From Synechococcus sp. JA-3-3Ab (lineage in GTDB: Bacteria; Cyanobacteriota; Cyanobacteriia; Thermostichales; Thermostichaceae): a stretch of DNA of 64,000 nt. Made by a program: the position numbers and the translations under genes. The stretch is taken from NCBI RefSeq assembly GCF_000013205.1, contig NC_007775.1, positions 1,174,501 through 1,238,500 on the forward strand, written 5' to 3'. The notes beneath the pieces were generated by a model. The model had not been told where the DNA came from and made no database searches. It saw only the letters and a program-made list of their open reading frames with translations. Numbering within the stretch: the first letter of the stretch is position 1; each line of letters begins with the position of its first letter. Positions 1-64,000 of the stretch are shown piece after piece.

Positions 1-1554
1 CTCGGTTTGATCGGCCAGGCGCAGGGTGGCTTGGCTGAGGCTGCCGACGGCGCTGAGGACAAACCCCGCCTGCAGGGGTTGCTGGCGGGCAAAGCGCTCC
101 AATTCCTGCTTTAGGTCTTGGCCGGGCAGCAGGCGCAAGGGGTAGACGCGCAGGGATCCCGTGGGTAGAGGCTGGGGGCGGCCAGCAGCAGCGCTCCCCG
201 GTCGCCAGCCCGGCTTGACCACCGGGTAGGCGCGGGCGATCACCAGGCAGTCGTCGGGCACAGGGTAGCGGGCAGGGATGGTGGAACCGGCGGCGATGGT
301 GACATCGGATCCTATCTTGAGGGGAGCCACCAGCACCGAGTTGGCCCCTGTCTTGCTGCGATCGCCGATTTCTGTGAAGTGCTTCTGCTGGCCGTCGTAG
401 TTGGCGATGATCGTGCCGGCGCCAATGTTGACCTGGGATCCCAGCTTGGCGTCGCCCAGGTAGGCCAGGTGGGCGGCGTTGGTATGGGATCCGATCTGGG
501 CGTTTTTGATTTCCACAAAGTTGCCGATGCGGCAGCCGTCGCCGATCTGGCTGTGAGGGCGCACGTGGGCGTAGGGGCCTACCCAGACGCGATCCCCGAT
601 CTGGCTGTGGCTGACCACCGAGTAGAGGATGTGGCAATCGGAGCCGATGGTGCTGGACTCGATCCAACTGCCCGGCCCTAGACGAGTGCGCGGCCCAATG
701 CGACAGACGCCCCGCAGGTGGGTTTGGGGTTCGATCACCACATCGGGGGCCAATTCCACCGTCTCTTCCAGGCTGACGCTGTCGGGATCCACAAAGGTGA
801 CCCCGGCTTCCATCCAGGCTTCCTTGAGGCGATCCTGCAGAATCTGGTAGGCTTGGGCCAGTTGGCGGCGGTCGTTAATGCCGACGATTTCCCGCGCATC
901 CTCGGCGTCCAGGGCGATGGCGGTGTCCAGAAGTTTAACGGCCTCGGTGAGGTAGTACTCCTGCTGGGCGTTGTTCCGGCCCAGACGGGGCAGCACCCTT
1001 GCTAGGGCCGGCCAGTGGAAACAGTACACCCCGCTGTTGATGCGGCGATTTTGCCGTTGGGCCGGGGTGCAGTCTCGCTCTTCCACCAACTCCAGGATCC
1101 GCTGCTGGGCATCGCAAAACACCCGCCCATAGCCGTAGGGATCCGCCACCTGGGCCGAGAGCAAGGTCACATCCGGTTGAACTTGGCGGTGGCGCTCCAG
1201 CAGCGCCTGCAGGGTTTCCGCCCGCAACAGAGGCACATCCCCGTTGACCACCAGCAGATCCCCCTGAAAATTCTCCAGAACGGGCAGAAGCTGCTGCACC
1301 GCATGTCCAGTGCCCAATTGCTGCGCCTGCTCCACAAATTCGACCGGGTACTCCTGCAGGGCTCGGCGCACTTGCTCCTGCTCGTACCCCACAATCACCA
1401 GACAGCGCTGGGGTTTCAACGTCAGCACCGTGCGCAGCAGCCGCTCGATCAAAGACAGGGATCCCAGCTTGTGCAGCACCTTGGGCAACTGCGACCGCAT
1501 GCGGGTGCCCTTGCCCGCCGCCAGGATCGCCACCGCCAGATCTCGTTCTGCCAT
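1..1554 (-). CDS. glmU: Bifunctional GlmU fused to a DUF296/PPC domain (C-terminus off the window)
   Basis: GlmU acetylates glucosamine-1-phosphate and then uridylylates it to UDP-GlcNAc, the precursor of peptidoglycan and lipid A, in the cytoplasm. The ATG at 1554 opens with the nucleotidyltransferase signature [11 protein letters not shown]; the uridyltransferase domain covers about residues 1-230. A hexapeptide left-handed beta-helix follows to about residue 450, with [15 protein letters not shown] and [12 protein letters not shown] as in the acetyltransferase family. GlmU normally ends near residue 450-460. Here the frame continues without a stop through a short linker into [15 protein letters not shown] and then [16 protein letters not shown], which match the DUF296 (PPC) fold, and it is still open at base 1 (518 residues seen). 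The GlmU part is secure; the fused domain rests on motif recognition. Confidence 0.93.
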
Positions 1555-1626
1555 GTTCCCCCCAGACTCTGCCCCCATAAAGTATATGCGGCAGGATCCT
1601 GCTCAAACTGTAGCTTGACAGAGCCG

Positions 1627-1655
1627 CGTGCCACTTGAGCTAGCCTAGTGGCACG
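1627..1655. promoter_or_regulatory. 9-bp perfect inverted repeat ahead of the TM2 gene
   Basis: The arms CGTGCCACT (1627-1635) and AGTGGCACG (1647-1655) are perfect complements separated by 11 bases. The element lies between the divergent glmU and TM2 genes, about 17 bases before the TM2 start. A TTGACA sequence sits at 1616-1621, so the repeat overlaps the region where the minus-10 of a TM2-gene promoter would fall. It could be an operator or a leader hairpin; the sequence does not distinguish these. Confidence 0.4.
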
Positions 1656-1672
1656 TGTAGGTGGGGCAGACG

Positions 1673-2101
1673 ATGGCGGAGAGCAAAAGCTCTGATACCC
1701 CCCTTCAGAAACGTCAGCGCCTGGTGCGCGAGGTGGCCAGTTGGCTGGCGGTGCTGGGGGTGCTGATCCCAGGGCTGCAGCGTTTTTACATGGGCCACAG
1801 GCGCTGGGGCTGGGGCTACTTGGTGCTGGGGCTGATGGTGTTCGTTCCTTCCATCCCGTTGCAGCTCCTCGGCTACGGGGTACGCGCCCTTTGTTTGCTG
1901 GAAGGGCTGTGGTTTCTCACCATGACCAATGAGGACTTCGATTTTCGCTTCAATCGAGATCTCATCGAGCTGGACTGGACCAGTGCGAAAAGTCGGGAAG
2001 TCCGGGATCCCGAGCAGCAGTTGGAGATCCAGTTGAAGCAGGGCTTGATTACCCGCGCCGAATACGAGGAGCGCCGCCGCTACCTTCGCGAGATCTCGTG
2101 A
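1673..2101 (+). CDS. TM2-domain membrane protein with SHOCT-like C-terminus
   Basis: A small integral membrane protein of about 142 residues. Two hydrophobic segments near residues 25-75 carry the TM2 pattern of two close helices (LIPGLQRFYMGHRRWGWGY, then LVLGLMVFVPSIPL). The C-terminal RDPEQQLEIQLKQGLITRAE resembles the SHOCT short oligomerisation motif, in which a length of polypeptide ends with a Gly-x-Ile-Thr turn. The function of TM2 proteins of this kind is unknown. The ATG at 1673 is preferred over the in-frame GTG at 1661 because a GGTGG-type ribosome site lies just upstream of it. The gene is transcribed divergently from glmU. Confidence 0.75.
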   Translation: MAESKSSDTPLQKRQRLVREVASWLAVLGVLIPGLQRFYMGHRRWGWGYLVLGLMVFVPSIPLQLLGYGVRALCLLEGLWFLTMTNEDFDFRFNRDLIELDWTSAKSREVRDPEQQLEIQLKQGLITRAEYEERRRYLREIS

Positions 2102-2409
2102 GTGGGACTGCGATTGCTCCAAGATATTTCCGACCTATCCCCCCTCCACAGCAAGCCCGTTGACACCCTCCCCACTCTCAGACCAAGAAAACGACTGGCG
2201 ATGCTTAGAAGGGGTGGGCGGTTCTTCCCCATAATCTAGGGACAGGCCCGACCGACCTTCGCCAGAATCCCATAAAAGTGCGGTTTCGCGCTGGCTGAAG
2301 CTGTCCTAGTGTAACAAAATATTAAGAGGAGCCGCCGGGCTAGCGTCCCGTTTGGGAGGCCACGCTTGGATTGGTTCCTAACCGACACCTTGCATCCATC
2401 TCAGGACAC
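2102..2409. other. Intergenic region before the Rieske gene
   Basis: No convincing gene is visible. An AT-rich patch AACAAAATATTAAGAGGAG near 2312-2330 is the most likely place for a promoter minus-10 or a transcript start for the downstream Rieske gene. I do not see a clear rho-independent terminator for the TM2 gene. Confidence 0.4.
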
Positions 2410-2871
2410 ATGGCCATGTACAACAATCGTCGCGGTTTTCTTCGTTGGCTGGCGCTTGGTTTTGGCTCGCTGGTGGGCCTGTTGCCTGCCTTGGCTCAGC
2501 GCCGTTTTAACCGTGCCATTGCCCAGGGTGCTGCTTCGGGCCCCAAAGCGGCTGAGCCGGAGTTCGTTAAAGTGGCAACGCTAGAAGATCTTAAAGAAGG
2601 CCCCTTCAAGGTAGAAGACGCCTTTGGGAAAAACACCGCCACCCTTTGGCTAGTCGGGGATCCCCAAAAGGAAGACTCGCTGCTGGCTCTGGATGCAGCC
2701 TGTCCCCATGCCGGCTGCGACGTGGACTGGCGGGGGGAGAACTTCGTCTGCCCCTGCCATGGCTCAGTTTTTGCCGCCGATGGCAGCCGTACCCGTGGCC
2801 CGGCCAATGCCGACCTGACCGCCTACAAAGTTAAGGTGGAGAAAGGGGAAATCTTCGTGGCCAGAACCTGA
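2410..2871 (+). CDS. Short Rieske [2Fe-2S] protein with twin-arginine-type leader
   Basis: The two Rieske boxes are present, CPHAGC and CPCHGS, supplying the two Cys and two His cluster ligands and the disulphide pair. The N-terminus has NNRRGFLRW followed by a hydrophobic run (LALGFGSLVGLLPALA), consistent with a Tat signal or anchor. At about 153 residues it is shorter than the cytochrome b6f subunit PetC1. It lacks the usual Gly-rich hinge and has box I as CPHAGC rather than CTHLGC, so it is probably a PetC-like paralogue or a stand-alone Rieske protein. The ATG at 2410 and the one at 2416 are both possible; a CAGGA site precedes them. The gene has no obvious operon partner. Confidence 0.8.
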   Translation: MAMYNNRRGFLRWLALGFGSLVGLLPALAQRRFNRAIAQGAASGPKAAEPEFVKVATLEDLKEGPFKVEDAFGKNTATLWLVGDPQKEDSLLALDAACPHAGCDVDWRGENFVCPCHGSVFAADGSRTRGPANADLTAYKVKVEKGEIFVART

Positions 2872-2931
2872 CCTTGTCCCCCCAGGGTCAACCAGACTAG
2901 CCAGCAAGGGGTCGAGCCTGCTAGGGCGCCC

Positions 2932-4053
2932 ATGCCTCGTACCTACCGCTTCTTGTTTGTCTCCACCCCCGTTGGGCCCCTGGGATCGGGAGCTGGCGGC
3001 GGGGTGGAGCTCAACCTTGTCAACTTGGCGCGGAGCCTGCTTGAGAGGGGAGCCCAAGTGCGCGTGCTGGCCCCTGAGGGCTCCTGCAGTGTCGACTTGC
3101 CGGAAGGGGTGATCGAGGCGGTGGCCGGCCTCCCCCCGCCCTATGCCCAGAGCCAGCGCCGCGACGAGCCGGTTTGCCTTTCCATCCCTTCTCTGTTGGC
3201 CAACCTCTGGCGGCGGGCTGCCCAACTGCAGGATGAGTTTGAGCTCATCGTGAACTGGAGCTACGACTGGCTCTCGTTCTACCTGACAGGTTTTTTCCGC
3301 ACGCCGGTGGCCCATATCGTCAGCATGGGCTCCCTTAGCGATGCCGTTGACCAGGCCTTGGAGCGCATCGCGCGCACCTATCCTGGCCGGCTGGCGGTAC
3401 ACTCGCGAGCCCAAGCCCAGACCTTTGCCTTTGCCCGGGCCCAGATGGCGGCTGGTCGGGATCCCTTTGTCTATTTGCCCTGCGGCGTCGACCTCAGCCG
3501 CTACGAGTTTGTGCCAGAGGGGAACGGATCCCTGTGCTGGGTTGGCCGCATTGCCCCCGAAAAGGGCCTGGAAGACTGCGCCGCCCTGGCCGAGAAGACG
3601 GGGAGGCCGGTGCTGATCCTGGGCCACCTGCAAGACCCGGCCTACTGGCAGCAGATTCGAGAACAGTACCCGCGGGCTCAATTGGATTACCGGGGGTTTT
3701 TGCCCACCTCTCAGATGCAGCGGCTCTTGGGCCACTGCTCGGCCTTGATCATGACCCCTAAGTGGGTGGAAGCCTTCGGCCTGGTGGCGGTGGAAGCCTT
3801 GGCCTGCGGTGTGCCGGTGATCACCTACCGCCGCGGCGGGCCGGCGGAAATTGTCCGCGATGGCGAGACCGGCTGGGTGGTGGAGCCAGACGACGTGGCA
3901 GCTCTGGCAACAGCGGTGGAACGCCTGGATCAGATCGCTAGAAGCCGCTGCCGACAGCACGCAGAAGAGCACTATTCCCTGCAGGCCATGACAGAGCGGT
4001 TTCTGGCCTGGAGCGAGCAAATTGTCCAGGATCCGATCCCGGCAGCCCGCTAG
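2932..4053 (+). CDS. GT4-family glycosyltransferase, possibly tetrahydrobiopterin glucosyltransferase
   Basis: A GT-B fold retaining glycosyltransferase of 373 residues. The N-terminal domain begins with FLFVSTPVGPLGSGAGGGVE, a Gly-rich acceptor-side loop. The C-terminal domain has the GT4 EX7E signature in EAFGLVAVEALACGVPVI and the donor loop GGPAEIVRDGETGWVV. The N-terminal sequence closely resembles, from memory, the UDP-glucose:tetrahydrobiopterin glucosyltransferase of Synechococcus, which makes BH4-glucoside. That specificity is an inference; the GT4 family call is firm. It stands between unrelated genes on the same strand. Confidence 0.8.
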   Translation: MPRTYRFLFVSTPVGPLGSGAGGGVELNLVNLARSLLERGAQVRVLAPEGSCSVDLPEGVIEAVAGLPPPYAQSQRRDEPVCLSIPSLLANLWRRAAQLQDEFELIVNWSYDWLSFYLTGFFRTPVAHIVSMGSLSDAVDQALERIARTYPGRLAVHSRAQAQTFAFARAQMAAGRDPFVYLPCGVDLSRYEFVPEGNGSLCWVGRIAPEKGLEDCAALAEKTGRPVLILGHLQDPAYWQQIREQYPRAQLDYRGFLPTSQMQRLLGHCSALIMTPKWVEAFGLVAVEALACGVPVITYRRGGPAEIVRDGETGWVVEPDDVAALATAVERLDQIARSRCRQHAEEHYSLQAMTERFLAWSEQIVQDPIPAAR

Positions 4054-4150
4054 GGAGAAGACAGGCAATGGTACTATTTGATTTTGATGCCTGGGGCCGG
4101 ATGACCAGCCCACTGACGCGGACACTTCGACTCACGACGGGGAAACCACC

Positions 4151-5044
4151 ATGACGACTGGGAAAGAATCTGTTGCGCTGGTGCGATCAGAGGTTCGTCG
4201 GCGGTCACAGGTTCTGGGAACGCAGGTGATCAGCCAAGCCAATGCCGCCCGGCTTGGAGTAGTTAGCGAAGTTTGGGCAGATCTGGAAGCTAGGCAAGTC
4301 CTGGTGCTAGGAGTGCTGGAAAAGGCCTTTGCCGGATCGCCGCGTTTTCTGGAGCTGCGGCAGGTCACGGCCCTAGGACAAGACGCCATCCTCGTCCCCA
4401 GCGATGAAGTCTTCGAGGACTTGGAGTTGGAGGGTCTCAGCCGGGTAGTCGGCAGCGAGGTGATTACCGAAGAAGGGATCCGCCTTGGAAAAGTCAAAGA
4501 TTTCGAATTCAACTCCGTCTCCGGCCTAATCACCGGTTTGATCCTCTCCAACCTCGGCCTGACCTTTTTGCCCGGCTTTATCCTCAGCACCTACCTGCTC
4601 TCTGCTGATGAAATCGTCTCCATCGGCGGCGATCGCCTCATCGTGGCCGATGGCGCCGAAACCCGCCTAGCCCAACTGACCAAAGGGATCTTGGAAACCC
4701 TCGGCCTGGGCAAGCCCTCCTGGCTGGTCGACACTGGCTCCGCCCCCGCCCTGCCCAGGGCCGTTGATGAACCTGCCGTCGAGGAAAACTACGAGGAAGT
4801 ATACGACGAAGAATACGAGGGCGAAGAAGAGGAATATCCCGAAGCAGAGCCTGAACCCCAGGCCGAGGCGGCGCCTCCTCGTCGGCCCGAGCCTGCTCCT
4901 GCTGCCGAGCAGCCAGAATGGGAGCAAGAGTACGTCAAAGCAGAAGCCCCCCCTTCCGAGCCAGCTCCTGACTCTGCCCCGGCCGCTCCCAGCTCCCCTT
5001 TGGATAGGGACCCCTGGGAGGAGAATACCGGGGAGCCAACCTGA
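4151..5044 (+). CDS. Double PRC-barrel protein with long acidic tail
   Basis: A 297-residue protein. Two PRC-barrel-like repeats occupy about residues 18-90 (VLGTQVISQANAARLGVVSE) and 98-170 (VVGSEVITEEGIRLGKVKDF). The last 100 or so residues form a low-complexity tail very rich in Glu, Pro and Ala. PRC barrels occur in the photosynthetic reaction centre H subunit and in RimM, where they mediate protein contacts. Similar two-barrel proteins are common in cyanobacteria with no assigned role. The start follows a purine-rich GGGGAAACC site. The tail looks disordered. Confidence 0.8.
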   Translation: MTTGKESVALVRSEVRRRSQVLGTQVISQANAARLGVVSEVWADLEARQVLVLGVLEKAFAGSPRFLELRQVTALGQDAILVPSDEVFEDLELEGLSRVVGSEVITEEGIRLGKVKDFEFNSVSGLITGLILSNLGLTFLPGFILSTYLLSADEIVSIGGDRLIVADGAETRLAQLTKGILETLGLGKPSWLVDTGSAPALPRAVDEPAVEENYEEVYDEEYEGEEEEYPEAEPEPQAEAAPPRRPEPAPAAEQPEWEQEYVKAEAPPSEPAPDSAPAAPSSPLDRDPWEENTGEPT

Positions 5045-5215
5045 GCTCTGAGCCCGGCTTCGCTCCTCTTCCCAAAGTGACGGCCCAGGGGTGACCCCAT
5101 GTCAGCCGGAGCGCCTGAGCCTGAGAACTCTTCCTGGATTGGAAAAAACCAGACTGACCGGACAGTCGCCGCAAAAAGTCGGCAAAGGCGTGAGTTTTCC
5201 CTGCTCGGGGATCCC

Positions 5216-6196
5216 CTAGGTTGGCAGGGCAGGATCGGCCTCGGCCAAAAAGCGCAAAGCCACCGATAAAAAAGCTTGCGGCGCTTCGATGTGGGGAAAA
5301 GCAGCCCCTGGCAGTCGATAGATCGGCACCTCTGGGCGCAAGGCACGATACCGCTCCGCCTGTTCTGATCCAGTAAGGCGGTTGTTTTCTCCCCAGACCA
5401 GAGCCATCGGCTTGTCCACCACGCGAAAGTCCTCCTGAATGGGCAAGTTAAGCTTGCCGGTCAAAAAAGAACGGGGGGCAAATTGGGCCCCCGCCTGGTG
5501 GGCCGCCTGATAGTAGTAGTCCACCACCGCCTCATCCAGAGCGTACCCAGGGGAGAACAGGCTCTGCTCCGTAAATAGACGTACACTCCAGGGGGTGGTG
5601 ATGACGTTGTAAAAGGCCAGCCCCAAAACCGGCAAGCTGAGAAGACCATACACCGCCTCAGCCAAAGGGATCCCTAGCGCCTCGGGGACAAGGCTGTTGT
5701 CTCCTAGAGGGGCGATGAGCAGCAGCTTCTGCCAGTGCTGAGGCTGCAGCCGGGCCGAGCGCAGCACAAACCCTGCCGAGAGAGAATTGGCAATGGCGTG
5801 GCAGGGGCGCCCGATCACCTGGCCGACAAAATCCCCGATCATCCGGACATATAGGTGGCCGGTGTACTCCAGATCGGGGCGCTCCGAGTTGCCCCAACCC
5901 AACAAATCCAAAGCGTAAACCTGATAGTGCTGGCCCAACTCCGCCATCACGGCGCGAAACTCGTAGCTGGAAGAGCCGGCCCCGATGCCGTGCAGCAGCA
6001 ACAAGGGCTGGCCGGATCCCGCAACCTTGTAAAACAGACGGTGGCCGCGCCAAAAATAGTGCCTCTCCTCCCCCGGCAAGAGGCTGGGCAGAGGCTGGGT
6101 TCGAGAAGCGATCCAGGCGTTGAGCACGGCCAGGGCACTTACCCCGCCGGCCGCAACCCAGAGGCCGGTTTTGAGAACTTGGCTCAGCTCCTTCAT
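5216..6196 (-). CDS. Alpha/beta hydrolase with N-terminal membrane helix
   Basis: A 326-residue alpha/beta-hydrolase. One hydrophobic segment lies at about residues 12-28 (LWVAAGGVSALAVLNAWIA). Then come the oxyanion loop LLLHGIGAGSSS, the strand DLLGWGNSERP, and a nucleophile elbow written NSLSAG instead of the usual GxSxG. A late acid region (VWGENN) and the His in FPHIEAPQ complete the probable Ser-Asp-His triad. The sequence resembles chloroplast and cyanobacterial esterase/pheophytinase-like enzymes, but the substrate cannot be read from it. It is the last gene on the minus strand after infA, at the place where other bacteria have rpmJ. Confidence 0.85.
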   Translation of the reverse strand: MKELSQVLKTGLWVAAGGVSALAVLNAWIASRTQPLPSLLPGEERHYFWRGHRLFYKVAGSGQPLLLLHGIGAGSSSYEFRAVMAELGQHYQVYALDLLGWGNSERPDLEYTGHLYVRMIGDFVGQVIGRPCHAIANSLSAGFVLRSARLQPQHWQKLLLIAPLGDNSLVPEALGIPLAEAVYGLLSLPVLGLAFYNVITTPWSVRLFTEQSLFSPGYALDEAVVDYYYQAAHQAGAQFAPRSFLTGKLNLPIQEDFRVVDKPMALVWGENNRLTGSEQAERYRALRPEVPIYRLPGAAFPHIEAPQAFLSVALRFLAEADPALPT

Positions 6197-6225
6197 GCTC
6201 AGCGGCCCCAGCTAAGGCCAGACGG

Positions 6226-6450
6226 CTACTTTTTCTTGAGGCGGTAAGTGATGCGCCCTTTGTTCAGGTCATAGGGGCTGAGCTCTACCTTGACCCGGTC
6301 GCCGGGCAAGATCTTGATGTAGTTGCGGCGGATCTTGCCGGAGATGTGGGCAAGGACGTTAAAGCCGTTGTCCAGGTCCACCCGGAACATGGCGTTGGGC
6401 AAGGACTCGGTAACCACCCCTTCCACTTCAATGGCGTCTTCTTTAGACAA
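6226..6450 (-). CDS. infA: Translation initiation factor IF-1
   Basis: IF-1 binds the 30S A site during initiation. The 74-residue product starts with [17 protein letters not shown] and has the OB-fold core [20 protein letters not shown]. The start is a TTG at 6450: a strong AAGGAGGG site lies a few bases upstream, and homologues begin at this Ser-Lys. The longer in-frame ATG at 6474 would add nine residues and would leave that ribosome site inside the gene. The gap to map upstream is about 130 bases, so infA may have its own promoter. Confidence 0.93.
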
Positions 6451-6546
6451 GGAACCCTCCTTAAAAAACAACACAACAGAAATATCGATAGGAAACCCGC
6501 CCTGTTAAGAGCGAGTTAAGAGCCGAAACAATACTCCACCTCTTCT

Positions 6547-6573
6547 ATCCTAGCCGTTGCCGCCCTTCAGCAA
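6547..6573 (-). promoter_or_regulatory. Possible infA promoter
   Basis: On the minus strand a TTGCTG (6573-6568) and a TAGGAT (6552-6547) lie between map and infA. The spacing of 15 is short for a sigma-70 promoter. The string CTAGGATAGAAG around the minus-10 also occurs just upstream of der (54668-54679), which supports it as a promoter element. Confidence 0.3.
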
Positions 6574-6580
6574 GGGATCC

Positions 6581-7396
6581 CTAGGACTGAAAAGGGGTGC
6601 GATCCGTCAAAATCTCAGCCCCAGAGTCCGTGATCAAGACCGTGTGCTCAAACTGGGCCGACCAAGAGCCGTCCACCGTCACCACCGTCCAGCCATCCGA
6701 GAGCACCCGCGTGGCCTCTCCCCCTGCATTCACCATCGGCTCGATTGCCACCGTCATGCCGGAGCGCAGCTTGGGATTGGGAAGGTCGCGGGTGCGGTAG
6801 TGGGGAAACTGCGGCTCCTCGTGCAAGTTGCGCCCCACGCCGTGGCCGACGTACTGCTTCACCACGGAGTAGCCCCGCCCCTGGATGTAGTCCTCGATGG
6901 CGCCTGAGACATCCTGCAGCCAGACGCCGTGGCGCACGTGGTCAATGCCCGTCTGCAGCGCTTTGGCCGCTGTGTCGATCAGGTCGCGGGCGGCATCGCC
7001 GAGGGGCTCCAGGCCAATGGTGATGCAAGAGTCGGCATGCCAGCCTTCGACCATGGCGCCAAAATCCACCTTGACGATGTCCCCCGGCTGCACCACTTTG
7101 CGGGGGCTGGGGATCCCGTGTACCACCTCATGGTTGACGCTGACACAGACACAGGCGGGAAAGCCGTAGTAGCCCTTGAAGCTGGGCAGGGCATTCAACT
7201 CCGCTACCCGCCGCTCGGCATAGGCATCGATGTCTGCCGTTGTCCAGCCTGGCTCCAGACACTCGGCAATTTCCTGCAGCACCTGGGCCACCACCCGCCC
7301 GGCCCGCCGCATCTTCTCCACCTCCCGGCGGGACTTGATCTCAATGAGCTGCATGCCCCGCCGCGGGGAGAGATTTCCCGCCCCCGTCTTGATCAC
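6581..7396 (-). CDS. map: Methionine aminopeptidase, type I
   Basis: Map removes the initiator methionine from nascent proteins. All five metal ligands of the family are visible: Asp in VDFGAMVEG, Asp in HADSCIT, His in [13 protein letters not shown], Glu in AIEPMVN and Glu in QFEHTVL. The start is the GTG at 7396, which overlaps the adk stop (GTGA) and is preceded by a strong GGAGGA site. The internal ATG 14 codons later has no ribosome site. The product has 271 residues, usual for type I enzymes with a short N-terminal extension. It is co-transcribed with secY-adk as in most bacteria. Confidence 0.95.
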
Positions 7397-7974
7397 GCTG
7401 TCCTCCTGAAGCCTTCCAAGAGAGCCCGCAGATGTTCTTGTACCGATTCCATCGGCTGGTTGCCATCGATCCGTCGCAGACGACCCCTGGCCTCGTAAAA
7501 GTCGATCAGCGGAGCCGTCTGCTCCCGATACACCTGCAAGCGTTTGAGGATCACCGCCTCATCGGCATCGTCGCTGCGCCCCTGCTCCTTGCCGCGGGCC
7601 AACAGCCGTGCCACCACCACGTCGTCCGGCACTTCCAGGTTGAGAACGTGGTCGTAGTCTTGCCCCAACTCCCGCAACAGCTCTTCTAAAGCCTCCGCCT
7701 GCGCCAGGGTGCGGGGGAAGCCGTCCAGGATCCAGCCCTGCGCTGGCGAGTGTTGCAACTGGCCCTTCACCATCCCAATTAACACCTCGTCAGGCACCAG
7801 CTCTCCCGCATCCATGTACACCTTAGCCTGGCACCCCAGCGGCGTTTGGGCTTTCACCTCTGCCCGCAGCAGGTCGCCTGTAGAAATTTTGGGCGTGTGG
7901 TAGATCGCTGCCAGCCGCTCTGCCTGGGTGCCCTTGCCCGCTCCCGGCGGCCCCAAAAAGATTAACCTCGGCAC
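7393..7974 (-). CDS. adk: Adenylate kinase
   Basis: Adk equilibrates ATP and AMP with two ADP. The P-loop [19 protein letters not shown] lies at the very N-terminus, followed by the AMP-site [11 protein letters not shown] and the [10 protein letters not shown] motif. At about 193 residues this is the short form without the zinc lid insertion. The start is a GTG at 7974 that overlaps the secY stop (TAGTG). The longer open frame upstream has no homology. Its position in the chain secY-adk-map is the standard spc-operon order. Confidence 0.95.
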
Positions 7975-9272
7975 TATTGCTTGACCATCCCTTCGTAACG
8001 CTGCGAAATGACGTAGGTCTGGATCTGTTTGGAGGTCTCGATCGCCACCCCCACCAGGATCAGCAGCGAAGTTGCCCCCAAGCCCTGAAAAGTGGTGATG
8101 CCGGTCGCCCGCTCCACCGTCGTCGGGATGATGGCCACCGCACACAAGAACAAGGCCCCCAGCAGGGTCAGCCGGTTGAGGATCCCTTCGATGTACTCAG
8201 CAGTGGCCTTGCCCGGGCGGACTCCCGGAATGCTGGCCCCCATCTTCTTCAGGTTCTGCGCCAGATCCACCGGGTTAATGATCAAAGAGGCGTAGAAATA
8301 GCTGAAGAGGAGGATCAGCACGAAGTAGAAGGGAATGTAAAACCAAGAGGTAGGGGCCAAAAGGTTGGCCACCTGCACCAAAGTCAGGTTCTGGGTGTAC
8401 TGGGCCAAGGCAAAGGGCAGGGACATCACCGAGTAGGCAAAGATGATCGGCATCACGCCCCCCTGGTTTAGCCGCAGGGGCAGGTAGCTCTTCTGCTCAC
8501 GGAATAGCTTGTTGCCCACCTGGCGCTTGGCGTAGACAATAGGGATTTTGCGGCTGCCCTCCTGGACGAAGACAATGCCGACAATGGTGGCTAGGAAGAC
8601 GGCCATCAACACCAAGATGCCGCCGATGGTGCTGCTATCAGCACGGGCTAGGCTGATGGTCTGGCCCAGAGCGCGGGGCAGCGTGGCGACAATGTTGACG
8701 AAGATCAACAGCGACGGCCCACTGCCCACCCCCTTCTCCGTGATCATCTCCCCCAACCACATGACAAACATGGAACCTGCCGTCAGGGCCAGGGTGGTGG
8801 AGGCCACAAAGGCCAACTCGTTGCTGGTGTTGGCGAACTCCCGCACCCAGAAGGAGATGCCGATGCCCTGGATGATGGCCCAAATCAGGGTAACGTAGCG
8901 GGTGTACTGGGAAATCTGTCGCCGCCCCTGCTCCCCCTCGTTTTTCTGCAGGTTCTCCAGGGCCGGAATGGCCGAGACCAGCAGTTGCATGATGATGGAG
9001 GCGTTGATGAAAGGCAGGATGCCGAGGGCGAAGATCCCCAAAGCGGAGATACCGCCGCCCGAGAAGACATCCAGAAAGCCAAACACAGGACTGTTGGCGG
9101 CTTCGGCGGCAAAGCGAGCTCGGTCAATACTGGGGATGGGAATGTAAATGCCCAGCCGCACCAACAGCAACAGGCCTAGGGTAAGAAACAGACGTCTGCG
9201 CAGGCCAGAAGCCATGGCCATCTGCATGAAGGTCTCTTGGGCGGAGGGAGCGGAGCCTCGTGAGTCAGCCAT
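7974..9272 (-). CDS. secY: Protein translocase subunit SecY
   Basis: SecY is the channel subunit of the Sec translocon in the cytoplasmic and thylakoid membranes. The 432-residue product has ten hydrophobic helices and the family motifs [32 protein letters not shown] and [16 protein letters not shown]. The ATG at 9272 (MADSRG) is chosen over an upstream TTG at 9305 because homologues begin near here; there is no strong ribosome site for either. It sits between rplO and adk, with a 108-base gap to rplO. Confidence 0.95.
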
Positions 9273-9380
9273 AAATCTAGAAAACCTCGCGGAAGGGAAA
9301 GGCAAGGTGAGCTATTTACCACTCTACGCTGCCGGTGGGAAAGTCGGCAAAATAGAGAAGCTGCAAACTGCAGCCCAATT

Positions 9381-9854
9381 TTAGGATCCAGCGGAAGCAG
9401 TCTGGGATCCCACGAGCTCCACCCGACCCCCGGCTGCCTCGACCTTGGCTCGGGCTGAGGGGGTGATGGCAGCCGCTCTGATCGTCAGGGGCACGCCCAC
9501 TTCCCCGTCTCCCAAGATCTTCAGCGGGCCATCGTTGGTGGTCACGATCCCCAAATCCATCAAGCTTTCCAAGCTGACCTCGCTGCCAGCGGGCAACTTG
9601 GCCAAAGCGCGCAGGTTGATCAGGGTGTACTGGGGGCGCCGCACGTAGCGGGGGAAGTGCTTGAGCTTGGGCAGCCGCCGATAGAGGGGGGTCTGGCCTC
9701 CCTCAAAGCCGGGCCGGGGACCGCCTCCTTTGCGCGCCTTCTGTCCCCGCATTCCCTTGCCACAGGAGGCTCCCTGTCCAGCAGCGATGCCACGGCCCAG
9801 GCGTCGTCGCCGCCGCGTCGAACCTGGTTGGGGGCGAATGTCTTCTAGTCGCAT
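9381..9854 (-). CDS. rplO: 50S ribosomal protein L15
   Basis: A large-subunit protein that binds 23S rRNA late in assembly. The N-terminus has the Arg-rich [20 protein letters not shown] stretch, followed by the Gly-rich [20 protein letters not shown] segment. The 157-residue length is usual. It lies in the spc-operon order between rpsE and secY. Confidence 0.96.
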
Positions 9855-9877
9855 ACTGACCTCCGGCTAACTTGCTG

Positions 9878-10414
9878 TTACTTACCAAACAGGCGGCGCA
9901 CGTCGATCCCTCTATCTTCAGCTACCTGCTCAAAGGTGCGCATCCGCCGCAGCGCGTCAATGGTGGCACGGGCGTTGTTGAGGGGGTTGCTGGATCCCAG
10001 TTGCTTAGCCAGACTGTTGCGCACGCCCGCCAGCTCCAGAACCGTGCGCACCGCTCCCCCGGCGATGACCCCTGTCCCGGGAGCTGCCGGCATCACCAGG
10101 ACAGTGGCCCCACCGCCTGATCCCCGCATGGGATGGGGTACAGACAGACCCTTGGTGAGGGGCACTTCGATTAGGTGCTTTTTGCCATCCACAACTCCTT
10201 TGCGCACAGCCCCGATGACGTCGTTGGCTTTGCCCACGCCAACCCCCACCTGGCCGCGCTCGTTGCCCACCACCACCACGGCCCGGAAGCTCAGCTTTTT
10301 GCCGCCCTTAACTACTTTGGTGACGCGCCGGATCTGGATGACCCGCTCCTGCCACTCGCTAGTCTGCTCTTCGCGGCTCTTTTTGCTTCTGCGACGTTCT
10401 CTTTGCTCAGCCAT
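9878..10414 (-). CDS. rpsE: 30S ribosomal protein S5
   Basis: S5 sits at the mRNA entry region and affects decoding accuracy. The signature [20 protein letters not shown] and the loop [17 protein letters not shown] are present, then the C-terminal domain with [20 protein letters not shown]. The first 20 residues are highly basic and charged, as in other cyanobacteria. Product 178 residues. Confidence 0.96.
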
Positions 10415-10432
10415 ATGCCATCTCCTCAGGGC

Positions 10433-10801
10433 CTAGAACTGTAAGCCTGCTTCGCGGGCGGCTTCCGCCAGGGCCTGGACACGCCCGTGGTAGAGCTTGC
10501 CGCCGCGGTCGAACACCACTTGACAAATGCCTGCCTGTAAGGCCCGTTGGGCGACGGAGCGACCCACCACGGCGGCAGCCTCTCGGGTGGCCGTGCCAAT
10601 GTCTTTGAAGGCTTCCCGCAGCTCCCTGTCCAGCGTGGAGGCAGAGACTAAAGTGTGCTGGGCTACATCGTCGATCACCTGGGCGTAGATGTGGCGATGG
10701 GAGCGAAACACGGCCAAACGGGGCCGCTCGGGCGTCCCGAAGACCTTGCGGCGAATGCGGCGATGGCGACGTTGGGTGGCAGCTTTGCGAGTGATTTTCA
10801 T
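10433..10801 (-). CDS. rplR: 50S ribosomal protein L18
   Basis: L18 binds 5S rRNA. The 122-residue product shows [20 protein letters not shown] and the C-terminal [20 protein letters not shown] typical of the family. It lies directly between rplF (3 bases apart) and rpsE. Confidence 0.96.
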
Positions 10802-10803
10802 AG

Positions 10804-11349
10804 CTACTTCTTGGCCTTCCCGGATTTACCTGCTTTGCGACGAACCTGTTCCCCTACATAGCGAATCCCTTTGCCCTTGTAGGGCTCTGGCGGACGGACG
10901 GCCCGAATCCGCGCCGCCGTGTTGCCCACCAGCTCTTTGTCGATACCTGAGACGACGATGACGTTGTTGCCCTCAACCGCTATTTGGATCCCTGGCGGGA
11001 AAGGGATCTCCACTGGGTGGCTGTAGCCAACGTTCAAGATTAACTTGTTGCCCTGGGTGGAAGCCCGGTAGCCCACACCCACCAATTCCAGCCTGCGCTC
11101 AAATCCCCTAGATACGCCGTCCACCATGTTGGCAACCAAGGTGCGGCAGAGGCCGTGCAGTTGGCGGGCCGGGCGAGACTCGTTGACCCGGCTGACCTTG
11201 AGCGTCTGGGCTTCTTGATGCACCGCAATCAAGGGGGGCAAACTGCGAGACAGTTCTCCCTTCGGGCCTTTTACCGAGATCTGCTGCCCCTCGATCTGAA
11301 CCTCTACCTTGGCAGGAAGGGCGATGGGGCGTTTGCCAATGCGAGACAT
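10804..11349 (-). CDS. rplF: 50S ribosomal protein L6
   Basis: L6 lies near the GTPase centre of the large subunit. The start [17 protein letters not shown] at 11349 is the standard N-terminus, and the C-terminal [17 protein letters not shown] signature is complete. An in-frame upstream ATG at 11379 would overlap the rpsH end and is not used by homologues. Product 181 residues. Confidence 0.96.
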
Positions 11350-11375
11350 GGGCCAACTCCTGGCAAGAGAACAAC

Positions 11376-11780
11376 TCAATAGACGTAGCAGAGCACTTCG
11401 CCGCCGATGCCCTGCTTGCGAGCATCCCGGTCGGTCATGATGCCGTTGGAGGTGGAGATGATGGCAATCCCAATTCCTCCCAACACCCGAGGCAGTTCTT
11501 TGTGGTTGCAGTAAACTCGCAGCCCGGGCCGGCTCACCCGCTTCAGGCCATTGATGATCGGCTTACGACCTTTGCCCTTGTACTTCAACCGCAACACAAG
11601 CTGAGCGTGGATCCCTTCTCCCTCTTCCTTCCAGTCGCTCACAAAACCTTCCTCATGAAGAACGCGAGCGATGCTGCGGGTCATGCGTGTGGCCGGGACC
11701 GCCACCGATTCATGCCGAGCCATGGTGGCATTGCGAATGCGGGTGAGCATGTCGGCGATCGTGTCGTTGGTGTGGGCCAT
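11376..11780 (-). CDS. rpsH: 30S ribosomal protein S8
   Basis: S8 binds the central domain of 16S rRNA and in many bacteria represses its own operon. The start at 11780 gives the expected [18 protein letters not shown] and a 134-residue product. The C-terminal [20 protein letters not shown] signature is intact. Gaps to its neighbours are short. Confidence 0.96.
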
Positions 11781-11840
11781 GGGTGGGTCGGTGCTCCTCG
11801 GAAGATCGATCAAGTCGAGACAATTGCAGATGGGCAAACC

Positions 11841-12383
11841 TTAAGAGGCAAAGGGCATGCCAAACTCTTTGAGCAGGGCACGGCCCTCTTCGTCGGTTTC
11901 GGCGGTGGTCACAATGGAGATGTCCATACCTCTGATCTGGTCTACAGAGTCGTAGTTGATTTCGGGGAAGATCAGTTGCTCGCGAATACCAAGGGTGTAG
12001 TTGCCCCGCCCATCAAAAGATTTGGGGCTGACGCCACGGAAGTCGCGGATACGAGGGAGGGCAATGTTGATCAGCCGATCCAAAAACGCGTACATGCGCT
12101 CCCGCCGCAGGGTCACCATCAGGCCAACCGGCATGCCCTTGCGGATTTTGAAACTGGCAATCGCCTTTTTGGCGCGGGTAATCACCGGACGCTGGCCCGT
12201 GATGGCGCTGATCTCGGCGATGGAGGATTCCAGGGCCTTGGCGTTTTGGGAGGCATCTCCCAGGCCGCGATTGATCACGATCTTTTCCAGACGCGGCACC
12301 TGATGGATGTTGGTGTAGCCCAACTCTTTTTGCAGCTTGGGAACGATGACGGTGTTGTAGAGGATTTGCAGACGCTGGGGCAT
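11841..12383 (-). CDS. rplE: 50S ribosomal protein L5
   Basis: L5 contacts 5S rRNA and the P-site tRNA. The 180-residue product has the family signature [19 protein letters not shown] and [19 protein letters not shown]. It lies between rplX and rpsH in the usual order. Confidence 0.96.
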
Positions 12384-12439
12384 GGTCGGTTCTCCTGGGG
12401 GCTCTGGGCTGGGTCAGAGCTCTATCGAAAAAGGGACGG

Positions 12440-12838
12440 CTAGTCGAGGATCTCGCCGGTTTTCTTGAGGACACGGACTTTGCGGCCATCGGCGGTGATT
12501 TGATAGCCAATACGGCTGGCCACTTCCTGCTTCTTGGAATAGAGCATCACCTTGCAGGCGTGGATCGGGGCTTCTTTGGTCTCGATGCGACCACTTTCGC
12601 CTTCCCGTTGCGGCTTGCGGTGGTAGGTTACTATGTTTACCCCTTCCACCAAGACCATGTTGCGTTCGGGAAAAACCTGCAACACCTCGCCGATTTTGCC
12701 TTTGTCGTCGCCGGAGATCACCTGGACGGTATCTCCCTTCTTGATGCGCATTTTGTAGCGTAGGCTGTTGCGGTGCTTGCGAACGCCGGTCTGCCGAATC
12801 AGCCGTCGAATTTGGCTGGGCTTGAGGGGACGAACCAT
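12440..12838 (-). CDS. rplX: 50S ribosomal protein L24 with 29-residue N-terminal extension
   Basis: L24 initiates large-subunit assembly. The KOW-containing core starts at [20 protein letters not shown]. The ATG at 12838 overlaps the rplN stop by one base (TAATG) and follows a GGAGG site at good spacing. It adds a basic 29-residue segment ([20 protein letters not shown] and on) ahead of that core. The tight overlap and ribosome site make the long form (132 residues) more likely than the internal ATG at 12751. Confidence 0.92.
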
Positions 12839-13206
12839 TACAGAACCTCCGGGGCAAGGGAGATGATCTTGGTGAAGTTTTTCTCCCGCAGCTCGCGGGC
12901 TACAGGGCCGAAAACGCGGGTTCCGCGGGGGTTGCCGTCGTCGTTGATGATCACGGCAGCGTTGTCGTCGAAGCGGATGCACATGCCGTCGGGGCGGCGT
13001 ACCGTATCGACGGTGCGGATGACCACAGCCTTGACGACGTCGGATTTTTTCACCGGCATATTGGGCAGGGCGTCTTTGACGACGCCAACGATCACATCTC
13101 CCAGGCTGGCGTAGCGACGGCCACTGCTGCCCAGGACGCGGATGCACATCAGCTTGCGGGCGCCGGTGTTGTCAGCTACCGTTAACATGGTCTGCTGCTG
13201 AATCAT
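12838..13206 (-). CDS. rplN: 50S ribosomal protein L14
   Basis: L14 bridges the two ribosomal subunits. The 122-residue product starts [19 protein letters not shown] and carries the family signature with [14 protein letters not shown]. Its ATG at 13206 overlaps the rpsQ stop (ATGA), and its stop overlaps the rplX start. Confidence 0.96.
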
Positions 13207-13454
13207 AGTTTCTTGACCTCCCGTATGATTTCGGCCACTCGCCAACGCTTGGTGCGGCTGAGGGGACGGGTTTCCGTAATGCGCACCAGATCCCCTTCTT
13301 GACAGCGGTTCTCTTCGTCGTGGGCCTTAAACTTTTTGGTTTTGACGACGATTTTGCCGTATTTGGGGTGGGCAACCCGGTTTTCCACAGCAACGACCAC
13401 TGTCTTTTGCATCTTGTTGCTGACGACAACGCCGATCTTTTCGCGAGCAGGCAT
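13203..13454 (-). CDS. rpsQ: 30S ribosomal protein S17
   Basis: S17 binds 16S rRNA in early assembly. The 83-residue product has [20 protein letters not shown] and [20 protein letters not shown]. Its start overlaps the rpmC stop by one base (TAATG), and its end overlaps rplN, so these genes are probably translationally coupled. Confidence 0.96.
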
Positions 13455-13690
13455 TACTCCTCCTTCTGGGTCTGAGTTGAGGACAAGGACTTGCCGCGCT
13501 TGCGCTCTGACTCAACGGTCAGCAGTTGGGCCAGCTTGTGTTTGCGCAGGCGAATGAGATGGGGCTGGTTCAACTGCCGCGTGGCCTGCTGCAAACGCAG
13601 CTCGAACAGCTCTTTCTTGACGGCGTAGATCTCCTGGCTCAATTCTTCGTCGGATAGGGCGCGAGCGTCGGCAATTTTAGGCATGGGCAT
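13454..13690 (-). CDS. rpmC: 50S ribosomal protein L29
   Basis: L29 lies at the polypeptide exit tunnel. The 78-residue product contains the helical pair [20 protein letters not shown] and [14 protein letters not shown]. Two in-frame ATGs (13690 and 13684) are possible starts. Overlaps rpsQ by one base. Confidence 0.95.
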
Positions 13691-13707
13691 GGCTCAACTC
13701 TCCTCCC

Positions 13708-14184
13708 TCAAATAGCGCTGGCTGCTACTTCTGTTGTTTCTGGAGCTGCTTTCTGAACAGGTTCCGGCTCCTCAAAGTTAGCCTTGGTTACAAACTTGAC
13801 TTTGATCGGCAGCTTTTGGGCGGCAAGGCGCATCGCCTCTCGGGCTGTGGCTTCAGGAACTCCTCCCATCTCGAAGAGGATACGGCCCGGCTTGACGACG
13901 CAAACCCAGTATTCGGGGTTGCCTTTGCCGGATCCCATGCGGGTTTCGGCAGGCCGTTGGGTAACGGGCTTGTCGGGAAAGATGCGGATCCAGATTTGGC
14001 CTCCCCGCCGGACGTAGCGGGCCATGGCCCGACGGCTGGCCTCGATCTGCCGCGCGGTGATCCAGGCGGGTTCTAGAGCCACAAGGCCGTATTCCCCAAA
14101 GTTGATGCGGTTGCCGCGAGTCGCTTTGCCTTTCATGCGCCCGCGCTGTTGCTTGCGGTATTTGGTTCGTTTGGGGCTTAACAT
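13708..14184 (-). CDS. rplP: 50S ribosomal protein L16
   Basis: L16 binds near the A site and peptidyl-transferase centre. [20 protein letters not shown] and the two family signatures ([20 protein letters not shown] and [20 protein letters not shown]) are clear. The 158-residue product has a C-terminal tail of about 18 residues rich in Glu, Ala and Pro. Confidence 0.96.
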
Positions 14185-14239
14185 GGCCGTTCCTTAAATC
14201 AACTGCGATGGGGATCCCTGGATTTTCGGGTGCTGGCCC

Positions 14240-14986
14240 TCAGGCCTCCACTGCTGAGCGGTCTTCAAAAGTGGGCCGCCGCCGCTGCTGCCGCCGCTTG
14301 GGCTGTTGCAGGGGAACTTTTTGTTCGGGCCGTTCCTGCCCGGGGAGAACTTCTCCTTTGAAAACCCAGACCTTGACCCCAATGACACCAAAGGTGGTCT
14401 GAGCGATGTGGTCGGCATAGTCGATATCTGCCCGCAGGGTGTGCAAAGGGATCCGCCCTTCCCGGGTCCATTCGGTGCGGGCGATCTCGGCTCCGTTCAG
14501 CCGCCCGGCAATTTGAATTTTGATCCCTTGCACCCCCGCCCGCTGGGCCCGCTGGATGACCTGGCGCACGATGCGGCGAAAGGCGATCCGCCGCTCCAAC
14601 TGCTGGGCGATGTTTTCTGCCAGCAAAACCGCCTCGGCATCGGCACGGGTGACCTCTACTACATTGATGCGAATGGTTCGCTCGGGGCTACCGTGTGAGC
14701 TCAGCTCTTTCTGCAGGCCCTGGCGCAGGGCGTCGAGGCCGGATCCTCCACGACCAACCACCACTCCAGGGCGAGCGGCTCGGATCTCGAGGTCGATCTG
14801 ATCCGCTTTGCGTTCAATTTGAATGTCGGCCAGGCCGGCGCTGCTCAACTGCTTGGTCAGGTAGGCGCGGATGAGATCGTCCTCTCGCAGCAGGGCTGGG
14901 TAGCGAGCTGGATCGGCAAACCAGCGGCTGCGATGTTCCTTAATAACGCCGAGGCGGAAACCGGTGGGGTGAATCTTCTGTCCCAT
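14240..14986 (-). CDS. rpsC: 30S ribosomal protein S3
   Basis: S3 forms part of the mRNA entry channel. The 248-residue product starts [20 protein letters not shown], has the KH-type domain ([20 protein letters not shown]) and the C-terminal [20 protein letters not shown] signature. The last 30 residues are basic and Gln-rich. Confidence 0.96.
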
Positions 14987-15027
14987 GGTGGTGTCAGTTG
15001 AGGGGTAAAGTCTGGGGGTACAGGCGT

Positions 15028-15399
15028 CTAGGAGGCCGTCGCCGCTTCAGGTTCTATGGGCCGGACGGCGATGGTAATGTGGCAGGTGCGCTTGCGGATT
15101 GGGTAGGCACGACCTTGGGCGCGGGGGCGAAATCGCTTCAGCGTCGGCCCCTGGTCAGCGTAGGCCTTGCTGATGACCAGGTCCCGAGGATCCAGGCCGT
15201 TGTTGTGTTCGGCATTGGCCACCGCCGAGCGCAGCACCTTGCGAACCGGCTCACAGGCGGCGTAGGGCATGAACTCCAACAGGATCAGGGCATCGGCATA
15301 GGTGCGCCCCCGGATCTGGTTCAGCACGCGCCGCACCTTATAGGGGGACATGCGGATGTAGCGAGCTACCGCTTTGATTTCAGGGGATGGATCGGCCAT
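15028..15399 (-). CDS. rplV: 50S ribosomal protein L22
   Basis: L22 lines the exit tunnel. The 123-residue product has [20 protein letters not shown] and the beta-hairpin signature [20 protein letters not shown]. Positioned between rpsS and rpsC. Confidence 0.96.
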
Positions 15400-15441
15400 G
15401 GCGCTCTCCTAGCTTATTGCCTCTTCTGTTCGTTGCTGGAC

Positions 15442-15723
15442 TTAACGGCGGGCAGCTTTTTTGTCACTGCCCGCGTGGCCGCGAAAGGTACGGGTGGGGA
15501 CGAACTCCCCCAGCTTGTGGCCCACCATCTGATCGGTGATGTAGATGGGCACGTGCTGCTTGCCGTTGTGCACGGCGATGGTGTGGCCGATCATGACGGG
15601 CAGGATGGTGCTGGCTCGCGACCAGGTTTTGATCATGTGCTTCTCATTGCGCTCGTTCATCTTCTCGATTTTGAGAAGCAGCTTGGCATCGACAAAAGGG
15701 CCTTTTTTGAGTGAACGTCCCAT
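15442..15723 (-). CDS. rpsS: 30S ribosomal protein S19
   Basis: S19 pairs with S13 in the small-subunit head. The 93-residue product starts [20 protein letters not shown] and ends with [20 protein letters not shown], both diagnostic. Confidence 0.97.
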
Positions 15724-15801
15724 AGCAACCTCAACAGTCTGGCAAGCTGGTAAGGGTCGAAAGAAAAAGAAAATTCAGGGGCGCAGCAGATGGCCGGACT
15801 C

Positions 15802-16686
15802 TTATTGAGCGGCCCTCCCGCTCTTGTCCCGGCGGCCGCCACGACGGCGACCGCGCACGATGAACTTGTTGCTGGGTTTGTTGCGTTTGCGGGTTTTGTA
15901 TCCCAGGGTGGGCTTGCCCCAGGGGGTGACAGGGGTGCTGCGGCCGATGGGGGCTTTTCCTTCCCCACCGCCATGGGGGTGATCGACAGGGTTCATCACC
16001 GAGCCGCGCACGTGGGGACGGCGACCTAGCCAGCGGCTACGCCCCGCTTTGCCGAGGCTGAGGTTGCTGTGGTCAACATTTCCCACTTGGCCGATGGTGG
16101 CGTAGCACTCGCCTCGGATCATGCGGACTTCGCCGGAGGGCAGCTTGAGGGAGACATACTTGCCCTCTTTGGCTACTACTTGGGCGCCGGCCCCGGCGGC
16201 GCGAACAATTTGCCCACCGCGGCCGGGATACAGCTCCACGTTGTGAACCACCGTCCCCAGCGGGATCCGCTCCAGGGGCATGGCGTTGCCAAGCTCAAAG
16301 GGGGCATCGGGCCCCGCCATAATGGTGGCTCCCACCTCGAGGTTGCGGGGAGCGAGGATGTATCGCTTCTCGCCATCTTCGTATTCCACCAAGCAGATGC
16401 GGGCGCTGCGGTTGGGATCGTACTCGATGGTCTTGACGGTGGCCGGGATCCCGCGCTTGTCGCGGCGGAAGTCGATGATGCGGTAGAGCCGCTTGTGGCC
16501 GCCGCCTCGGTGGCGGCAGGTGATGACGCCGCGGTTGTTGCGCCCTTTTTTGCGGTGGATGAATTGCAGCAGCGACTTCTCCGGTCTGGGCCGCTTGCCG
16601 TTTTCGTCCCGCGACAGCTCCTCGAAGTTGGAGACCGTCATGTGGCGGGTGCTGGGGGTATAGGGTCGGAAGGTACGAATGCCCAT
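15802..16686 (-). CDS. rplB: 50S ribosomal protein L2
   Basis: L2 is required for subunit association and peptidyl transfer. The 294-residue product has [20 protein letters not shown] near the N-terminus and the C-terminal signature [19 protein letters not shown], which includes the conserved His. It precedes rpsS in S10-operon order, with a 78-base gap. Confidence 0.97.
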
Positions 16687-16746
16687 GGCTCGAGGGGGGG
16701 TGAAGGACGGGTGGCAATAAAACTCGAAGCGGGAAGAGGGGTTTGG

Positions 16747-17046
16747 TTAGGTGTCGGGGAAGAGGGTGATGGAGTCGCCTTCGGCCAAGGTCACGATGGC
16801 TCGCTTGGGACGGCTGCGATAGCCGACAGAACGGCCTACCCGCCGCTGCTTGCGGGGCAGTTTAAGGGTGTTGACGGCGGTGACCCGCACGCCAAACATC
16901 TCCTCGACGGCAGCTCGGATGAGCGGCTTGGTGGCAGTGGGCATCACTTCAAAGACGTATTTGCGCTGTTCCATCAGGGCAGTTGCCTTTTCGGTGATGA
17001 CGGGACGCAACAGGACATCGGCCAGGATCCGCTTGCTCTCAGTCAT
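16747..17046 (-). CDS. rplW: 50S ribosomal protein L23
   Basis: L23 is the docking site for trigger factor and SRP at the tunnel exit. The 99-residue product starts [20 protein letters not shown] and has [20 protein letters not shown]. The ATG at 17046 lies 8 bases inside the end of rplD, and its GAGGAGGAAG ribosome site is within the acid-tail coding region of L4, implying coupling. Confidence 0.96.
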
Positions 17047-18019
17047 TGTCTTCCTCCTCTGCTGCGGCTGTTTCGGCCTCCTCGCCAGCTGGCGGCTGGG
17101 CAAGGGGCTCTGCTTCTTGGGCTAGTTCCGCTTGTCCCTGAACTTCTCGCTCTTGTGCTTGGGCCAGCTCTTCTTCCTGGGTTTCCTGAACTTGTGGGTT
17201 TGCTAGAGCTACTTGATTAGCCTGATCAGCCTGCGCCGGGGGAGCCTCTGGCTGGGCTTGAGCTTCTGCTTGCTCTTCCTGCTCCTGGCTTTGACCTTCT
17301 GCTTGTTCGACTGGCCGAGCTTCTCGCTCTGCCGCCTGAGCCTGATCTTCAAGGCGATCGGCTTGGGTTGGAGCTGCTGCTGCCGCGCCGGATCCCCAGC
17401 GGGCCTTGAGCTTCTCCAGGGCAGAGGTGGTAATCAGCACCCAATCGACGTTGAGCAGATCAAAGACATTGAGCTGATCCAGGCCGATCAGCTTGACGCG
17501 GGCGATGTTGCGTACGGCTCGCTCGACGGCTTCCGAGCGCTCGGCGACGATAAGCAGTGCCGACTGATCCTCCATCACCCCCCAGCGCAGCAGAGCTTGG
17601 GCCACGGCGCGAGTCTTGGGCGGGTTGAGCTGATCCTGGAAATCTTCCACCACGATCAGGTCTTCCACCCGGCTTTGCAGGGCAGTGCGCAGAGCCAGTT
17701 GCCGCTCTTTGCGGTTCATGGCCAGGTTGTACTCCCGCTTGCGGGGGCCGAAGATCACTCCACCCTTGCGCCAAAGGGGGGAGCGAATGGAGCCGGCGCG
17801 GGCCCGGCCGGTGCCTTTTTGCCTCCAGGGCTTGCGGCCGCCACCGCGCACCTCAGCCCGGGTCTTGGTGTGGGCGTTGCCTTGGCGGGCGTTGGTCATC
17901 TGCCGGCGAAGAGCTAGATAGAGGATGTGGGAGGCCGTTTCGGGACGGGCAACTTTGAGGCTTAGCTCCGCGCTGCCCACCGTTTCCCCTTGCCAATTTT
18001 TCACCACACAACTTGCCAT
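17039..18019 (-). CDS. rplD: 50S ribosomal protein L4 with long acidic C-terminal extension
   Basis: L4 reaches into the exit tunnel and in some bacteria represses its operon. The core (about residues 1-210) is normal: [40 protein letters not shown], and a C-terminal Rossmann-like part ending [15 protein letters not shown]. Most L4 proteins end there. This one continues for about 115 residues of low-complexity Gln, Glu, Ala and Pro sequence (for example [20 protein letters not shown]) ending in EEEDND, for 326 in total. The tail is in frame, has no stop, and overlaps the rplW start. Confidence 0.95.
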
Positions 18020-18070
18020 GGTTTCCTCGTCTTTGCAGATGCTGGTCAGCCTTTGCCAGGGATCCCTTTC

Positions 18071-18715
18071 CTAGCGTTTGTTGCCCACCTGCTTGGCAGG
18101 GGTAATCTCCAGCAGCCCCCCTTCCACGCCGGGCACAGAGCCCTTGATGATCAGCAAGTTCCGCTCCGGATCCACCTGCACCAACTGCAGTTTGCGAATG
18201 GTGACGCGGCAGCCTCCCATCCGGCCCGCCATGCGTAGCCCCGGAAACACGCGGCCAGGGGTTGTGCCGGCGCCAACAGAACCCGGTCGGCGGTGGTTCT
18301 TGGAGCCGTGAGACATGGGGCCGCGACCAAAGTGGTGCCGCTTCTGGTAGCCGGCAAACCCCCGCCCGATGGAAGTGCCGGCTACATCCAGCAACTGGCC
18401 CGGAGAGAAGATCTCGACGGTGATCTTTTGCCCCAACTGGTAAGCTTCTGGCTGGTCGACCCGGAACTCGCGCAGGTGGCGCAGCAGCTCCGTCACCCCC
18501 GCTTTGCTCAGGTGGCCCCGCTGGGCTCGCGTGAGGTGCTTTTCGGCGGTGGGCCAGTAGCCCAACTGCACGGCGTTGTAGCCGTCTGTGGCTTGGGTCT
18601 TGATCTGGGTTACCGTGCAAGGCCCCGCCTGCACGACCGTAACCGGAATGGCCAACCCTTCCGGAGAGAAGATCTGGGTCATGCCGACTTTTCTTCCAAG
18701 GATGCCAAGCGCCAC
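18071..18715 (-). CDS. rplC: 50S ribosomal protein L3
   Basis: L3 is an early assembly protein near the peptidyl-transferase centre. The 214-residue product starts [19 protein letters not shown] and has the signature [20 protein letters not shown]. The start is the GTG at 18715, preceded by an AGGAGG site. It is the first gene of the ribosomal cluster, as usual in cyanobacteria where S10 lies elsewhere. Confidence 0.96.
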
Positions 18716-19125
18716 GAGAACCTCCTCTCGAGCCTCTGCGACTCGCTTCTGTCAGCTTGCAACTGGCTCAATGAGCCGGATCCAGGCAGCAACGGCGCGG
18801 CAGCAGGAAGCTCAGGACTAGCTGAGGCTGCCCGCTCAGGCGAAAAAGCAACGAAAAGGAATCTTTGGATCCCCGCAGGCCAAACAGCGCCAGCAGCGCT
18901 GCTCCCTTTGCTTAATTCACCCTCAAATCACACGCCAAACTGCTTTCAAAGACTGCTCAGACTTACCTGCAAAGAGGCAGTATCTGGTTTAGCAGTACGC
19001 TAGGTTGCCGAGAGCCGTCGTCAGAGCGGGCGGACTTAATTGGCAACAGTAGTACATCATAATGAGGTGAAGACCTGTTTGTCCAGATTTTGCCGAGAAA
19101 ATGGCTCGGTCGGGGGGCAGCGACT
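18716..19125. other. Divergent intergenic region: ribosomal-cluster leader and helicase-like gene promoter
   Basis: This 410-base region lies between rplC (minus) and the helicase-like gene (plus), so promoters for both must be here or nearby. An AT-richer part at 18880-19060 includes TTAATTGGCAACAG and ATCATAATGAGG on the plus strand. No single promoter fits consensus well. I see no gene in it and did not find a convincing L4-binding leader structure. Confidence 0.4.
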
Positions 19126-21144
19126 GTGAAAGCCGCTCTGGTGGGCGAAAAGAGCTATCGACGGCAAGAGCCACCTCCTTTTAGGAGTGTGATGGGGTGG
19201 GCGGGCAGCGGGCTGACCCAGGCTTGTGTAGATCGCTACCTGGATTTGTTGCGGGCGGGATCCGATCCGGGCCGGATCTTGTTTTTGGTGCGCAGCCAGC
19301 GGCAGGCAGAGGGGGTGTTGCGGCGCTTACAGCAGCTCAGCTCGAGCTGGGTGGGCCCGTGGCGGATCGAGACGTTTTTGCAGCGGGTGGGGCGCTCTCT
19401 GGCCGATCACTGGCCGCAGGTGTGCGAGCGGGTTCCCCAGTTGCCGCGCTCGTTTGAGCCAATTCCCTTGGCCAAGGATCTGGCCCAATTTCTCTGTGGG
19501 CGAGCCTGTGCTTTGTGTCCGCGGCATGGGGAGGTCTTTGCCGATCTTGGGCTGGAGGAGTTCCAGATTTGGGATCAGATCAGCAGCGCTGCCTATATTG
19601 CGGGGGCTTCGGGTTTGGCGGCGGAAGCGGTGGGATCCCGGCTGGCGGCGGCCTGGCCGGCGGAGGGGGATCCGGGGCGGGCAGAGGCCTTGCAGGCGAT
19701 GGGCTGTTGTGTGGAGCGGCTGTGGGAGGTGGGGTTGCGGCTGGGATCCCTGGACTTCGGCCTGCAAATCCGGCTGTTTGGCGAGCACATCCTGCCGCTG
19801 GCGGAGTTTTGGCAGGAGTGGGATCACCTGATCGTGGATCAGGCGGAGGACAGTTGCGGGGTGGCGCTGGAGTTTTACCGGCAAGGGCAAGCCCATCTGC
19901 AAAGCCAGTTTTTCAGCTATACCATCGGCGGCGGGGTCTCTTTGACGGGGATCCCAGAGGCCGTGGCTCGCTTTCTGAGGGAAAACACCCAGGTTCAGCT
20001 TCTGGAGGGGAGCTACCGCGGCTCAGCCGGCATGATCCGCCTGGGACTGCAGATTGCGCGGGTGCTGGATCCGCGGTTTGACCATCCCCTGACGGAGCCT
20101 CTGGCAGAGAGGCTGCCAAGGGTGCAGGTGCTGGAGGGCGAGACCCAATTCGCGGCGGTGGAGGCGATGGTTACCCAGATCCGGCAGCTTTTGCGGGCCG
20201 GGATCCCGGCCTCTCGCATCGCCGTCCTGCTGCCTCGCATGGATGCGGGGGTGAGCTTGAGCTTGCAGGAGCAGTTGCCGGAGGTCTTGCCGATCGCCCC
20301 TTTCCCGGCGTTGATCCGCTACCCACTGGTGCGGGCTTTGCTGACGGCGGCGGAAGTGGCCCATCCCGAGTGGGGAGCTTTTCCCACCTTGCCGGCCTGG
20401 CGACTGCTCCTGGGCAGGGTGTTGGATCTGGATCCCATCCGGGCGGCTTTGCTGGCCGAAGATACCCTTGACCCGGTAGGGCGTTCCCTGCGGCCCAAGA
20501 CCGCCGTGCGACAGCCGGAGCGGGTGGGGTTTGCCAACCTGGAGCGCTACCAGAAGCTGCTGGATTGGCTGCGCAGCTACCGCGGCGGGCCCTCCCTGGC
20601 CGCTTTCTTCCAGCGGTTTTTCGCCGAGCACCTAGCCCAGGGGATGGATTTGCCCCAAGACCAAGAGCTGCTGCAAGCGCTGATCGACGCGGCACAACGG
20701 TTTCGCCGGGCCTTTCCTGCGGAAGAGGATCGTGCCTTTTTGGCCATGATCCGCTCGGGACAAACCCCCAGCAACAGCCGCTTCGAGCCCGACTATTCCC
20801 GCTACCTCGTGGTGGCGACGCCGGTGGCCTATATCAACCGAGGTTTGCAGGCGGATTATCAGTTCTGGTTCGACATCACGAATCCGCTTTGGTCCCGTTC
20901 TCTTTGGCGTGTGCTTTACAACAGCCGTGTGCTGACGCCGGAGTGGGATGGGGAGGTTTTCAATGCAGCCCAAGACCTACAGGCACGTCACCAAATCCTG
21001 GCTCGCACGCTGCTCAACCTCTGTTGCCGAACTCGGAAGGGGCTGTGGCTGGTGCGCTCCACTTTTAACTACCGCGGCGAAGAGAACACCGGCATGTTGG
21101 ATTACCTCATTTTAAAGGCCGCGAAGGCCATGGCCACAGCCTGA
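19126..21144 (+). CDS. UvrD/AddB-like protein with degenerate helicase motifs
   Basis: A protein of about 672 residues laid out like a superfamily 1 helicase but with damaged ATPase motifs. The Walker A position reads GWAGSGLTQ near residue 24, with Leu in place of the catalytic Lys. Motif Ia is suggested by ILFLVRSQRQAEGVLRRLQ. Walker B reads HLIVDQAEDS near residue 234, where active enzymes have DEAQD. A motif IV-like LEGSYRGSAGMIRLG follows near residue 292. No nuclease motif is obvious. It may be a structural, AddB/RexB-like partner or a cyanobacterial orphan. The GTG at 19126 is favoured because it keeps the strand before the P-loop; a GGAG-preceded ATG at 19192 would remove it. Confidence 0.65.
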   Translation: MKAALVGEKSYRRQEPPPFRSVMGWAGSGLTQACVDRYLDLLRAGSDPGRILFLVRSQRQAEGVLRRLQQLSSSWVGPWRIETFLQRVGRSLADHWPQVCERVPQLPRSFEPIPLAKDLAQFLCGRACALCPRHGEVFADLGLEEFQIWDQISSAAYIAGASGLAAEAVGSRLAAAWPAEGDPGRAEALQAMGCCVERLWEVGLRLGSLDFGLQIRLFGEHILPLAEFWQEWDHLIVDQAEDSCGVALEFYRQGQAHLQSQFFSYTIGGGVSLTGIPEAVARFLRENTQVQLLEGSYRGSAGMIRLGLQIARVLDPRFDHPLTEPLAERLPRVQVLEGETQFAAVEAMVTQIRQLLRAGIPASRIAVLLPRMDAGVSLSLQEQLPEVLPIAPFPALIRYPLVRALLTAAEVAHPEWGAFPTLPAWRLLLGRVLDLDPIRAALLAEDTLDPVGRSLRPKTAVRQPERVGFANLERYQKLLDWLRSYRGGPSLAAFFQRFFAEHLAQGMDLPQDQELLQALIDAAQRFRRAFPAEEDRAFLAMIRSGQTPSNSRFEPDYSRYLVVATPVAYINRGLQADYQFWFDITNPLWSRSLWRVLYNSRVLTPEWDGEVFNAAQDLQARHQILARTLLNLCCRTRKGLWLVRSTFNYRGEENTGMLDYLILKAAKAMATA

Positions 21145-22227
21145 GAGGAGCAACCTTACACCCATCCCAAGCCGCAACCAGACCCAGGTTCCAGAGCATA
21201 GCGAAGCTGTCTGTTGTGTCGATCCCCAACTGGGGAGTGCTCAAGATTGTCGCCAATTTGGAATGCCCCTATCGTGGGCATATCGTGAGAGAAAGCTAGG
21301 TTCTCCTACACTGGGGAGATGGCTAAGGGCTTTGGAAAACCGGCGAAAAAACAGCCGCTCCTCTCGGCCCGACAGGCGGCAGGCCGCTTCCGGCGGGGGG
21401 AATGGGCTGGCTGCCGGCAGCTCTGTGAGCAGATCCTCGCCGCTGCCGACCGGTCTGATCTGGAAGAGGCCATTGCCTTGACGCAAGCCCATGCTCTTTT
21501 GGGGCGCATCGAGGAGGGATCCGGTCGCTACCCTGCCGCCATGCTGCACTACCAACAGGCCATCGTGGCCTGTCCCCCTGCTGCTCCCGCCAGCTTGGCC
21601 GCTGAGGTTCATGCGCTGCTGGGGGGAGTACTGCGGCAGATGGGCGAGAAAAAGCAGGCGCAACGGCTCTTCGAGCAAGCCCTGGCCCGGGATCCAGCGC
21701 TGCTGATGGCGCGGGTGGGGCTGGCCGACCTGCTGCAGATGCGAGGAGAATACGAGGCGGCTCTGGCCCATTATTTGCAGGCCTGGCAGGGATCCCAGCA
21801 AGAGGCAGACATTCCTTAGCAGATCGGCATGGGCTTTTGGAAGCAGGGACAAGTGGAGGTGGCCAGCTCTTGGTTTCGGCGGGCGCTCGCCCTGCAGCCC
21901 GAACACAGCGATGCCCGCTACATGCTGGCCATTGTGGGGGAGCTGCCCCTGCCCGACAGGACTCCTCCGGAGTGGGTGCGACGTCTATTTGACGAATATG
22001 CGCCCCGCTTTGAGCAGCATTTGCTGGAAAAACTGAACTACCAGGGGCCACAGGCTGTGCGGCAAGGGATCCTGGCTGCCGCAGGGGGAGCGTCTCCTTG
22101 GTTTGAGCGGGCGCTGGATCTGGGCTGTGGCACCGGCCTGGCGGGATCCCAGGTGCGCTCCTACGTTGGATAGTTGCGGGGTGTGGATCTCTCCGCCCGC
22201 ATGGTGGAGATTGCCCGGCAAAAGGGC

Positions 22228-23544
22228 AAGCCTCTAGTCCTGAATTTACTGAACAACATATTGTCTTACGGAACTAAAATAGCCATACTGAATTAAGCGT
22301 GCTGCCGCGGCTATCCCAAAGTTATGTTGCTAGGTTTTTGCACCCGATTGGAACTAAATAACCGGCAAAAGACCTTGGCCGCTCAGCATGCAGGGGTAGC
22401 TCGTCACGCCTACAACTGGGGTCTGGCTATCTGCAAGCAGGCTGTTGAATCCAAACAGAAGCTACCCACGGCTATTGACCTGCACAAGCGCTTGGTAGCC
22501 GAGGTGAAGAAAGAAAATCCCTGGTACTACCAGGTCTCCAAATGCGCTCCTCAGCAGGCCCTCCGCAACTTGGAGCAAGCCTTTAAGCGCTGGCGGAGTG
22601 GGTTGGGGAAGTTCCCCCGCTTCAAACGCAAGGGAGTGCGAGACAGCTTTTACTTGGAAGGTAGCATCCGCATCTCTGGTGACCGCATCAAGGTACCTAT
22701 CCTTGGTTGGTTACGCTGTGCGGAGCTGCTCCCCACTGCCACACCCAAGAACGTGGTCATTAGTCTTCGCGCTGGACATTGGTATGTCTCCTTCAAGTAT
22801 GAAGCTCCGGCGCCTCAGGTGGAGAAGACCGGGGAAGTTGTGGGAGTAGACTTAGGTATCAATCGCTTGGCCACCTGTTCCGACGGGGAAGTATTCGAGA
22901 ATCCAAAGCCCTATTACAAAGCGAAGAAGCGTCTGGCCAGGCTGCAACGGCGACTGAGTCGTAAGCAGAAGGGATCCGCTAACCGTAAGAAGGCAGTAGC
23001 ACAGCTCGCTAAGGCCCATAAGCGGGTGGCAGGCATTCGGCAAGACAATCTGCACAAGCTAACGACCTACCTGGCCAAGAAATATCGGGTAGTGGTGATT
23101 GAGGACTTGCAGGTGAAGAACCTGCTTAAGAACCACAAGCTGGCAGGAGCGCTGTCAGATTGTGGCTTTTACGAGTTTCGGCGACAGCTAGAGTATAAGG
23201 CCCGGCTCTACGGCTGTCAGGTGGTGGTGGCGGATAGGTTTTATCCGTCCAGCCAACTGTGTTCTCGCTGTGGGCACCGACAGAAGATGCCGCTACAGGA
23301 AAGGATGTTCTGCTGCCCGTGTTGTGGTCTGGAGCTAGACCGCGACTTGAATGCAGCCCTAAACCTGTTGCGGTGGTACAGAACTACCTCAAGCTCTGGG
23401 GGAAGTGACGCCTGTGGAGATCCCTCTGGCGGGGTGGTAGGGGTGAACTCTGCCGCTAGTCATGGGTCGCTGAAGCAGGAAGAAAGCAGCGATGCTGGGC
23501 AAAGTTCTGCTTTGTTCAGCGTTGCATAAGTCTTTCGGAGCGGC
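22228..23544 (+). mobile_element. Solo tnpB insertion element (IS1341-like, IS200/IS605 group)
   Basis: Joining the flanking methyltransferase codons (ending AAGGGC at 22227 and resuming ATCTAC at 23545) restores a normal reading frame, so the inserted DNA is about 1,317 bases. GGC occurs at both junctions, so the ends are uncertain by three bases. There is no target duplication and no terminal inverted repeat, as expected for this group. No tnpA is present, so the element would depend on a transposase elsewhere. The left end contains AT-rich non-coding sequence of about 95 bases. Confidence 0.75.
22324..23529 (+). CDS. tnpB: TnpB RNA-guided nuclease of the solo insertion element
   Basis: TnpB proteins are RNA-guided DNA nucleases, ancestral to Cas12, that use an omega-RNA from the element's right end. 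The 401-residue protein has an N-terminal helix-rich domain (ARHAYNWGLAICKQAVES, FPRFKRKG). A RuvC-like site follows with all three acids: Asp near 176 in VGVDLGINRLATCSDG, Glu near 260 in VVVIEDLQVKNLL, and Asp near 340 in LDRDLNAALNLL. A zinc ribbon CSRCG with CCPCCG lies between the last two. It appears intact and full length. The stop lies about 15 bases from the right end, so the omega-RNA would overlap the 3-prime coding region. Confidence 0.9.
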   Translation: MLLGFCTRLELNNRQKTLAAQHAGVARHAYNWGLAICKQAVESKQKLPTAIDLHKRLVAEVKKENPWYYQVSKCAPQQALRNLEQAFKRWRSGLGKFPRFKRKGVRDSFYLEGSIRISGDRIKVPILGWLRCAELLPTATPKNVVISLRAGHWYVSFKYEAPAPQVEKTGEVVGVDLGINRLATCSDGEVFENPKPYYKAKKRLARLQRRLSRKQKGSANRKKAVAQLAKAHKRVAGIRQDNLHKLTTYLAKKYRVVVIEDLQVKNLLKNHKLAGALSDCGFYEFRRQLEYKARLYGCQVVVADRFYPSSQLCSRCGHRQKMPLQERMFCCPCCGLELDRDLNAALNLLRWYRTTSSSGGSDACGDPSGGVVGVNSAASHGSLKQEESSDAGQSSALFSVA

Positions 23545-24003
23545 ATCTACGACCACCTGATTCAGGGGGACTTGCTGGAGCTGCTGCAGCAGACCTCAGA
23601 GCGCTACGACTTGCTCCTGGCGGCAGATGTGTTTATCTATCTGGGGGATCTGGCCCAGGTCTTGCCGGCCTGTGGGCGGGTGCTCAATCCCGGCGGGCTT
23701 TTGGCCTTCACCGTCGAGCAGGGATCCGCCCCCGGCTACGAGCTGGGATCCACCACGGGGCGCTCTGCCCACTCCGCCGCCTACGTGCTGCAGCAGGCAG
23801 AACGGGCAGGGCTGGATCCCGTCTATCACCAGAACTTTACCCTGCGGCGAGAGGGAGAAACCGACGTGCCCGGAGCCGTGTGGTGTTTACGTCGGCAGCC
23901 GTGATCGAAAGCGGCTGGCCCGAAATGGCTGTAGGCCCTCTATCCGCGCCCGGAAAGAATCGAGTAGAGTGGGGGCGCCCGCCTGGATTTGGATTGGGTT
24001 TTT

Positions 24004-24569
24004 ATGAATCCGGACACCCCGCCTGCTGCGCCCTCGTCCCGCCGCTTCCCCGTTCGTCCTGTGGCAACGCTGGCCCTCGCCGCCGGCCTCCTGGCGGGGC
24101 CTACGCCCTTCTGCAGCGGCTACGGCTGCAGATGCACCGGGATCTGATCCTCTATCGGTACGCCGCTTTCTCCGGCTATGGAGATGTGACAGCGTTCGAT
24201 CCCGGCCCAAGCGACCGCTGGTTTCCGCTCACCTACCCCGTATTGGCTCGCTGGGGAGGATCCGCCGACCCAAGCCGCCGCAGCTACGCCTTTGACACGC
24301 CGCTGCCCGACTACGTGGATCCCGGCGACCCTGGAGATCGCTACTTTCTGGAAGCCAAAGCCTTGCGGGACGGCTATGCCCGCCAGGCAATCTACGCCGG
24401 CAATGAGCTGCTGGCCCGCTTCCCGCAGAGCCGCTATGCCGGGGATGTGCTCATGAGTCTGGACGGCCTGACGGGAGAGGCTGCCTTCCTAGGGCGGCTG
24501 CTGGCGCAATTTCCCGACAGCGATCGCGCTCTGGAGGCAGCGCTGGGGCTGGGGCCTGTTGACCACTGA
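24004..24569 (+). pseudogene. Exported protein gene with a one-base frameshift in a G run
   Basis: The ATG at 24004 opens a signal-peptide-like N-terminus (RPVATLALAAGLLAG). After the G run at 24096-24099 this frame soon hits a stop, while the next frame carries on in good coding sequence: AYALLQRLRLQMHRDLILYR, then DVTAFDPGPSDRWFPLTYPV and a TPR-like LLARFPQSRYAGDVLMSL up to 24569. Adding one G to the run would join the two as LAGAYALL. The gene is either decayed or carries a sequencing error. I do not recognise the family. It lies just after the broken methyltransferase. Confidence 0.6.
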
Positions 24570-24736
24570 GTCTTCACCGTACTGCAGCTTCATGGCCTCT
24601 TCACAGAGCCTGCATGGAAGGCCAACAGCGGCATCCTCTGACGGGAGCTGTCTTGCGGGATCCGGGGATAAGGCTTTATCTCCCTTTTATCTCGCCGGAT
24701 CTGGGTTAGCCTTGGGTTGAGTGTCCTTGGGCCCTG

Positions 24737-25288
24737 ATGGATCCCGCGACCTTTTTGGAGCGCTACGGGTTTGAGCTAGAGGGGCAAGCCAGTCAGGCCT
24801 GGGTGGAGCGCTGGAGCAAACAGTTCCCAGCCTCTTGGATCCCGGCGGCCCTGCTGGAAGCCCTCTACCAGGGTCGCTACAAGGCCACCTCTGTGGAACA
24901 GATCCTCCGCCTCTGGCAGCGCCGTGGCGCTCCTCACCTCACCTTTCCCCCCGAAATCAGCCAATCCCTGTGGCGGGAACAACAGGAGCTGATCCGGTCT
25001 TTAGTCTCGACTGCCACCAGCTCTTTTGCCCGCCCTCCCTCACCGCTCCCAGCCCCGCTCAGGAGAGGATCCCTCTTCTCCGGAGAATCGGCCATTTCTC
25101 TCGACTTGTTGTTGGATGAGCTGCAGGATCTCCCGCCCAAGCTGCGCCACCTGCTCGTTCATGTTCATCCTGCCCCGCCGACCTCCTCGGCGGCTCGCGC
25201 TGGTGGGACGGAGCTTTTGGTAACTTTGGAGCTGCAGCTTGCCGACCCTGTGGATCCTGACCAGCCATCCCAAGGGCAGCCTGGGTGA
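24737..25288 (+). CDS. Cyanobacterial conserved hypothetical protein
   Basis: A 183-residue soluble protein. The first 90 residues contain WVERWSKQFPASWIPAALLE and ALYQGRYKATSVEQILRLWQ, a pattern I associate with short cyanobacterial proteins of unknown role. A Ser/Pro-rich linker follows, then a second hydrophobic region (ISLDLLLDELQDLPPKLRHL). No catalytic motif is visible. The ATG has no strong ribosome site. Confidence 0.6.
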   Translation: MDPATFLERYGFELEGQASQAWVERWSKQFPASWIPAALLEALYQGRYKATSVEQILRLWQRRGAPHLTFPPEISQSLWREQQELIRSLVSTATSSFARPPSPLPAPLRRGSLFSGESAISLDLLLDELQDLPPKLRHLLVHVHPAPPTSSAARAGGTELLVTLELQLADPVDPDQPSQGQPG

Positions 25289-25394
25289 GTTTGCGATTTT
25301 GCCTCAGGGATCCTTGCCATCACAAACTCCGGCCTGCTCCCACCCCAGCAGAGCTTGGCGGGATGGGGGATAGGAGTGTCAGGTCTAGTCAAGA

Positions 25395-25458
25395 CTGGCG
25401 TTGAAGGTCAAGCTCCCGCCATAGCCTATCGGGGCTGAGCGGGAGTTCTCGACGCCAG
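25395..25458. terminator. Bulged hairpin between convergent genes
   Basis: Outer arms CTGGCGTTGA (25395-25404) and TCGACGCCAG (25449-25458) pair with one G-T wobble. An inner pair CTCCCGC/GCGGGAG follows, with AGCC/GGCT able to pair inside the loop. The hairpin lies between a plus-strand gene ending at 25288 and metK ending at 25573 on the minus strand, so it could serve as a two-way terminator. It lacks a T run, so a structured RNA is also possible. A perfect 14-base palindrome GGCTGTGCACAGCC follows at 25480-25493. Confidence 0.4.
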
Positions 25459-25572
25459 GCTCCACGGCGGCAGTGAACTGGCTGTGCACAGCCTATCCTG
25501 CCGGAGCTATCCCACTTGTCGAGCAACTGCACCAGGGCAGGCATTGAGCCCAGCCTGTCCCCCTTGATCCCC

Positions 25573-26832
25573 CTAGCCTAGGATGGCGGTCGCCCCGGCG
25601 AAAGCTTCCTCCCGCAGCAGGGCAGCCTTATCCGTGCGCTCCCAGGGCAGATCCAGATGGGTTTGCCCGAAGTGCCCGTAGACCGCCACGTTTTGATAGA
25701 AGCGCCCTCCCCTTTGGCGGGGCAACTCTCGCAGTTGGAACTGCGCCAGAATGGCCGCCGGCCTCAGGTCGAAGTGGCGCTGCACCAGCCGCAGCAGAGC
25801 TTCATCGGGGATGCGGCCGGTGCCAAAAGTTTCCACCAAAAGGTTGATGGGACGAGCCACCCCAATGGCGTAGCTGACCTGCACCTCGCATTTTTGCGCC
25901 AGGCCGGCGGCCACGATGTTCTTGGCCACATAGCGGGCGGCATAGGCGGCGCTGCGATCCACCTTGGTGGGATCCTTGCCGGAGAAGGCCCCGCCCCCGT
26001 GGCGGGAATAGCCGCCGTAGGTATCGACGATGATCTTGCGTCCGGTCAGGCCGGCATCCCCCTGGGGTCCGCCGATGACGAACTTGCCGGTGGGATTGGT
26101 GAGGAAGCGGGTGTTGCCATCGGGTTTGATGGGCAGCTCGGCAAACACCGGCTGCACCACCGCCTCCCAGAGATCGGCGCGGATCCGCTCCTGCACCGCT
26201 GCCTCTTCTGTAATGGCACCGATGGTCGGCGTGTGCTGGGTAGAGATCAGCAGGGTGTGAATGCCCACCGGCCGCCCCTCCTCATAGGCCACAGTCACCT
26301 GCGTTTTGCCATCCGGACGCAGGTAGGGCAGGGTGCCGTTTTTGCGAACCGCGGCCAACTGGCGGCTGAGGCGGTGGGCCAAGCTGATGGGCAGTGGCAT
26401 CAACTCGGGGGTTTCGTCGCAGGCGAAGCCAAACATCAAGCCCTGATCCCCGGCCCCGATCAAGTCGAATTCATCTTCCTGAGATGTGCGACTTTCCAGA
26501 GCCAAGTTCACCCCCTGGGCGATGTCGGGGGATTGTTCATCGAAAGCCACCAACACCGCGCAGCTTTCTGCAGAGAAGCCGTTCTTGGCGTCGGTATAGC
26601 CAATTTCGGCCACCTTGTCCCGCACCAGTCGGGTGAAGTTGACATGCGCCTGCGAGGTGATCTCCCCGGTCAGGATCACCATGCCTGTATTCACCACCAC
26701 CTCTGCCGCCACTCGACTTAAGGGATCCGCCGTCAAGAGGGCATCCACGATGGCGTCAGAGATCTGGTCGCAAATTTTGTCGGGGTGCCCTTCTGTCACC
26801 GACTCTGAGGAAAACAAAAACGACTTGGACAA
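25573..26832 (-). CDS. metK: S-adenosylmethionine synthase
   Basis: MetK makes S-adenosylmethionine from methionine and ATP. The 419-residue product has [20 protein letters not shown] at the N-terminus, [20 protein letters not shown], and the Gly-rich [19 protein letters not shown] loop. The start is a TTG at 26832 behind a clear AAGGAGAGG site. No ATG is available, and homologues start with this Met-Ser-Lys. A SAM-I riboswitch and a sigma-70 promoter lie about 300-460 bases upstream, so expression is probably turned down by its own product. Confidence 0.96.
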
Positions 26833-27135
26833 CGAACCTCTCCTTAAGACGAAACAGATACAACCAAGAACTGCCCAGAAAGCAGAGCCTGCTGCTGCCG
26901 TTCATCATCCGCCGGCCTGAGCAGGGATCCCTTCCACCTCAGCCGAGCAGAAGAACAGACCTAGGCCGTGGCCGACGCAGGAGCAAGAGCGCCGTATCGC
27001 ACCGAGGACTTTGCCGCCGAAGCAATAGAGCCTCGCTCCGCTGCTGCAACCAGAGCTATTGGGAAGCGCTAAAGGGCGAAGTCGTCAGAAAAGTCCCCCT
27101 GGCAAGAGGACTGTCCTCTAGAGAAAGCTTTATTC

Positions 27136-27244
27136 CTTTATCTTTCGGTTACTGACTAACCGCAGGAGTTGGCACCGTAGCGGAGGCTTCCGCCGGTTGC
27201 CGCAGCTTCGTTGGGCCTGATCCCTCAGTCTGCTCTGGATAAAG
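27136..27244 (-). promoter_or_regulatory. SAM-I (S-box) riboswitch aptamer in the metK leader
   Basis: Read on the minus strand, P1 is closed by CTTTATC (27244-27238) and GATAAAG (27142-27136). Between them are the conserved blocks CAGAG, TGAGGGA, GGCCC, GAAGC and GGCAACC. A GC-rich P3 hairpin (GGCGGAAGCCTCCGC) follows, then GGTGCCAACTCC, a short P4 (GGTTAGTCAGTAACC) and GAAAGATAAAG. The order and sequence match the S-box consensus throughout. It lies in the leader of metK, a standard SAM-I target. The expression platform is not obvious: about 300 bases separate the aptamer from the TTG start, with an AGAGGAC/GTCCTCT hairpin soon after P1. Confidence 0.88.
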
Positions 27245-27260
27245 AACGGAACTTGTCCTT

Positions 27261-27291
27261 ATCGTACCCCTAACCTCGACGCATTTGTCAA
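27261..27291 (-). promoter_or_regulatory. Promoter of the metK riboswitch transcript
   Basis: On the minus strand a perfect TTGACA (27291-27286) is followed after 19 bases by TACGAT (27266-27261). A start about 7 bases further on would fall just before the first P1 base of the riboswitch at 27244. The spacing is slightly long, but the fit with the aptamer start supports it. Confidence 0.55.
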
Positions 27292-27313
27292 AAAAATGGT
27301 TGCTGAGTGAGCC

Positions 27314-27682
27314 TCAGTCCAACAGCTTCTGCCACCAGTCGGTGGACTGGGCGGCCCTGAGAAAAAAGACGCTGGCCAAGCCCAAGGGAAAGAGGACGCC
27401 GAGAAAACCGACCGTCCCCAGCGCCCAAGCTAGGCGATGCAGGTGTCTTTTGCTGGCAGCGCCCGCGGCTGTTTCTGCCAAGACGGCCAACATCGATCCC
27501 AAAGCCGCCAACAGGGATCCACCCAGCCCAGCCAGATAGGCGGGCCCCAGCCACGGCTGCAACTGGGCAGCAGAGGCAATTTCCAGGCGTGGCAAGACTT
27601 GAAAACACCCTATCGCCAGCACGGCCCAGATGAAAGAGTACATCAGCAGGCTATCTCGAAAAGCGGCAGCCGGCTCTTTCAT
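27314..27682 (-). CDS. Small integral membrane protein, unknown
   Basis: A 122-residue protein with three hydrophobic helices near residues 13-30, 45-72 and 83-108, joined by short basic loops (SKRHLHR). No motif identifies it; cyanobacteria have several three-helix proteins of this size, some in thylakoid or envelope membranes. It is encoded divergently from cobO, and its end lies next to the metK promoter. Confidence 0.6.
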   Translation of the reverse strand: MKEPAAAFRDSLLMYSFIWAVLAIGCFQVLPRLEIASAAQLQPWLGPAYLAGLGGSLLAALGSMLAVLAETAAGAASKRHLHRLAWALGTVGFLGVLFPLGLASVFFLRAAQSTDWWQKLLD

Positions 27683-27871
27683 GATCCCAGCCCAATTGGG
27701 GATGAGTATGCAGCAAAACCCAACTTCTGGCTTGACAGGGATCCTAACCCATCTGCCCCAACTCTCCTGAAACCTGAAAACCTGAAAGCCAGATTAGGAT
27801 GAAGAGCAGTCTGCTGAGCGAAAACTTCGGCCTGCCAGACCCCTCCTGCGGCTTCCCAACCCTCCATAGCC

Positions 27872-28558
27872 ATGCCCCCCTCTCCCCTGCCGGAAACGCC
27901 CGGATCCCTGCCCACCTCGGCCCCCGAGCCGGAAGCCGAACAAAACCGGCGACACCGCCAAAGGATGCAACGCCGCCAGCAGATCCAGCGGCAGCGCCTG
28001 GCGAGCATGCGCGACGACAAGGGCTTGGTGATCATCTATACGGGGCAGGGCAAGGGCAAGAGCACAGCGGCCTTCGGCACCCTCTTCCGTGCCCTCGGCC
28101 AAGGGTTATCGGTGGGGGTGGTGCAATTTATCAAGGGGGCCTGGGATCCGGGCGAAGCCAAATTGTTGCGCAAGTTGGCCGCCCATCCCGAGCTGGAGCT
28201 GGGGAAAATTGCCTTTTACGCCATGGGGGAGGGCTTTACCTGGGAAACTCAGGATCGGGAGCGGGATATCGCCCACGCGCAGGCGGCCTGGGAAAAGGGG
28301 CGGGAGCTGTTCAGCAGCGGCGAGTACCACCTGGTGCTCCTCGATGAGATCAATGTTGCCCTCAAGCTGGGGTATCTCTCCCTGGAGCAGGTGTTGGCCG
28401 GCCTGGCCGAGAAACCGGAGCGAGTGCACGTGATCCTAACTGGGCGGGGCGCGCCGGCAGGCCTGATCGAGCGGGCCGACTTGGTTACCGAGATGACCTT
28501 GATCAAGCATCCCTTTCGCGACCAAGGGATCAAAGCGCAAATCGGCATCGAGTTCTAG
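27872..28558 (+). CDS. cobO: Cob(I)yrinic acid a,c-diamide adenosyltransferase
   Basis: CobO (BtuR type) transfers the adenosyl group of ATP to the corrin cobalt. After a basic 45-residue leader the P-loop GLVIIYTGQGKGKSTAAFG appears. The Walker B-like VLLDEINVALKLGYLS and the terminal VILTGRGAPAGLIERADLVT follow. Length 228 residues. It is 17 bases from cobB on the same strand, forming a corrin-modification pair. I found no cobalamin riboswitch upstream. Confidence 0.93.
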   Translation: MPPSPLPETPGSLPTSAPEPEAEQNRRHRQRMQRRQQIQRQRLASMRDDKGLVIIYTGQGKGKSTAAFGTLFRALGQGLSVGVVQFIKGAWDPGEAKLLRKLAAHPELELGKIAFYAMGEGFTWETQDRERDIAHAQAAWEKGRELFSSGEYHLVLLDEINVALKLGYLSLEQVLAGLAEKPERVHVILTGRGAPAGLIERADLVTEMTLIKHPFRDQGIKAQIGIEF

Positions 28559-28575
28559 TCCTTGGGTGGGGCAAG

Positions 28576-29982
28576 ATGGCCATTCTGCTGGCGGCAGCCA
28601 CAAGCGGCAGCGGCAAGACCACCGTCACGTTGGCTCTGTTGGCCGCCCTGCGGCGGCGGGGCCTGCGCATCCAGCCCTTCAAGGTGGGGCCTGACTACAT
28701 CGATCCCCTGTTCCACACGGCGGTGAGCGGGATCCCCTGTCGTAACTTGGATCCCTTTTTAACCGATGAGAACTTTGTGCAGCGCTGCTTTCGCCACCAC
28801 TGCCAGGGCAAAGATGGGGCAATTGTAGAGGGGGTGATGGGCCTCTTCGATGGGCGGGCGCCCGCATCCCCGCCAGATCCCACGAGCAGAACGGAGCCCT
28901 TTTTTGCCAGCAGCGCCCATGTGGCCCGCCTGCTGGGGATCCCCGTGGTGCTGGTCATCGACGGCAGCGGCATGGGAATGACAGTGGCCGCTTTGCTCTA
29001 CGGCCTGAGCCGCTTCGATCCCGGCCTGGCCATCGCCGGCGTCATTTTCAACCAGGTGGCCTCGGAGCGGCACGGCCAGATTTTACAGCAAGCGGCGGCA
29101 GCGGTAGGGATCCCGGTTTTGGGCCAATTGCCCCGCCGTGAGGATCTGCGCCTGCCCAGCCGCCACCTGGGGCTGGTGCCCGTCTCAGAGCTGGATCACT
29201 TCCCCCACTGGCAGGAGGCCTGGGCCGACCTGGCCGAGCAGCACCTGAATTGGGACAAGCTGCTGCCGCTGATTCGAACGCTTCCCCCGGCAGCAGGAGA
29301 GCTATGGCCAGGGATCCCCTCTCTCGCGGAAAGGACTCCGTCCCGCCACCGTGAACGGGTTCGGGTAGGGGTGGCCCAAGACGCCGCCTTTAACTTCTAC
29401 TACGCCGACAACTTGGACTTGCTGCGGGCCTGTGGCGCCGAGCTGCTGGCGTACTCTCCCCTGCAGGTGGGGCTGTGGCCGCCGGATCCCTGCGACGGCC
29501 TGCTCTTGGGGGGCGGGTTCCCAGAACTGTTTGCCGCCACCCTCTCTGAGAAAATAGCCCGACAGCCACCGCCGCCCGCCCACCCACCCCTGTATGCCGA
29601 ATGCGGCGGACTGATGGTGCTGGGACGATCTCTCACCGATTTGCAGGGAAAGACCTACCCCATGGCCGGGCTGCTGCCCATCACGGTGGACATGGGCAGC
29701 CGGCTGTGTCTGGGCTACCGCGAGGCCACTGTTTTGCGCCCCACCCTGCTGGTCGAGGCCGGGAATCGCCTACGCGGGCACGAATTTCACCGCTCCCGCA
29801 GCACCCCCACCTCCCCCAGCCCAATCTACAGCTGGGGATCCCCGCCCCACCGGGAAGGCTGGGCCGGCCAGCGCCTGCACGCCTCCTATCTGCACCTTCA
29901 CTGGGGATCCCGTCCCGATCTGGCAGTGCGGCTACTCCAGAATTTCTTAAGAATTGCTCAAGGCGCTCCTGATCCCGCTTAA
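28576..29982 (+). CDS. cobB: Cobyrinic acid a,c-diamide synthase
   Basis: CobB (CbiA family) amidates the a and c side chains of cobyrinic acid with glutamine and ATP. The N-terminal dethiobiotin-synthetase-like domain has AATSGSGKTTVTLALLAALR and PFKVGPDYIDPLFHT. The C-terminal class I amidotransferase-like domain has LLLGGGFPELFA and the nucleophile Cys in YAECGGLMVLG. The 468-residue length is normal. It follows cobO closely, and a hairpin follows its stop. Confidence 0.94.
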   Translation: MAILLAAATSGSGKTTVTLALLAALRRRGLRIQPFKVGPDYIDPLFHTAVSGIPCRNLDPFLTDENFVQRCFRHHCQGKDGAIVEGVMGLFDGRAPASPPDPTSRTEPFFASSAHVARLLGIPVVLVIDGSGMGMTVAALLYGLSRFDPGLAIAGVIFNQVASERHGQILQQAAAAVGIPVLGQLPRREDLRLPSRHLGLVPVSELDHFPHWQEAWADLAEQHLNWDKLLPLIRTLPPAAGELWPGIPSLAERTPSRHRERVRVGVAQDAAFNFYYADNLDLLRACGAELLAYSPLQVGLWPPDPCDGLLLGGGFPELFAATLSEKIARQPPPPAHPPLYAECGGLMVLGRSLTDLQGKTYPMAGLLPITVDMGSRLCLGYREATVLRPTLLVEAGNRLRGHEFHRSRSTPTSPSPIYSWGSPPHREGWAGQRLHASYLHLHWGSRPDLAVRLLQNFLRIAQGAPDPA

Positions 29983-29985
29983 AAT

Positions 29986-30038
29986 AAAGCGGCGATGCAG
30001 CCCCAGTCTCCCGTTGCTGCGTCCGCCTTAGCCGCTTT
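29986..30038 (+). terminator. Long hairpin after cobB
   Basis: AAAGCGGC (29986-29993) pairs with GCCGCTTT (30031-30038), and GATGCAGC (29994-30001) with GCTGCGTC (30016-30023), with one G-T pair, leaving a 14-base loop and a 7-base bulge. It begins 4 bases after the cobB stop. There are only three T residues after the stem, so termination would be weak; it may instead protect the transcript 3-prime end. Confidence 0.5.
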
Positions 30039-30727
30039 CCGGCAATTGTCTAAAAAAGCTGCCGCCCTGCTCTGGAAGCAGATTCAAAGCAGATCAGTGA
30101 AAAGATCGCCATTCAGGGTTCAAAATCCGCTCCGATAGCAGGCTTCAGCGATCCCCAACTGCTTTGAGACTCTTTGAGCAATCAGTCTCCCTTCTTCCCA
30201 ATCCCCAGGCCACAGCATCGAGTGTTTCCCTCTAGTTATCCGTGATATTCCTCAGCCTTTTCCCACCACAATTCCTCGGGAACCTACCCTACCTCCATCC
30301 GTCTGTAAGACCTAGCCCACTTGACCTCGCAAACGGGTCAACCCTTTCTAGACGTGCCACAATCGTCCTGGCCAAAGGGTGGGCAAAATCTTCACCGATA
30401 AAGCACTTCGGGATCAAGGCCCAAGCCCCGCCAAAGGAAAACTGACCGGTTCTCGGCAGGGATCGGATCCCAGCGGGCAAGAGTTTTGAATTAGGGTAAA
30501 CTTTAATGTCTGTTCTGAGAGGAGTGTTAAATACAACATCCTCCTGCCTTAGACTTTGCCTAGCATGCTATTTGGCCTTCAGTAGTCTTGCTTAGTCTCT
30601 GGAGAGATGCTAAACGGATCCCTTTCTTGAGGATTTGTCGATCGTTATGCTAGATATGACTCTAAGTGACTAGGCATAAATTACTAGAACGCGCCCCGAT
30701 GGGCCAACTCGCTATGGGAGGAGTGTG
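30039..30727. other. Long intergenic region before the DUF1815 gene
   Basis: About 690 bases without a convincing gene. A 67-codon open frame at 30242-30445 has no recognisable coding character. The last 100 bases are AT-richer, with TTGAGG near 30627 and TATGCT near 30647, a possible promoter. A strong GGAGGAG ribosome site lies just before the gene at 30728. A small RNA in the first part cannot be excluded. Confidence 0.4.
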
Positions 30728-31075
30728 ATGTTCGCACGGTTGGCGGAACAATACCGCAGCTACGTTCAAGACCTGGTGATGAGTTTGCAGGCTCTGGCCA
30801 TTGTTTTGGAGAAGCGGGGCTACCCGGCTTCTTGCTACACCTGCGGCACCTCATTTGAGAGCGCCTCCTTCATGGTCAGCTTACGGGAGGGGCACTTGAT
30901 TCGCTTTTTGGTTTCCGAATGCTCCATCAGTTGGACGGAGATGCGGGATGACCGGGAGCTAATGAAGTTAGAAGGGGCAGAAGCCATTCGCCAACTCCAG
31001 GATCTGGCAGAGCTGATCAAAGACGATCTGGTTGCTGCTGCCGCGCCGGCAGAAGCTCTAGCTGCCAGCAGTTGA
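30728..31075 (+). CDS. DUF1815 family protein
   Basis: A 115-residue cyanobacteria-specific protein. The sequence FARLAEQYRSYVQDLVMSLQ at the N-terminus and LEKRGYPASCYTCG identify DUF1815. It contains one CysxxCys pair, and its C-terminus is Ala-rich. The ATG follows a strong GGAGGAG site at good spacing. No function is established that I can name. Confidence 0.8.
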   Translation: MFARLAEQYRSYVQDLVMSLQALAIVLEKRGYPASCYTCGTSFESASFMVSLREGHLIRFLVSECSISWTEMRDDRELMKLEGAEAIRQLQDLAELIKDDLVAAAAPAEALAASS

Positions 31076-31193
31076 TTCCCATGCAGTTGGATGAGAAGCC
31101 TAGCCTACGGCCCTTTGGGCCTAGCCGAAGCTAAGCTAGACTCAAGGCGCCTCCCGAGCACTTTCCCCCTCCAACACTTGTCACCGGCCTTCA

Positions 31194-31266
31194 TACCCCC
31201 AAGGGGATTCGAACCCCTGTCGCATCCGTGAAAGGGATGTGTCCTAGGCCTCTAGACGATGGGGGC
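31194..31266 (-). tRNA. tRNA-Glu (UUC)
   Basis: On the minus strand a 73-base cloverleaf begins GCCCCCATCGTCTAGAGGCC. The anticodon loop CTTTCAC carries TTC, the T arm is AGGGGTTCGAATCCCCT, and the acceptor 3-prime strand TGGGGGT is followed by discriminator A. The first acceptor pair is G-U. CCA is not encoded. Confidence 0.95.
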
Positions 31267-31338
31267 ATCCCAGAAATGACGCGATTCTGATTGTAAAGAG
31301 AGAGGTGTAATTTTGTCAACTTAAACTTATGTCCTCTC

Positions 31339-31449
31339 TTAGTCGGCGTCTCCCGAGTCCCGTTCTGCCAAGTTCAGGATCAAAATCCCCAGCAGAGCCA
31401 GGCCCAGCAAGCCGGCAATCACGAGGGGTTCATCCGGGATCACATCCAT
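31339..31449 (-). CDS. 36-residue single-helix membrane peptide
   Basis: A small open frame from ATG 31449 to TAA at 31339. The product starts MDVIPDEPLVIAGLLG, is hydrophobic up to about residue 26, and ends with a charged tail LAERDSGDAD. A GAGG site lies 6 bases before the start. Its size and single helix resemble the small subunits of photosynthetic complexes, but it does not match any I know (PetG, PetN, PsaM, PsbI, PsbJ, PsbT). It is in the gap between tRNA-Glu and clpP. Confidence 0.45.
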   Translation of the reverse strand: MDVIPDEPLVIAGLLGLALLGILILNLAERDSGDAD

Positions 31450-31592
31450 GCTAGGCCTCAAGCTGTCAACTTTACAGGCTGCTGGCTCCGAGCAACGCAG
31501 CACAGCCTCAGGGCGGCAAACCGTCCTAGGCGGAGCAGCCGTCCAGTGGCTTACACTACACTAAAAAGTAACAACCCATCGCTTGGACTGGC

Positions 31593-32195
31593 ATGATTCC
31601 CACCGTTATTGAGCAATCTGCACGCGGCGAGCGCGCCTTTGATATCTACTCGCGTCTATTGCGGGATCGGATCATCTTCTTGGGCACCCAGGTGGACGAC
31701 GACATTGCCAACCTGATCGTGGCCCAGATGCTCTACCTGGAATCTGAAGACCCCGAGAAAGATATTTACCTCTACATCAACTCTCCCGGCGGCTCCGTCT
31801 ATGCCGGTATGGCCATCTACGACACCATGCAGCACATTCAGCCGGATGTCTCCACCATCTGCATTGGCTTGGCCGCCAGCATGGGAGCCTTTTTGCTGGC
31901 AGGAGGTGCCAAAGGCAAACGCATTGCCCTTCCCCACGCCCGCATCATGATTCACCAACCCCTCGGTGGAGCCCAGGGGCCAGCCACCGATATCGAGATT
32001 CAGGCTAAAGAGATCCTCTTTATCAAAAACAGTCTCAACAGCCTGCTGGCCTACCACACTGGCCAGCCCCTGGAGCGCATCGAGCGCGATACCGACCGCG
32101 ACAACTTTATGACTCCAGAGCAGGCCAAAGAATACGGCCTCATCGACCAGGTGATCACCAGGAGACCCCAACCATCCTTGGCCGCCGTTTCTTAG
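31593..32195 (+). CDS. clpP: ATP-dependent Clp protease proteolytic subunit
   Basis: ClpP is the tetradecameric serine protease that degrades substrates unfolded by ClpA/C/X. The 200-residue product has the catalytic Ser in [14 protein letters not shown], His in [11 protein letters not shown] and Asp in [10 protein letters not shown]. The N-terminus has [17 protein letters not shown], and the Gly-rich [19 protein letters not shown] loop is intact. Cyanobacteria have several clpP paralogues; which one this is cannot be read here. Confidence 0.96.
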
Positions 32196-32225
32196 CCCCT
32201 CTGGCCGCTGCAGACAAACCCACCC

Positions 32226-32256
32226 AGCTCCCTTCTCAAGGGAGCTTTTGCCTTTT
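32226..32256 (+). terminator. Rho-independent terminator of clpP
   Basis: AGCTCCCTT (32226-32234) and AAGGGAGCT (32238-32246) form a perfect 9-pair stem with a 3-base loop, followed by TTTGCCTTTT. It begins 30 bases after the clpP stop. Confidence 0.85.
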
Positions 32257-32420
32257 CCAGGGATCCCACCCAGGGATATTAAGAAAGCCAAAGAAATCTA
32301 TATTTTCGGCGCCAACCAAGGGGGCTTACTTTAATCAAACTAATCGAACTCATAAAGAAAGTAACGATCAGCCTGTCTTTGCGGATGATAGCTTAGGATT
32401 AAACCAATGTAGGCTTGTGT

Positions 32421-32452
32421 TTGTCAAAGTTCTAGCCTAGACAGTGTATAGA
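32421..32452 (+). promoter_or_regulatory. Probable rbcL promoter
   Basis: TTGTCA at 32421-32426 and TGTATA at 32445-32450 are 18 bases apart, a fair sigma-70 pair; TATAGA at 32447 is an alternative minus-10. The transcript would have a leader of about 245 bases before the rbcL start. Confidence 0.5.
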
Positions 32453-32462
32453 AATCTCGCCA

Positions 32463-32663
32463 CTGGATTTCCAAAATCCAGGCGGTTGAGGCTAGCGATT
32501 GGCAGCGCTTGAAAAGGAGGGTTTAGGACTTTACATCCGCTTGGATGAAGACTGTCTCGAAGCCCAAGTAGGGCCTCACAGTTGTGAGGCGAGTTCATTC
32601 ACGAAAACTCGGTGGTCTGTGGTTTTGGCCCTGAGTTTTGCCTCTTGATTGCATCCGTGAATG
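32463..32663 (+). promoter_or_regulatory. Structured leader of the RuBisCO operon
   Basis: Three inverted repeats lie between the probable promoter and rbcL. CTGGATTT/AAATCCAG at 32463-32481 has a 3-base loop. GCCTCAC/GTGAGGC at 32573-32590 has a 4-base loop. CATTCACG (32596-32603) pairs with CGTGAATG (32656-32663) around a 52-base loop. No known riboswitch family is recognised. The elements could influence message stability or act as regulator sites. Confidence 0.5.
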
Positions 32664-32691
32664 GCATTTTCTGGTTTTGTGATTCGTTTAG

Positions 32692-34128
<1,437 letters not shown>

Positions 34129-34198
34129 AGATCTGCCGGGGGCAAGGGATCCCCAGAGTTCTCTTGCCCCGCTGCTTCGGCTTACCCCTGGACTGGCC

Positions 34199-34606
34199 AT
34201 GGATCTGAAACAGATCGCCAAAGATACGGCCAAAACCTTGATCAGCTACCTGACCTATCAGGCAATGCGCACGGTGCTGGCCCAACTGAGCGAGACGGAT
34301 CCTCCCAGGGCCCTGTGGCTGCAGCAGTTCTCGGCTCGGCAAAACCTTCAGGAGGGGGAAACCTACCTGCGGGCTTTGCTGGCAGAGCGTCCTGACCTGG
34401 CCTATCGCATCATGACCGTTCGCGAGCACATTGCGGCGGAGGTGGTGGACTACTTGCCGGAGATGGCCAAGACCGGCATCCAGCAAGCCAACATGGAACA
34501 CCGCCGTAGCCACCTGGAACGGCTTACCTCAGCAGCGGGATCCCCGCTGGCCACGCACCCGGAAGCGGGATCCCCTCTTCAGAACCCTACACCTGAAACG
34601 GAGTAA
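34199..34606 (+). CDS. rbcX: RuBisCO assembly chaperone RbcX
   Basis: RbcX dimers bind the RbcL C-terminal EIKFEF motif, which is present in this RbcL, and assist L8 core assembly. The 135-residue product starts [20 protein letters not shown] and has [17 protein letters not shown]. The helical core ends near residue 110; the Pro/Ser-rich tail is variable in the family. Gaps are 70 bases from rbcL and 8 from rbcS. Confidence 0.94.
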
Positions 34607-34614
34607 CTTCAGTC

Positions 34615-34947
34615 ATGCAAACCTTGCCGAAAGAGCGCCGCTACGAAACTTTTTCCTACTTGCCTCCGATGACGGATCTGCAGATCCTCAAGCAGGTGCA
34701 GTATATCTTGGATCAAGGCTACATTCCTGCCATCGAATTCAACGAGTCTTCGCAGCCCACCGACCACTACTGGACGCTGTGGAAATTGCCCCTGTTCAGC
34801 GCCACTTCTCCCCAGGAGGTGCTGACCGAGGTACAGGCCTGCCGCAGCGCCTACCCCAATTGCTTCATCCGTGTGGTGGGTTTCGACAACATTAAGCAGT
34901 GCCAGGTGCTCAGCTTCTTGGTTTACAAGCCCAGCGGCCTGCGCTAG
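34615..34947 (+). CDS. rbcS: RuBisCO small subunit
   Basis: RbcS completes the L8S8 enzyme. The 110-residue product starts [20 protein letters not shown] and has [20 protein letters not shown] and [20 protein letters not shown]. It is the last gene of the operon and is followed by a strong terminator. Confidence 0.97.
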
Positions 34948-34990
34948 GAGAGGTCCAGAGCAATCGGTCTAGTTCCCAGCCAATCGGCGC

Positions 34991-35024
34991 AGAGGGAGAG
35001 CTTCTCCCTCTTTATTTATTTCTT
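34991..35024 (+). terminator. Rho-independent terminator of rbcLXS
   Basis: AGAGGGAGA (34991-34999) and TCTCCCTCT (35003-35011) form a 9-pair stem with a 3-base loop, followed directly by TTATTTATTTCTT. It begins about 43 bases after the rbcS stop. Confidence 0.88.
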
Positions 35025-35136
35025 GCTTTGCATAGCCATTCCCAATGGCAACGGCGCCATTCTCAATCTCAAAAATACAGTCATTTCAAACAGCAACGAA
35101 ACGGTTCTTTGCCTCGTTATTGCTACGCAACGCTCT

Positions 35137-35177
35137 AACTCCCCTCTCCCAGAGGGAGAAGGGCTGGGGGTGAGGGC
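35137..35177. repeat. Dispersed palindromic repeat, copy 1
   Basis: CCCCTCTCCC, a short spacer, then GGGAGAAGGGCTGGGGGTGA. Related copies occur at 42914-42950, 53313-53334 and 56675-56708. The hairpin part is imperfect here. It lies between the rbc terminator and the 3-prime end of the DUF92 gene. Confidence 0.75.
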
Positions 35178-35204
35178 AGCGGCGCGGAGCGCTTGGGCAT
35201 CTTT

Positions 35205-35963
35205 TTAGGATCCGATCCCCAAAAGCGCCCCCAGACCCACTGCTAAAAGAGCTGCTAGGGTCGTTTGAATGCCGTTCACCACTTCATTGCTCATCCAAGC
35301 CAAGCGAGGCTGCAACACCACCCCCATCCAGCTTTCTGCCAAAGTGGCCAGGATCCCGGCCAGCCAGCAGATTCCCAACCATAGGAGATTCCCTCCCACC
35401 CATTCTCCGCCAATGCCCCAGGCCAAGGCGGCCATCCCTCCTGCTGCCGCCACCCCCGCCAGGGATCCCTCCAGGCTGACGGCTCCCTCAGTGCCTGCTG
35501 GCACCGGCTGCAAGGTGGTGATCAAAAAGGTCTGACGTCCGTAGGCTTTTCCCACCTCGCTGCTGACGGTATCGGCCAACTTGGCGGCGAAGCTGGCGCT
35601 ATACCCCAACCACCAGAGGGGATGGGCAAAAAGCGCATATCCCACCGCACAGGCAGCTCCCGTCAGGGCAGATCCCCAGACATTTTCCGGCCCTCGCGCC
35701 CCCTCTCGCTTTTCGGCGATCCCCTGGGCCTGCTTGCGGCGGATCCCCAGCTTGGTTACGGCGGTGCCGACTAAAAAATAGGCGGCTACGACCAGGTAAC
35801 CCCGCCCTCCCAGGCCCCCCCACACCAACAGGCCCAGCAGGCCCGCATGGAGAACCCCAGCTCGCGTCAGCGCCTTCTGGGGGCTCAGCAGGGCCAGCGC
35901 CACCAAGGCCAGATTGAGCCAGAGCGCCACCCCCCACTGACTCAGCAGCCACGCCTGACCCAT
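35205..35963 (-). CDS. DUF92 membrane protein, VTE6-like phytyl-phosphate kinase candidate
   Basis: A 252-residue polytopic membrane protein with about six helices. The sequence TKLGIRRKQAQGIAEKREGA followed by GPENVWGSALTGAACAVGYA and KLADTVSSEVGKAYGRQTFL identifies the DUF92/TIGR00297 family. The plant member VTE6 converts phytyl phosphate to phytyl diphosphate for tocopherol and phylloquinone synthesis, and a cyanobacterial homologue is reported to do the same; activity here is inferred from family. The start is the ATG at 35963. A longer open frame would run through tRNA-Ser and is rejected. Confidence 0.85.
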   Translation of the reverse strand: MGQAWLLSQWGVALWLNLALVALALLSPQKALTRAGVLHAGLLGLLVWGGLGGRGYLVVAAYFLVGTAVTKLGIRRKQAQGIAEKREGARGPENVWGSALTGAACAVGYALFAHPLWWLGYSASFAAKLADTVSSEVGKAYGRQTFLITTLQPVPAGTEGAVSLEGSLAGVAAAGGMAALAWGIGGEWVGGNLLWLGICWLAGILATLAESWMGVVLQPRLAWMSNEVVNGIQTTLAALLAVGLGALLGIGS

Positions 35964-36011
35964 GAGTGCCCTCCACCACCGGCAAGGGCGGCTAGGAACT
36001 GGCCACAACAA

Positions 36012-36102
36012 CGGAGAGGGAGGGATTCGAACCCTCGACGGAGCTTTTGGGCCCCGTAACTTCTTAGCAGGAAGCCGCTTTCGACCACTCAGCCACCTCT
36101 CC
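36012..36102 (-). tRNA. tRNA-Ser (GCU)
   Basis: On the minus strand a 91-base class II tRNA begins GGAGAGGTGGCTGAGTGGTC. It has anticodon GCT in CTGCTAA, a long variable arm (GGGGCCCAAAAGCTCC), a T arm GAGGGTTCGAATCCCTC, and acceptor CCTCTCC with discriminator G. CCA is not encoded. Confidence 0.95.
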
Positions 36103-36208
36103 AGAGCGGCAGAGACCTCAGCAAGCTGGGATCCAGCCGCCGGTTCACCTATTGTAGAAGATGGGATCCCACCCGGCAACTGTTCTCGAGCGGGATCCCT
36201 GCTGCAGC

Positions 36209-36760
36209 TCAGTTCACCACCTGCACATAGATATCGAAGCTGCCGCTGTTGTCGCCGTAGCTGCCCTTGGCGTCATTGACGTTGAAGGCGATATCCAAGT
36301 TGGGATCCAGATCCACCTCTTGCGGCTGCTCCGGCGAGGATTCCCAGACCTGCCGGGCCACCAACCGGGCGTTGGGCTGGAACAGCACCAGGCCGTAGCG
36401 GCAAAGACCGGGGTAGCGCCACTCCGAAGGCGTGGGGATCCCTTTGCCGAGAGGAGAGCGGATGCTGGTGGAGAAAGAAAAGCCATAGCGCCAAGCCACA
36501 TTTTTCACAAAAAAGCGAATGCGGCTGGCCCGCAGCGGCTGCCCCTGCCAGTGCAGGATGTTGCCCGGTTCTTGGTTGACCCGCAGGCCGTAAAAGGCGA
36601 TCCAGCCCTGCAAGTTCTCCTCTTGGGGTTGGGTGCCCTCGATCGCTGCGGCTTGGCTCCAGTCTAAGTCGCTGCCATCGCAGGTAATCTCTGGCGGGAC
36701 TTGCGTCAAATCCATTTGTGGCAGCCCTGACGTAGCGGGTGTAGCCGATTGGGTAAACAT
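36209..36760 (-). CDS. Unknown protein with a lectin-like C-terminal motif
   Basis: A 183-residue soluble protein without signal peptide or transmembrane helix. The C-terminal DIAFNVNDAKGSYGDNSGSF resembles the calcium-binding Asn-Asp / Asp-Asn-x-Gly-x-Phe ending of PA-IL-like and related beta-sandwich carbohydrate-binding proteins. The middle (WRYGFSFSTSIRSPLGKGIP) is not recognised. The lectin link is weak. The gene is alone on the minus strand between tRNA-Ser and a doubtful ORF. Confidence 0.55.
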   Translation of the reverse strand: MFTQSATPATSGLPQMDLTQVPPEITCDGSDLDWSQAAAIEGTQPQEENLQGWIAFYGLRVNQEPGNILHWQGQPLRASRIRFFVKNVAWRYGFSFSTSIRSPLGKGIPTPSEWRYPGLCRYGLVLFQPNARLVARQVWESSPEQPQEVDLDPNLDIAFNVNDAKGSYGDNSGSFDIYVQVVN

Positions 36761-36859
36761 CTATCTCTCCTTTTCTTCAAAATGACTCCAGAAGTGAGAA
36801 GCTGTAAAGAGCTTACAGGGATCCCAAAAATGAGCCGGGGAAAGGTTTTAAAGACAAAC

Positions 36860-37231
36860 CTATTCCTCTCCCTGCTGCTGGATGGAGAATCTCAGATGAA
36901 CTGTGACATCGGGGCTGAGAACCTCAGGCTCTTCCTCGATCGGGCAAGAGATTAAGGTCTCAAGCTCTTTGTAATAGGTCAACTTTACTTGATGGATGGC
37001 GGCTATTCCCAGAGAAATAGACCTTTGCAATACTTTTTTAGGGAACCATAGGGAGTTGCTAATTCCCTGTGACTCGGCTGCGAATGAAGGCCAGAACCCA
37101 AATCCAGGTTTGCTGCAGATTTTCCAGAAGCTTGTATTTTGGAACACATTAATGGTGTAATCCCCTGTTAAGCACTCTTGCGCTCGTTTGGTCTCTGCAG
37201 CAGCTTTCCGCAACCCGGAGCGCTTTGACAA
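36860..37231 (-). CDS. Doubtful ORF, possibly a gene remnant
   Basis: A 123-codon frame beginning with a TTG and lower in GC than its surroundings. The last 60 residues look protein-like (SISLGIAAIHQVKLTYYKEL, then CPIEEEPEVLSPDVTVHLRF), while the first half is Cys/Phe-rich and unconvincing. It may be the tail of a decayed gene. No family is recognised. Confidence 0.3.
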   Translation of the reverse strand: MSKRSGLRKAAAETKRAQECLTGDYTINVFQNTSFWKICSKPGFGFWPSFAAESQGISNSLWFPKKVLQRSISLGIAAIHQVKLTYYKELETLISCPIEEEPEVLSPDVTVHLRFSIQQQGEE

Positions 37232-37286
37232 CCGTTTTTGATAAGATCACCATTGCAAGTCTCGCGGGGTGCCCGGCGCCCACGGC

Positions 37287-38264
37287 ATGCACGACACTTC
37301 TGCCGCCACCGATCTGGAGATCATCTCTTTGTCAAGCCCTCGGCAGGCCATGTCCTTGGCGGGCATTCAGGAGGCCAACCTGAAGTGGATCAGTCGCTCC
37401 AGTGGTGCCTCTGTAACGCTGCGCGGACAAGACCTGTACCTGAAAGGCACCCCTCAGCAGCGGCAGCAGGTGCGGCAGTGGCTAGAATTGCTGAAGCCGC
37501 TTTGGCAAACTGGACACCCTGTCACGGTGATTGATGCGGAGCAAGCTTTTCGCGCCCTCTCCGGCCAGGAGGCTACGGCCTATCAGCAAGCGCAAGCAGG
37601 TGTGTTGGCCCGCACCCGTAAGGGAGAGTTGATCCGGCCCAAGACACCCCGCCAACAGGAGTACGTGCAAGCCATTCGCACCCACGATCTCTGCTTCGGC
37701 ATCGGGCCGGCAGGCACCGGGAAAACCTATCTGGCTGCCGTTGTGGCCATCACAGCCCTGCAAAACCGCGAGTACGAGCGTTTGATCCTGACGCGACCAG
37801 CGGTAGAGGCAGGGGAGAAGCTGGGCTTCTTGCCAGGGGATCTGGTGGAAAAGGTAGATCCCTATCTGCGGCCTCTCTACGATGCCCTGTTCGAGTTTAT
37901 CGACCCGGCCAAGCTGCCCCAGCTGATGGCCCAGGGAGTCATCGAGGTGGTGCCGCTGGCCTACATGCGGGGGCGTACCCTCAGCAACGCTTTCATCATC
38001 TTGGACGAGGCCCAAAACACCACCCCGGAGCAGATGAAGATGGCCCTCACGCGGCTGGGCTTCCGCTCCCGCATGGTGGTTACCGGGGATCTCACCCAAA
38101 CGGATCTGGGCAAGCATCGCCTGTCGGGCCTGGCGGCTGCAGAGCGCATCCTGGCGGGGGTAGAGGGGGTTGCCTTTTGCTACTTTGACCAGCGGGATGT
38201 GGTACGCCACCCCCTGGTGCAGCGGATTGTGGATGCCTACGCCCGCTACGAGAGCCAGCAGTGA
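37287..38264 (+). CDS. phoH: PhoH-like P-loop ATPase
   Basis: PhoH proteins are predicted RNA-linked ATPases with an N-terminal KH-like region and a helicase-like NTPase domain. The Walker A CFGIGPAGTGKTYLAAVVA, Walker B AFIILDEAQNTTPEQMKMAL, and MVVTGDLTQTDL are all present. The ATG at 37287 and a GTG at 37269 are both possible. Length is about 325 residues, as usual for the family. Its stop overlaps the HAD gene start (GTGA). Confidence 0.92.
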   Translation: MHDTSAATDLEIISLSSPRQAMSLAGIQEANLKWISRSSGASVTLRGQDLYLKGTPQQRQQVRQWLELLKPLWQTGHPVTVIDAEQAFRALSGQEATAYQQAQAGVLARTRKGELIRPKTPRQQEYVQAIRTHDLCFGIGPAGTGKTYLAAVVAITALQNREYERLILTRPAVEAGEKLGFLPGDLVEKVDPYLRPLYDALFEFIDPAKLPQLMAQGVIEVVPLAYMRGRTLSNAFIILDEAQNTTPEQMKMALTRLGFRSRMVVTGDLTQTDLGKHRLSGLAAAERILAGVEGVAFCYFDQRDVVRHPLVQRIVDAYARYESQQ

Positions 38265-38986
38265 GACCGAGGGTAATCTTCTTCGATGCCGTGGGCACGC
38301 TGTTTCGGGTGCGGGGCAGCGTCGGCCAGGCCTACAGCCAGGTGGCAGCAGCGTATGGAGTGGCGGTGGATCCGCAGGCGTTGGATCGCGCCTTTGCCCA
38401 AGCTTTTGCCAGCGCTCCGCCGCCAGCCTGTGCCGGTCTTCTGGGATCCGCCCTCCAGGAATGGGAGCGGGCCTGGTGGCGCCAGGTGGTGCGCCAGACC
38501 TTTGCGGGGGTGGGATCCCTGGCTGCTTTTGGGGAGGAACGGTTTGAGGCGTTTTTTGCCCGCCTTTTCGAGTATTTTGCCACGTCGGATCCCTGGGAGC
38601 TCTATCCCGAGACGCTGCCGGTTCTGCAGGTTCTGCAACAGGAAGGGATCCAGCTAGGGGTAATCTCCAATTTCGACAGCCGCCTGCCCAGGGTGCTGCA
38701 GGCGCTGGGGCTAGGGGGCTATTTTTCCAGCCTTACTCTCTCTACCCAGGTGGGCTATGCCAAGCCCGATCCCCGCATCTTCCAAGCTGCCCTAGCGGCC
38801 CAGGGGATCCCGCCTGCCGCTGCCTGGCACATCGGCGACAGCCGCCGCGAAGACTATCAAGGGGCCAAGGCAGCAGGCTTGAGGGCCCTTTGGCTGGATC
38901 GAGAAGGACAAGATCCCTCCTGCCAAGAGCGAATCGAAAACTTGGGGGGATCCCTCTCCCTGCTCAATGCGCTGGAGCGGAATTAA
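38261..38986 (+). CDS. HAD-superfamily hydrolase (REG-2-like)
   Basis: A 241-residue haloacid-dehalogenase phosphatase. Motif I reads VIFFDAVGTLF with the nucleophile Asp but Ala in place of the more usual Asp or Thr at the next position, as in REG-2 and related members. Motif II is VISNFDSRL, and motifs III/IV lie in KPDPRIFQ and HIGDSRREDYQGAKAAGL. The GTG start overlaps phoH, implying coupling. Its last 23 bases overlap the 3-prime end of the opposite-strand hydrolase. Confidence 0.85.
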   Translation: MRPRVIFFDAVGTLFRVRGSVGQAYSQVAAAYGVAVDPQALDRAFAQAFASAPPPACAGLLGSALQEWERAWWRQVVRQTFAGVGSLAAFGEERFEAFFARLFEYFATSDPWELYPETLPVLQVLQQEGIQLGVISNFDSRLPRVLQALGLGGYFSSLTLSTQVGYAKPDPRIFQAALAAQGIPPAAAWHIGDSRREDYQGAKAAGLRALWLDREGQDPSCQERIENLGGSLSLLNALERN

Positions 38987-39752
38987 GCAGTAGCGGGGCA
39001 AAAACCCCATCGGGCTTGAGCAAGTAGCGCCGCAGGTTCATCTGCCGCTCCAGAAGGCAAGCATGGCCGCTTAAAGGCGAGATCTCCACCTGGGCCTGGG
39101 GCAGTCGCTCCGCCAGACGCTGCACCTCCTGCACCGAGGGCAGGAGGCGATCCCGCCCCCCCGCCACCAGCAACGTCGGCAGGGTCATCGACTCCAGGGG
39201 CAGCTCCTCCACGACAAACGATCCCAGCAAGGCCAGGCGCTGGGCGGCCACCGTGGGCTCAACACTGTGAACGGCCTGGCGCAGCCGCTCCCGATCCGGC
39301 GGCTCCATTTGGCTTAGCTCCGCCAAAAATCCCAGCCCCCGCTCCGCCATCTGGTGGTAGAGCGCCGGCGGCAAAAAAGGCAGGAGAACATGACCTGCCC
39401 ACCACCAGGGCCGGCGCCGCAGCGACGAGGCCGGATTAACCAGAATCAGGCCACGACAGCGCTCCGGCTGCTGGGCAGCCACAGCCAGGGCTAGGCAAGC
39501 TCCGAAGGACTCGCCACACAGGTAGGCTCCCTCGTCCAGCTGGGATCCCACCCAATCGGCCAGGCTCTCCCAGCTCTGCCCTGCTGCGGGGTGGTTTAAG
39601 CTCAAAGGGCGGACGTGAAACTCGGCTTGCAGAGCCTGTGCCTGCCGGTAAAACAATTTGCCGGTGCCATCCATACCCGGCAAATAGAGCAGCAAGGGCC
39701 GCTTCTGGCGGCTTGGACTAGAGGCAATGGGCTTGCCCTTCAATGTTTCCAT
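38964..39752 (-). CDS. Alpha/beta hydrolase half of a phytyl-ester-synthase-like pair
   Basis: A 262-residue alpha/beta hydrolase. It has LLYLPGMDGTGKLFYRQAQA, the nucleophile elbow LCGESFGACLALAVAAQQPE (Ser near 82), LILVNPASSL, the acid in LLVAGGRDRLLPS and the His in SGHACLLER. These match the hydrolase half of plant phytyl ester synthases (PES1/2) and of the cyanobacterial Slr2103-type protein, where it is fused to an acyltransferase. Here the acyltransferase is the preceding gene, overlapping by 13 bases. Function is inferred from that arrangement. Confidence 0.82.
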   Translation of the reverse strand: METLKGKPIASSPSRQKRPLLLYLPGMDGTGKLFYRQAQALQAEFHVRPLSLNHPAAGQSWESLADWVGSQLDEGAYLCGESFGACLALAVAAQQPERCRGLILVNPASSLRRRPWWWAGHVLLPFLPPALYHQMAERGLGFLAELSQMEPPDRERLRQAVHSVEPTVAAQRLALLGSFVVEELPLESMTLPTLLVAGGRDRLLPSVQEVQRLAERLPQAQVEISPLSGHACLLERQMNLRRYLLKPDGVFAPLLLNSAPAH

Positions 39753-40483
39753 CTCCTTGCCAACCCCAAGCGCACCTGTTCGCGAGCGGCTGCCGTCAAC
39801 TCCTGAATTAGCTGCAGCCGCTCCTGGCGGCAGGTAGAGCGCCCTGCTCCCCCTACCCAAAGAGGGGATCCCACTCGAACCACCACCTGACGGTAGATCA
39901 CCACCGGATGCCCCCCCGGCCGCTGAAACCTGGGCTCCGTGGGATCAAACCAGCGGAAAAAAGCCATGGGAATATCCATCGCCCGCCACTCTTCCTGCGC
40001 CCACACGGCCACCGGCAGGATCGGCAGGGGATCCACGCCAGCAGCCAAGGCCAGATGGGCAAAGCCCGGCTGAAACCAGCCCAGCTCTTGGGGCGAGGTC
40101 TCGCGAGTAATCTGCTCCGCCCCTTCCGGGAAGATCCCCACCCCTCCGCCTGCCGCCAGAGTGGCCTGCGCCTGGCGAAAAAAGGCAAGCTGCGGCCCTG
40201 ATCCCTGCTGGAGGGGGATACAACCCAGGGCCAAGGCAACCTCCCGCAAGAGGGGCACTTGCGATAGGTAGTAGTGGCAGGCAAAACGAATCGGTCGATC
40301 CAGCCCAGCAATCAGCACCGGCGCATCCAAAAAGCTGCGATGGTTGCTCACCACCAGCAGGGGGCCCTGGGGAACCCGCTCCTTGCCCTCCACCCACACC
40401 TCCGTCTGGAAAAGGCCAAGCAAGACCTGCGCCAGCGCCCTCGCGTCGGGGAACCCGCTTTGCTGCAGGAGTTGATCCAGCAT
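39740..40483 (-). CDS. Acyltransferase half of a phytyl-ester-synthase-like pair (LPLAT/PlsC fold)
   Basis: A glycerolipid-type acyltransferase of 247 residues. The HX4D catalytic motif is VVSNHRSFLDAP near residues 48-53, and the binding motif FPEGAEQ appears later. The ATG at 40483 (MLDQLLQQSG) is preferred; a TTG at 40498 overlapping the upstream gene is also open. Its gene overlaps the end of the tandem ATPase upstream and the start of the hydrolase downstream, so the three are likely one transcript. With the hydrolase it forms a split form of the PES/Slr2103 fusion that acylates phytol, diacylglycerol or quinone alcohols in relatives. Confidence 0.8.
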   Translation of the reverse strand: MLDQLLQQSGFPDARALAQVLLGLFQTEVWVEGKERVPQGPLLVVSNHRSFLDAPVLIAGLDRPIRFACHYYLSQVPLLREVALALGCIPLQQGSGPQLAFFRQAQATLAAGGGVGIFPEGAEQITRETSPQELGWFQPGFAHLALAAGVDPLPILPVAVWAQEEWRAMDIPMAFFRWFDPTEPRFQRPGGHPVVIYRQVVVRVGSPLWVGGAGRSTCRQERLQLIQELTAAAREQVRLGLARRWKH

Positions 40484-40494
40484 CGCCACCCTGC

Positions 40495-41628
40495 TCAATA
40501 GTCCACCCCGCGCCGCAGATCGGCCCCCTGTTCGGCATAATGCTTGTGGCTCACCATTTCCGAATGGACAGAGGCCAGCTCAAAGTAGGGCAAAGGCGCA
40601 TGGCAGCGCCCTGTGATGATGATCTCCGTATCGCGTGGCTTGCGCAGCAAAGCCTCAACAATCGGCTCCACATCCAATAGCTCCAGATCCACCGTTGGGT
40701 TGAGCTCGTCCAGAATAATGGTCTTGTAAAGCCCAGAGGCGATGGCCGCCCGTGCCAGCTCCCAGCCCCGCTCCGCCTCCACGTAGTCGATTTCCTGCTG
40801 CTTGCCCCGCCAAACGATGGCGTCGCGGCCGCAGCGCTGGTGATCTACTAGATCGGGATAGCTCTCTCGCAAAGCCCGAATGGCCGCATCTTCTGTGTAG
40901 CCCGTTCCCCCCTTTAGCCACTGCATAATCAGGACGCGGTGGGAGAGATCTTTGCTGATGCCGCGCCCAATGGCCTGCAGAGCCCGGCCCAGAGCGCTGG
41001 TGGACTTGCCCTTGCCGTTGCCGGTATAGATCTCGATGCCGCTGAGGAGGGGCTGGCCGTCCTGGGGATCCGCCGCCCGCCGCACGCTGCGCATTTCCGA
41101 GTGCAAATCTGCTAGGTCGATAATTTCCTTAGGGGCGCCCCGTCCGGTGATGATGACCTCCATTTCCTCTGGCTTTTGCTTGAGGGTGCTGACGACCTCG
41201 TCCACAGGCAGCAGGCCCAGATCCAGCACCGGGTTTAGCTCGTCCAGCACCACCACCGAGTAGAACCCCGACGCCAGCGCCCCCTTGGCCACATCCCAGC
41301 CGCGGCGGGCCTCTTGGCGGTCAAACTTAGTGATCTCGTCGGGGCCGAAGAACTCTCCTCGCCCCGTGCGCAGTTGATCGATAAGGTGGGGGAAGCCGCG
41401 CTGCAGAGCGGCAATCGCGGCATCCTCGGCATAGGTGCGGCCCGGCCCCTTGAGAAACCGCACCAGCAACACCCGGCTGGGGGCCGAGTTTTCAATCCCC
41501 AGCCCAATGGAACGCAGCACAACCCCTAGCGCCGCCTGCGACTTGCCCTTGCCCTCGCCGTCGTAAACATGGATCTGGCCTCGCCGGCGGTCAAATTGTT
41601 GCGCGGTTACAATGCCGATTTCTGCCAT
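40495..41628 (-). CDS. Tandem CobO-like P-loop ATPase
   Basis: A 377-residue protein made of two CobO/BtuR-type domains. Domain 1 has HVYDGEGKGKSQAALGVVL and VVVLDELNPVLDLGLLPVD; domain 2 has EIYTGNGKGKSTSALGRAL and TIILDELNPTVDLELLDVE. Each keeps the EVIITGRGAP or EIIITGRCHAP strand. Both P-loops look intact. A single-domain CobO is encoded at 27872, so this paralogue may have another nucleotide-dependent role. The ATG at 41628 follows a GGAGGGG site. It is the first gene of a run with the phytyl-ester-synthase-like pair. Confidence 0.85.
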   Translation of the reverse strand: MAEIGIVTAQQFDRRRGQIHVYDGEGKGKSQAALGVVLRSIGLGIENSAPSRVLLVRFLKGPGRTYAEDAAIAALQRGFPHLIDQLRTGRGEFFGPDEITKFDRQEARRGWDVAKGALASGFYSVVVLDELNPVLDLGLLPVDEVVSTLKQKPEEMEVIITGRGAPKEIIDLADLHSEMRSVRRAADPQDGQPLLSGIEIYTGNGKGKSTSALGRALQAIGRGISKDLSHRVLIMQWLKGGTGYTEDAAIRALRESYPDLVDHQRCGRDAIVWRGKQQEIDYVEAERGWELARAAIASGLYKTIILDELNPTVDLELLDVEPIVEALLRKPRDTEIIITGRCHAPLPYFELASVHSEMVSHKHYAEQGADLRRGVDY

Positions 41629-41760
41629 GCCCCTCCGCATCACGCCGCTGTCCAGAACTCGTGCTTCCCTACCCCCATCTTAGAGTCTAGCCAGAGGTTT
41701 TCGGGGAAGCGCGGAGAGGGCCAGAAAAAGCCGGCAAGAGCCGATAAACACCGGGATAAG

Positions 41761-42753
41761 ATGAGCAATGGTTGTCCAGCCCAGTGCTTATCTAGCGAGG
41801 GATCCCCCTTGTATCCAACCGTGTTTTCTTCTCGCCCCTTGCCCCCTGCGGTCGATAGCCCCATCGAGCTGGTGGGACGGACGCCGCTCATTCGCCTGCG
41901 GCGGGTCACCGCCGACCTGCCGCCGTCGGTGCGAGTGTATGGCAAAGCAGAGTGGTACAACCCCGGCGGCTCGGTCAAGGATCGCCCGGCCCTGAATATG
42001 ATCCGCGCTGGCGAACGCGAGGGCAAGCTTACGCCTGGCAAGATCATCCTGGATGCCACCAGCGGCAACACCGGCATCGCCTACGCCTGGATCGGGGCAG
42101 CTTTGGGGTACAAGGTGAAGCTGGCCCTGCCGGCCAACGCCAGCCCAGAGCGCAAGAAGATCCTCGCCGCCTACGGGGTGGAGGTAGTGCTCACGGATCC
42201 AGCCCTCGGCTCCGATGGGGCCATCGAGAAAGCCCGCGCCCTCTATGCCGAAAACCCGGATCTCTACTTCTATCCCGACCAGTACAGCAACCCCGCCAAC
42301 TGGCAGGCCCACTACGAGACCACGGGGGTAGAAATCTGGGAGCAAACCCAGGGACAGGTCACCCACTTCGTAACCGGGTTAGGCACCAGCGGCACCTGCA
42401 TGGGGGTGGGGCGGCGCTTGCGGGAGTACCGCTCCGATATCCAGATCATTGCCATGCAGCCGGACTCCCCCTTCCACGGCCTTGAAGGCCTCAAGCACAT
42501 GGCCACTGCTCTCAAGCCCGAGATTTACGATCCCACCCTGCCCGACCAGCACATCGAGATCTCCACCGAAGCAGCCCAGAAAATGGTCAAGCGTTTGGCC
42601 TTGGAGGAAGGCTTGTTGGTGGGCATCTCTGCCGGAGCCAATGTGGTGGCGGCTCTACAGGTGGCCTGTCAGCTCTCCTCCGGCGTGGTGGTGACCATCT
42701 TGTGCGACGGGGCCGATAAGTATCTCTCAGAGCGGTTTTGGACAGAAGATTAA
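41761..42753 (+). CDS. cysK: Cysteine synthase (PLP-dependent beta family)
   Basis: The enzyme makes cysteine from O-acetylserine and sulphide. The PLP lysine is in NPGGSVKDRPALNMI, the phosphate/substrate loop is DATSGNTGIAYAW, and the C-terminal SAGANVVAALQV is present. About 330 residues from the ATG at 41761. The sequence is of the CysM/CBS-like branch used by several cyanobacteria, so O-acetylserine versus another activated serine is not settled. It is transcribed away from the tandem ATPase gene. Confidence 0.9.
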   Translation: MSNGCPAQCLSSEGSPLYPTVFSSRPLPPAVDSPIELVGRTPLIRLRRVTADLPPSVRVYGKAEWYNPGGSVKDRPALNMIRAGEREGKLTPGKIILDATSGNTGIAYAWIGAALGYKVKLALPANASPERKKILAAYGVEVVLTDPALGSDGAIEKARALYAENPDLYFYPDQYSNPANWQAHYETTGVEIWEQTQGQVTHFVTGLGTSGTCMGVGRRLREYRSDIQIIAMQPDSPFHGLEGLKHMATALKPEIYDPTLPDQHIEISTEAAQKMVKRLALEEGLLVGISAGANVVAALQVACQLSSGVVVTILCDGADKYLSERFWTED

Positions 42754-42827
42754 ACTAGCCCGTACCGCAATGGCCCCTCCTCTTAACAGCCCCGCCCTTT
42801 TGCCGCTATGATGGTTAAACCTGGAAT

Positions 42828-42908
42828 GCGGATGTGGCGGAACTGGTATACGCGCACGTTTGAGGGGCGTGTGGCTTTGCCATGCGAGTTCGAGTCTCGC
42901 CATCCGCA
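42828..42908 (+). tRNA. tRNA-Leu (GAG)
   Basis: An 81-base class II tRNA begins GCGGATGTGGCGGAACTGGT. The anticodon loop TTGAGGG carries GAG, with stems CACGT/GCGTG. A short variable arm, the T arm GCGAGTTCGAGTCTCGC, and acceptor CATCCGC with discriminator A follow. CCA is not encoded. Confidence 0.95.
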
Positions 42909-42913
42909 CTGGG

Positions 42914-42950
42914 CCCTCACCCCCAGCCCCTCTCCCAAGGAGGAGAGGGG
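42914..42950. repeat. Dispersed palindromic repeat, copy 2
   Basis: CTCACCCCCAGCCCCTCTCC followed by a short spacer and GGAGAGGGG. This is the inverse-orientation copy of the element at 35137 and 56675. It lies between tRNA-Leu and the end of the pentapeptide gene. Confidence 0.75.
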
Positions 42951-42980
42951 AAGCGGGCAGTGGTCAACCAGCCGATTGCA

Positions 42981-43472
42981 CTATTCCCGAACGGCGCCCT
43001 GAAGGCGTGTGCCCCAGGTGCGGGCAAAGCTCAGGTCAGTCCCGGTCAGATTGGCATCGCGCAGATCGGCCCCCCGCAAGTCGGCGCCGTACAGGGAGGC
43101 AGAAGAGAGATCGGCACCCCGCAAATCAGCACCCCGCAAGTCCGCTCCCTCCAGGTAGGCACCGCTGAGATCGGCGCCACGCAACTGGGCGCGCCGCAGA
43201 TTGGCTCCCACCAAGTAGGACTGGCTGAGATCGGCGCCAGTGAGGATGGTGCGCTCCAGGTTGGCCTCGATCAGGTCGGCACCCTGGAGGTTAGCCTCTG
43301 CCAGATCCAGGTTGCTCAGCTCAAGGGATCCCAGCCGGCAATTGGGACAGGTTCTGGAGGCCAGCAGGTAGCGCAGGAAGCAGGCGTTGGGGGTTGTGGC
43401 GGCGGCATTGGAAGCGACGGCTGTCGTGGCCAGCAGGGCCAAAATGGCGGAAGCTTTGAGATGAAAGTTCAT
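42981..43472 (-). CDS. Exported pentapeptide-repeat protein
   Basis: A 163-residue protein with an N-terminal signal peptide (LKASAILALLATTAVASNAA). A region with Cys residues (ACFLRYLLASRTCPNC) is followed by about twenty pentapeptide repeats of the A(D/N)LxG type, such as GADLRGADLRGADL, from residue 55 to the end. The repeats form a right-handed four-sided helix. Such exported proteins are abundant in cyanobacteria, and their role is unknown. Confidence 0.88.
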   Translation of the reverse strand: MNFHLKASAILALLATTAVASNAAATTPNACFLRYLLASRTCPNCRLGSLELSNLDLAEANLQGADLIEANLERTILTGADLSQSYLVGANLRRAQLRGADLSGAYLEGADLRGADLRGADLSSASLYGADLRGADLRDANLTGTDLSFARTWGTRLQGAVRE

Positions 43473-43633
43473 GGTAACCGAGCCTCACAAAAAGTTGACT
43501 GAGACAATCCGGCAGAGCGGGGTTGTTTTGCGTTGGTCACATGATAGTGGCATCTGCCGGCTTCGGCCACTGCACAGATCTGCCTGGTTTTGTGGATCGA
43601 CAGACGCTCCCAAGGTGTGATGACGTTGTGGCC

Positions 43634-43939
43634 TTATCGCCCCAGAGCTTGTGGGCTATCGCCGGGCGGGGGAGGATCTTTCAGCAGCGGATCCACCCAA
43701 TGCCAAGACAGTTGCCCCAGTCCCAGCAAAACCGAAAGTATCGCCGAGGCAGCCAAGACGCAATCCTAGCGGGTTGCCAGCCGAGAAGGATGGCTCGGCT
43801 GGCGTTTCCTCCGGCCGGGCCGGGCAACGGGCAAGCTTTCCCAGGGGGGGAGAGGGCGACAACGCAGGAAGCAACCGCAGCGGCGACAGCGACGATCGGA
43901 GTCGAGGTTGAGCCAATGGCAAGCTGGACAGCGGAGCAT
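43634..43939 (-). pseudogene. Zinc-ribbon membrane protein with an in-frame amber codon
   Basis: On the minus strand a zinc ribbon ([20 protein letters not shown] then CG) runs into a basic Pro-rich stretch ending RLATR and a TAG at 43768-43766. The same frame resumes immediately with a hydrophobic helix (VLAASAILSVLLGLGQL) and ends at a TAA at 43634. The two halves look like one protein, a cytoplasmic zinc ribbon followed by a single membrane anchor, with TGG or CAG changed to TAG. Upstream TTG starts (44017) are possible. The gene could be decayed, or translated by readthrough. Confidence 0.5.
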
Positions 43940-44154
43940 GGGAAAGGCCAGGGATCCCATCCGGGGGCAGCGCGAGCAGTTGCGGCATCCGGCAACCGTA
44001 TCTGAAGATCTTCCCAATTCCCATGCAGGTGGTCAATTCTGCTCGTCCCCCTCTAGATCAGGGGTCGAGTTCGGGGCAGCCTTGGGAGAGAAGCCTCTGT
44101 GGAACTAGCCCTCCAGAATCAGTCAGCATCGAACAGCAACCCTGTGCCGATCCT

Positions 44155-44883
44155 ATGCAGATTCGACTGGAAAACATCTGTAAGCGTTATGGCCGCCGTG
44201 AGGTGGTGAGCGACGTCAGCTTGCACATTCAGCAGGGAGAAGTTGTGGGGCTGCTGGGGCCCAATGGGGCGGGGAAAACCACCACCTTCTACATCATGAC
44301 CGGCCTGATCCAGCCCAACCGAGGCCATGTCTGGCTGGATGACCAGGACATCACCCATCTGCCGATGCATCGCCGGGCCCGCTTGGGGATCGGCTACTTG
44401 GCTCAGGAGCCGAGCATCTTTCGTCGCCTTAGCATTCAAGACAACCTGCTGCTGATCATGGAGCAGACGGGGGTGCCTCGCCGCCTCTGGCAGCAGCGGC
44501 TCAACCACCTGCTGGAGGAGTTTCGCATTGCCCATGTGGCCCACAGTTTGGGTTTGCAGGTGTCGGGGGGAGAACGGCGCCGCGCCGAGATCGCCCGCGC
44601 CCTGGCAGCCGGGATCCACGGGCCAAAATTCCTGCTGCTGGATGAGCCCTTCGCGGGGGTGGATCCCATTGCGGTGGCGGATATTCAAGAGGTGGTGGCC
44701 AAGCTCAAGCAGCGGGGCATCGGTGTTTTGATTACCGACCACAACGTGCGGGAGACGCTGGAGATTACCGACCGGGCCTATATTCTCAACGACGGCGCCA
44801 TCCTGGCCAAGGGCACACCAGCGGAGCTGGCGGCGGATCCCTTGGTGCGCAAGTATTACCTGGGGGAGAAGTTCCGTCTTTGA
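44155..44883 (+). CDS. lptB: Lipopolysaccharide export ATPase LptB
   Basis: LptB powers extraction of LPS from the inner membrane with LptF and LptG. The 242-residue ABC ATPase has Walker [20 protein letters not shown], the Q-loop [20 protein letters not shown] typical of LptB, the signature [15 protein letters not shown], and Walker [14 protein letters not shown]. The ATG at 44155 is the start of homology. The membrane partner lptF is at 46615, beyond an opposite-strand gene. Confidence 0.93.
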
Positions 44884-44895
44884 TGCCGCTCCATC

Positions 44896-46359
44896 TCATC
44901 GCCAGGAGTACAAAGCTCGCAGGCGTTGGCTTTTTTTGTGCTGGTGGGCCTGCATGCGGGCCAGCAGCTCGTCCAGCAGGGCAACCGCCTCCAGGAGATA
45001 GGGGCCCTTATTGAGCATGACGCACTCGGCGCGGGCAGACAGCACCGCATCGGAAAGCTCAGGCCGGGAGGGCAGGCCCTCCTTGGTGAGCTGATCCAGC
45101 ACCTGCGTAGCCCAGACTACCGGCACATGGGCGGCCTCACAGATCCACAGCAGCTCCTCCTGGATCTCGCCCAGGCGCAGCCAGCCAATCTCCACGGCCA
45201 GATCTCCCCGGGCAATCATCACCCCCAGGGGCCGGCAGCCGTCGACGGCCGCGATCAGAGTGGGCAGGTTTTGCACCGCTCGCTGCGTTTCAATCTTGAG
45301 GATCAAGCCCAGATCGGGCCGGGCCTGGCGCCGCTCCAGCTCAGAAAACAGCAACTGCAAATCCGCCGGCTGCTGGACAAAGGAATAGCCCACCAGGTCG
45401 GCATGCCGCACCACGAAGTCCAAGTCTTGGCGATCTTTCTCGGTGAGGGGCTGGATCGAGAGCTGGCTGTCGGGAAAGTTGAGGCCTTTTTCCTCCCGCA
45501 GCTTCTTGCCCTGCGGGGCGACTTTGTCCACCTCCAGCACCACCCCTGCCGGCTCGATCCCCACTACACGAGCGCCGATTTTGCCGTCGTCGATCCAAAC
45601 AGTTGCCCCCACCTTGAGGTGGGCCAAGATCTCCGGCAGGGTGCAAGCCACCTGGCAGCAGATGTCAGAGTCGACCGGCGGAATGGCTGCCGTGAGCAGG
45701 ATGCGATCCCCACCGTACACCTTGGCTTTGCCGGGTGGCATGGCCACCAGGCCCGTGCGGATCTTGGGGCCGGCCAGGTCGAACAAAATCTTGCAGCGCC
45801 GTTGAGTCTGGGCTTCGGCCTGGCGCAAGTGGGCCACCATTTTCTCCCACACCAGGGGATCGTCGTGGGCGCAGTTGATCCGGGCCACGTTCATCCCCCG
45901 TTGCAGCAGTTGCAGCAGCAGCTCGGGCTGCTCGGCAGCTTCGCTGGGCAGGGTCACCATGATGCGGGCGCGGCGGTGGGGAGAAGGAGGGCCAAACAGC
46001 GCCTCAGCATGCTGCTCCAGCGCCATGTCCCCAGCGTAAAACTCCTCATAGCTGGGCCCCTTGTGGCTTAGGCCCTGCGTGGCTGCCAAAGTGGCGATCA
46101 CTGCATCCAGGGTCTCTAAGACCCGCGATTCACACCGTCCCAGCGAGGACAGCCCCACCGCAGCCAGCTCCAATTGCAGGTTGCGCAGATCGTGTTGGCG
46201 TAGCGCCAAATACCGAGCTAGGTTCTCGAGAGCGGGGGAGGGGTTGCAGGGGCTGCCCCAGGCGGTCAAGTACTTCTGGGATCCCTCCACAACTTGCTGT
46301 CGCAGCTCCAGGAGCTGCTCTAGCAAACGCTTAGGCGAAGAGGGGGAAGAGGAAGCCAT
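44896..46359 (-). CDS. Pyruvate-kinase-like protein with N-terminal extension and no C-terminal domain
   Basis: A 487-residue protein. About 130 residues of helical, unrecognised sequence come first. The pyruvate-kinase barrel follows, with GMNVARINCAHDDPLVWEKM, KILFDLAGPKIRTG, DSQLSIQPLTEKDRQDLDFV, the Lys-Glu strand GLILKIETQRAVQNLP, and the ADP-site VMIARGDLAVEIGW. The protein ends shortly after MLNKGPYLLEAV, so the allosteric C-terminal domain is missing. Catalytic Arg, Lys and Glu positions look kept, but the usual NFSHG reads NCAHD. It is embedded in opposite orientation between lptB and lptF. Confidence 0.8.
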   Translation of the reverse strand: MASSSPSSPKRLLEQLLELRQQVVEGSQKYLTAWGSPCNPSPALENLARYLALRQHDLRNLQLELAAVGLSSLGRCESRVLETLDAVIATLAATQGLSHKGPSYEEFYAGDMALEQHAEALFGPPSPHRRARIMVTLPSEAAEQPELLLQLLQRGMNVARINCAHDDPLVWEKMVAHLRQAEAQTQRRCKILFDLAGPKIRTGLVAMPPGKAKVYGGDRILLTAAIPPVDSDICCQVACTLPEILAHLKVGATVWIDDGKIGARVVGIEPAGVVLEVDKVAPQGKKLREEKGLNFPDSQLSIQPLTEKDRQDLDFVVRHADLVGYSFVQQPADLQLLFSELERRQARPDLGLILKIETQRAVQNLPTLIAAVDGCRPLGVMIARGDLAVEIGWLRLGEIQEELLWICEAAHVPVVWATQVLDQLTKEGLPSRPELSDAVLSARAECVMLNKGPYLLEAVALLDELLARMQAHQHKKSQRLRALYSWR

Positions 46360-46614
46360 GCTGAAAGCTATCTCAAGACAAACAAGCCCAACGCCCGGCC
46401 CAAGCCCGCCTTGGGTCGATCATAGGCAAGTTAGGGTGAAAAAGGGAGGCGATTAACCTTTTGTTGGCCAGCGTTCCGGTCTAGAGTCGTTAACAGCCTT
46501 CGGGTTGTCCTGACTGCTACTTCCCTTGGTTTTGTGAAACTTCATTCTCCCCCTACTCCTCCTTCAATCAAGCAGTCTTGCAACAGGCTCTCCATCGTTT
46601 GCGCGGTGGGCCTG

Positions 46615-47736
46615 ATGGATCGCTACATCATCTCCGAGATGCTCCTGCCCTTTTTCTTTGGGGTGGGAGCGTTCACCACCCTGGTGATGGCAGTGGGATC
46701 CCTGTTTGAGCTGGTGCGGCTAGTGGTAGAGGCGGGGCTGTCCCTTTCAGCAGCGTTGCAAGTGTTTGTGTTGCGGGCGCCGGGGATCATCGTCCTGACG
46801 TTCCCCATGTCGATGTTGCTGGCGACGTTGCTGGCCTATGGGCGCCTGTCTGCTGATAACGAGATCACTGCCCTGCGCGGCTGCGGCGTGAGCCTCTATC
46901 GTCTGGTGGTGCCGGCCCTCCTTCTCAGCCTCTTGGTGACGACGTTAACGTTTCTCTTCAACGAGCTGGTGGTGCCGGTGAGCAACCGCCAGGCGGCCCT
47001 GACTCTAAACCGCGCTTTGAACCGAACTCCAGAGTTCCGCCGCGAGAACATCCTCTACCAAGAGTTCGGCGAGATCCTCGCGCCCGAGCCAGACGGCACT
47101 TTTTCCCGCCGGCAAGGGCTAACCCGTCAGTTCTATGCCCGCAGCTTCGATGGCCAGCAGATGCGCGGCGTGATCGTGCTGGATCTTTCCAACGAGGCTC
47201 TCAGCCAGATCCTGCTGGCGCAGCAGGGGCGCTGGGATCCCCAGGAGAACCTCTGGGTGTTTGAGGAGGGCACCAACTACATCGTCTCCCCTGATGGCAC
47301 CTACAGCAACATCGCCACCTTTGCCCGCCAGGAGTTGCGCCTGCCGCGCGCGCCGCTGGATTTGGCCCAGGAGGTCCGCAGCCCCGAGGAGATGAACATT
47401 CAAGAGCTGCGCCGCTACATCGAGGTCATCGCCAGCTCGGGGGATCTGCAGGGGGTACGCCGCCTTCAGGTTAGCCTCAGCCAAAAGTACGCCATCCCCT
47501 TTGCCTGTCTGGCCTTCACCTTGATTGGGGCGCCCCTGGCGCTGCGCCCCCAGCGCACCAGTTCTTCTCTGGGCCTGGGCCTCAGCGTGCTGATTATCTT
47601 CGCCTACTACGTGCTGCTGTTTGTCAGCCAGGCGCTGGGCCAGATTGGAACCTTGGGGCCGGAGGTGGCGGCCTGGTTGCCCAACTTCATCTGCTCCGCA
47701 GTGGGGCTAGGACTACTTTACCGAGCCAATCGCTAG
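46615..47736 (+). CDS. lptF: LPS export permease LptF/LptG family
   Basis: A YjgP/YjgQ permease that with LptB moves LPS through the envelope. The 373-residue protein has membrane helices near residues 12-35, 55-75, 98-118 and three at the C-terminus (about 290-370), with a large periplasmic beta-jellyroll between. MDRYIISEMLLPFFFGVGAF and RLSADNEITALRGCGVSLYR are family signatures. Cyanobacteria often encode one LptF/G-type protein. The ATG at 46615 is chosen over longer open sequence. Confidence 0.9.
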   Translation: MDRYIISEMLLPFFFGVGAFTTLVMAVGSLFELVRLVVEAGLSLSAALQVFVLRAPGIIVLTFPMSMLLATLLAYGRLSADNEITALRGCGVSLYRLVVPALLLSLLVTTLTFLFNELVVPVSNRQAALTLNRALNRTPEFRRENILYQEFGEILAPEPDGTFSRRQGLTRQFYARSFDGQQMRGVIVLDLSNEALSQILLAQQGRWDPQENLWVFEEGTNYIVSPDGTYSNIATFARQELRLPRAPLDLAQEVRSPEEMNIQELRRYIEVIASSGDLQGVRRLQVSLSQKYAIPFACLAFTLIGAPLALRPQRTSSSLGLGLSVLIIFAYYVLLFVSQALGQIGTLGPEVAAWLPNFICSAVGLGLLYRANR

Positions 47737-47747
47737 GCAAAGGCCAG

Positions 47748-48761
47748 CTACCGCAGCGGGATGAACTCGGTGCGGCCAATGATTTGCTGGCCTTGGTCGG
47801 AGAGGGCATAGTTGATGAAATCAGCCACCACGGGGCTGGTTTTTTGCGGTACCACCAAAAACACGTTGCGGGCCAGCGGGTAGCGGCCACTTTGGATGGC
47901 CTCGCGGGTGGGCATCTGGCCGTCGATGGGCACCATCCTCACCGTTTGCTGGTTTTGCACCTGATCCACGGTGCTGTAGGTGATGCCGTCTTCTCCCAAA
48001 GCCCGCAGGAGAGGGGTGGTGGCATCCTGGGTGGCAGTGGTGAAGTAGGGCGGGTTATCGGGGGCAAAGGGCAGCCCCAACAGCACCAGCTCCTGGAAAA
48101 CGCTGTAGGTGCCGCTCTGAGGGGCGCGGTTGAGAACGCGAATCGGACGATCGGGGCCGCCTACCTGGCTCCAGTTGGTGATCCGGCCCTGGAAGATGTC
48201 GGCCAACTGCTGCAGCGTCAGGCCGCCCTTGTAGGGGTTGTTTACCCCCACCGCCACCGCCAGGGCATCTTTGGCCACCGGGATGGCCTGCAAACCCGCC
48301 TGGACTTCGCTGGCATTGAGGGGGCGAGAGCTGGCAGCAAGCTGGATGCGACCTTCCATCAGGGCCTTGAGGCCGGCGTTGGATCCATTGGGCTTGCCGT
48401 CGGGGATCCCGTAGGTGATGGGGATGGCGGGGTTGCGCTGGCTGTAGCCTGACTTCAAGGCCAAGACAATGCGGATCATGGTGACGCTGCCGTCCATCTG
48501 CAGCACCGCCGGGTTGGGCAGGGAAGTATCCAGATTAACCGCGCTGGGTGGCTGGTTGGGGGCCTGGGCTGGAGGAAGATTGGGGGCCGTTGGCGCTTGC
48601 GGCTGGGCAGCCGGGATCTGGCCAGGGACAGAAGGCGCGTTCCCTCGCTTCAGGAAAGAGTCAAGCAGGCCGGAACGATAGGCATACCAGCCGCCTCCCC
48701 CCAGTATCGCCAGCAAAAGAATGTAGACAATCGGAGGTGGGCCGGAAGGTCGTACGGTCAT
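47748..48761 (-). CDS. Membrane-anchored PstS-like substrate-binding protein
   Basis: A 337-residue protein with one N-terminal helix (IVYILLLAILGGGGWYAY), a Pro/Ala-rich linker (about residues 40-80), and a type 2 periplasmic-binding domain. SVTMIRIVLALKSGYSQRNP and GLTLQQLADIFQGRITNWSQ are typical of phosphate-type binding proteins. The phosphate-ligand loop GSGT is not obvious (DGSVTM), so phosphate binding is uncertain. The ATG at 48761 follows a GAGGGGG site. It converges on lptF. Confidence 0.8.
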   Translation of the reverse strand: MTVRPSGPPPIVYILLLAILGGGGWYAYRSGLLDSFLKRGNAPSVPGQIPAAQPQAPTAPNLPPAQAPNQPPSAVNLDTSLPNPAVLQMDGSVTMIRIVLALKSGYSQRNPAIPITYGIPDGKPNGSNAGLKALMEGRIQLAASSRPLNASEVQAGLQAIPVAKDALAVAVGVNNPYKGGLTLQQLADIFQGRITNWSQVGGPDRPIRVLNRAPQSGTYSVFQELVLLGLPFAPDNPPYFTTATQDATTPLLRALGEDGITYSTVDQVQNQQTVRMVPIDGQMPTREAIQSGRYPLARNVFLVVPQKTSPVVADFINYALSDQGQQIIGRTEFIPLR

Positions 48762-48853
48762 GGGATCCCCCTCGAGAAATTCGCAGTCCAGACTTTGGCG
48801 GACTTTCCCCCTCTGTTGTATCAACTGTTTGCCCGGACTGGGCAAGCCGCAGG

Positions 48854-50905
48854 TTAAAGGGCATTCTGTCCCACCTCCCGCAGCTCAATGACATCGGCGC
48901 GGGGATCTGCCTGCAGAACCTCCAACTCGATCCAGGCCCCCAGCGGCACCTGCCGTTCCAAGCGCACCGGCACGCGAAAGGCAATCTCATCCAGCATGGC
49001 CATCACCAGGTTCTCCTCCTCGCGCAGGTAGCCCAAGACCAAGGCCTGCCAAATCTGCCCCGGTCGCTGACGCAGGTACTCGATGCTCCAGTAGCGCTTG
49101 GACTTGCGCTCCACCTGGTTGGCCTCGGCGGTGCCTGGCTCGATCCCCAGCAACAATTGCTGCACCTTGGCTTCTGTCAAGGGCAAGGGATCCCCGCGCA
49201 AAAAAGCCTTGATCTGGTAGTGGGCCACCAGATCCAGGTAGCGGCGAATGGGAGAGGTCACCTGACAGTAGGCATCGAGCCCTAGCCCCGTATGTCGCCC
49301 CGGTTGGGTGGCCACTTCCGCCCGCGAGAGACAGCGCATGATGGCAAACGACCGAACCGGACCCTGGGGGTACAGATCCAAAACCTCCGGCGGGGGCAGC
49401 TCAGGAGCCGGCTGCAGGCGATAGGGCACCGGGATCCCGTTTTGGCGGGCAAAGCGAGCGGCTACCTCACCGGCCAGCACCATCATCTCCGCCACCATCT
49501 GCCGCGCCGGCGTATCCTCGATCACCCGCAGGTGGGGGATCTCGTCGATGACCTTGATGTCCTGCTCCGGCAGGCCGATGGGGATCGCCCCTTGCGCCAG
49601 TCGCCAGGCGTAGCGCCAGCGCGCTGCCCGAGCAATGGCTGTCAATTGGGCCTCCGCCCCCAACTCCAGCATCTCGTCGGCATCGTCGTAGGTGAGGCGG
49701 TAGTTGACCCGGATCTGGCTGAGGCAAATTTCGTAGTCGCGCACGGCCCCGTCGGATCCCAGCCGGATGCCGAAGCTAAGGGCAGGCCGCACCTCCCCCT
49801 GCACCAAGCTCATCGGGCCGGTGGACAACTCCGATGGAAACATCGGGATCACCCGCTCCGGCAAATAGACGCTGGTGCCCCGCTTGCGGGCTTCTAAGTC
49901 GAGGGGATCCCCCCACTGCACCCAACAACTGGGATCGGCGATGTGGATCCAGAGCTTCACCTCGTCATCCGACTCAAACTCGACGCTGAGAGCATCGTCG
50001 ATGTCGCGGGTGCTGGCATCGTCGATGGTGTAGGTGTGAAGATGGGTGAGATCCCGGCGCAGAGGCAGATCCAAGAAGGGGGGAGGCCCGCCAAGCAAAG
50101 TTTGGGCGTAGCGCTCCACCTCCTTGGGAAATTGGGTGGGGATCCCCGTAAGGCGCAGGGCCAGGTTCTCGTGGCGGCTCCACAGGCCCAGGGCTACCAG
50201 GGCGTCAAAGGCTCCTTGAGGAGTGTCGGGAAATCCCATCAGTTGCAGCAGTTGCGAGACCCGCTCCCGATCCGAGGGGGTGAGGTTGTGGGAGAGATCC
50301 TCGTGGCTGCGAATGCTGGCCGCCGCTCCCTGCAAAGCTAGGCGCTCCAGCACCTCCAGACGAGCTCGTTCCGCTGGGCTCCAAGTGTACTTTTGCCCAG
50401 GCTGGGCCACCGCTGCCTTTAGGCGGGCCTCAAACTCGGCCTGTTCCTGCTGCCGCTGCTGGGTAACGGCAATTTGATGGAGAATTTCCTTCACCTGAGC
50501 CGGAGTACGCGGCTCGTAGCCTTCCCCCTTTGCCTTAAAGTAGACGTAATCCTCGCTCAAAAGACGGTAGGCAGCATAGGTGGAGACCGGGGAATCGTCG
50601 GAAAACAACAACTGGGCCATCTCCGACAGGCTCAGGGGCCGACGCTCCTCCTGAACCAATTCCCAGGCCAAAGCCAAACTTTCGGGATCCAACTTTGCCT
50701 GCACCGCCTGCCAAAAGCCCGGGATATCGGACACCGTAAAGCTGGAATTGCCGTTCAAGGCAAACGTAATTTGGCGAGGGTGAACGCTGTGCACCTGCCC
50801 CGAAGCCACGCCCAGCAGCAGGTTCTTTTTGCCCTCGGTGCCCTCAACTACTGCCAGTACCCGCTCGTTGTTGTGGCGAAACTCGACCAGCGTGCCCTTT
50901 TCCAC
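48854..50905 (-). CDS. rnr: RNase II/R-family exoribonuclease
   Basis: A 683-residue 3-prime to 5-prime exoribonuclease. The RNB domain has LTHLHTYTIDDASTRDIDDA with the metal-binding Asp cluster, HIADPSCWVQWGDPLDLEAR, TSVYLPERVIPMFP and YCQVTSPIRRYLDLVAHYQI. The N-terminal half has weak cold-shock-like sequence. No clear S1 domain is visible in the last 70 residues, so it may be the shorter RNase II-like form found in cyanobacteria. The start MEKGTLVEFRHNNERVLAV matches homologues. Confidence 0.9.
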   Translation of the reverse strand: MEKGTLVEFRHNNERVLAVVEGTEGKKNLLLGVASGQVHSVHPRQITFALNGNSSFTVSDIPGFWQAVQAKLDPESLALAWELVQEERRPLSLSEMAQLLFSDDSPVSTYAAYRLLSEDYVYFKAKGEGYEPRTPAQVKEILHQIAVTQQRQQEQAEFEARLKAAVAQPGQKYTWSPAERARLEVLERLALQGAAASIRSHEDLSHNLTPSDRERVSQLLQLMGFPDTPQGAFDALVALGLWSRHENLALRLTGIPTQFPKEVERYAQTLLGGPPPFLDLPLRRDLTHLHTYTIDDASTRDIDDALSVEFESDDEVKLWIHIADPSCWVQWGDPLDLEARKRGTSVYLPERVIPMFPSELSTGPMSLVQGEVRPALSFGIRLGSDGAVRDYEICLSQIRVNYRLTYDDADEMLELGAEAQLTAIARAARWRYAWRLAQGAIPIGLPEQDIKVIDEIPHLRVIEDTPARQMVAEMMVLAGEVAARFARQNGIPVPYRLQPAPELPPPEVLDLYPQGPVRSFAIMRCLSRAEVATQPGRHTGLGLDAYCQVTSPIRRYLDLVAHYQIKAFLRGDPLPLTEAKVQQLLLGIEPGTAEANQVERKSKRYWSIEYLRQRPGQIWQALVLGYLREEENLVMAMLDEIAFRVPVRLERQVPLGAWIELEVLQADPRADVIELREVGQNAL

Positions 50906-51284
50906 CCTCTTTCCCCATGTAGGTTGCCGCCAGAATTGTATTTTCTCCTGGCTCTACTTCTCCTGCCCATGGGGAAAACCCGACAAGCCAAACCAGCCCC
51001 AGAGGGCGAGCGCTTGCCAGCGGGAGGATCCCAAGGCAGGGCGGAGGCAGTTGCCGAGCCGGCCAGAGGAGGTACCCGGCCTCTTCGTGTTTCTTTGGAT
51101 ATGCCGCCACCTCCGTCTGTATGTGATACCTTTTATCCAGGTTTAGGGGAAACTGACGAACCGGCTAGAGGTTGGCAGGTTTTTTCTTGGCGCCACCTCG
51201 GCTGTAGATTTGCCGATTTGTCCAGAGGTTTGCTAAGCGGGCTATCCTTTTTCCTTGGGCTTTCTTGCAGCAAAGGGATGAGCA
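50906..51284. other. Divergent intergenic region between the RNB nuclease and the regulator
   Basis: About 380 bases with no convincing gene. A 115-codon open frame at 50969-51316 overlaps the regulator start and has no recognisable sequence. TTGCCGATTTG near 51210 and TATCC near 51241 might be regulator promoter elements. The region must hold promoters for both flanking genes. Confidence 0.35.
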
Positions 51285-51917
51285 GTGGACAACCCAAAGC
51301 GATTGTTGCTGATTGACGACGATCCAAACCTGATCCTTCTGGTGAAGGATTACCTGGAGTTTCGCGGCTACGAGGTGGTTGCGGCGAGCAATGGCCTGGA
51401 AGGGTTAGAGGCGATGCGCCACTTTACTCCGGATTTGATCATCTGCGATGTGATGATGCCGGAGATGGATGGCTACACGTTTGTCCAGACCATTCGCTCC
51501 AACAGCGCGACGGACTGGATTCCGGTGATCTTTTTGTCAGCCCGCGGGCAAACGGCAGATCGGGTGCGCGGCCTCAACACGGGGGCAGATGTTTACCTGG
51601 TCAAGCCCTTTGAGCCGGAAGAGCTGGTGGCTCAGGTGGAGTCCGTCCTCAAGCACACCGAGCGCCTGTTGCAAATGCAGAATGCGGTCATTCAGCCGGT
51701 CATCAAGTTAGATCGGGAAATCGAGCTCACCCCTACGGAAGCCAAGGTGATCCAGTATGTGGCCAGGGGCATGTCCAACCGCGAGATTGCCGAGGTGATG
51801 GGAGTGAGCCAGCGCACCGTCGAAAGCCATGTCAGCAACATGCTGAGCAAAACCGGCCTGCACAACCGCACCGAACTGGCCCGCTGGGCCCTCGAAAGTG
51901 GTTTGGGCAGAGGCTGA
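51285..51917 (+). CDS. NarL/LuxR-family response regulator (Ycf29-like)
   Basis: A 210-residue two-component regulator. The receiver has LLLIDDDPNL, the phospho-acceptor Asp in LIICDVMMPEMDG, and Lys in VYLVKPFEP. The C-terminal LuxR helix-turn-helix reads LTPTEAKVIQYVARGMSNRE followed by VSQRTVESHVSNMLSKTGLH. The layout and helix sequence resemble the plastid/cyanobacterial Ycf29 group. The start is a GTG at 51285. No kinase is adjacent, as is usual for this group. Confidence 0.88.
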   Translation: MDNPKRLLLIDDDPNLILLVKDYLEFRGYEVVAASNGLEGLEAMRHFTPDLIICDVMMPEMDGYTFVQTIRSNSATDWIPVIFLSARGQTADRVRGLNTGADVYLVKPFEPEELVAQVESVLKHTERLLQMQNAVIQPVIKLDREIELTPTEAKVIQYVARGMSNREIAEVMGVSQRTVESHVSNMLSKTGLHNRTELARWALESGLGRG

Positions 51918-52116
51918 GGGGGCCTTTGTTGCATCGCCGCTTGCCGACAAAAGGGCAACTCAGGGGATCTGGCTTTTCCTCTCTGTCTGGGGGCAACTCT
52001 GGAGGGGCGGGCGAGCGTTGGGCAGGATCGGGGATCTTTCAACTCCTCTGCCCGCCGTCTGCGGTTTTGGCGGCAAACTGAAGAAGGTACCCCGCCACGG
52101 CTACGGTTTAGACCTT

Positions 52117-53325
52117 ATGGGATCCCGTTTACCGCGTCCGGCCCGGCCCATCCGCTCCGGCCACTACCCGGCCAAGGAGCTGTGCAGCCAGTGCGGCCTC
52201 TGCGATACCCGCTACGTCGCCCACGTCAAGGAAGCCTGTGCCTTTTTGAACCAGCAGTTCACCCGCCTAGAAGAGCAAACCCACGGGCGATCGCGGGAAT
52301 CGCTGCGCTCCAAATCGGATGCCGTCAGCGACAGCGACTACTTCGGCGTCTACGAGGCAATGTACACGGCCCGCCGGCGGGATCCGATCCCGGGTGCCCA
52401 GTGGACGGGCATCGTCAGCAGCATCGGCATGAAGGCCCTCAGCAGCGGCCTAGTAGAAGGGGTGGTGTGCGTGCAGGCGGATCCCCGGGATCGCTTTCAG
52501 CCACGGCCTGTCTTGGCGCGTACCCCAGAAGCGGTCTTGGCGGCGCGGGTCAACAAGCCAACGCTATCGCCCAATCTCTCCGTGCTGGAGCAGGTGGAGC
52601 AAAGCGGCCTCAAGCGCTTGCTGGTGATCGGGGTGGGCTGCCAGATCCAGGCTTTGCGGGCGGTGGAGAAAAACTTGGGCCTGGAGAAGCTCTATGTGTT
52701 GGGCACGCCCTGCGTAGACAACGTCAGCCGCGCCGGGCTGCAAAAGTTTCTTGAAACCACCAGCCGCTCCCCGCAAACGGTGGTGCACTACGAGTTCATG
52801 CAGGACTTCCACGTCCACTTCAAGCACGAAGACGGCTCGGTGGAAAAGGTGCCTTTTTTTGGCCTCAAAACCAAAGAACTAAAAGACGTGTTTGCCCCCT
52901 CTTGCCTTACCTGTTTTGACTACGTCAACAGCCTGGCCGATCTGGTGGTGGGCTATATGGGATCCCCCTTTGGCTGGCAATGGCTGCTGGTGCGCAATGC
53001 GCGCGGGCGGGAGCTCTTGGATCTGGTTTGGGAAGAGCTGGAAACCCAGCCGGTGATCTCGCGGGGCTCGCGGCGGGCGGCGGTGCAACAGGGGATCCAA
53101 GCCTACGAGCAGGCCCTGAGCTTGCCCATGTGGCTGGCCCAGCTCCTGGCGGTGGCCATCCAGCGCTTTGGGCCGCGCGGACTAGAATATGCCCGCTTTT
53201 CCATCGACTCCCACTTTGTCCGCAACTATCTCTACGTCCGCCGCCACTATCCCCACAAGTTGGAGCAGCATGTGCCTCCTTTTGCCCGGCGCATCGTGGA
53301 GCAATACCAACTCCCCTCTCCCTAG
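52117..53325 (+). CDS. bciB: Ferredoxin-dependent divinyl (proto)chlorophyllide 8-vinyl reductase
   Basis: BciB reduces the 8-vinyl group of the chlorophyll intermediate, using FAD and two [4Fe-4S] clusters. The 402-residue product belongs to the F420-hydrogenase beta-subunit family. The N-terminal cluster motif is ELCSQCGLCDTRY (Cys 23, 26, 29), the next block VLGTPCVDNVSRAGLQKFLE, and the C-terminal block PSCLTCFDYVNSLADLVVGY. The start at 52117 gives the length expected for cyanobacterial BciB. Its TAG stop is the 3-base loop of a palindromic repeat. Confidence 0.9.
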   Translation: MGSRLPRPARPIRSGHYPAKELCSQCGLCDTRYVAHVKEACAFLNQQFTRLEEQTHGRSRESLRSKSDAVSDSDYFGVYEAMYTARRRDPIPGAQWTGIVSSIGMKALSSGLVEGVVCVQADPRDRFQPRPVLARTPEAVLAARVNKPTLSPNLSVLEQVEQSGLKRLLVIGVGCQIQALRAVEKNLGLEKLYVLGTPCVDNVSRAGLQKFLETTSRSPQTVVHYEFMQDFHVHFKHEDGSVEKVPFFGLKTKELKDVFAPSCLTCFDYVNSLADLVVGYMGSPFGWQWLLVRNARGRELLDLVWEELETQPVISRGSRRAAVQQGIQAYEQALSLPMWLAQLLAVAIQRFGPRGLEYARFSIDSHFVRNYLYVRRHYPHKLEQHVPPFARRIVEQYQLPSP

Positions 53326-53334
53326 GGGAGAGGG
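53313..53334. repeat. Dispersed palindromic repeat, copy 3 (contains the bciB stop codon)
   Basis: CCCTCTCCC (53314-53322) and GGGAGAGGG (53326-53334) form a perfect 9-pair hairpin whose loop TAG is the bciB stop codon. It lies between convergent bciB and the aminotransferase, so it may also act as a two-way terminator. Confidence 0.75.
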
Positions 53335-53347
53335 CCAACCCTAGAGC

Positions 53348-54544
53348 TCAGCAATAGCGGATCCCGGCTTCTGCCCAGCGGTCGATGGCCTGGCCCAGGC
53401 GTTCGCAATCGGCAATCAGGCTGATCCGCACGTAGCCTTCTCCCCCTTCCCCAAAGGCGTTGCCGGGAGTCACCACCACCCCGGTGGACTCCAAAACCCG
53501 CAGGGCAAACTCCGTCGATCCCTCGGGCGTGCCGTCGGCGGTGCGGGGGGTCGGGATCCAGAGGTACATCGTCGCCCGCGGCGGCTCGATCTGCCAGCCC
53601 AACTCGGCCAGGCGGGCAATGAGGTAGTCGCGTCGGCGGCGGTAGCGCTCCTGCACCTGCTGTAGGTAGCTATCTGGCAAGGCCAAAGCGGTCTCGGCCG
53701 CCTTTTGCAGGGCGCCAAAAATGCCGTAGTCGAGGTTGGTTTTCAGGGTGCGCAGGCTCTGGATAATCTGGCGGTTGCCCACCACAAAGCCTACCCGCCA
53801 ACCGGCCATGTTGTAGGTTTTGGAGAGGGTGTGGAACTCCACGGCCAAGTCCTTGGCGCCAGGGATCTGCAGCAGGCTGGTGGGCCGGTAGCCGTCAAAG
53901 GCCAGCTCGGCATAGCACAGGTCGTGCACCAGGAGGAGGTCGTAGCGGCAAGCAAACGCCACCACTGCTTCAAAAAAGGAGCGGGTCGCCACCGCTGTTG
54001 TCGGGTTGTTGGGGTAGTTGAAGTAGAGCAGCCGCGCCTGCTTGGCCACCTCCGGCGGGATCTCTTGCAGGTCGATGAGCCATCCTTTCTCCGGGCGCAG
54101 CAGCAGTGGGTAGATCTGCCCGCCGGCAATCAGGGGACCGCGAAAATGGGGCGGGTAGGCAGGGCTAGGCACCAGCACCAGATCCCCTGGATCCACGTAG
54201 GCCAGGGCCAGGTGGGTCAGGCCCTCTTTGGATCCCAATAGAGGCAGCACCTCGCCATTGGGATCCAGCTCCACCCCGTAGCGGCGCCAATACCACTCGG
54301 CAATTGCCTGGCGAAAGCTAGCCGTGCCCTCGAAGGGTGGGTAGCCGTGGTGAGCGGGATCGGCAATGGCGGCCTGGGCCGCCTCCACCACCGGCTGGGG
54401 GGTGGGGCCATCGGGGTTGCCCATGCCCAGATCGATCAAATCCAACCCCTGCTGGCGGGCGCGGGCCTTCAGCTCATCCAAGCGGGCAAAGACATAGGCA
54501 GGCAGTTTGTTCAGCCGCTGGGCAGGGGCGAGGGCACGGTTCAT
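53348..54544 (-). CDS. Fold-type I aminotransferase (LL-diaminopimelate aminotransferase-like)
   Basis: A 398-residue PLP enzyme of the aspartate-aminotransferase class. It has GLDLIDLGMGNPDGPTPQPV, LLYFNYPNNPTTAV, and the PLP lysine in TLSKTYNMAGWRVGFVVG. The arrangement resembles cyanobacterial DapL-like and AlaC-like transaminases, so LL-diaminopimelate, alanine or aspartate are candidate substrates; the sequence does not settle it. It is divergent from der. Confidence 0.85.
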   Translation of the reverse strand: MNRALAPAQRLNKLPAYVFARLDELKARARQQGLDLIDLGMGNPDGPTPQPVVEAAQAAIADPAHHGYPPFEGTASFRQAIAEWYWRRYGVELDPNGEVLPLLGSKEGLTHLALAYVDPGDLVLVPSPAYPPHFRGPLIAGGQIYPLLLRPEKGWLIDLQEIPPEVAKQARLLYFNYPNNPTTAVATRSFFEAVVAFACRYDLLLVHDLCYAELAFDGYRPTSLLQIPGAKDLAVEFHTLSKTYNMAGWRVGFVVGNRQIIQSLRTLKTNLDYGIFGALQKAAETALALPDSYLQQVQERYRRRRDYLIARLAELGWQIEPPRATMYLWIPTPRTADGTPEGSTEFALRVLESTGVVVTPGNAFGEGGEGYVRISLIADCERLGQAIDRWAEAGIRYC

Positions 54545-54644
54545 AGCAAGGAGGGGAAACGAGTGCAGCCGGTGTCTGATGGGAGGTTAGCTACCTAACT
54601 TACCGCCAGAGCTGCCTTCAGGGCAATGATTGAGATCAGCGGGT

Positions 54645-54674
54645 TTGGGCATCTGGGATCCCAAAGGCTAGGAT
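54645..54674 (+). promoter_or_regulatory. Probable der promoter
   Basis: TTGGGC (54645-54650) and TAGGAT (54669-54674) are separated by 18 bases, about 36 bases before the der start. The string CTAGGATAGAAG around the minus-10 recurs upstream of infA. Confidence 0.45.
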
Positions 54675-54709
54675 AGAAGTCTGGGTTCGGCTTTTTGGCA
54701 AGCGGAGCA

Positions 54710-56089
54710 GTGGCTTTACCCCTTGTAGCCGTTGTGGGTCGCCCCAACGTGGGCAAATCCAGCCTCGTCAACCGCCTGGCGGGGGTGCGCTCGGCCATTG
54801 TCCACGACGAGCCGGGCATCACGCGGGATCGCCTCTACCAAGAGGTGGAGTGGAACGGGCGCCGCCTGCGGGTGGTGGATACCGGCGGCCTGGTCTTCGG
54901 CGACGACAGCGAGTTTTTGCCCCACATCCGTCAGCAGGCCATGGCGGCGATGGCCGAGGCCCACGCTGTAATCTTTGTGGTGGATGGCCGCGAGGGGCTG
55001 ACCCCTGCTGACAAAGAATTGGCCGATTGGCTGCGCAGACAACCCCTGCCGGTGGTGGTGGCCGTCAACAAGTGCGAGTCGGGGCAACTGGGCCTGGCGC
55101 AGGCGGCGGCTTTTTGGGAGTTGGGGCTGGGGGAGCCGATCCCTTGTTCTGCCGTCCACGGCAATGGGGTAGCCGAGCTGTTGGAGGCGGTGCTGCCTCA
55201 CTTGCCCGAAGTGGCCCAAGAAGCCGCAGATGAGCCGGATCCCATCGCCGTGGCCATTGTAGGGCGGCCCAACGTAGGCAAGTCCAGCCTGCTCAACCGC
55301 CTGGTGGGATCCGAGCGGGCCATTGTCAGCCCCATTGCTGGCACCACCCGCGATGCCGTTGACACCCTGGTGGAGTGGGAGGGGCAGAGCTATCGTCTCA
55401 TCGACACGGCTGGGATCCGCAGAAAAAGCCGGGTGGAATATGGGGTGGAGTTTTTCAGCATTAACCGCGCCTTCAAAGCCATCCAGCGCTCGGACGTGGT
55501 GCTGCTGGTCATTGACGCCCTGGAGGGGGTAACCGAGCAGGATCAGCGGTTGGCTGGCCGCATCGAAGAAGAAGGCCGCGCCTGCATCATCGTTGTCAAC
55601 AAGTGGGACGCGGTGGAAAACAAAGATACTCACACCATTAACGAGTACACCCGCGAGATCCGCGAGCGGCTTTATTTCATTGACTGGGCACCCCTGTTGT
55701 TTGTCAGCGCCCTCACGGGGCAGCGCACCCACAAGATCTTTGCCGAGGTCAACACAGCGGTAGCCGCCCATCGCAAGCGCATCGCCACCTCCGTGGTCAA
55801 TGAAGTTCTCCAGGATGCCCTCGCCTGGCAGTCACCCCCCGCCAACCGCCAGGGCAAGCAGGGCAAAATCTACTACGGCACCCAGGTGGCGGAGCGGCCT
55901 CCCACCTTTCTCCTGTTTGTCAACGATCCCGATCTGTTCAAAGAGAACTACCGCCGCTACCTGGAAAAGCACTTCCGGCAAAACCTCGACTTCACCGGTA
56001 CCCCCATTCGCTTTCGCTGGCGCAGCAAATCCGAGCGCCTGGTGGGACGGGCAGTGCAAAAATTGGAGGGTTCCCTGGCCTCTCGTTAG
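54710..56089 (+). CDS. der: Ribosome-associated GTPase Der (EngA)
   Basis: Der has two tandem GTPase domains and a KH-like domain and helps mature the 50S subunit. G1 motifs are [16 protein letters not shown] and [17 protein letters not shown]3 motifs are DTGG and DTAG, and G4 motifs NKCE and NKWD. The C-terminal NFTGTP-like string reads [15 protein letters not shown]. The GTG at 54710 gives [10 protein letters not shown] as in homologues; a TTG at 54695 is also open. About 459 residues. Confidence 0.95.
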
Positions 56090-56124
56090 GCCCTCTGGTG
56101 GACGAAGCTCTCTTCTGAAAGCGT

Positions 56125-56589
56125 ATGGCTGTGGATCCCAACGTCAAAACCCTGGTGGAGAATCGCCGCGCCCGCTTCGAGTACGAGATCTTGGAGACCT
56201 ACGAAGCCGGGATCCAACTGACCGGCACAGAGGTAAAGTCCATCCGAGCGGGCAAAGCCAACTTGCAAGACGCTTTTGCCCTCTTTCGCGATGGCGAGGC
56301 CTGGCTGCACAACTTGCATGTTGCCCCCCACGGAACTGCCAGCAAGGTGTTTAACCACGACCCGACCCGCCGCCGCAAGCTGTTGTTGCACCGCCGCGAG
56401 ATCGACCGGCTGCGGGGCCTGGTGGAGCAAAAAGGCCTGACTGTGGTTCCCCTGCGGCTGGTGCTCAACCGCGGCTGGATCAAGGCTCACCTGGGCGTGG
56501 CCCGCGGCAAAAAGCTCCACGACAAGCGACAAGCAATTAAGGAACGGGAGACGCGGCGGGAGATCCAGCGGGAGCTCAAGGGGCGCTAG
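56125..56589 (+). CDS. smpB: SsrA-binding protein SmpB
   Basis: SmpB brings tmRNA to stalled ribosomes. The 154-residue protein has ARFEYEILETYEAGIQLTGT, EVKSIRAGKANLQDAF and GVARGKKLHDKRQAIKERET, the last being the C-terminal tail that enters the mRNA channel. It is 35 bases after der. The tmRNA gene itself is not in the window. Confidence 0.96.
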   Translation: MAVDPNVKTLVENRRARFEYEILETYEAGIQLTGTEVKSIRAGKANLQDAFALFRDGEAWLHNLHVAPHGTASKVFNHDPTRRRKLLLHRREIDRLRGLVEQKGLTVVPLRLVLNRGWIKAHLGVARGKKLHDKRQAIKERETRREIQRELKGR

Positions 56590-56674
56590 GGCCCGACAAG
56601 CTCCTGGCAGCTCCTATTTTCCGAGGGGGGTGGCCCAAAGCCGCTGGAGCCCTTCGTGGCAACAATTTCCAGTT

Positions 56675-56708
56675 TTCCTCTCCCTCAGGGAGAGGGGCTG
56701 GGAGTGAG
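56675..56708. repeat. Dispersed palindromic repeat, copy 4
   Basis: CCTCTCCC (56677-56684), loop TCA, GGGAGAGG (56688-56695), followed by GGCTGGGAGTGAG. It lies between smpB and the end of the GST gene, which converge. Confidence 0.75.
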
Positions 56709-56774
56709 AAATCCTCCGCTAGGATTGGAAGCGAGATCCGACTCGGTCGGCTGCAAAGGCACCACTGGGAAATT

Positions 56775-57377
56775 CTAGGCGCCGGGGAGAGGAAAGAAGC
56801 GGTCGGTGGCCTTGACCCGCTCACACCAGGCGCGGATGTTGGGGAAGGGCTTGAGGTCAAACCCGCCCTGCTCGGCCACATGGGTATAGGTAAACAGGGC
56901 CAGATCGGCGATGGTGTAGCGGTTGCCCACGAAGAACTCCTTCTCCCGTAGGTGGCTTTCCATGATCTCCAGAGCCTCGGTACCGAGTTTCAGGTTCTGG
57001 GCAATTAGCTCGGCATTGGCCTCGGCCTGGCCGGCTCGCACCCAAAAGCGGGTGGTGGCAATGTAGCGGGCAATGCGGGTTTGTTCAAAAAGGAGCCATT
57101 TCAAGATCTCGGCTCGCTCCAGCCGCGTCTGGCCATAGAGGGGAGTGTCCTCTGCTAGGTAAACCAAGATTGCGGCTGACTCGGCCAAGACGGTGCCGTC
57201 TTCCAGCTCCAAAGCCGGGATCTGCCCCAGGGGGTTCTTGGCCAGGTACTCGGGGCGGCGATTTTCTCCGACCCTGGAGTTGACCTCAACCGTCTCGTAA
57301 GGGATCCCCAACTGTTTGAGAAGCAGCTCTACTTTGTAGCAATTCCCGGAGGTCGGGATCCCATACAGTCGCAGCAT
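56775..57377 (-). CDS. Glutathione S-transferase family protein
   Basis: A 200-residue protein. The thioredoxin-like N-terminal domain has LRLYGIPTSGNCYKVELLLK, KNPLGQIPALELEDGTVLAE and the glutathione-site SAAILVYLAE. The all-helical C-terminal domain has NRYTIADLALFTYTHVAEQG with the N-capping box. The ATG at 57377 is taken as start. The Ser-x-Asn-Cys near residue 11 is the likely catalytic site. Specific substrate unknown. Confidence 0.92.
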   Translation of the reverse strand: MLRLYGIPTSGNCYKVELLLKQLGIPYETVEVNSRVGENRRPEYLAKNPLGQIPALELEDGTVLAESAAILVYLAEDTPLYGQTRLERAEILKWLLFEQTRIARYIATTRFWVRAGQAEANAELIAQNLKLGTEALEIMESHLREKEFFVGNRYTIADLALFTYTHVAEQGGFDLKPFPNIRAWCERVKATDRFFPLPGA

Positions 57378-57448
57378 TGCCGTTAACCTCAACGTGCAGC
57401 ATCCCCATCAATACCACCAGATAGCTCAACCTCAGCCACAAAACCCCT

Positions 57449-58525
57449 TCACGTTTCAACGCGGTAGCCGAAGTCGCGCAGCAGGTGCTCGGAGCGCCGC
57501 CAGTGGGGCCGCACCTTGACGAACAGCTCCAGGTACACCTTGCCGGCAATGAGCTTTTGAATCTGGAGGCGGGCGGCCTGGCCAATTTGCTTGAGCCTTT
57601 CCCCCCCTTTGCCGATGAGGATCCCTTTTTGCGAGTCCCGCTCCACGTAGAGGGTGGCCAGGACGCGGGTGACGGTGGGGGTTTCTTCCACCTGGTCGAT
57701 GGTGACGGCCACCGAGTGGGGCACCTCCTCGCGGGTGTGCAAGAGAACTTGCTCGCGGATCAACTCCGCCATGATAAACCGCTCCGGCTGATCCGTCACC
57801 AGATCCGGGGGATAGTAGTAGGGCCCAGGGGGCAGCAGGTCGACGGTGGCCTGGATGAGGGGCGCCAAGCTGCCGGGATCCAACGCCGACACCCAGACGA
57901 CGGGGGCACCGGGGCGCAGGGCTTGGTAGCTCTCTTGGTGGGCCTGGCGCGCGGCAGACTCTTTGGGCAGCAGATCGGCTTTGTTGCAGACGAGGATGCA
58001 GGGGGTCGCGCTGGGGATCCGCTCGGCGATAAAAGCATCCCCCCGCCCTGCCGGCACCGAGCCATCCACCACGAAGAGGACGACATCCACGCTCCCAATG
58101 GCAGCCTGGGCGTTGTGTACCAAGATCTCCCCCAGGCGGTGGTGGGGCTTGTGGATGCCAGGGGTGTCCACCCAGATGATCTGGGCTTGCGGCAAAGAGA
58201 GGATCCCCCGCAGGCGGTTGCGGGTGGTCTGGGCCACGGGAGAAGTGATGGCGATCTTCTGGCCCACCAGAGCGTTCATCAAGGTGGACTTGCCCACATT
58301 GGGCCGCCCGATGAGCGCCGCAAATCCCGACTTAAACCCCGGTGGGGCGACCGGGATCCCCGACAGCCCCGCCTCCCCCCGGCCACCCTCTTGTCCCCTC
58401 GTGTACGGGGGGATGTAGGGGGGGGCCAGCTCTGGCGGCGCTTGGGCCGCCCCTTCCTGCCACCCTTCCTCTGGAGCGGGATCCCGAAGAGGGGGATGGC
58501 CGCGTTCCCGTCGCTCTTCTTCCAT
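57449..58525 (-). CDS. era: GTPase Era with repeat-derived N-terminal extension
   Basis: Era binds the 3-prime end of 16S rRNA during 30S assembly. From about residue 65 the protein is standard: [19 protein letters not shown], the switch TTRNRLRGIL, DTPGIHKPHH, NKADLLP, and the KH domain KGILIGKGGERLKQIGQAAR. The first 60 or so residues are extra and include a Pro-rich LAPPYIPPYTRGQEGGRG encoded by a low-complexity repeat (58375-58426). Total is 358 residues against about 300 usual. The ATG at 58525 is the only good start for the long form. Confidence 0.93.
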   Translation of the reverse strand: MEEERRERGHPPLRDPAPEEGWQEGAAQAPPELAPPYIPPYTRGQEGGRGEAGLSGIPVAPPGFKSGFAALIGRPNVGKSTLMNALVGQKIAITSPVAQTTRNRLRGILSLPQAQIIWVDTPGIHKPHHRLGEILVHNAQAAIGSVDVVLFVVDGSVPAGRGDAFIAERIPSATPCILVCNKADLLPKESAARQAHQESYQALRPGAPVVWVSALDPGSLAPLIQATVDLLPPGPYYYPPDLVTDQPERFIMAELIREQVLLHTREEVPHSVAVTIDQVEETPTVTRVLATLYVERDSQKGILIGKGGERLKQIGQAARLQIQKLIAGKVYLELFVKVRPHWRRSEHLLRDFGYRVET

Positions 58526-58533
58526 CGTGCCCC

Positions 58534-60273
58534 CTATCTCTGGTAGCCGGACCAGGACTGCGCCTGGCTACTGTCAAAGGCCAGGGAAACCTCAGGCAAC
58601 TGCAGGGAGAGGGATCCCAGCTCGGCCAGGGTGGTGCCGGGGTAGTAAAAGGCGAGGATTTGCGCCGCGTTCAACCCCCGCCGCGCCAGGGTGTAGGCGC
58701 CGTACTGGCTCAGCCCCACCCCGTGGCCAAAGCCGCCGCCGATAAAGCGGTAGCCTGTCAGCCGCCCGCTCTGTTTCAGGGGTTCCACGCGAAACAGAGT
58801 GCTGTACAGGCGGGGAAAAGCCAGGCGCACCTGATCCTTGCGCAAAAGAATCGAGTGGAGCCCTTGGGGCGTCTGCAAGTCCACGTGCAGCGCCTGCACC
58901 CGACCACTGACCGAGCGCTCCAGGACGTGCAGCCCCTGGATGGTCATCCACTCGGGGAGAGGGATCCCGAGGTACTCTTGAGCGGCCCGCAGTTGGGCGT
59001 TTAGCTCCTCCAGCGACTGAGAAAACTCCCAGCGGAAGAGGCGCGATACCCCTGCTTCGTTGAAACCCTCCCGCCGGGCCAGAAAGGCCTTGAAGTCGCT
59101 CTCCTGCCGCAAATCGAAGGGCTGATCGGGCTGGTGGGCGATATCCACCTGCGGGCGCAGGTAGGGGCGCGGCTCTCCGTCCCAAACCTCTTCAAAGCCT
59201 GCCGAGATGCCGCCGTTGGTGGAAGAATAAACGGCATCCACCAGCTCGCCCTTGTAGGTGAGCACCAGGCCGCTGGTCTGGCGAATCGCTTCGTCGGCCC
59301 GCGGATGGGTGCCGCTCAGCCCCTTGTAAACCTGGCAGTGGGTATTGGCACAGAGGTGGTAGTCGTCGATCTGAAAGCGGTGCAGGTTCTTGAGGGCGTA
59401 GGTGCGCGCCAAAATTGCCTGGGCGGCCATGGCGGCAAAGGGGGCCCCTGGCCCCACCTCATGGGGCACCACCCCCCGTAAATAGGTTTCCAGGGGCACG
59501 GCGTTGACCACCGTATAGCTGCCGTAGGCATTGGGCTGAATGGTAATGGATCCGGCATAGTAGCGGTCGTTCACCCGCAGATAGCCGGCATCGGAGGTTA
59601 CCCTCAGGCGGGTGCGATGGTAGCGAAAATGCTCATGTACCCAGCTCAGCTCCGCCCGTTCGCGCCGCTCCTGCACCTCCAGCCGCACCTGAGGGATCCC
59701 TTCTTTCTGGGCATACTGCTGAATCTGGATTAGTTGTTGGGGAGTGTAGGCGCGGCTGGCCCACACCTGCCATTCCTGCGGTTGGGCGATCTCGGTGCGG
59801 ATGCCCAGAGATTCCCAGGAGTTGGCGCTGGCCTCGGCGCTCTCGAAGCTTTTGTGGCTGCTGAGGATGAGGCGGTACACGGTTTCCGGGCTGGCCAGGG
59901 CGCGGTTGACGATCCCAACCGTAACTTGTGGGAGCCGCTGCCTCTGGGTGCTGCCGTCTGCCTGGGCAAATTCCAGGGTGAGGAAAGACCCCAGCGGCGC
60001 TGCCAGCTCCACCTGATCTTGCTCAGAACGGCCAAAGCGTTGCACAATGCCCACGTGCAGGATCGGGTTTTCGGGGGTGGCCGCTGCAGACAATTGCGCT
60101 GGCAAGACAGGATCTTCGGCCTCTTTGCGAACCCCGGTCGCGTCAGCGGCACGGAGCACCAAGGCTGTCAGCAACAGGCCCAAGCCGGAAATGAGGCTGC
60201 TCTGTTTGCGCCAGCGGAGCGGAGTCCTTAAAAACCGGCGAGGTTGGGCAGTAGGAGACTGACAACTGGCCAT
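58534..60273 (-). CDS. Exported SpoIID/LytB-domain protein
   Basis: A 579-residue protein with a signal peptide or anchor (SLISGLGLLLTALVLRAA). A central region resembles SPOR-like sequence (YRLILSSHKSFESAEASANS). The SpoIID domain follows: VNAVPLETYLRGVVPHEVGP, AAMAAQAILARTYAL, VYSSTNGGISAGFEEVW and the terminal FIGGGFGHGVGLSQYGAYTL. SpoIID proteins are lytic transglycosylases that trim denuded peptidoglycan; cyanobacteria have such proteins without sporulation. Eight bases separate it from era downstream. Confidence 0.9.
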   Translation of the reverse strand: MASCQSPTAQPRRFLRTPLRWRKQSSLISGLGLLLTALVLRAADATGVRKEAEDPVLPAQLSAAATPENPILHVGIVQRFGRSEQDQVELAAPLGSFLTLEFAQADGSTQRQRLPQVTVGIVNRALASPETVYRLILSSHKSFESAEASANSWESLGIRTEIAQPQEWQVWASRAYTPQQLIQIQQYAQKEGIPQVRLEVQERRERAELSWVHEHFRYHRTRLRVTSDAGYLRVNDRYYAGSITIQPNAYGSYTVVNAVPLETYLRGVVPHEVGPGAPFAAMAAQAILARTYALKNLHRFQIDDYHLCANTHCQVYKGLSGTHPRADEAIRQTSGLVLTYKGELVDAVYSSTNGGISAGFEEVWDGEPRPYLRPQVDIAHQPDQPFDLRQESDFKAFLARREGFNEAGVSRLFRWEFSQSLEELNAQLRAAQEYLGIPLPEWMTIQGLHVLERSVSGRVQALHVDLQTPQGLHSILLRKDQVRLAFPRLYSTLFRVEPLKQSGRLTGYRFIGGGFGHGVGLSQYGAYTLARRGLNAAQILAFYYPGTTLAELGSLSLQLPEVSLAFDSSQAQSWSGYQR

Positions 60274-60339
60274 GGCCGCTTTATCCTGACAACACACCCT
60301 GTCGATTGTACCCGCATCTTTTCTGGCCTAGCCGCAGCG

Positions 60340-60771
60340 ATGGATGCTCCTCTCCCCTCTACCTCCCTGCTTTTTACCGGAAACGACGGTGGATTCTCGA
60401 ACCTGCCTCCTCCTGCTCTACGCAAGGGATCCGGCTGGCGGTTGGGCTGGGATCCTGGGCGCTCCCCTTTTGTGGCCCTGGTGGGAGGAGAGACTTGGGC
60501 GTTGGAGCTAACCCTAGAAGAATGGCAAGCATTTGTGCAGGGGGTGTATCGTCTGCAGCAGGATATGGAAGCTGTCGCCTCCCAACTGATGGCCGAGGAG
60601 AGCATTACGCTGGAGCAGACCTTTCCTGCCCTCACGTTGGTTGCCAGTGGCAGCGCCACTGCTTGGGGCCTCTATCTCCAGTTGCACCAGGGCCGGCGGG
60701 GTGAGGGTTTCTGGCCAGCAGAAGTTGTCCCGGAGCTGTGTCGTGCCCTCGACCAATTCCAGGAGTGCTGA
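60340..60771 (+). CDS. DUF1818 family protein
   Basis: A 143-residue cyanobacteria-specific protein. RLGWDPGRSPFVALVGGETW and ALELTLEEWQAFVQGVYRLQ identify DUF1818. No catalytic motif is known. The ATG at 60340 is chosen; an earlier frame overlaps the SpoIID start. It is divergent from the SpoIID gene. Confidence 0.8.
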   Translation: MDAPLPSTSLLFTGNDGGFSNLPPPALRKGSGWRLGWDPGRSPFVALVGGETWALELTLEEWQAFVQGVYRLQQDMEAVASQLMAEESITLEQTFPALTLVASGSATAWGLYLQLHQGRRGEGFWPAEVVPELCRALDQFQEC

Positions 60772-60829
60772 CCCGCCGCCGCTTGCAGGTTTTGGGGAGG
60801 AACCCAAGGCAACTCAGGTCAAACTCCAA

Positions 60830-61273
60830 TCAATTGCTGAAGAAAAGATACTTGATAAACCCTGAGGCCACCCCAACGACTAGGGCCACGATCGCGCCGC
60901 GGCTGATGAACTCCTGTTGGTCAAGCCGCTTGCTGTAGCCATCCATTTTGCCGCTTAGCTCCGCGATTTTCACTTCCAGGCTGCTACGGCTGAGGTCGAT
61001 CTTGGCTTCCAGCTCGTTGCGAGTGAGGTCGATCTTGGCTTCCAGCTCGTTGCGAGTGAGGTCGATCTTGGCTTCCAGCTCGTTGCGAGCGCCTTGGATC
61101 TTGCTCTCTAGGTCGTTGCGAGTGAGGTCGATCTTGGCTTCCAGGTCGGTTTTGACCAGCCGGATCTCGCTTTTGATCTCCGTCACCTGGATTTCCAACT
61201 TGCGGTCGATTCCCTCCAGCTTTTTGTCCAAAGCCAGGATGAGGTCTTTAATTTCTTGATTGGGATCCGACAT
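60830..61273 (-). CDS. Coiled-coil protein with C-terminal membrane anchor
   Basis: A 147-residue protein that begins SDPNQEIKDLILALDKKLEG. A coiled coil built of 11-residue units (LEAKIDLTRNE and variants) covers about residues 40-110. One helix near the C-terminus (AIVALVVGVASGFIKYLFF) would anchor it with the coil in the cytoplasm. It resembles Bdr-like and phage-type tail-anchored coiled coils of unknown function. Confidence 0.75.
   Translation of the reverse strand: MSDPNQEIKDLILALDKKLEGIDRKLEIQVTEIKSEIRLVKTDLEAKIDLTRNDLESKIQGARNELEAKIDLTRNELEAKIDLTRNELEAKIDLSRSSLEVKIAELSGKMDGYSKRLDQQEFISRGAIVALVVGVASGFIKYLFFSN
60991..61143. repeat. 33-bp tandem repeats in the coiled-coil gene
   Basis: The unit GAGGTCGATCTTGGCTTCCA plus 13 bases occurs at about 60991, 61024, 61057 and 61123, with one diverged unit at 61090. 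Each unit encodes eleven residues of a coiled coil. The near-identity of units suggests recent duplication by slippage. Confidence 0.8.
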
Positions 61274-61326
61274 CCGCAGTTCTGCCCAAGACCGCTGGCT
61301 CCTATTATCGCCTAAGGGATCCCTCC

Positions 61327-62322
61327 TCAAACTGGCGGCTCAACCGTTGCCACGATGTCGCGGATGACGGCCTCTGCCTCCTGCCGTCGGTTGCTCGTCA
61401 TGTCCCCAGATCCGGCCAAAGAAATGCGATGGGCCAGCACCGGCACAAACAAAGCTTGCAGATCTTCCGGTAGGCAAAAGCTCCGCCCTCTCACCAACGC
61501 CTGCGCCCGTGCTGCCCTTGCCAAGGCCAACGCCCCGCGGGTGGACACGCCGGCCCGCAACAGTCTGGAGGCACGCGTCGCCTGCACCACCTGCAGCAGA
61601 TAGTCGGCCAGGGATCCATCCAGGTACACCTGATCCACCGCCGCCTGGATCTCCCGCAGCTCCGCCAGGGAAAGCACCGGCTGGAGAGCCTCCACCGGCT
61701 CTGCCTGCTGTCGCTGCAGCAGCAAAGCCCGCTCCACCTCAGGGCTGGGGTAGCCGATGGACAGCCGCACCAGAAACCGATCCAACTGGCTTTCCGGGAG
61801 GGGATAGGTGCCGTGATACTCCAAGGGGTTTTGGGTGGCCAACACCATAAAGGGACTGGGCAGCGGGTAGGTGCGGTTGTCCAGCGAAACCTGCTTTTCC
61901 GCCATTGCCTCTAGCAGGGCACTCTGGGTGCGGGGAGAGGTGCGATTGATCTCGTCGGCCAGGATGACATGGGCAAAAATGGGGCCTGGGCGAAATTCAA
62001 ACTCCCCTTTCTCTTTGTTGAAAAGGGTGAGGCCAAGAATGTCAGTCGGCAAGAGGTCGCTGGTAAATTGAATTCGCTGAAACTTGGCCCCCAAGCTGCG
62101 GGCAATGGCCCGCGCCAACGTGGTTTTGCCTACTCCCGGCACGTCCTCCAGGAGGACATGGCCTTCCGCCACCAGGGCCGTCACCACGGCCTGCACCACC
62201 CGTGGCTTGCCTTGAAACACCGACTCGACGTTGGCGATCAGCTTGCCGATCTGCTGCCGCAAAGTTTGCAATCGCTCCGCCGGGATCCGCGCTGAACCGG
62301 ACAGGGTGCCAACACTTGCCAT
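61327..62322 (-). CDS. MoxR-family AAA+ ATPase
   Basis: MoxR ATPases act as chaperones, often with a von Willebrand factor partner. The 331-residue protein has Walker A LLEDVPGVGKTTLARAIARS, Walker B HVILADEINRTSPRTQSALL, sensor 1 VLATQNPLEYHGTYPLPESQ and the C-terminal lid. The ATG at 62322 follows a GGAG site. No DUF58 or VWA partner is adjacent in the window. It is divergent from the Rrf2 gene. Confidence 0.92.
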   Translation of the reverse strand: MASVGTLSGSARIPAERLQTLRQQIGKLIANVESVFQGKPRVVQAVVTALVAEGHVLLEDVPGVGKTTLARAIARSLGAKFQRIQFTSDLLPTDILGLTLFNKEKGEFEFRPGPIFAHVILADEINRTSPRTQSALLEAMAEKQVSLDNRTYPLPSPFMVLATQNPLEYHGTYPLPESQLDRFLVRLSIGYPSPEVERALLLQRQQAEPVEALQPVLSLAELREIQAAVDQVYLDGSLADYLLQVVQATRASRLLRAGVSTRGALALARAARAQALVRGRSFCLPEDLQALFVPVLAHRISLAGSGDMTSNRRQEAEAVIRDIVATVEPPV

Positions 62323-62442
62323 AAACCACTCCCAAAGGGGCCTATTCCACCATACAGGCCCAACCCACCGGCAACCCAAAGGGGATCCCACAAAACCCCG
62401 GTGGAAAACCGGAGTATCATAGACCTGATCCTTGCAGGAAGG

Positions 62443-62892
62443 ATGGGTATTTTGGAACTGTCTTGTAAAAGTGAGTACGCTCTCCTGGCCCTTCTGGAGT
62501 TGGCCCAGCACTACCATGACGGCCGGGTATTGCAGATTAAGGAGATCGCAGCCCACCAGTCGATTCCCGACCGCTATCTGGAGCAGTTGCTGGCCACGCT
62601 GCGCAGGCAGGGCCTGGTACGTAGCCAGCGGGGCGCCAAAGGAGGTTACTCTCTGGCTCGACCGCCCTGGCAGATCTCCCTATTGGACATCATTCAGGCC
62701 ATCGAGGGAGAAGATCTCACCCGCCCCCGCGACTTGCCCAGCGGCGATCTCTCGCCGGAGCGCCAGGTGCTCTGGCAGGCTTGGCAAGATGCCCAGGCGG
62801 CAGCGGTGGGCATTCTCCAAAAAACGACCTTGCAAGACCTCTGCGACCGGCAGGCGCAACAGCAACAGGCCAGGTTGATGTACTACATCTAG
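62443..62892 (+). CDS. Rrf2-family transcriptional regulator without Fe-S cysteines
   Basis: A 149-residue winged helix regulator. LSCKSEYALLALLELAQHYH and DRYLEQLLATLRRQGLVRSQ with RGAKGGYSLARPP are family signatures. The loop that in IscR and NsrR holds three cluster-ligating Cys reads DLTRPRDLPSGDLSPE with none, as in CymR-like members. Two other Cys (ELSC and LQDLC) are far apart. The ATG at 62443 is where homologues start. Confidence 0.88.
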   Translation: MGILELSCKSEYALLALLELAQHYHDGRVLQIKEIAAHQSIPDRYLEQLLATLRRQGLVRSQRGAKGGYSLARPPWQISLLDIIQAIEGEDLTRPRDLPSGDLSPERQVLWQAWQDAQAAAVGILQKTTLQDLCDRQAQQQQARLMYYI

Positions 62893-63045
62893 AGGAAGCT
62901 GCCGGTGTCGATGCCCTGGGCTTGGCCTCCTCTCAAGAGGGTGAGTACCTCTTCCCGCCGAGGCGGACGAGAGGGGCTGGGATCCCTGTCAAGTTTTGGG
63001 TTATCCTGAAACCCATTGCCTCTTGAATTGCTTCCTTTGCATTCC

Positions 63046-63960
63046 ATGACCTTTCGCTCCCCTCGCTCTCAGGCTGCCGATACGTTTTCTTCGGAAGATT
63101 TTGCCAAGGCTCTGGAGGCGCAAAGCCTTGACTTTCGACCGGGACAGGTGGTGCGAGGCCGCATCTTCCAGCACCAGAACGATGGGGCGCTGGTGGATAT
63201 CGGCGGCAAGTCGCCGGCCTTTTTGCCCCTGAAAGAAGCCGGGATCCGCTCAGGAGAGGATTTGAGCGAGCTTTTTCCCCTCAAAAGCGAAGCCGATTTT
63301 CTCATCTTGCGAGAGGACTCGGAAGGGCAAATCGTACTCTCGGCGCGGCGGCTGCGGCTGAAGCGACTTTGGGAGGAGCTGGCCGAAAAACAGACCAACG
63401 GCCAGACGGTAACTGCCCTGGTGATCGGCACCAACAAGGGCGGGGTTCTGGTGGACGTGCAGGGGCTGCGGGGCTTTATTCCTCGCTCGCATCTCAACCA
63501 ACGGGAAAATCTAGAAGAGCTGGTGGGCCAATCGCTGACCGCCAGTTTGTTGGAGGTCAACCCCGCTGCCAACAAGCTGGTGCTCTCCCAGCGAGTAGCG
63601 CGACAAGCTGAGAGCCTGGGAATCTACACCACCGGTCAGGTGGTGCGGGGCAAGGTCAGCGCCCTCAAGCCCTTCGGCGTTTTCGTGGAGCTGGAGGAGG
63701 GGGGCAGCGGGCTGTTGCCCATCAAGCAGGTCAGCCAAAGCTTTGTCGCCTCCTTATCCGACTTGTTCCAGCCCGGTCAGCCGCTCAAGGCCGTGGTCAT
63801 CGATGTGGATGAGGCCAAAGGGCGGGTAGCGCTCTCTCTGCGGGTGTTGGAAAAATACCCCGGCGAGGTGTTAGAGCAACTGGCCCTCATTACCGAGGAA
63901 GCTGAAGAGCGGGCCGGCAAACTGAAGGGGAGAATCACGTCCGAGGGCAAGGTCATTTAA
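63046..63960 (+). CDS. S1-domain protein (30S ribosomal protein S1 paralogue)
   Basis: A 304-residue protein with three S1 RNA-binding domains at about residues 30-105 (GQVVRGRIFQHQNDGALVDI), 120-185 (TALVIGTNKGGVLVDVQGLR) and 200-270 (GQVVRGKVSALKPFGVFVEL). Cyanobacteria encode a ribosomal S1 of about 330 residues and one or more shorter paralogues (often named rps1b); this size and layout fit either. The ATG at 63046 is taken as start. Confidence 0.88.
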   Translation: MTFRSPRSQAADTFSSEDFAKALEAQSLDFRPGQVVRGRIFQHQNDGALVDIGGKSPAFLPLKEAGIRSGEDLSELFPLKSEADFLILREDSEGQIVLSARRLRLKRLWEELAEKQTNGQTVTALVIGTNKGGVLVDVQGLRGFIPRSHLNQRENLEELVGQSLTASLLEVNPAANKLVLSQRVARQAESLGIYTTGQVVRGKVSALKPFGVFVELEEGGSGLLPIKQVSQSFVASLSDLFQPGQPLKAVVIDVDEAKGRVALSLRVLEKYPGEVLEQLALITEEAEERAGKLKGRITSEGKVI

Positions 63961-64000
63961 CCCATACCGACTGCCAAGGCGCTCCTGGGCGAGCCTTCCG

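Follow-up and report, generated by a model that had tools for sequence, protein, structure and literature searches.

A SAM-I riboswitch before metK in two deep-branching orders of cyanobacteria

To characterise a putative regulatory RNA in Synechococcus sp. JA-3-3Ab, we analysed a 64,000-nucleotide stretch of its genome (NC_007775.1, positions 1,174,501 to 1,238,500; henceforth the window). We found that the leader of metK, which encodes S-adenosylmethionine (SAM) synthetase, contains a full-length SAM-I riboswitch aptamer, and computation over the window and the sampled genomes establishes this aptamer, its conservation, its position before metK and its distribution. Our overall reading, which we consider probable, is that the riboswitch shuts metK down when SAM is plentiful, and that it was inherited vertically from an early cyanobacterial ancestor, with retention in the two deepest orders and loss from the others that were sampled. 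The features on which the analysis rests are the following (window coordinates):

27261..27291, minus strand: likely promoter, TTGACA (27291-27286) and TACGAT (27266-27261) with a 19-nt spacer (sequence; conservation in genus leaders)
27135..27245, minus strand: SAM-I riboswitch aptamer (RF00162), helices P1-P4 plus the P2-loop/J3-4 pseudoknot (full-length family match; covariation)
27087..27112, minus strand: candidate intrinsic terminator, hairpin AGUCCUCUUGCCAGGGGGACU followed by UUUUCU (terminator scan; same position in five species)
27062..27075, minus strand: conserved box CCUUUAGCGCUUCC, which can pair with the 3' strands of P1 and P2 and is a possible switching element (invariant CCUUUAGC in five species; alternative fold)
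26840..26845, minus strand: Shine-Dalgarno sequence AAGGAG of metK (sequence; conserved in five species)
25573..26832, minus strand: metK, S-adenosylmethionine synthetase, TTG start, the controlled gene (Pfam PF00438, PF02772, PF02773)

The initial annotation had proposed that a SAM-I aptamer matching the S-box consensus precedes metK, and had suggested a search with RF00162, the Rfam model of SAM-I. That search bears the proposal out: the model matches window positions 27245-27135 on the minus strand with 85.7 bits (E-value 7.3e-19), nearly twice the gathering score of 44.4 bits, and the match is not truncated, covering model positions 1-108 of 108. The location given earlier (27136-27244) was thus right in place and one base short at each end. 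This is the sole SAM-I copy that the RF00162 search detected in the JA-3-3Ab genome (a single contig of 2,932,766 bp). We then examined covariation in an alignment of 15 related aptamers from the class, on which the Rfam structure was imposed; a fold of the raw alignment obtained with RNAalifold was rejected as its arrangement of P2 and P4 was wrong. The four-helix junction P1-P4 is present in the window aptamer, and 90% of the cells in the alignment were paired, with 35 double-change cells against 15.3 in shuffled alignments and a covariation score of 0.213 against 0.113 (none of 500 shuffles scored as high); covariation for P1-P4 was far above both shuffled and slid controls. The P2-loop/J3-4 pseudoknot (CAGG/CCUG) was paired in 95% of cells. 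As a test of family membership we checked the core blocks AGAG, GCAA, GGUGC and GAU, which we take to be the SAM-contacting site of the crystal structure, and found the first three to be invariant across the 15 aptamers. At the level of sequence, the element is confirmed as a genuine SAM-I riboswitch aptamer, which would be expected to bind SAM.

The aptamer lies 302 nt from the start codon of metK on the same strand, in agreement with the distance of about 300 bases noted previously, and the product of metK has all three S-AdoMet synthetase domains. The promoter that the initial annotation placed upstream of the aptamer is likely: in an alignment of five leaders from the genus its -10 element was kept in all five and its -35 element in four. 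A generic promoter scan (spacers of 16-18 nt) did not return this TTGACA/TACGAT pair because its spacer is long (19 nt). Just 5' of the metK Shine-Dalgarno sequence we also observed a possible short upstream reading frame (ATGATGAACG...; 26908-26860), the ATG region of which is kept in four relatives with weak peptide similarity. Elsewhere in the window, a TnpB-like reading frame (22324-23529) is flanked by 21829-22173 and 23572-23904, seemingly the two halves of a single methyltransferase gene.

To understand how the aptamer might act on metK, we considered the leader downstream of it in five species of the window's genus. The order of elements in these leaders is a near-invariant aptamer, a short hairpin, a U-run, the conserved box (CCUUUAGCGGCUCC in the genus alignment), a variable stretch and the Shine-Dalgarno sequence; it is the variable stretch between the box and the Shine-Dalgarno sequence that makes the distance from aptamer to metK differ within the genus (about 195 to 302 nt). 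In the window the hairpin spans 27112-27092, and hairpin and U-run together lie 22-48 nt past the aptamer, which makes the earlier view that the expression platform is not the usual close terminator doubtful. The terminator scan found three candidates, this one among them, against 1.5 expected; hairpin and U-run share one position across the five species, and the changes seen in the stem are one-sided only. When we folded transcripts ending at the U-run, imposing a closed aptamer instead of a blocked P1 raised the hairpin probability in three of the five leaders (from 0.01 to 0.65, from 0.02 to 0.68 and from 0.63 to 1.00) and had almost no effect in the other two. When the transcripts were extended, P1 was open in the minimum-energy folds, and the box tended to pair with the 3' strands of P1 and P2. 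The energy gained by this alternative pairing did not exceed that obtained with dinucleotide-shuffled downstream sequence, and the anti-P1 duplex was not significant against shuffles in any leader of the genus. We therefore rejected the conserved box as a proven switch and treat it as a candidate only.

These observations suggest a mechanism in which SAM binding, the direction of control (an OFF switch) and the termination step are what we infer. SAM would close P1 and the pseudoknot of the aptamer, and the closed aptamer would free the hairpin at 27112-27092 to form before the U-run, ending transcription; without SAM, aptamer strands would re-pair with downstream sequence and the polymerase would read through. 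Given that the alternative pairing is not beyond shuffles and the stem changes are one-sided, attenuation close to the aptamer is put forward as a best guess from the folding models. Alternatively, a real aptamer may act through the long leader (302 nt) on translation or mRNA stability and not on termination, which we regard as possible, if the lesser prospect. Transcription reaches the conserved box only once the U-run has been passed, when termination at that point could no longer be prevented, and the aptamer-to-start distances of roughly 27-170 nt in the second order that carries SAM-I (see below) would suit translational control. Against this, the predicted accessibility of the metK Shine-Dalgarno sequence hardly changes with the state of P1 across the five leaders of the genus (0.47 vs. 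0.49 for the window leader), and in the window the box and the Shine-Dalgarno sequence are more than 200 nt apart. The unresponsiveness of the calculated accessibility weakens the translational alternative, and control via the Shine-Dalgarno sequence is accordingly disfavoured.

We next turned to the distribution of SAM-I in cyanobacteria. SAM-I was found in 37 of 386 genomes in a sample of the phylum; within the class, only the window's genus carried it among the genomes sampled there. In a survey of 390 genomes of the class, RF00162 detected SAM-I in 16, of which two scored under the family cut-off. The same 16 and none further were recovered with a covariance model trained on the class copies (whose own training sequences match by construction). 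These carriers are confined to two orders, with SAM-I in 8 of 9 genomes of the window's order and 8 of 9 genomes of one other, which we take to be the order of Gloeobacter, including Gloeobacter violaceus and G. kilaueensis. The ninth genome of that second order (G444) has a decayed trace of 20 bits at the expected place. No SAM-I was found in the approximately 372 genomes of other orders in this survey. As the genome surveys used strict filters, at which weak matches are lost, we also relaxed the filters and searched 37 metK loci from other cyanobacteria; no SAM-I was detected in them, while the B. subtilis metK locus, included as a control, was detected. One candidate for a natural loss, G389 (from the window's order and genus; 4 contigs, 99% complete), was rejected as uninformative: no metK match was found in its assembly even at an E-value of 10, the neighbouring gene had no closer relative there than one of 29% identity, and the missing metK is probably an assembly gap.

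All 16 class copies lie directly before metK and on its strand, roughly 27-370 nt upstream. The two copies below the family cut-off are divergent forms at this position, one with a much shortened P2 and no pseudoknot sequence (G451, L063 1382-1473) and one with an insertion in P2 (G421, L058 2912-3036). In another genome (G388, L035; aptamer from 1501) the match ends early because of an insertion of about 60-70 nt in P4 that contains two copies of GATCACATGAT, the true 3' strand GGAAGATAAAGA coming after the insertion. Among the sampled genomes of the phylum that lie outside the class, 11 have SAM-I upstream of metK in the same orientation, and further copies precede a MetH-like protein, a MetX-looking alpha/beta hydrolase or unrelated genes. 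An unexpected target for SAM control follows SAM-I at a distance of about 40 nt in two genomes of another class of the phylum (G092 and G269; L020, L023): a reading frame of the N-formylglutamate amidohydrolase family (PF05013).

How the riboswitch came to be in these genomes can be addressed through the ancestry of the gene it precedes. Divergent second-type copies apart, MetKs from other cyanobacterial orders share about 63-77% identity with the window MetK, whose nearest relatives outside the window's order are other cyanobacteria. In a MetK tree the window protein falls inside the cyanobacterial clade with 100/98 support, with the carriers near the base of this clade; marine Synechococcus and Prochlorococcus sequences, which are without SAM-I, branch below the carriers, probably as a long-branch effect. 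Judged by its sequence, the window MetK is an ordinary native cyanobacterial MetK. One study places Gloeobacter and the JA strains together in a single clade, described as the deepest of the cyanobacteria (PMC2823733). Ancestral presence is favoured, since SAM-I occupies one position relative to metK in both deepest orders, MetK itself is native, and the arrangement recurs in lineages outside the class. The most economical reading would be an ancestral metK switch that the two deepest orders of cyanobacteria retained and the other orders in the sample lost. On balance we lean towards a scenario in which the last common ancestor of oxygenic cyanobacteria already had metK under SAM-I control and the switch disappeared on the stem leading to the rest, which would regulate SAM synthesis otherwise; the decaying copies in G421, G451 and G444 of the two deepest orders would then preserve stages of this loss.

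The main alternative on origin is that the riboswitch was acquired on the stem leading to Gloeobacter and the JA strains and was not ancestral to all cyanobacteria. Such a gain would fit the restriction of class carriers to two orders that form one deep clade in one study (PMC2823733), but SAM-I is also present at metK in several lineages that belong to the phylum and not to the class, and we consider such a gain unlikely. Recent horizontal transfer of the riboswitch from Firmicutes, with or without metK, draws on SAM-I being commonest in that group (PMC2258182), but it is largely refuted and appears very improbable, given the cyanobacterial identity of MetK, its position in the tree and a distribution in which nearly all members of two orders share SAM-I at one gene. 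Of the two options raised initially, transfer or an under-noticed branch, it is therefore the latter that finds support: SAM-I occurs at metK in both deepest orders and, beyond the class, in other lineages of the phylum.

In the ancestral reading, a clean presence/absence split at the deepest cyanobacterial fork, at one orthologous gene, makes the loss of a riboswitch traceable and raises the tractable question of how the remaining cyanobacteria control their SAM synthesis; the element itself would be an endogenous SAM-responsive RNA from a phototroph. In the open-access literature, no paper that we found describes SAM-I from these cyanobacteria or its restriction to the two deepest orders, and riboswitches have been reported to be rare in cyanobacteria (PMC2258182). 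A 2007 paper had described S-boxes on metagenome fragments attributed to Cyanobacteria (PMC2211319), so the occurrence of S-boxes in cyanobacteria is not new; unlike the window, those fragments came without organism, gene context or distribution within the phylum. SAM-I before metK is itself a known arrangement. The SAM-Chlorobi and SAM/SAH motifs (PMC2864571) are likewise RNA elements before metK in one bacterial lineage, but their structures differ, whereas the window element matches RF00162. The closest counterpart is the SAM-I (S-box) of B. subtilis metK, with a full-length family match, the same pseudoknot and junction and the same gene, and the model built from cyanobacterial copies detects the B. 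subtilis metK leader. Compared with it, the window element is a single genomic copy with a long leader of 302 nt and a terminator that is only a candidate, in a host lineage that is reported to be riboswitch-poor (PMC2258182).

Follow-up and report, generated by a model that had tools for sequence, protein, structure and literature searches.

Organization of the acyltransferase-hydrolase locus

The window, which is the whole analysed stretch of 64,000 nucleotides from Synechococcus sp. JA-3-3Ab, carries two adjoining genes on its minus strand, encoding a PlsC-type acyltransferase of 247 residues (AT; 39740..40483; PF01553, 74.0 bits) and an α/β hydrolase of 262 residues (ABH; 38964..39752; PF00561, 51.9 bits). 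AT comes first in gene order and its 3′ end shares 13 bp with the start of ABH, so that the predicted overlap of hydrolase and acyltransferase by 13 bases is borne out by the coordinates of the open reading frames. Both are real genes and not chance reading frames, since the pair recurs across cyanobacteria. The 13-bp overlap itself looks derived when sequences of the genus are compared, because the AT stop lies earlier in all five relatives aligned (alignment read by eye), three of which (G177, G332 and L075) present a 4-bp ATGA overlap between AT stop and ABH start and two (G359 and G376) no overlap. In a further genome of the same genus (G385, 95% complete) AT, ABH and the DUF92 gene described below are all absent, perhaps reflecting an assembly gap.

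Directly upstream of the pair, with 11 nt separating its stop from the AT start, lies a gene for a cobO-type corrinoid adenosyltransferase (40495..41643, minus strand; NF005647, 735 bits) displaying its domain in two copies (two PF02572 stretches). This gene adjoins AT at loci L193, L194, L075, L329 and L330, genus relatives only, and is found beside AT in 1 of the 80 named loci (best 80 of 436 relatives). On the other side, a HAD-like hydrolase gene (38261..38986, plus strand; TIGR02252, 221 bits) converges on the pair, the 3′ ends sharing 23 bp, and a gene for a PhoH-like protein (37269..38264, plus strand; PF02562, 314 bits) lies between the pair and DUF92; both are considered neighbours only.

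The DUF92 membrane protein gene (35205..35963, minus strand), previously described as VTE6-like, lies on the same strand as the pair at 3.0 kb from the ABH stop, as had been noted. Its product scores 192.2 bits with PF01940 (gathering score 27.5) and thus contains the domain, and 205.0 bits with TIGR00297, missing the curated cut-off of 205.85 by less than 1 bit. The long DUF92 open reading frame crosses a tRNA-Ser (36011-36103), so the true start must be downstream of that tRNA. The gene shares the family domain of VTE6/DUF92 (TIGR00297), and a phytyl-phosphate kinase activity is a prediction. A PF01148 search for the phytol kinase VTE5 in the same genome returned one protein, probably CdsA.

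The original prediction joined DUF92 and the pair in one local phytol-salvage pathway, where phytyl esters of fatty acids would be the product of ABH and AT, with phytyl phosphate being phosphorylated by the VTE6-like protein. Proximity is consistent with such a pathway in this genome and in G332, G359 and G376, where DUF92 lies 3-4 kb from the pair, and in L075, where it is near; against it, DUF92 was detected in 69 of 70 hand-picked genomes whether the pair was present or not, turned up in the retrieved flanking sequence, which extended at most 6 kb, at 1 of the 80 named loci (best 80 of 436 relatives) and is separated from the pair by about 250 kb in the relative G177. The proposed grouping is therefore not upheld by this near-universal distribution: DUF92 is probably a separate unit, without a specific tie to the pair. 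As a special pathway partner of AT and ABH it was rejected, its linkage being local only.

Family assignment of AT and ABH

AT exceeds the PF01553 gathering score of 23 by a wide margin (74.0 bits) and belongs to the PlsC superfamily. It contains the HX4D (H48-D53) and FPEG motifs and the stretch SNHRSFLD, with H48 and D53 invariant in the AT alignment, and its structural model (pLDDT 87.9) has the PlsC of T. maritima (PDB code 5kym) as best PDB match. Profile alignment with hhalign placed AT closer to cyanobacterial PlsC (E 4e-21) than to Slr2103-like MFAT (E 5e-11), which is the outcome, an acyltransferase closer to another PlsC family, that the original prediction had itself set against its reading. 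PF03982 (DGAT2/Slr2103, MFAT) has no match in AT or in the rest of this genome, and the same search finds matches in 94 of 339 genomes. AT nevertheless differs from PlsC (1-acylglycerol-3-phosphate acyltransferase), with which it shares PF01553, HX4D and the fold of 5kym, in being tied to ABH and in scoring 59.9 bits with the LPAAT model TIGR00530, below the cut-off of 102.95. Since the genome encodes besides AT a second, higher-scoring PF01553 protein, which is canonical PlsC-like and 31% identical to AT, these sequence comparisons make it unlikely that AT serves as the housekeeping lysophosphatidate acyltransferase. Compared with MFAT (Slr2103, A0918), a PF03982-like single-domain protein with a PGG motif, AT lacks the PF03982 match; the two have in common a proposed role in acylating hydrophobic hydroxyl compounds, including plastoquinol, and co-occurrence with the same ABH.

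ABH displays a G-E-S-F-G elbow with S82 and, in the ABH alignment, S82, D201 and H230 are invariant. Foldseek searches with its model (pLDDT 91.6) retrieved generic α/β hydrolases only, which do not indicate a substrate. Among other esterases in the PDB, the ABH profile matches the monoglyceride lipases ABHD6 and MGLL at E 2e-9 to 3e-8. These matches, together with the PlsC kinship of AT in both sequence and fold, are compatible with the main rival explanation, membrane-lipid remodelling, where ABH would cleave phospho- or galactolipids and AT would re-acylate the resulting lysolipid in a Lands-type cycle involving neither quinol nor phytol. The TIGR00530 score of AT and the additional PF01553 protein argue against this explanation, as do distribution data presented below.

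The same profile scored 162 bits (E 6e-47) against the hydrolase portion of PES1 from Arabidopsis, using a PES1 sequence that does not come from a database record, and the runner-up hydrolases in the 29 genomes searched do not exceed 54 bits. With this provisional PES1 sequence the MFAT profile gave 35.6 bits and the AT profile no match. The resemblance of ABH to the PES hydrolase half is thus a lead only, one that would also suit phytol salvage. The acyltransferase half of PES carries R-A-H-P and P-G-G-R-E motifs (PMC12526585); AT lacks both and has SNHRSFLD, FPEG and PF01553 only, so it is not an acyltransferase of PES/MFAT type, which weighs against phytol salvage. PES1/PES2 (ELT family) and the pair have the combination of α/β hydrolase and acyltransferase in common, whereas PES is a single protein with the hydrolase N-terminal and an MFAT-like acyltransferase, and here two genes are present with AT first and of PlsC type. 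Hence, of the earlier suggestion that each gene matches one half of PES1/2 and Slr2103, the hydrolase part has tentative support from the provisional PES1 sequence. The remainder is not confirmed, AT being of the PlsC family and not PF03982, and Slr2103 resembling the acyltransferase domain of PES only (PMC12048435).

Gene order and co-occurrence across cyanobacteria

In 74 of the 80 named loci (best 80 of 436 relatives) AT immediately precedes ABH in the same orientation, and none of these 74 adjacent pairs is fused. The survey of split and fused forms that had been proposed thus reveals the split, AT-first order as the usual one. The earlier description as separate genes in reversed order is correct as to the two genes with AT in front, but this is a standing cyanobacterial arrangement and not a broken or reversed PES. 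A split or damaged PES was rejected on two grounds: separate genes in this order are what cyanobacteria usually have, and AT belongs to another family.

Presence and absence were counted, from manually compiled sets, in the 163 Cyanobacteriia among 339 genomes drawn (the other 176 being left out), with cut-offs of our own choice (ABH, E <1e-37; AT, E <1e-45; PF03982, 0.001), and in a second set of 29 hand-picked genomes. The two genes are adjacent in 50 of 59 AT genomes, representing 18 families, and in 21 of 23 in the hand-picked set, the remaining two having them on different contigs. AT-ABH is therefore a widely conserved cyanobacterial gene pair. AT was never found without ABH (0/59 and 0/23, respectively), nor ABH without AT or MFAT (0/99 and 0/23; Fisher p 3e-33, uncorrected for relatedness). 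If the genes were independent, 7.3 of the 99 ABH genomes would be expected to lack both AT and MFAT, against none observed (Fisher p 3e-5, uncorrected). Order and co-occurrence thus support the original view that hydrolase and acyltransferase belong together.

Two unrelated genes, adjacent by chance or for coupled expression and with separate roles, might explain why AT and ABH lie apart in 9 of the 59 AT genomes, mostly as true separations (genera g29 and g48; G091), and why loci L076, L105 and L135 carry AT with no ABH nearby although the sequence continues. The one-way co-occurrence holds even where the genes are apart, as in g29, making this explanation highly doubtful.

ABH also co-occurs with MFAT (Fisher p 2e-17, uncorrected). 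ABH and MFAT are present without AT in 40 of 163 genomes and MFAT without ABH in 10, so the partners are not obligate. Neither ABH nor AT was detected in 64 of the 163 Cyanobacteriia. A general remodelling enzyme would not need co-occurrence with the neutral-lipid enzyme MFAT, and many genomes manage without both genes, observations that render lipid remodelling rather unlikely. On the ABH tree, a quick tree with many long branches, AT changed at least 12 times and MFAT at least 11 times. In 200 random pairings AT and MFAT never changed in the same direction, and the independent-pairs test of AT versus MFAT was not significant (median p 0.25-0.5). MFAT calls are weak: among the 91 genomes of the class that were counted, 6 score under the curated PF03982 cut-off (E as high as 8e-4), and in genus g29 three sister genomes fall just short. 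Because presence rests on such weak scores, some of the 18 genomes without MFAT may be false negatives. One row of the MFAT alignment (A4), L064, does not belong to the class and is distant, with 22% identity. No ABH relatives were found in viral contigs. ABH-like genes occur in four plasmid records; in the two that were inspected, the annotation, an incomplete gene table, lists no acyltransferase within 4 kb.

Distribution in Gloeobacter and a proposed function

Family f48 is taken here to be Gloeobacteraceae, with its member G346 presumably G. violaceus PCC 7421, and G354 is assumed to be S. elongatus-like. Gloeobacter is not known to have the plant-type phytoene desaturase; a search for this enzyme gave no match over the cut-off in 73 of 388 genomes, f48 being among several such families. 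All six f48 genomes examined contain the AT-ABH pair and lack a PF03982 match, and G354 has neither an AT or ABH orthologue nor a PF03982 match. Acyl-plastoquinol has been reported in G. violaceus, where it is made in the absence of MFAT by an enzyme still unidentified, and S. elongatus 7942 makes none (PMC12048435). In that report, Das and co-workers describe the Gloeobacter acyltransferase for acyl-plastoquinol as not MFAT, with its isolation under way, and G. violaceus phytyl ester as present only at solvent-control level (PMC12048435). Phytol is thus not singled out by these lipids. A genome that has the pair yet shows phytyl ester only at that level makes the original phytol-recycling reading improbable.

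Since the pair is present in Gloeobacter without an MFAT match and absent from the S. elongatus-like genome, matching the published lipid data, it is a concrete candidate for the Gloeobacter acyl-plastoquinol enzyme, predicted from a gene distribution that is tied to lipid data by these two lineages only, both provisionally identified. We assign a probability of about 0.5 to the interpretation that the pair is a neutral-lipid ester module of two genes, in which AT acylates a hydrophobic hydroxyl compound, most likely plastoquinol, and the hydrolase can have either AT or MFAT as its acyltransferase partner. AT would be a soluble or membrane-surface PlsC-type enzyme using HX4D catalysis to move a fatty acyl group onto this large acceptor, the likeliest product being acyl-plastoquinol. 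ABH, with a putative Ser82-Asp201-His230 triad, would either supply the acyl group by hydrolysis of membrane lipids or remove the ester again. The two proteins would thereby do the job performed by fused PES in plants and by MFAT (Slr2103) in other cyanobacteria. The substrate, the direction of the ABH reaction and the joint working of AT and ABH are all inferred. The nearest characterised relatives of AT, the PlsC enzymes, acylate lysophosphatidate, an observation that speaks against plastoquinol.

More tentatively, the pair might be the MFAT-independent acyl-plastoquinol synthase of Gloeobacter and possibly the older cyanobacterial system, with MFAT later replacing or joining AT beside the same hydrolase; subsequent fusion of that hydrolase to an MFAT-type acyltransferase would then have assembled plant PES from two separate cyanobacterial genes. 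A literature search found no paper on the AT-ABH pair, and the DGAT2-like protein sets of Tanikawa et al. 2025 could already include AT. For MFAT-independent acyl-plastoquinol synthesis, AT and ABH provide a defined and conserved candidate whose pattern of presence and absence fits, and S. elongatus, without AT, ABH and MFAT, offers a clean host for it. If the resemblance to PES holds on real records, it would also indicate where plant phytyl ester synthases obtained their hydrolase half.

Architecture and relationships of the gene pair

The PlsC-type acyltransferase (AT; 247 residues, ATG at 40483, stop ending at 39740) and the α/β-hydrolase (ABH; 262 residues, ATG at 39752, stop ending at 38964) are encoded in this order on the minus strand of the window and share 13 bp, as originally predicted. 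In three genus relatives (G177, G332, L075) the two genes share 4 bp (ATGA, at the AT stop and the ABH start), and in two others (G359, G376) they do not overlap; from an alignment read by eye, the longer overlap in the window looks like the loss of an earlier AT stop. The AT start lies 11 nt from the stop of a CobO-type corrinoid adenosyltransferase gene with two domain copies (40495-41643, minus strand; NF005647, 735 bits; two PF02572 stretches), and this double-domain cobO accompanies the pair in near relatives only.

AT matches PF01553 (74 bits), scores under the cut-off of TIGR00530 and has no match to PF03982, the family of the Slr2103-like acyltransferases (MFAT). By hhalign profile comparison, cyanobacterial PlsC (6 sequences; 99.4%, E 4e-21) is nearer to AT than MFAT is (14 sequences; 97.1%, E 5e-11), and the closest solved fold to the AT model (pLDDT 87.9) is PlsC 5kym (TM 0.57-0.59). 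The motifs SNHRSFLD and FPEG are kept across the aligned AT sequences. The proposal that AT corresponds to one half of PES1/2 or Slr2103 is therefore not upheld.

ABH belongs to PF00561, with Ser-82, Asp-201 and His-230 invariant over 24 aligned sequences and a G-x-S-x-G elbow in 99/99 orthologues. The ABH profile gives 162 bits with Arabidopsis PES1, a phytyl ester synthase combining hydrolase and acyltransferase (sequence approximate), at most 54 bits with non-orthologue hydrolases of 29 cyanobacterial genomes and at most 50 bits with solved structures. The acyltransferase half of this approximate PES1 sequence is matched by the MFAT profile (35.6 bits) and not by the AT profile. Large plasmids of Gloeothece verrucosa and Leptolyngbya boryana also bear ABH-like genes, with no annotated acyltransferase within 4 kb.

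Distribution and alternative partners

Both pair proteins and PF03982 were searched in one set of 339 genomes of the phylum, and patterns were counted over 163 Cyanobacteriia, where ABH is present in 99, AT in 59 and MFAT in 91. Fifty-four genomes have none of the three, 10 MFAT only, 40 ABH and MFAT, 18 ABH and AT, and 41 all three; no AT genome lacks ABH, and no ABH genome lacks both AT and MFAT. Mapped onto the ABH tree (99 proteins), the presence of AT switches at least 12 times and that of MFAT at least 11, and both are lost in 0/99. These patterns are at most suggestive of AT and MFAT being interchangeable partners of ABH, as an independent-pairs test on the tree was not significant.

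AT and ABH are adjacent, in that order, in 50 of the 59 AT genomes (18 families) and apart in nine. Among the best 80 of 436 relatives, 74 loci have ABH directly downstream of AT in the same orientation, none with a fusion; three of the six exceptions have a contig edge within 120 bp of AT, while L076, L105 and L135 have none that near. In 29 hand-picked genomes both genes occur in the same 23 (adjacent in 21), with a PF03982 match in 7 of these and none in 16.

Published lipid data and proposed role

Plant-type phytoene desaturase over cut-off is absent from 73 of 388 class genomes, among them family f48, in which we take G346 to be Gloeobacter violaceus PCC 7421 and G362 to be G. kilaueensis. 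Each of the six genomes drawn from f48 carries adjacent AT (E 1e-70 to 5e-75) and ABH (~1e-79), with no PF03982 match. Searches for AT, ABH and PF03982 found none in G354, presumably S. elongatus PCC 6301. Das et al. (2025; PMC12048435) report acyl-plastoquinol in G. violaceus despite no MFAT, with triacylglycerol and phytyl ester at or little over the solvent control, no acyl-plastoquinol in S. elongatus 7942, and isolation of the Gloeobacter enzyme under way. Ito et al. (2025; PMC11973298) describe two MFAT-less strains with acyl-plastoquinol but without PQ-B.

The pair has a suitable make-up (acyltransferase plus esterase-like hydrolase), suitable associates (every ABH genome counted also has MFAT or AT) and a distribution that agrees with lipid data in two species, G. 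violaceus and S. elongatus. We therefore propose AT-ABH both as a two-gene neutral-lipid ester module, whose substrate and direction we infer, and as a candidate for the plastoquinol acyltransferase still being sought. Since AT is PlsC-like, a role in lysolipid remodelling is still the main alternative.

The DUF92 gene and neighbouring features

The VTE6-like DUF92 gene (35963-35205, minus strand) lies 3.0 kb beyond the pair on the same strand, as expected; the interval holds one PhoH and one HAD gene, both plus-strand, as well as other reading frames. The distance is 3-4 kb in this genome and in G332, G359 and G376, ~250 kb in G177, and large in three genomes taken for Gloeobacter (G346, G355, G362). 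DUF92 occurs in 69/70 hand-picked genomes, pair-less ones included. The predicted phytol recycling by this cluster finds no support other than that a DUF92 gene is present. AT, ABH and DUF92 are jointly absent from G385, of the window's genus and 95% complete, reflecting either an assembly gap or whole-block loss.

A 183-residue protein (36209-36760, minus strand) with no Pfam or NCBIfam match holds the same position in genus relatives L075, L329 and L330 (76-83% identity). Elsewhere in the window, a SAM-I riboswitch (RF00162, 85.7 bits; 27135-27245, minus strand) lies upstream of the S-adenosylmethionine synthetase gene (25573-26832, minus strand).
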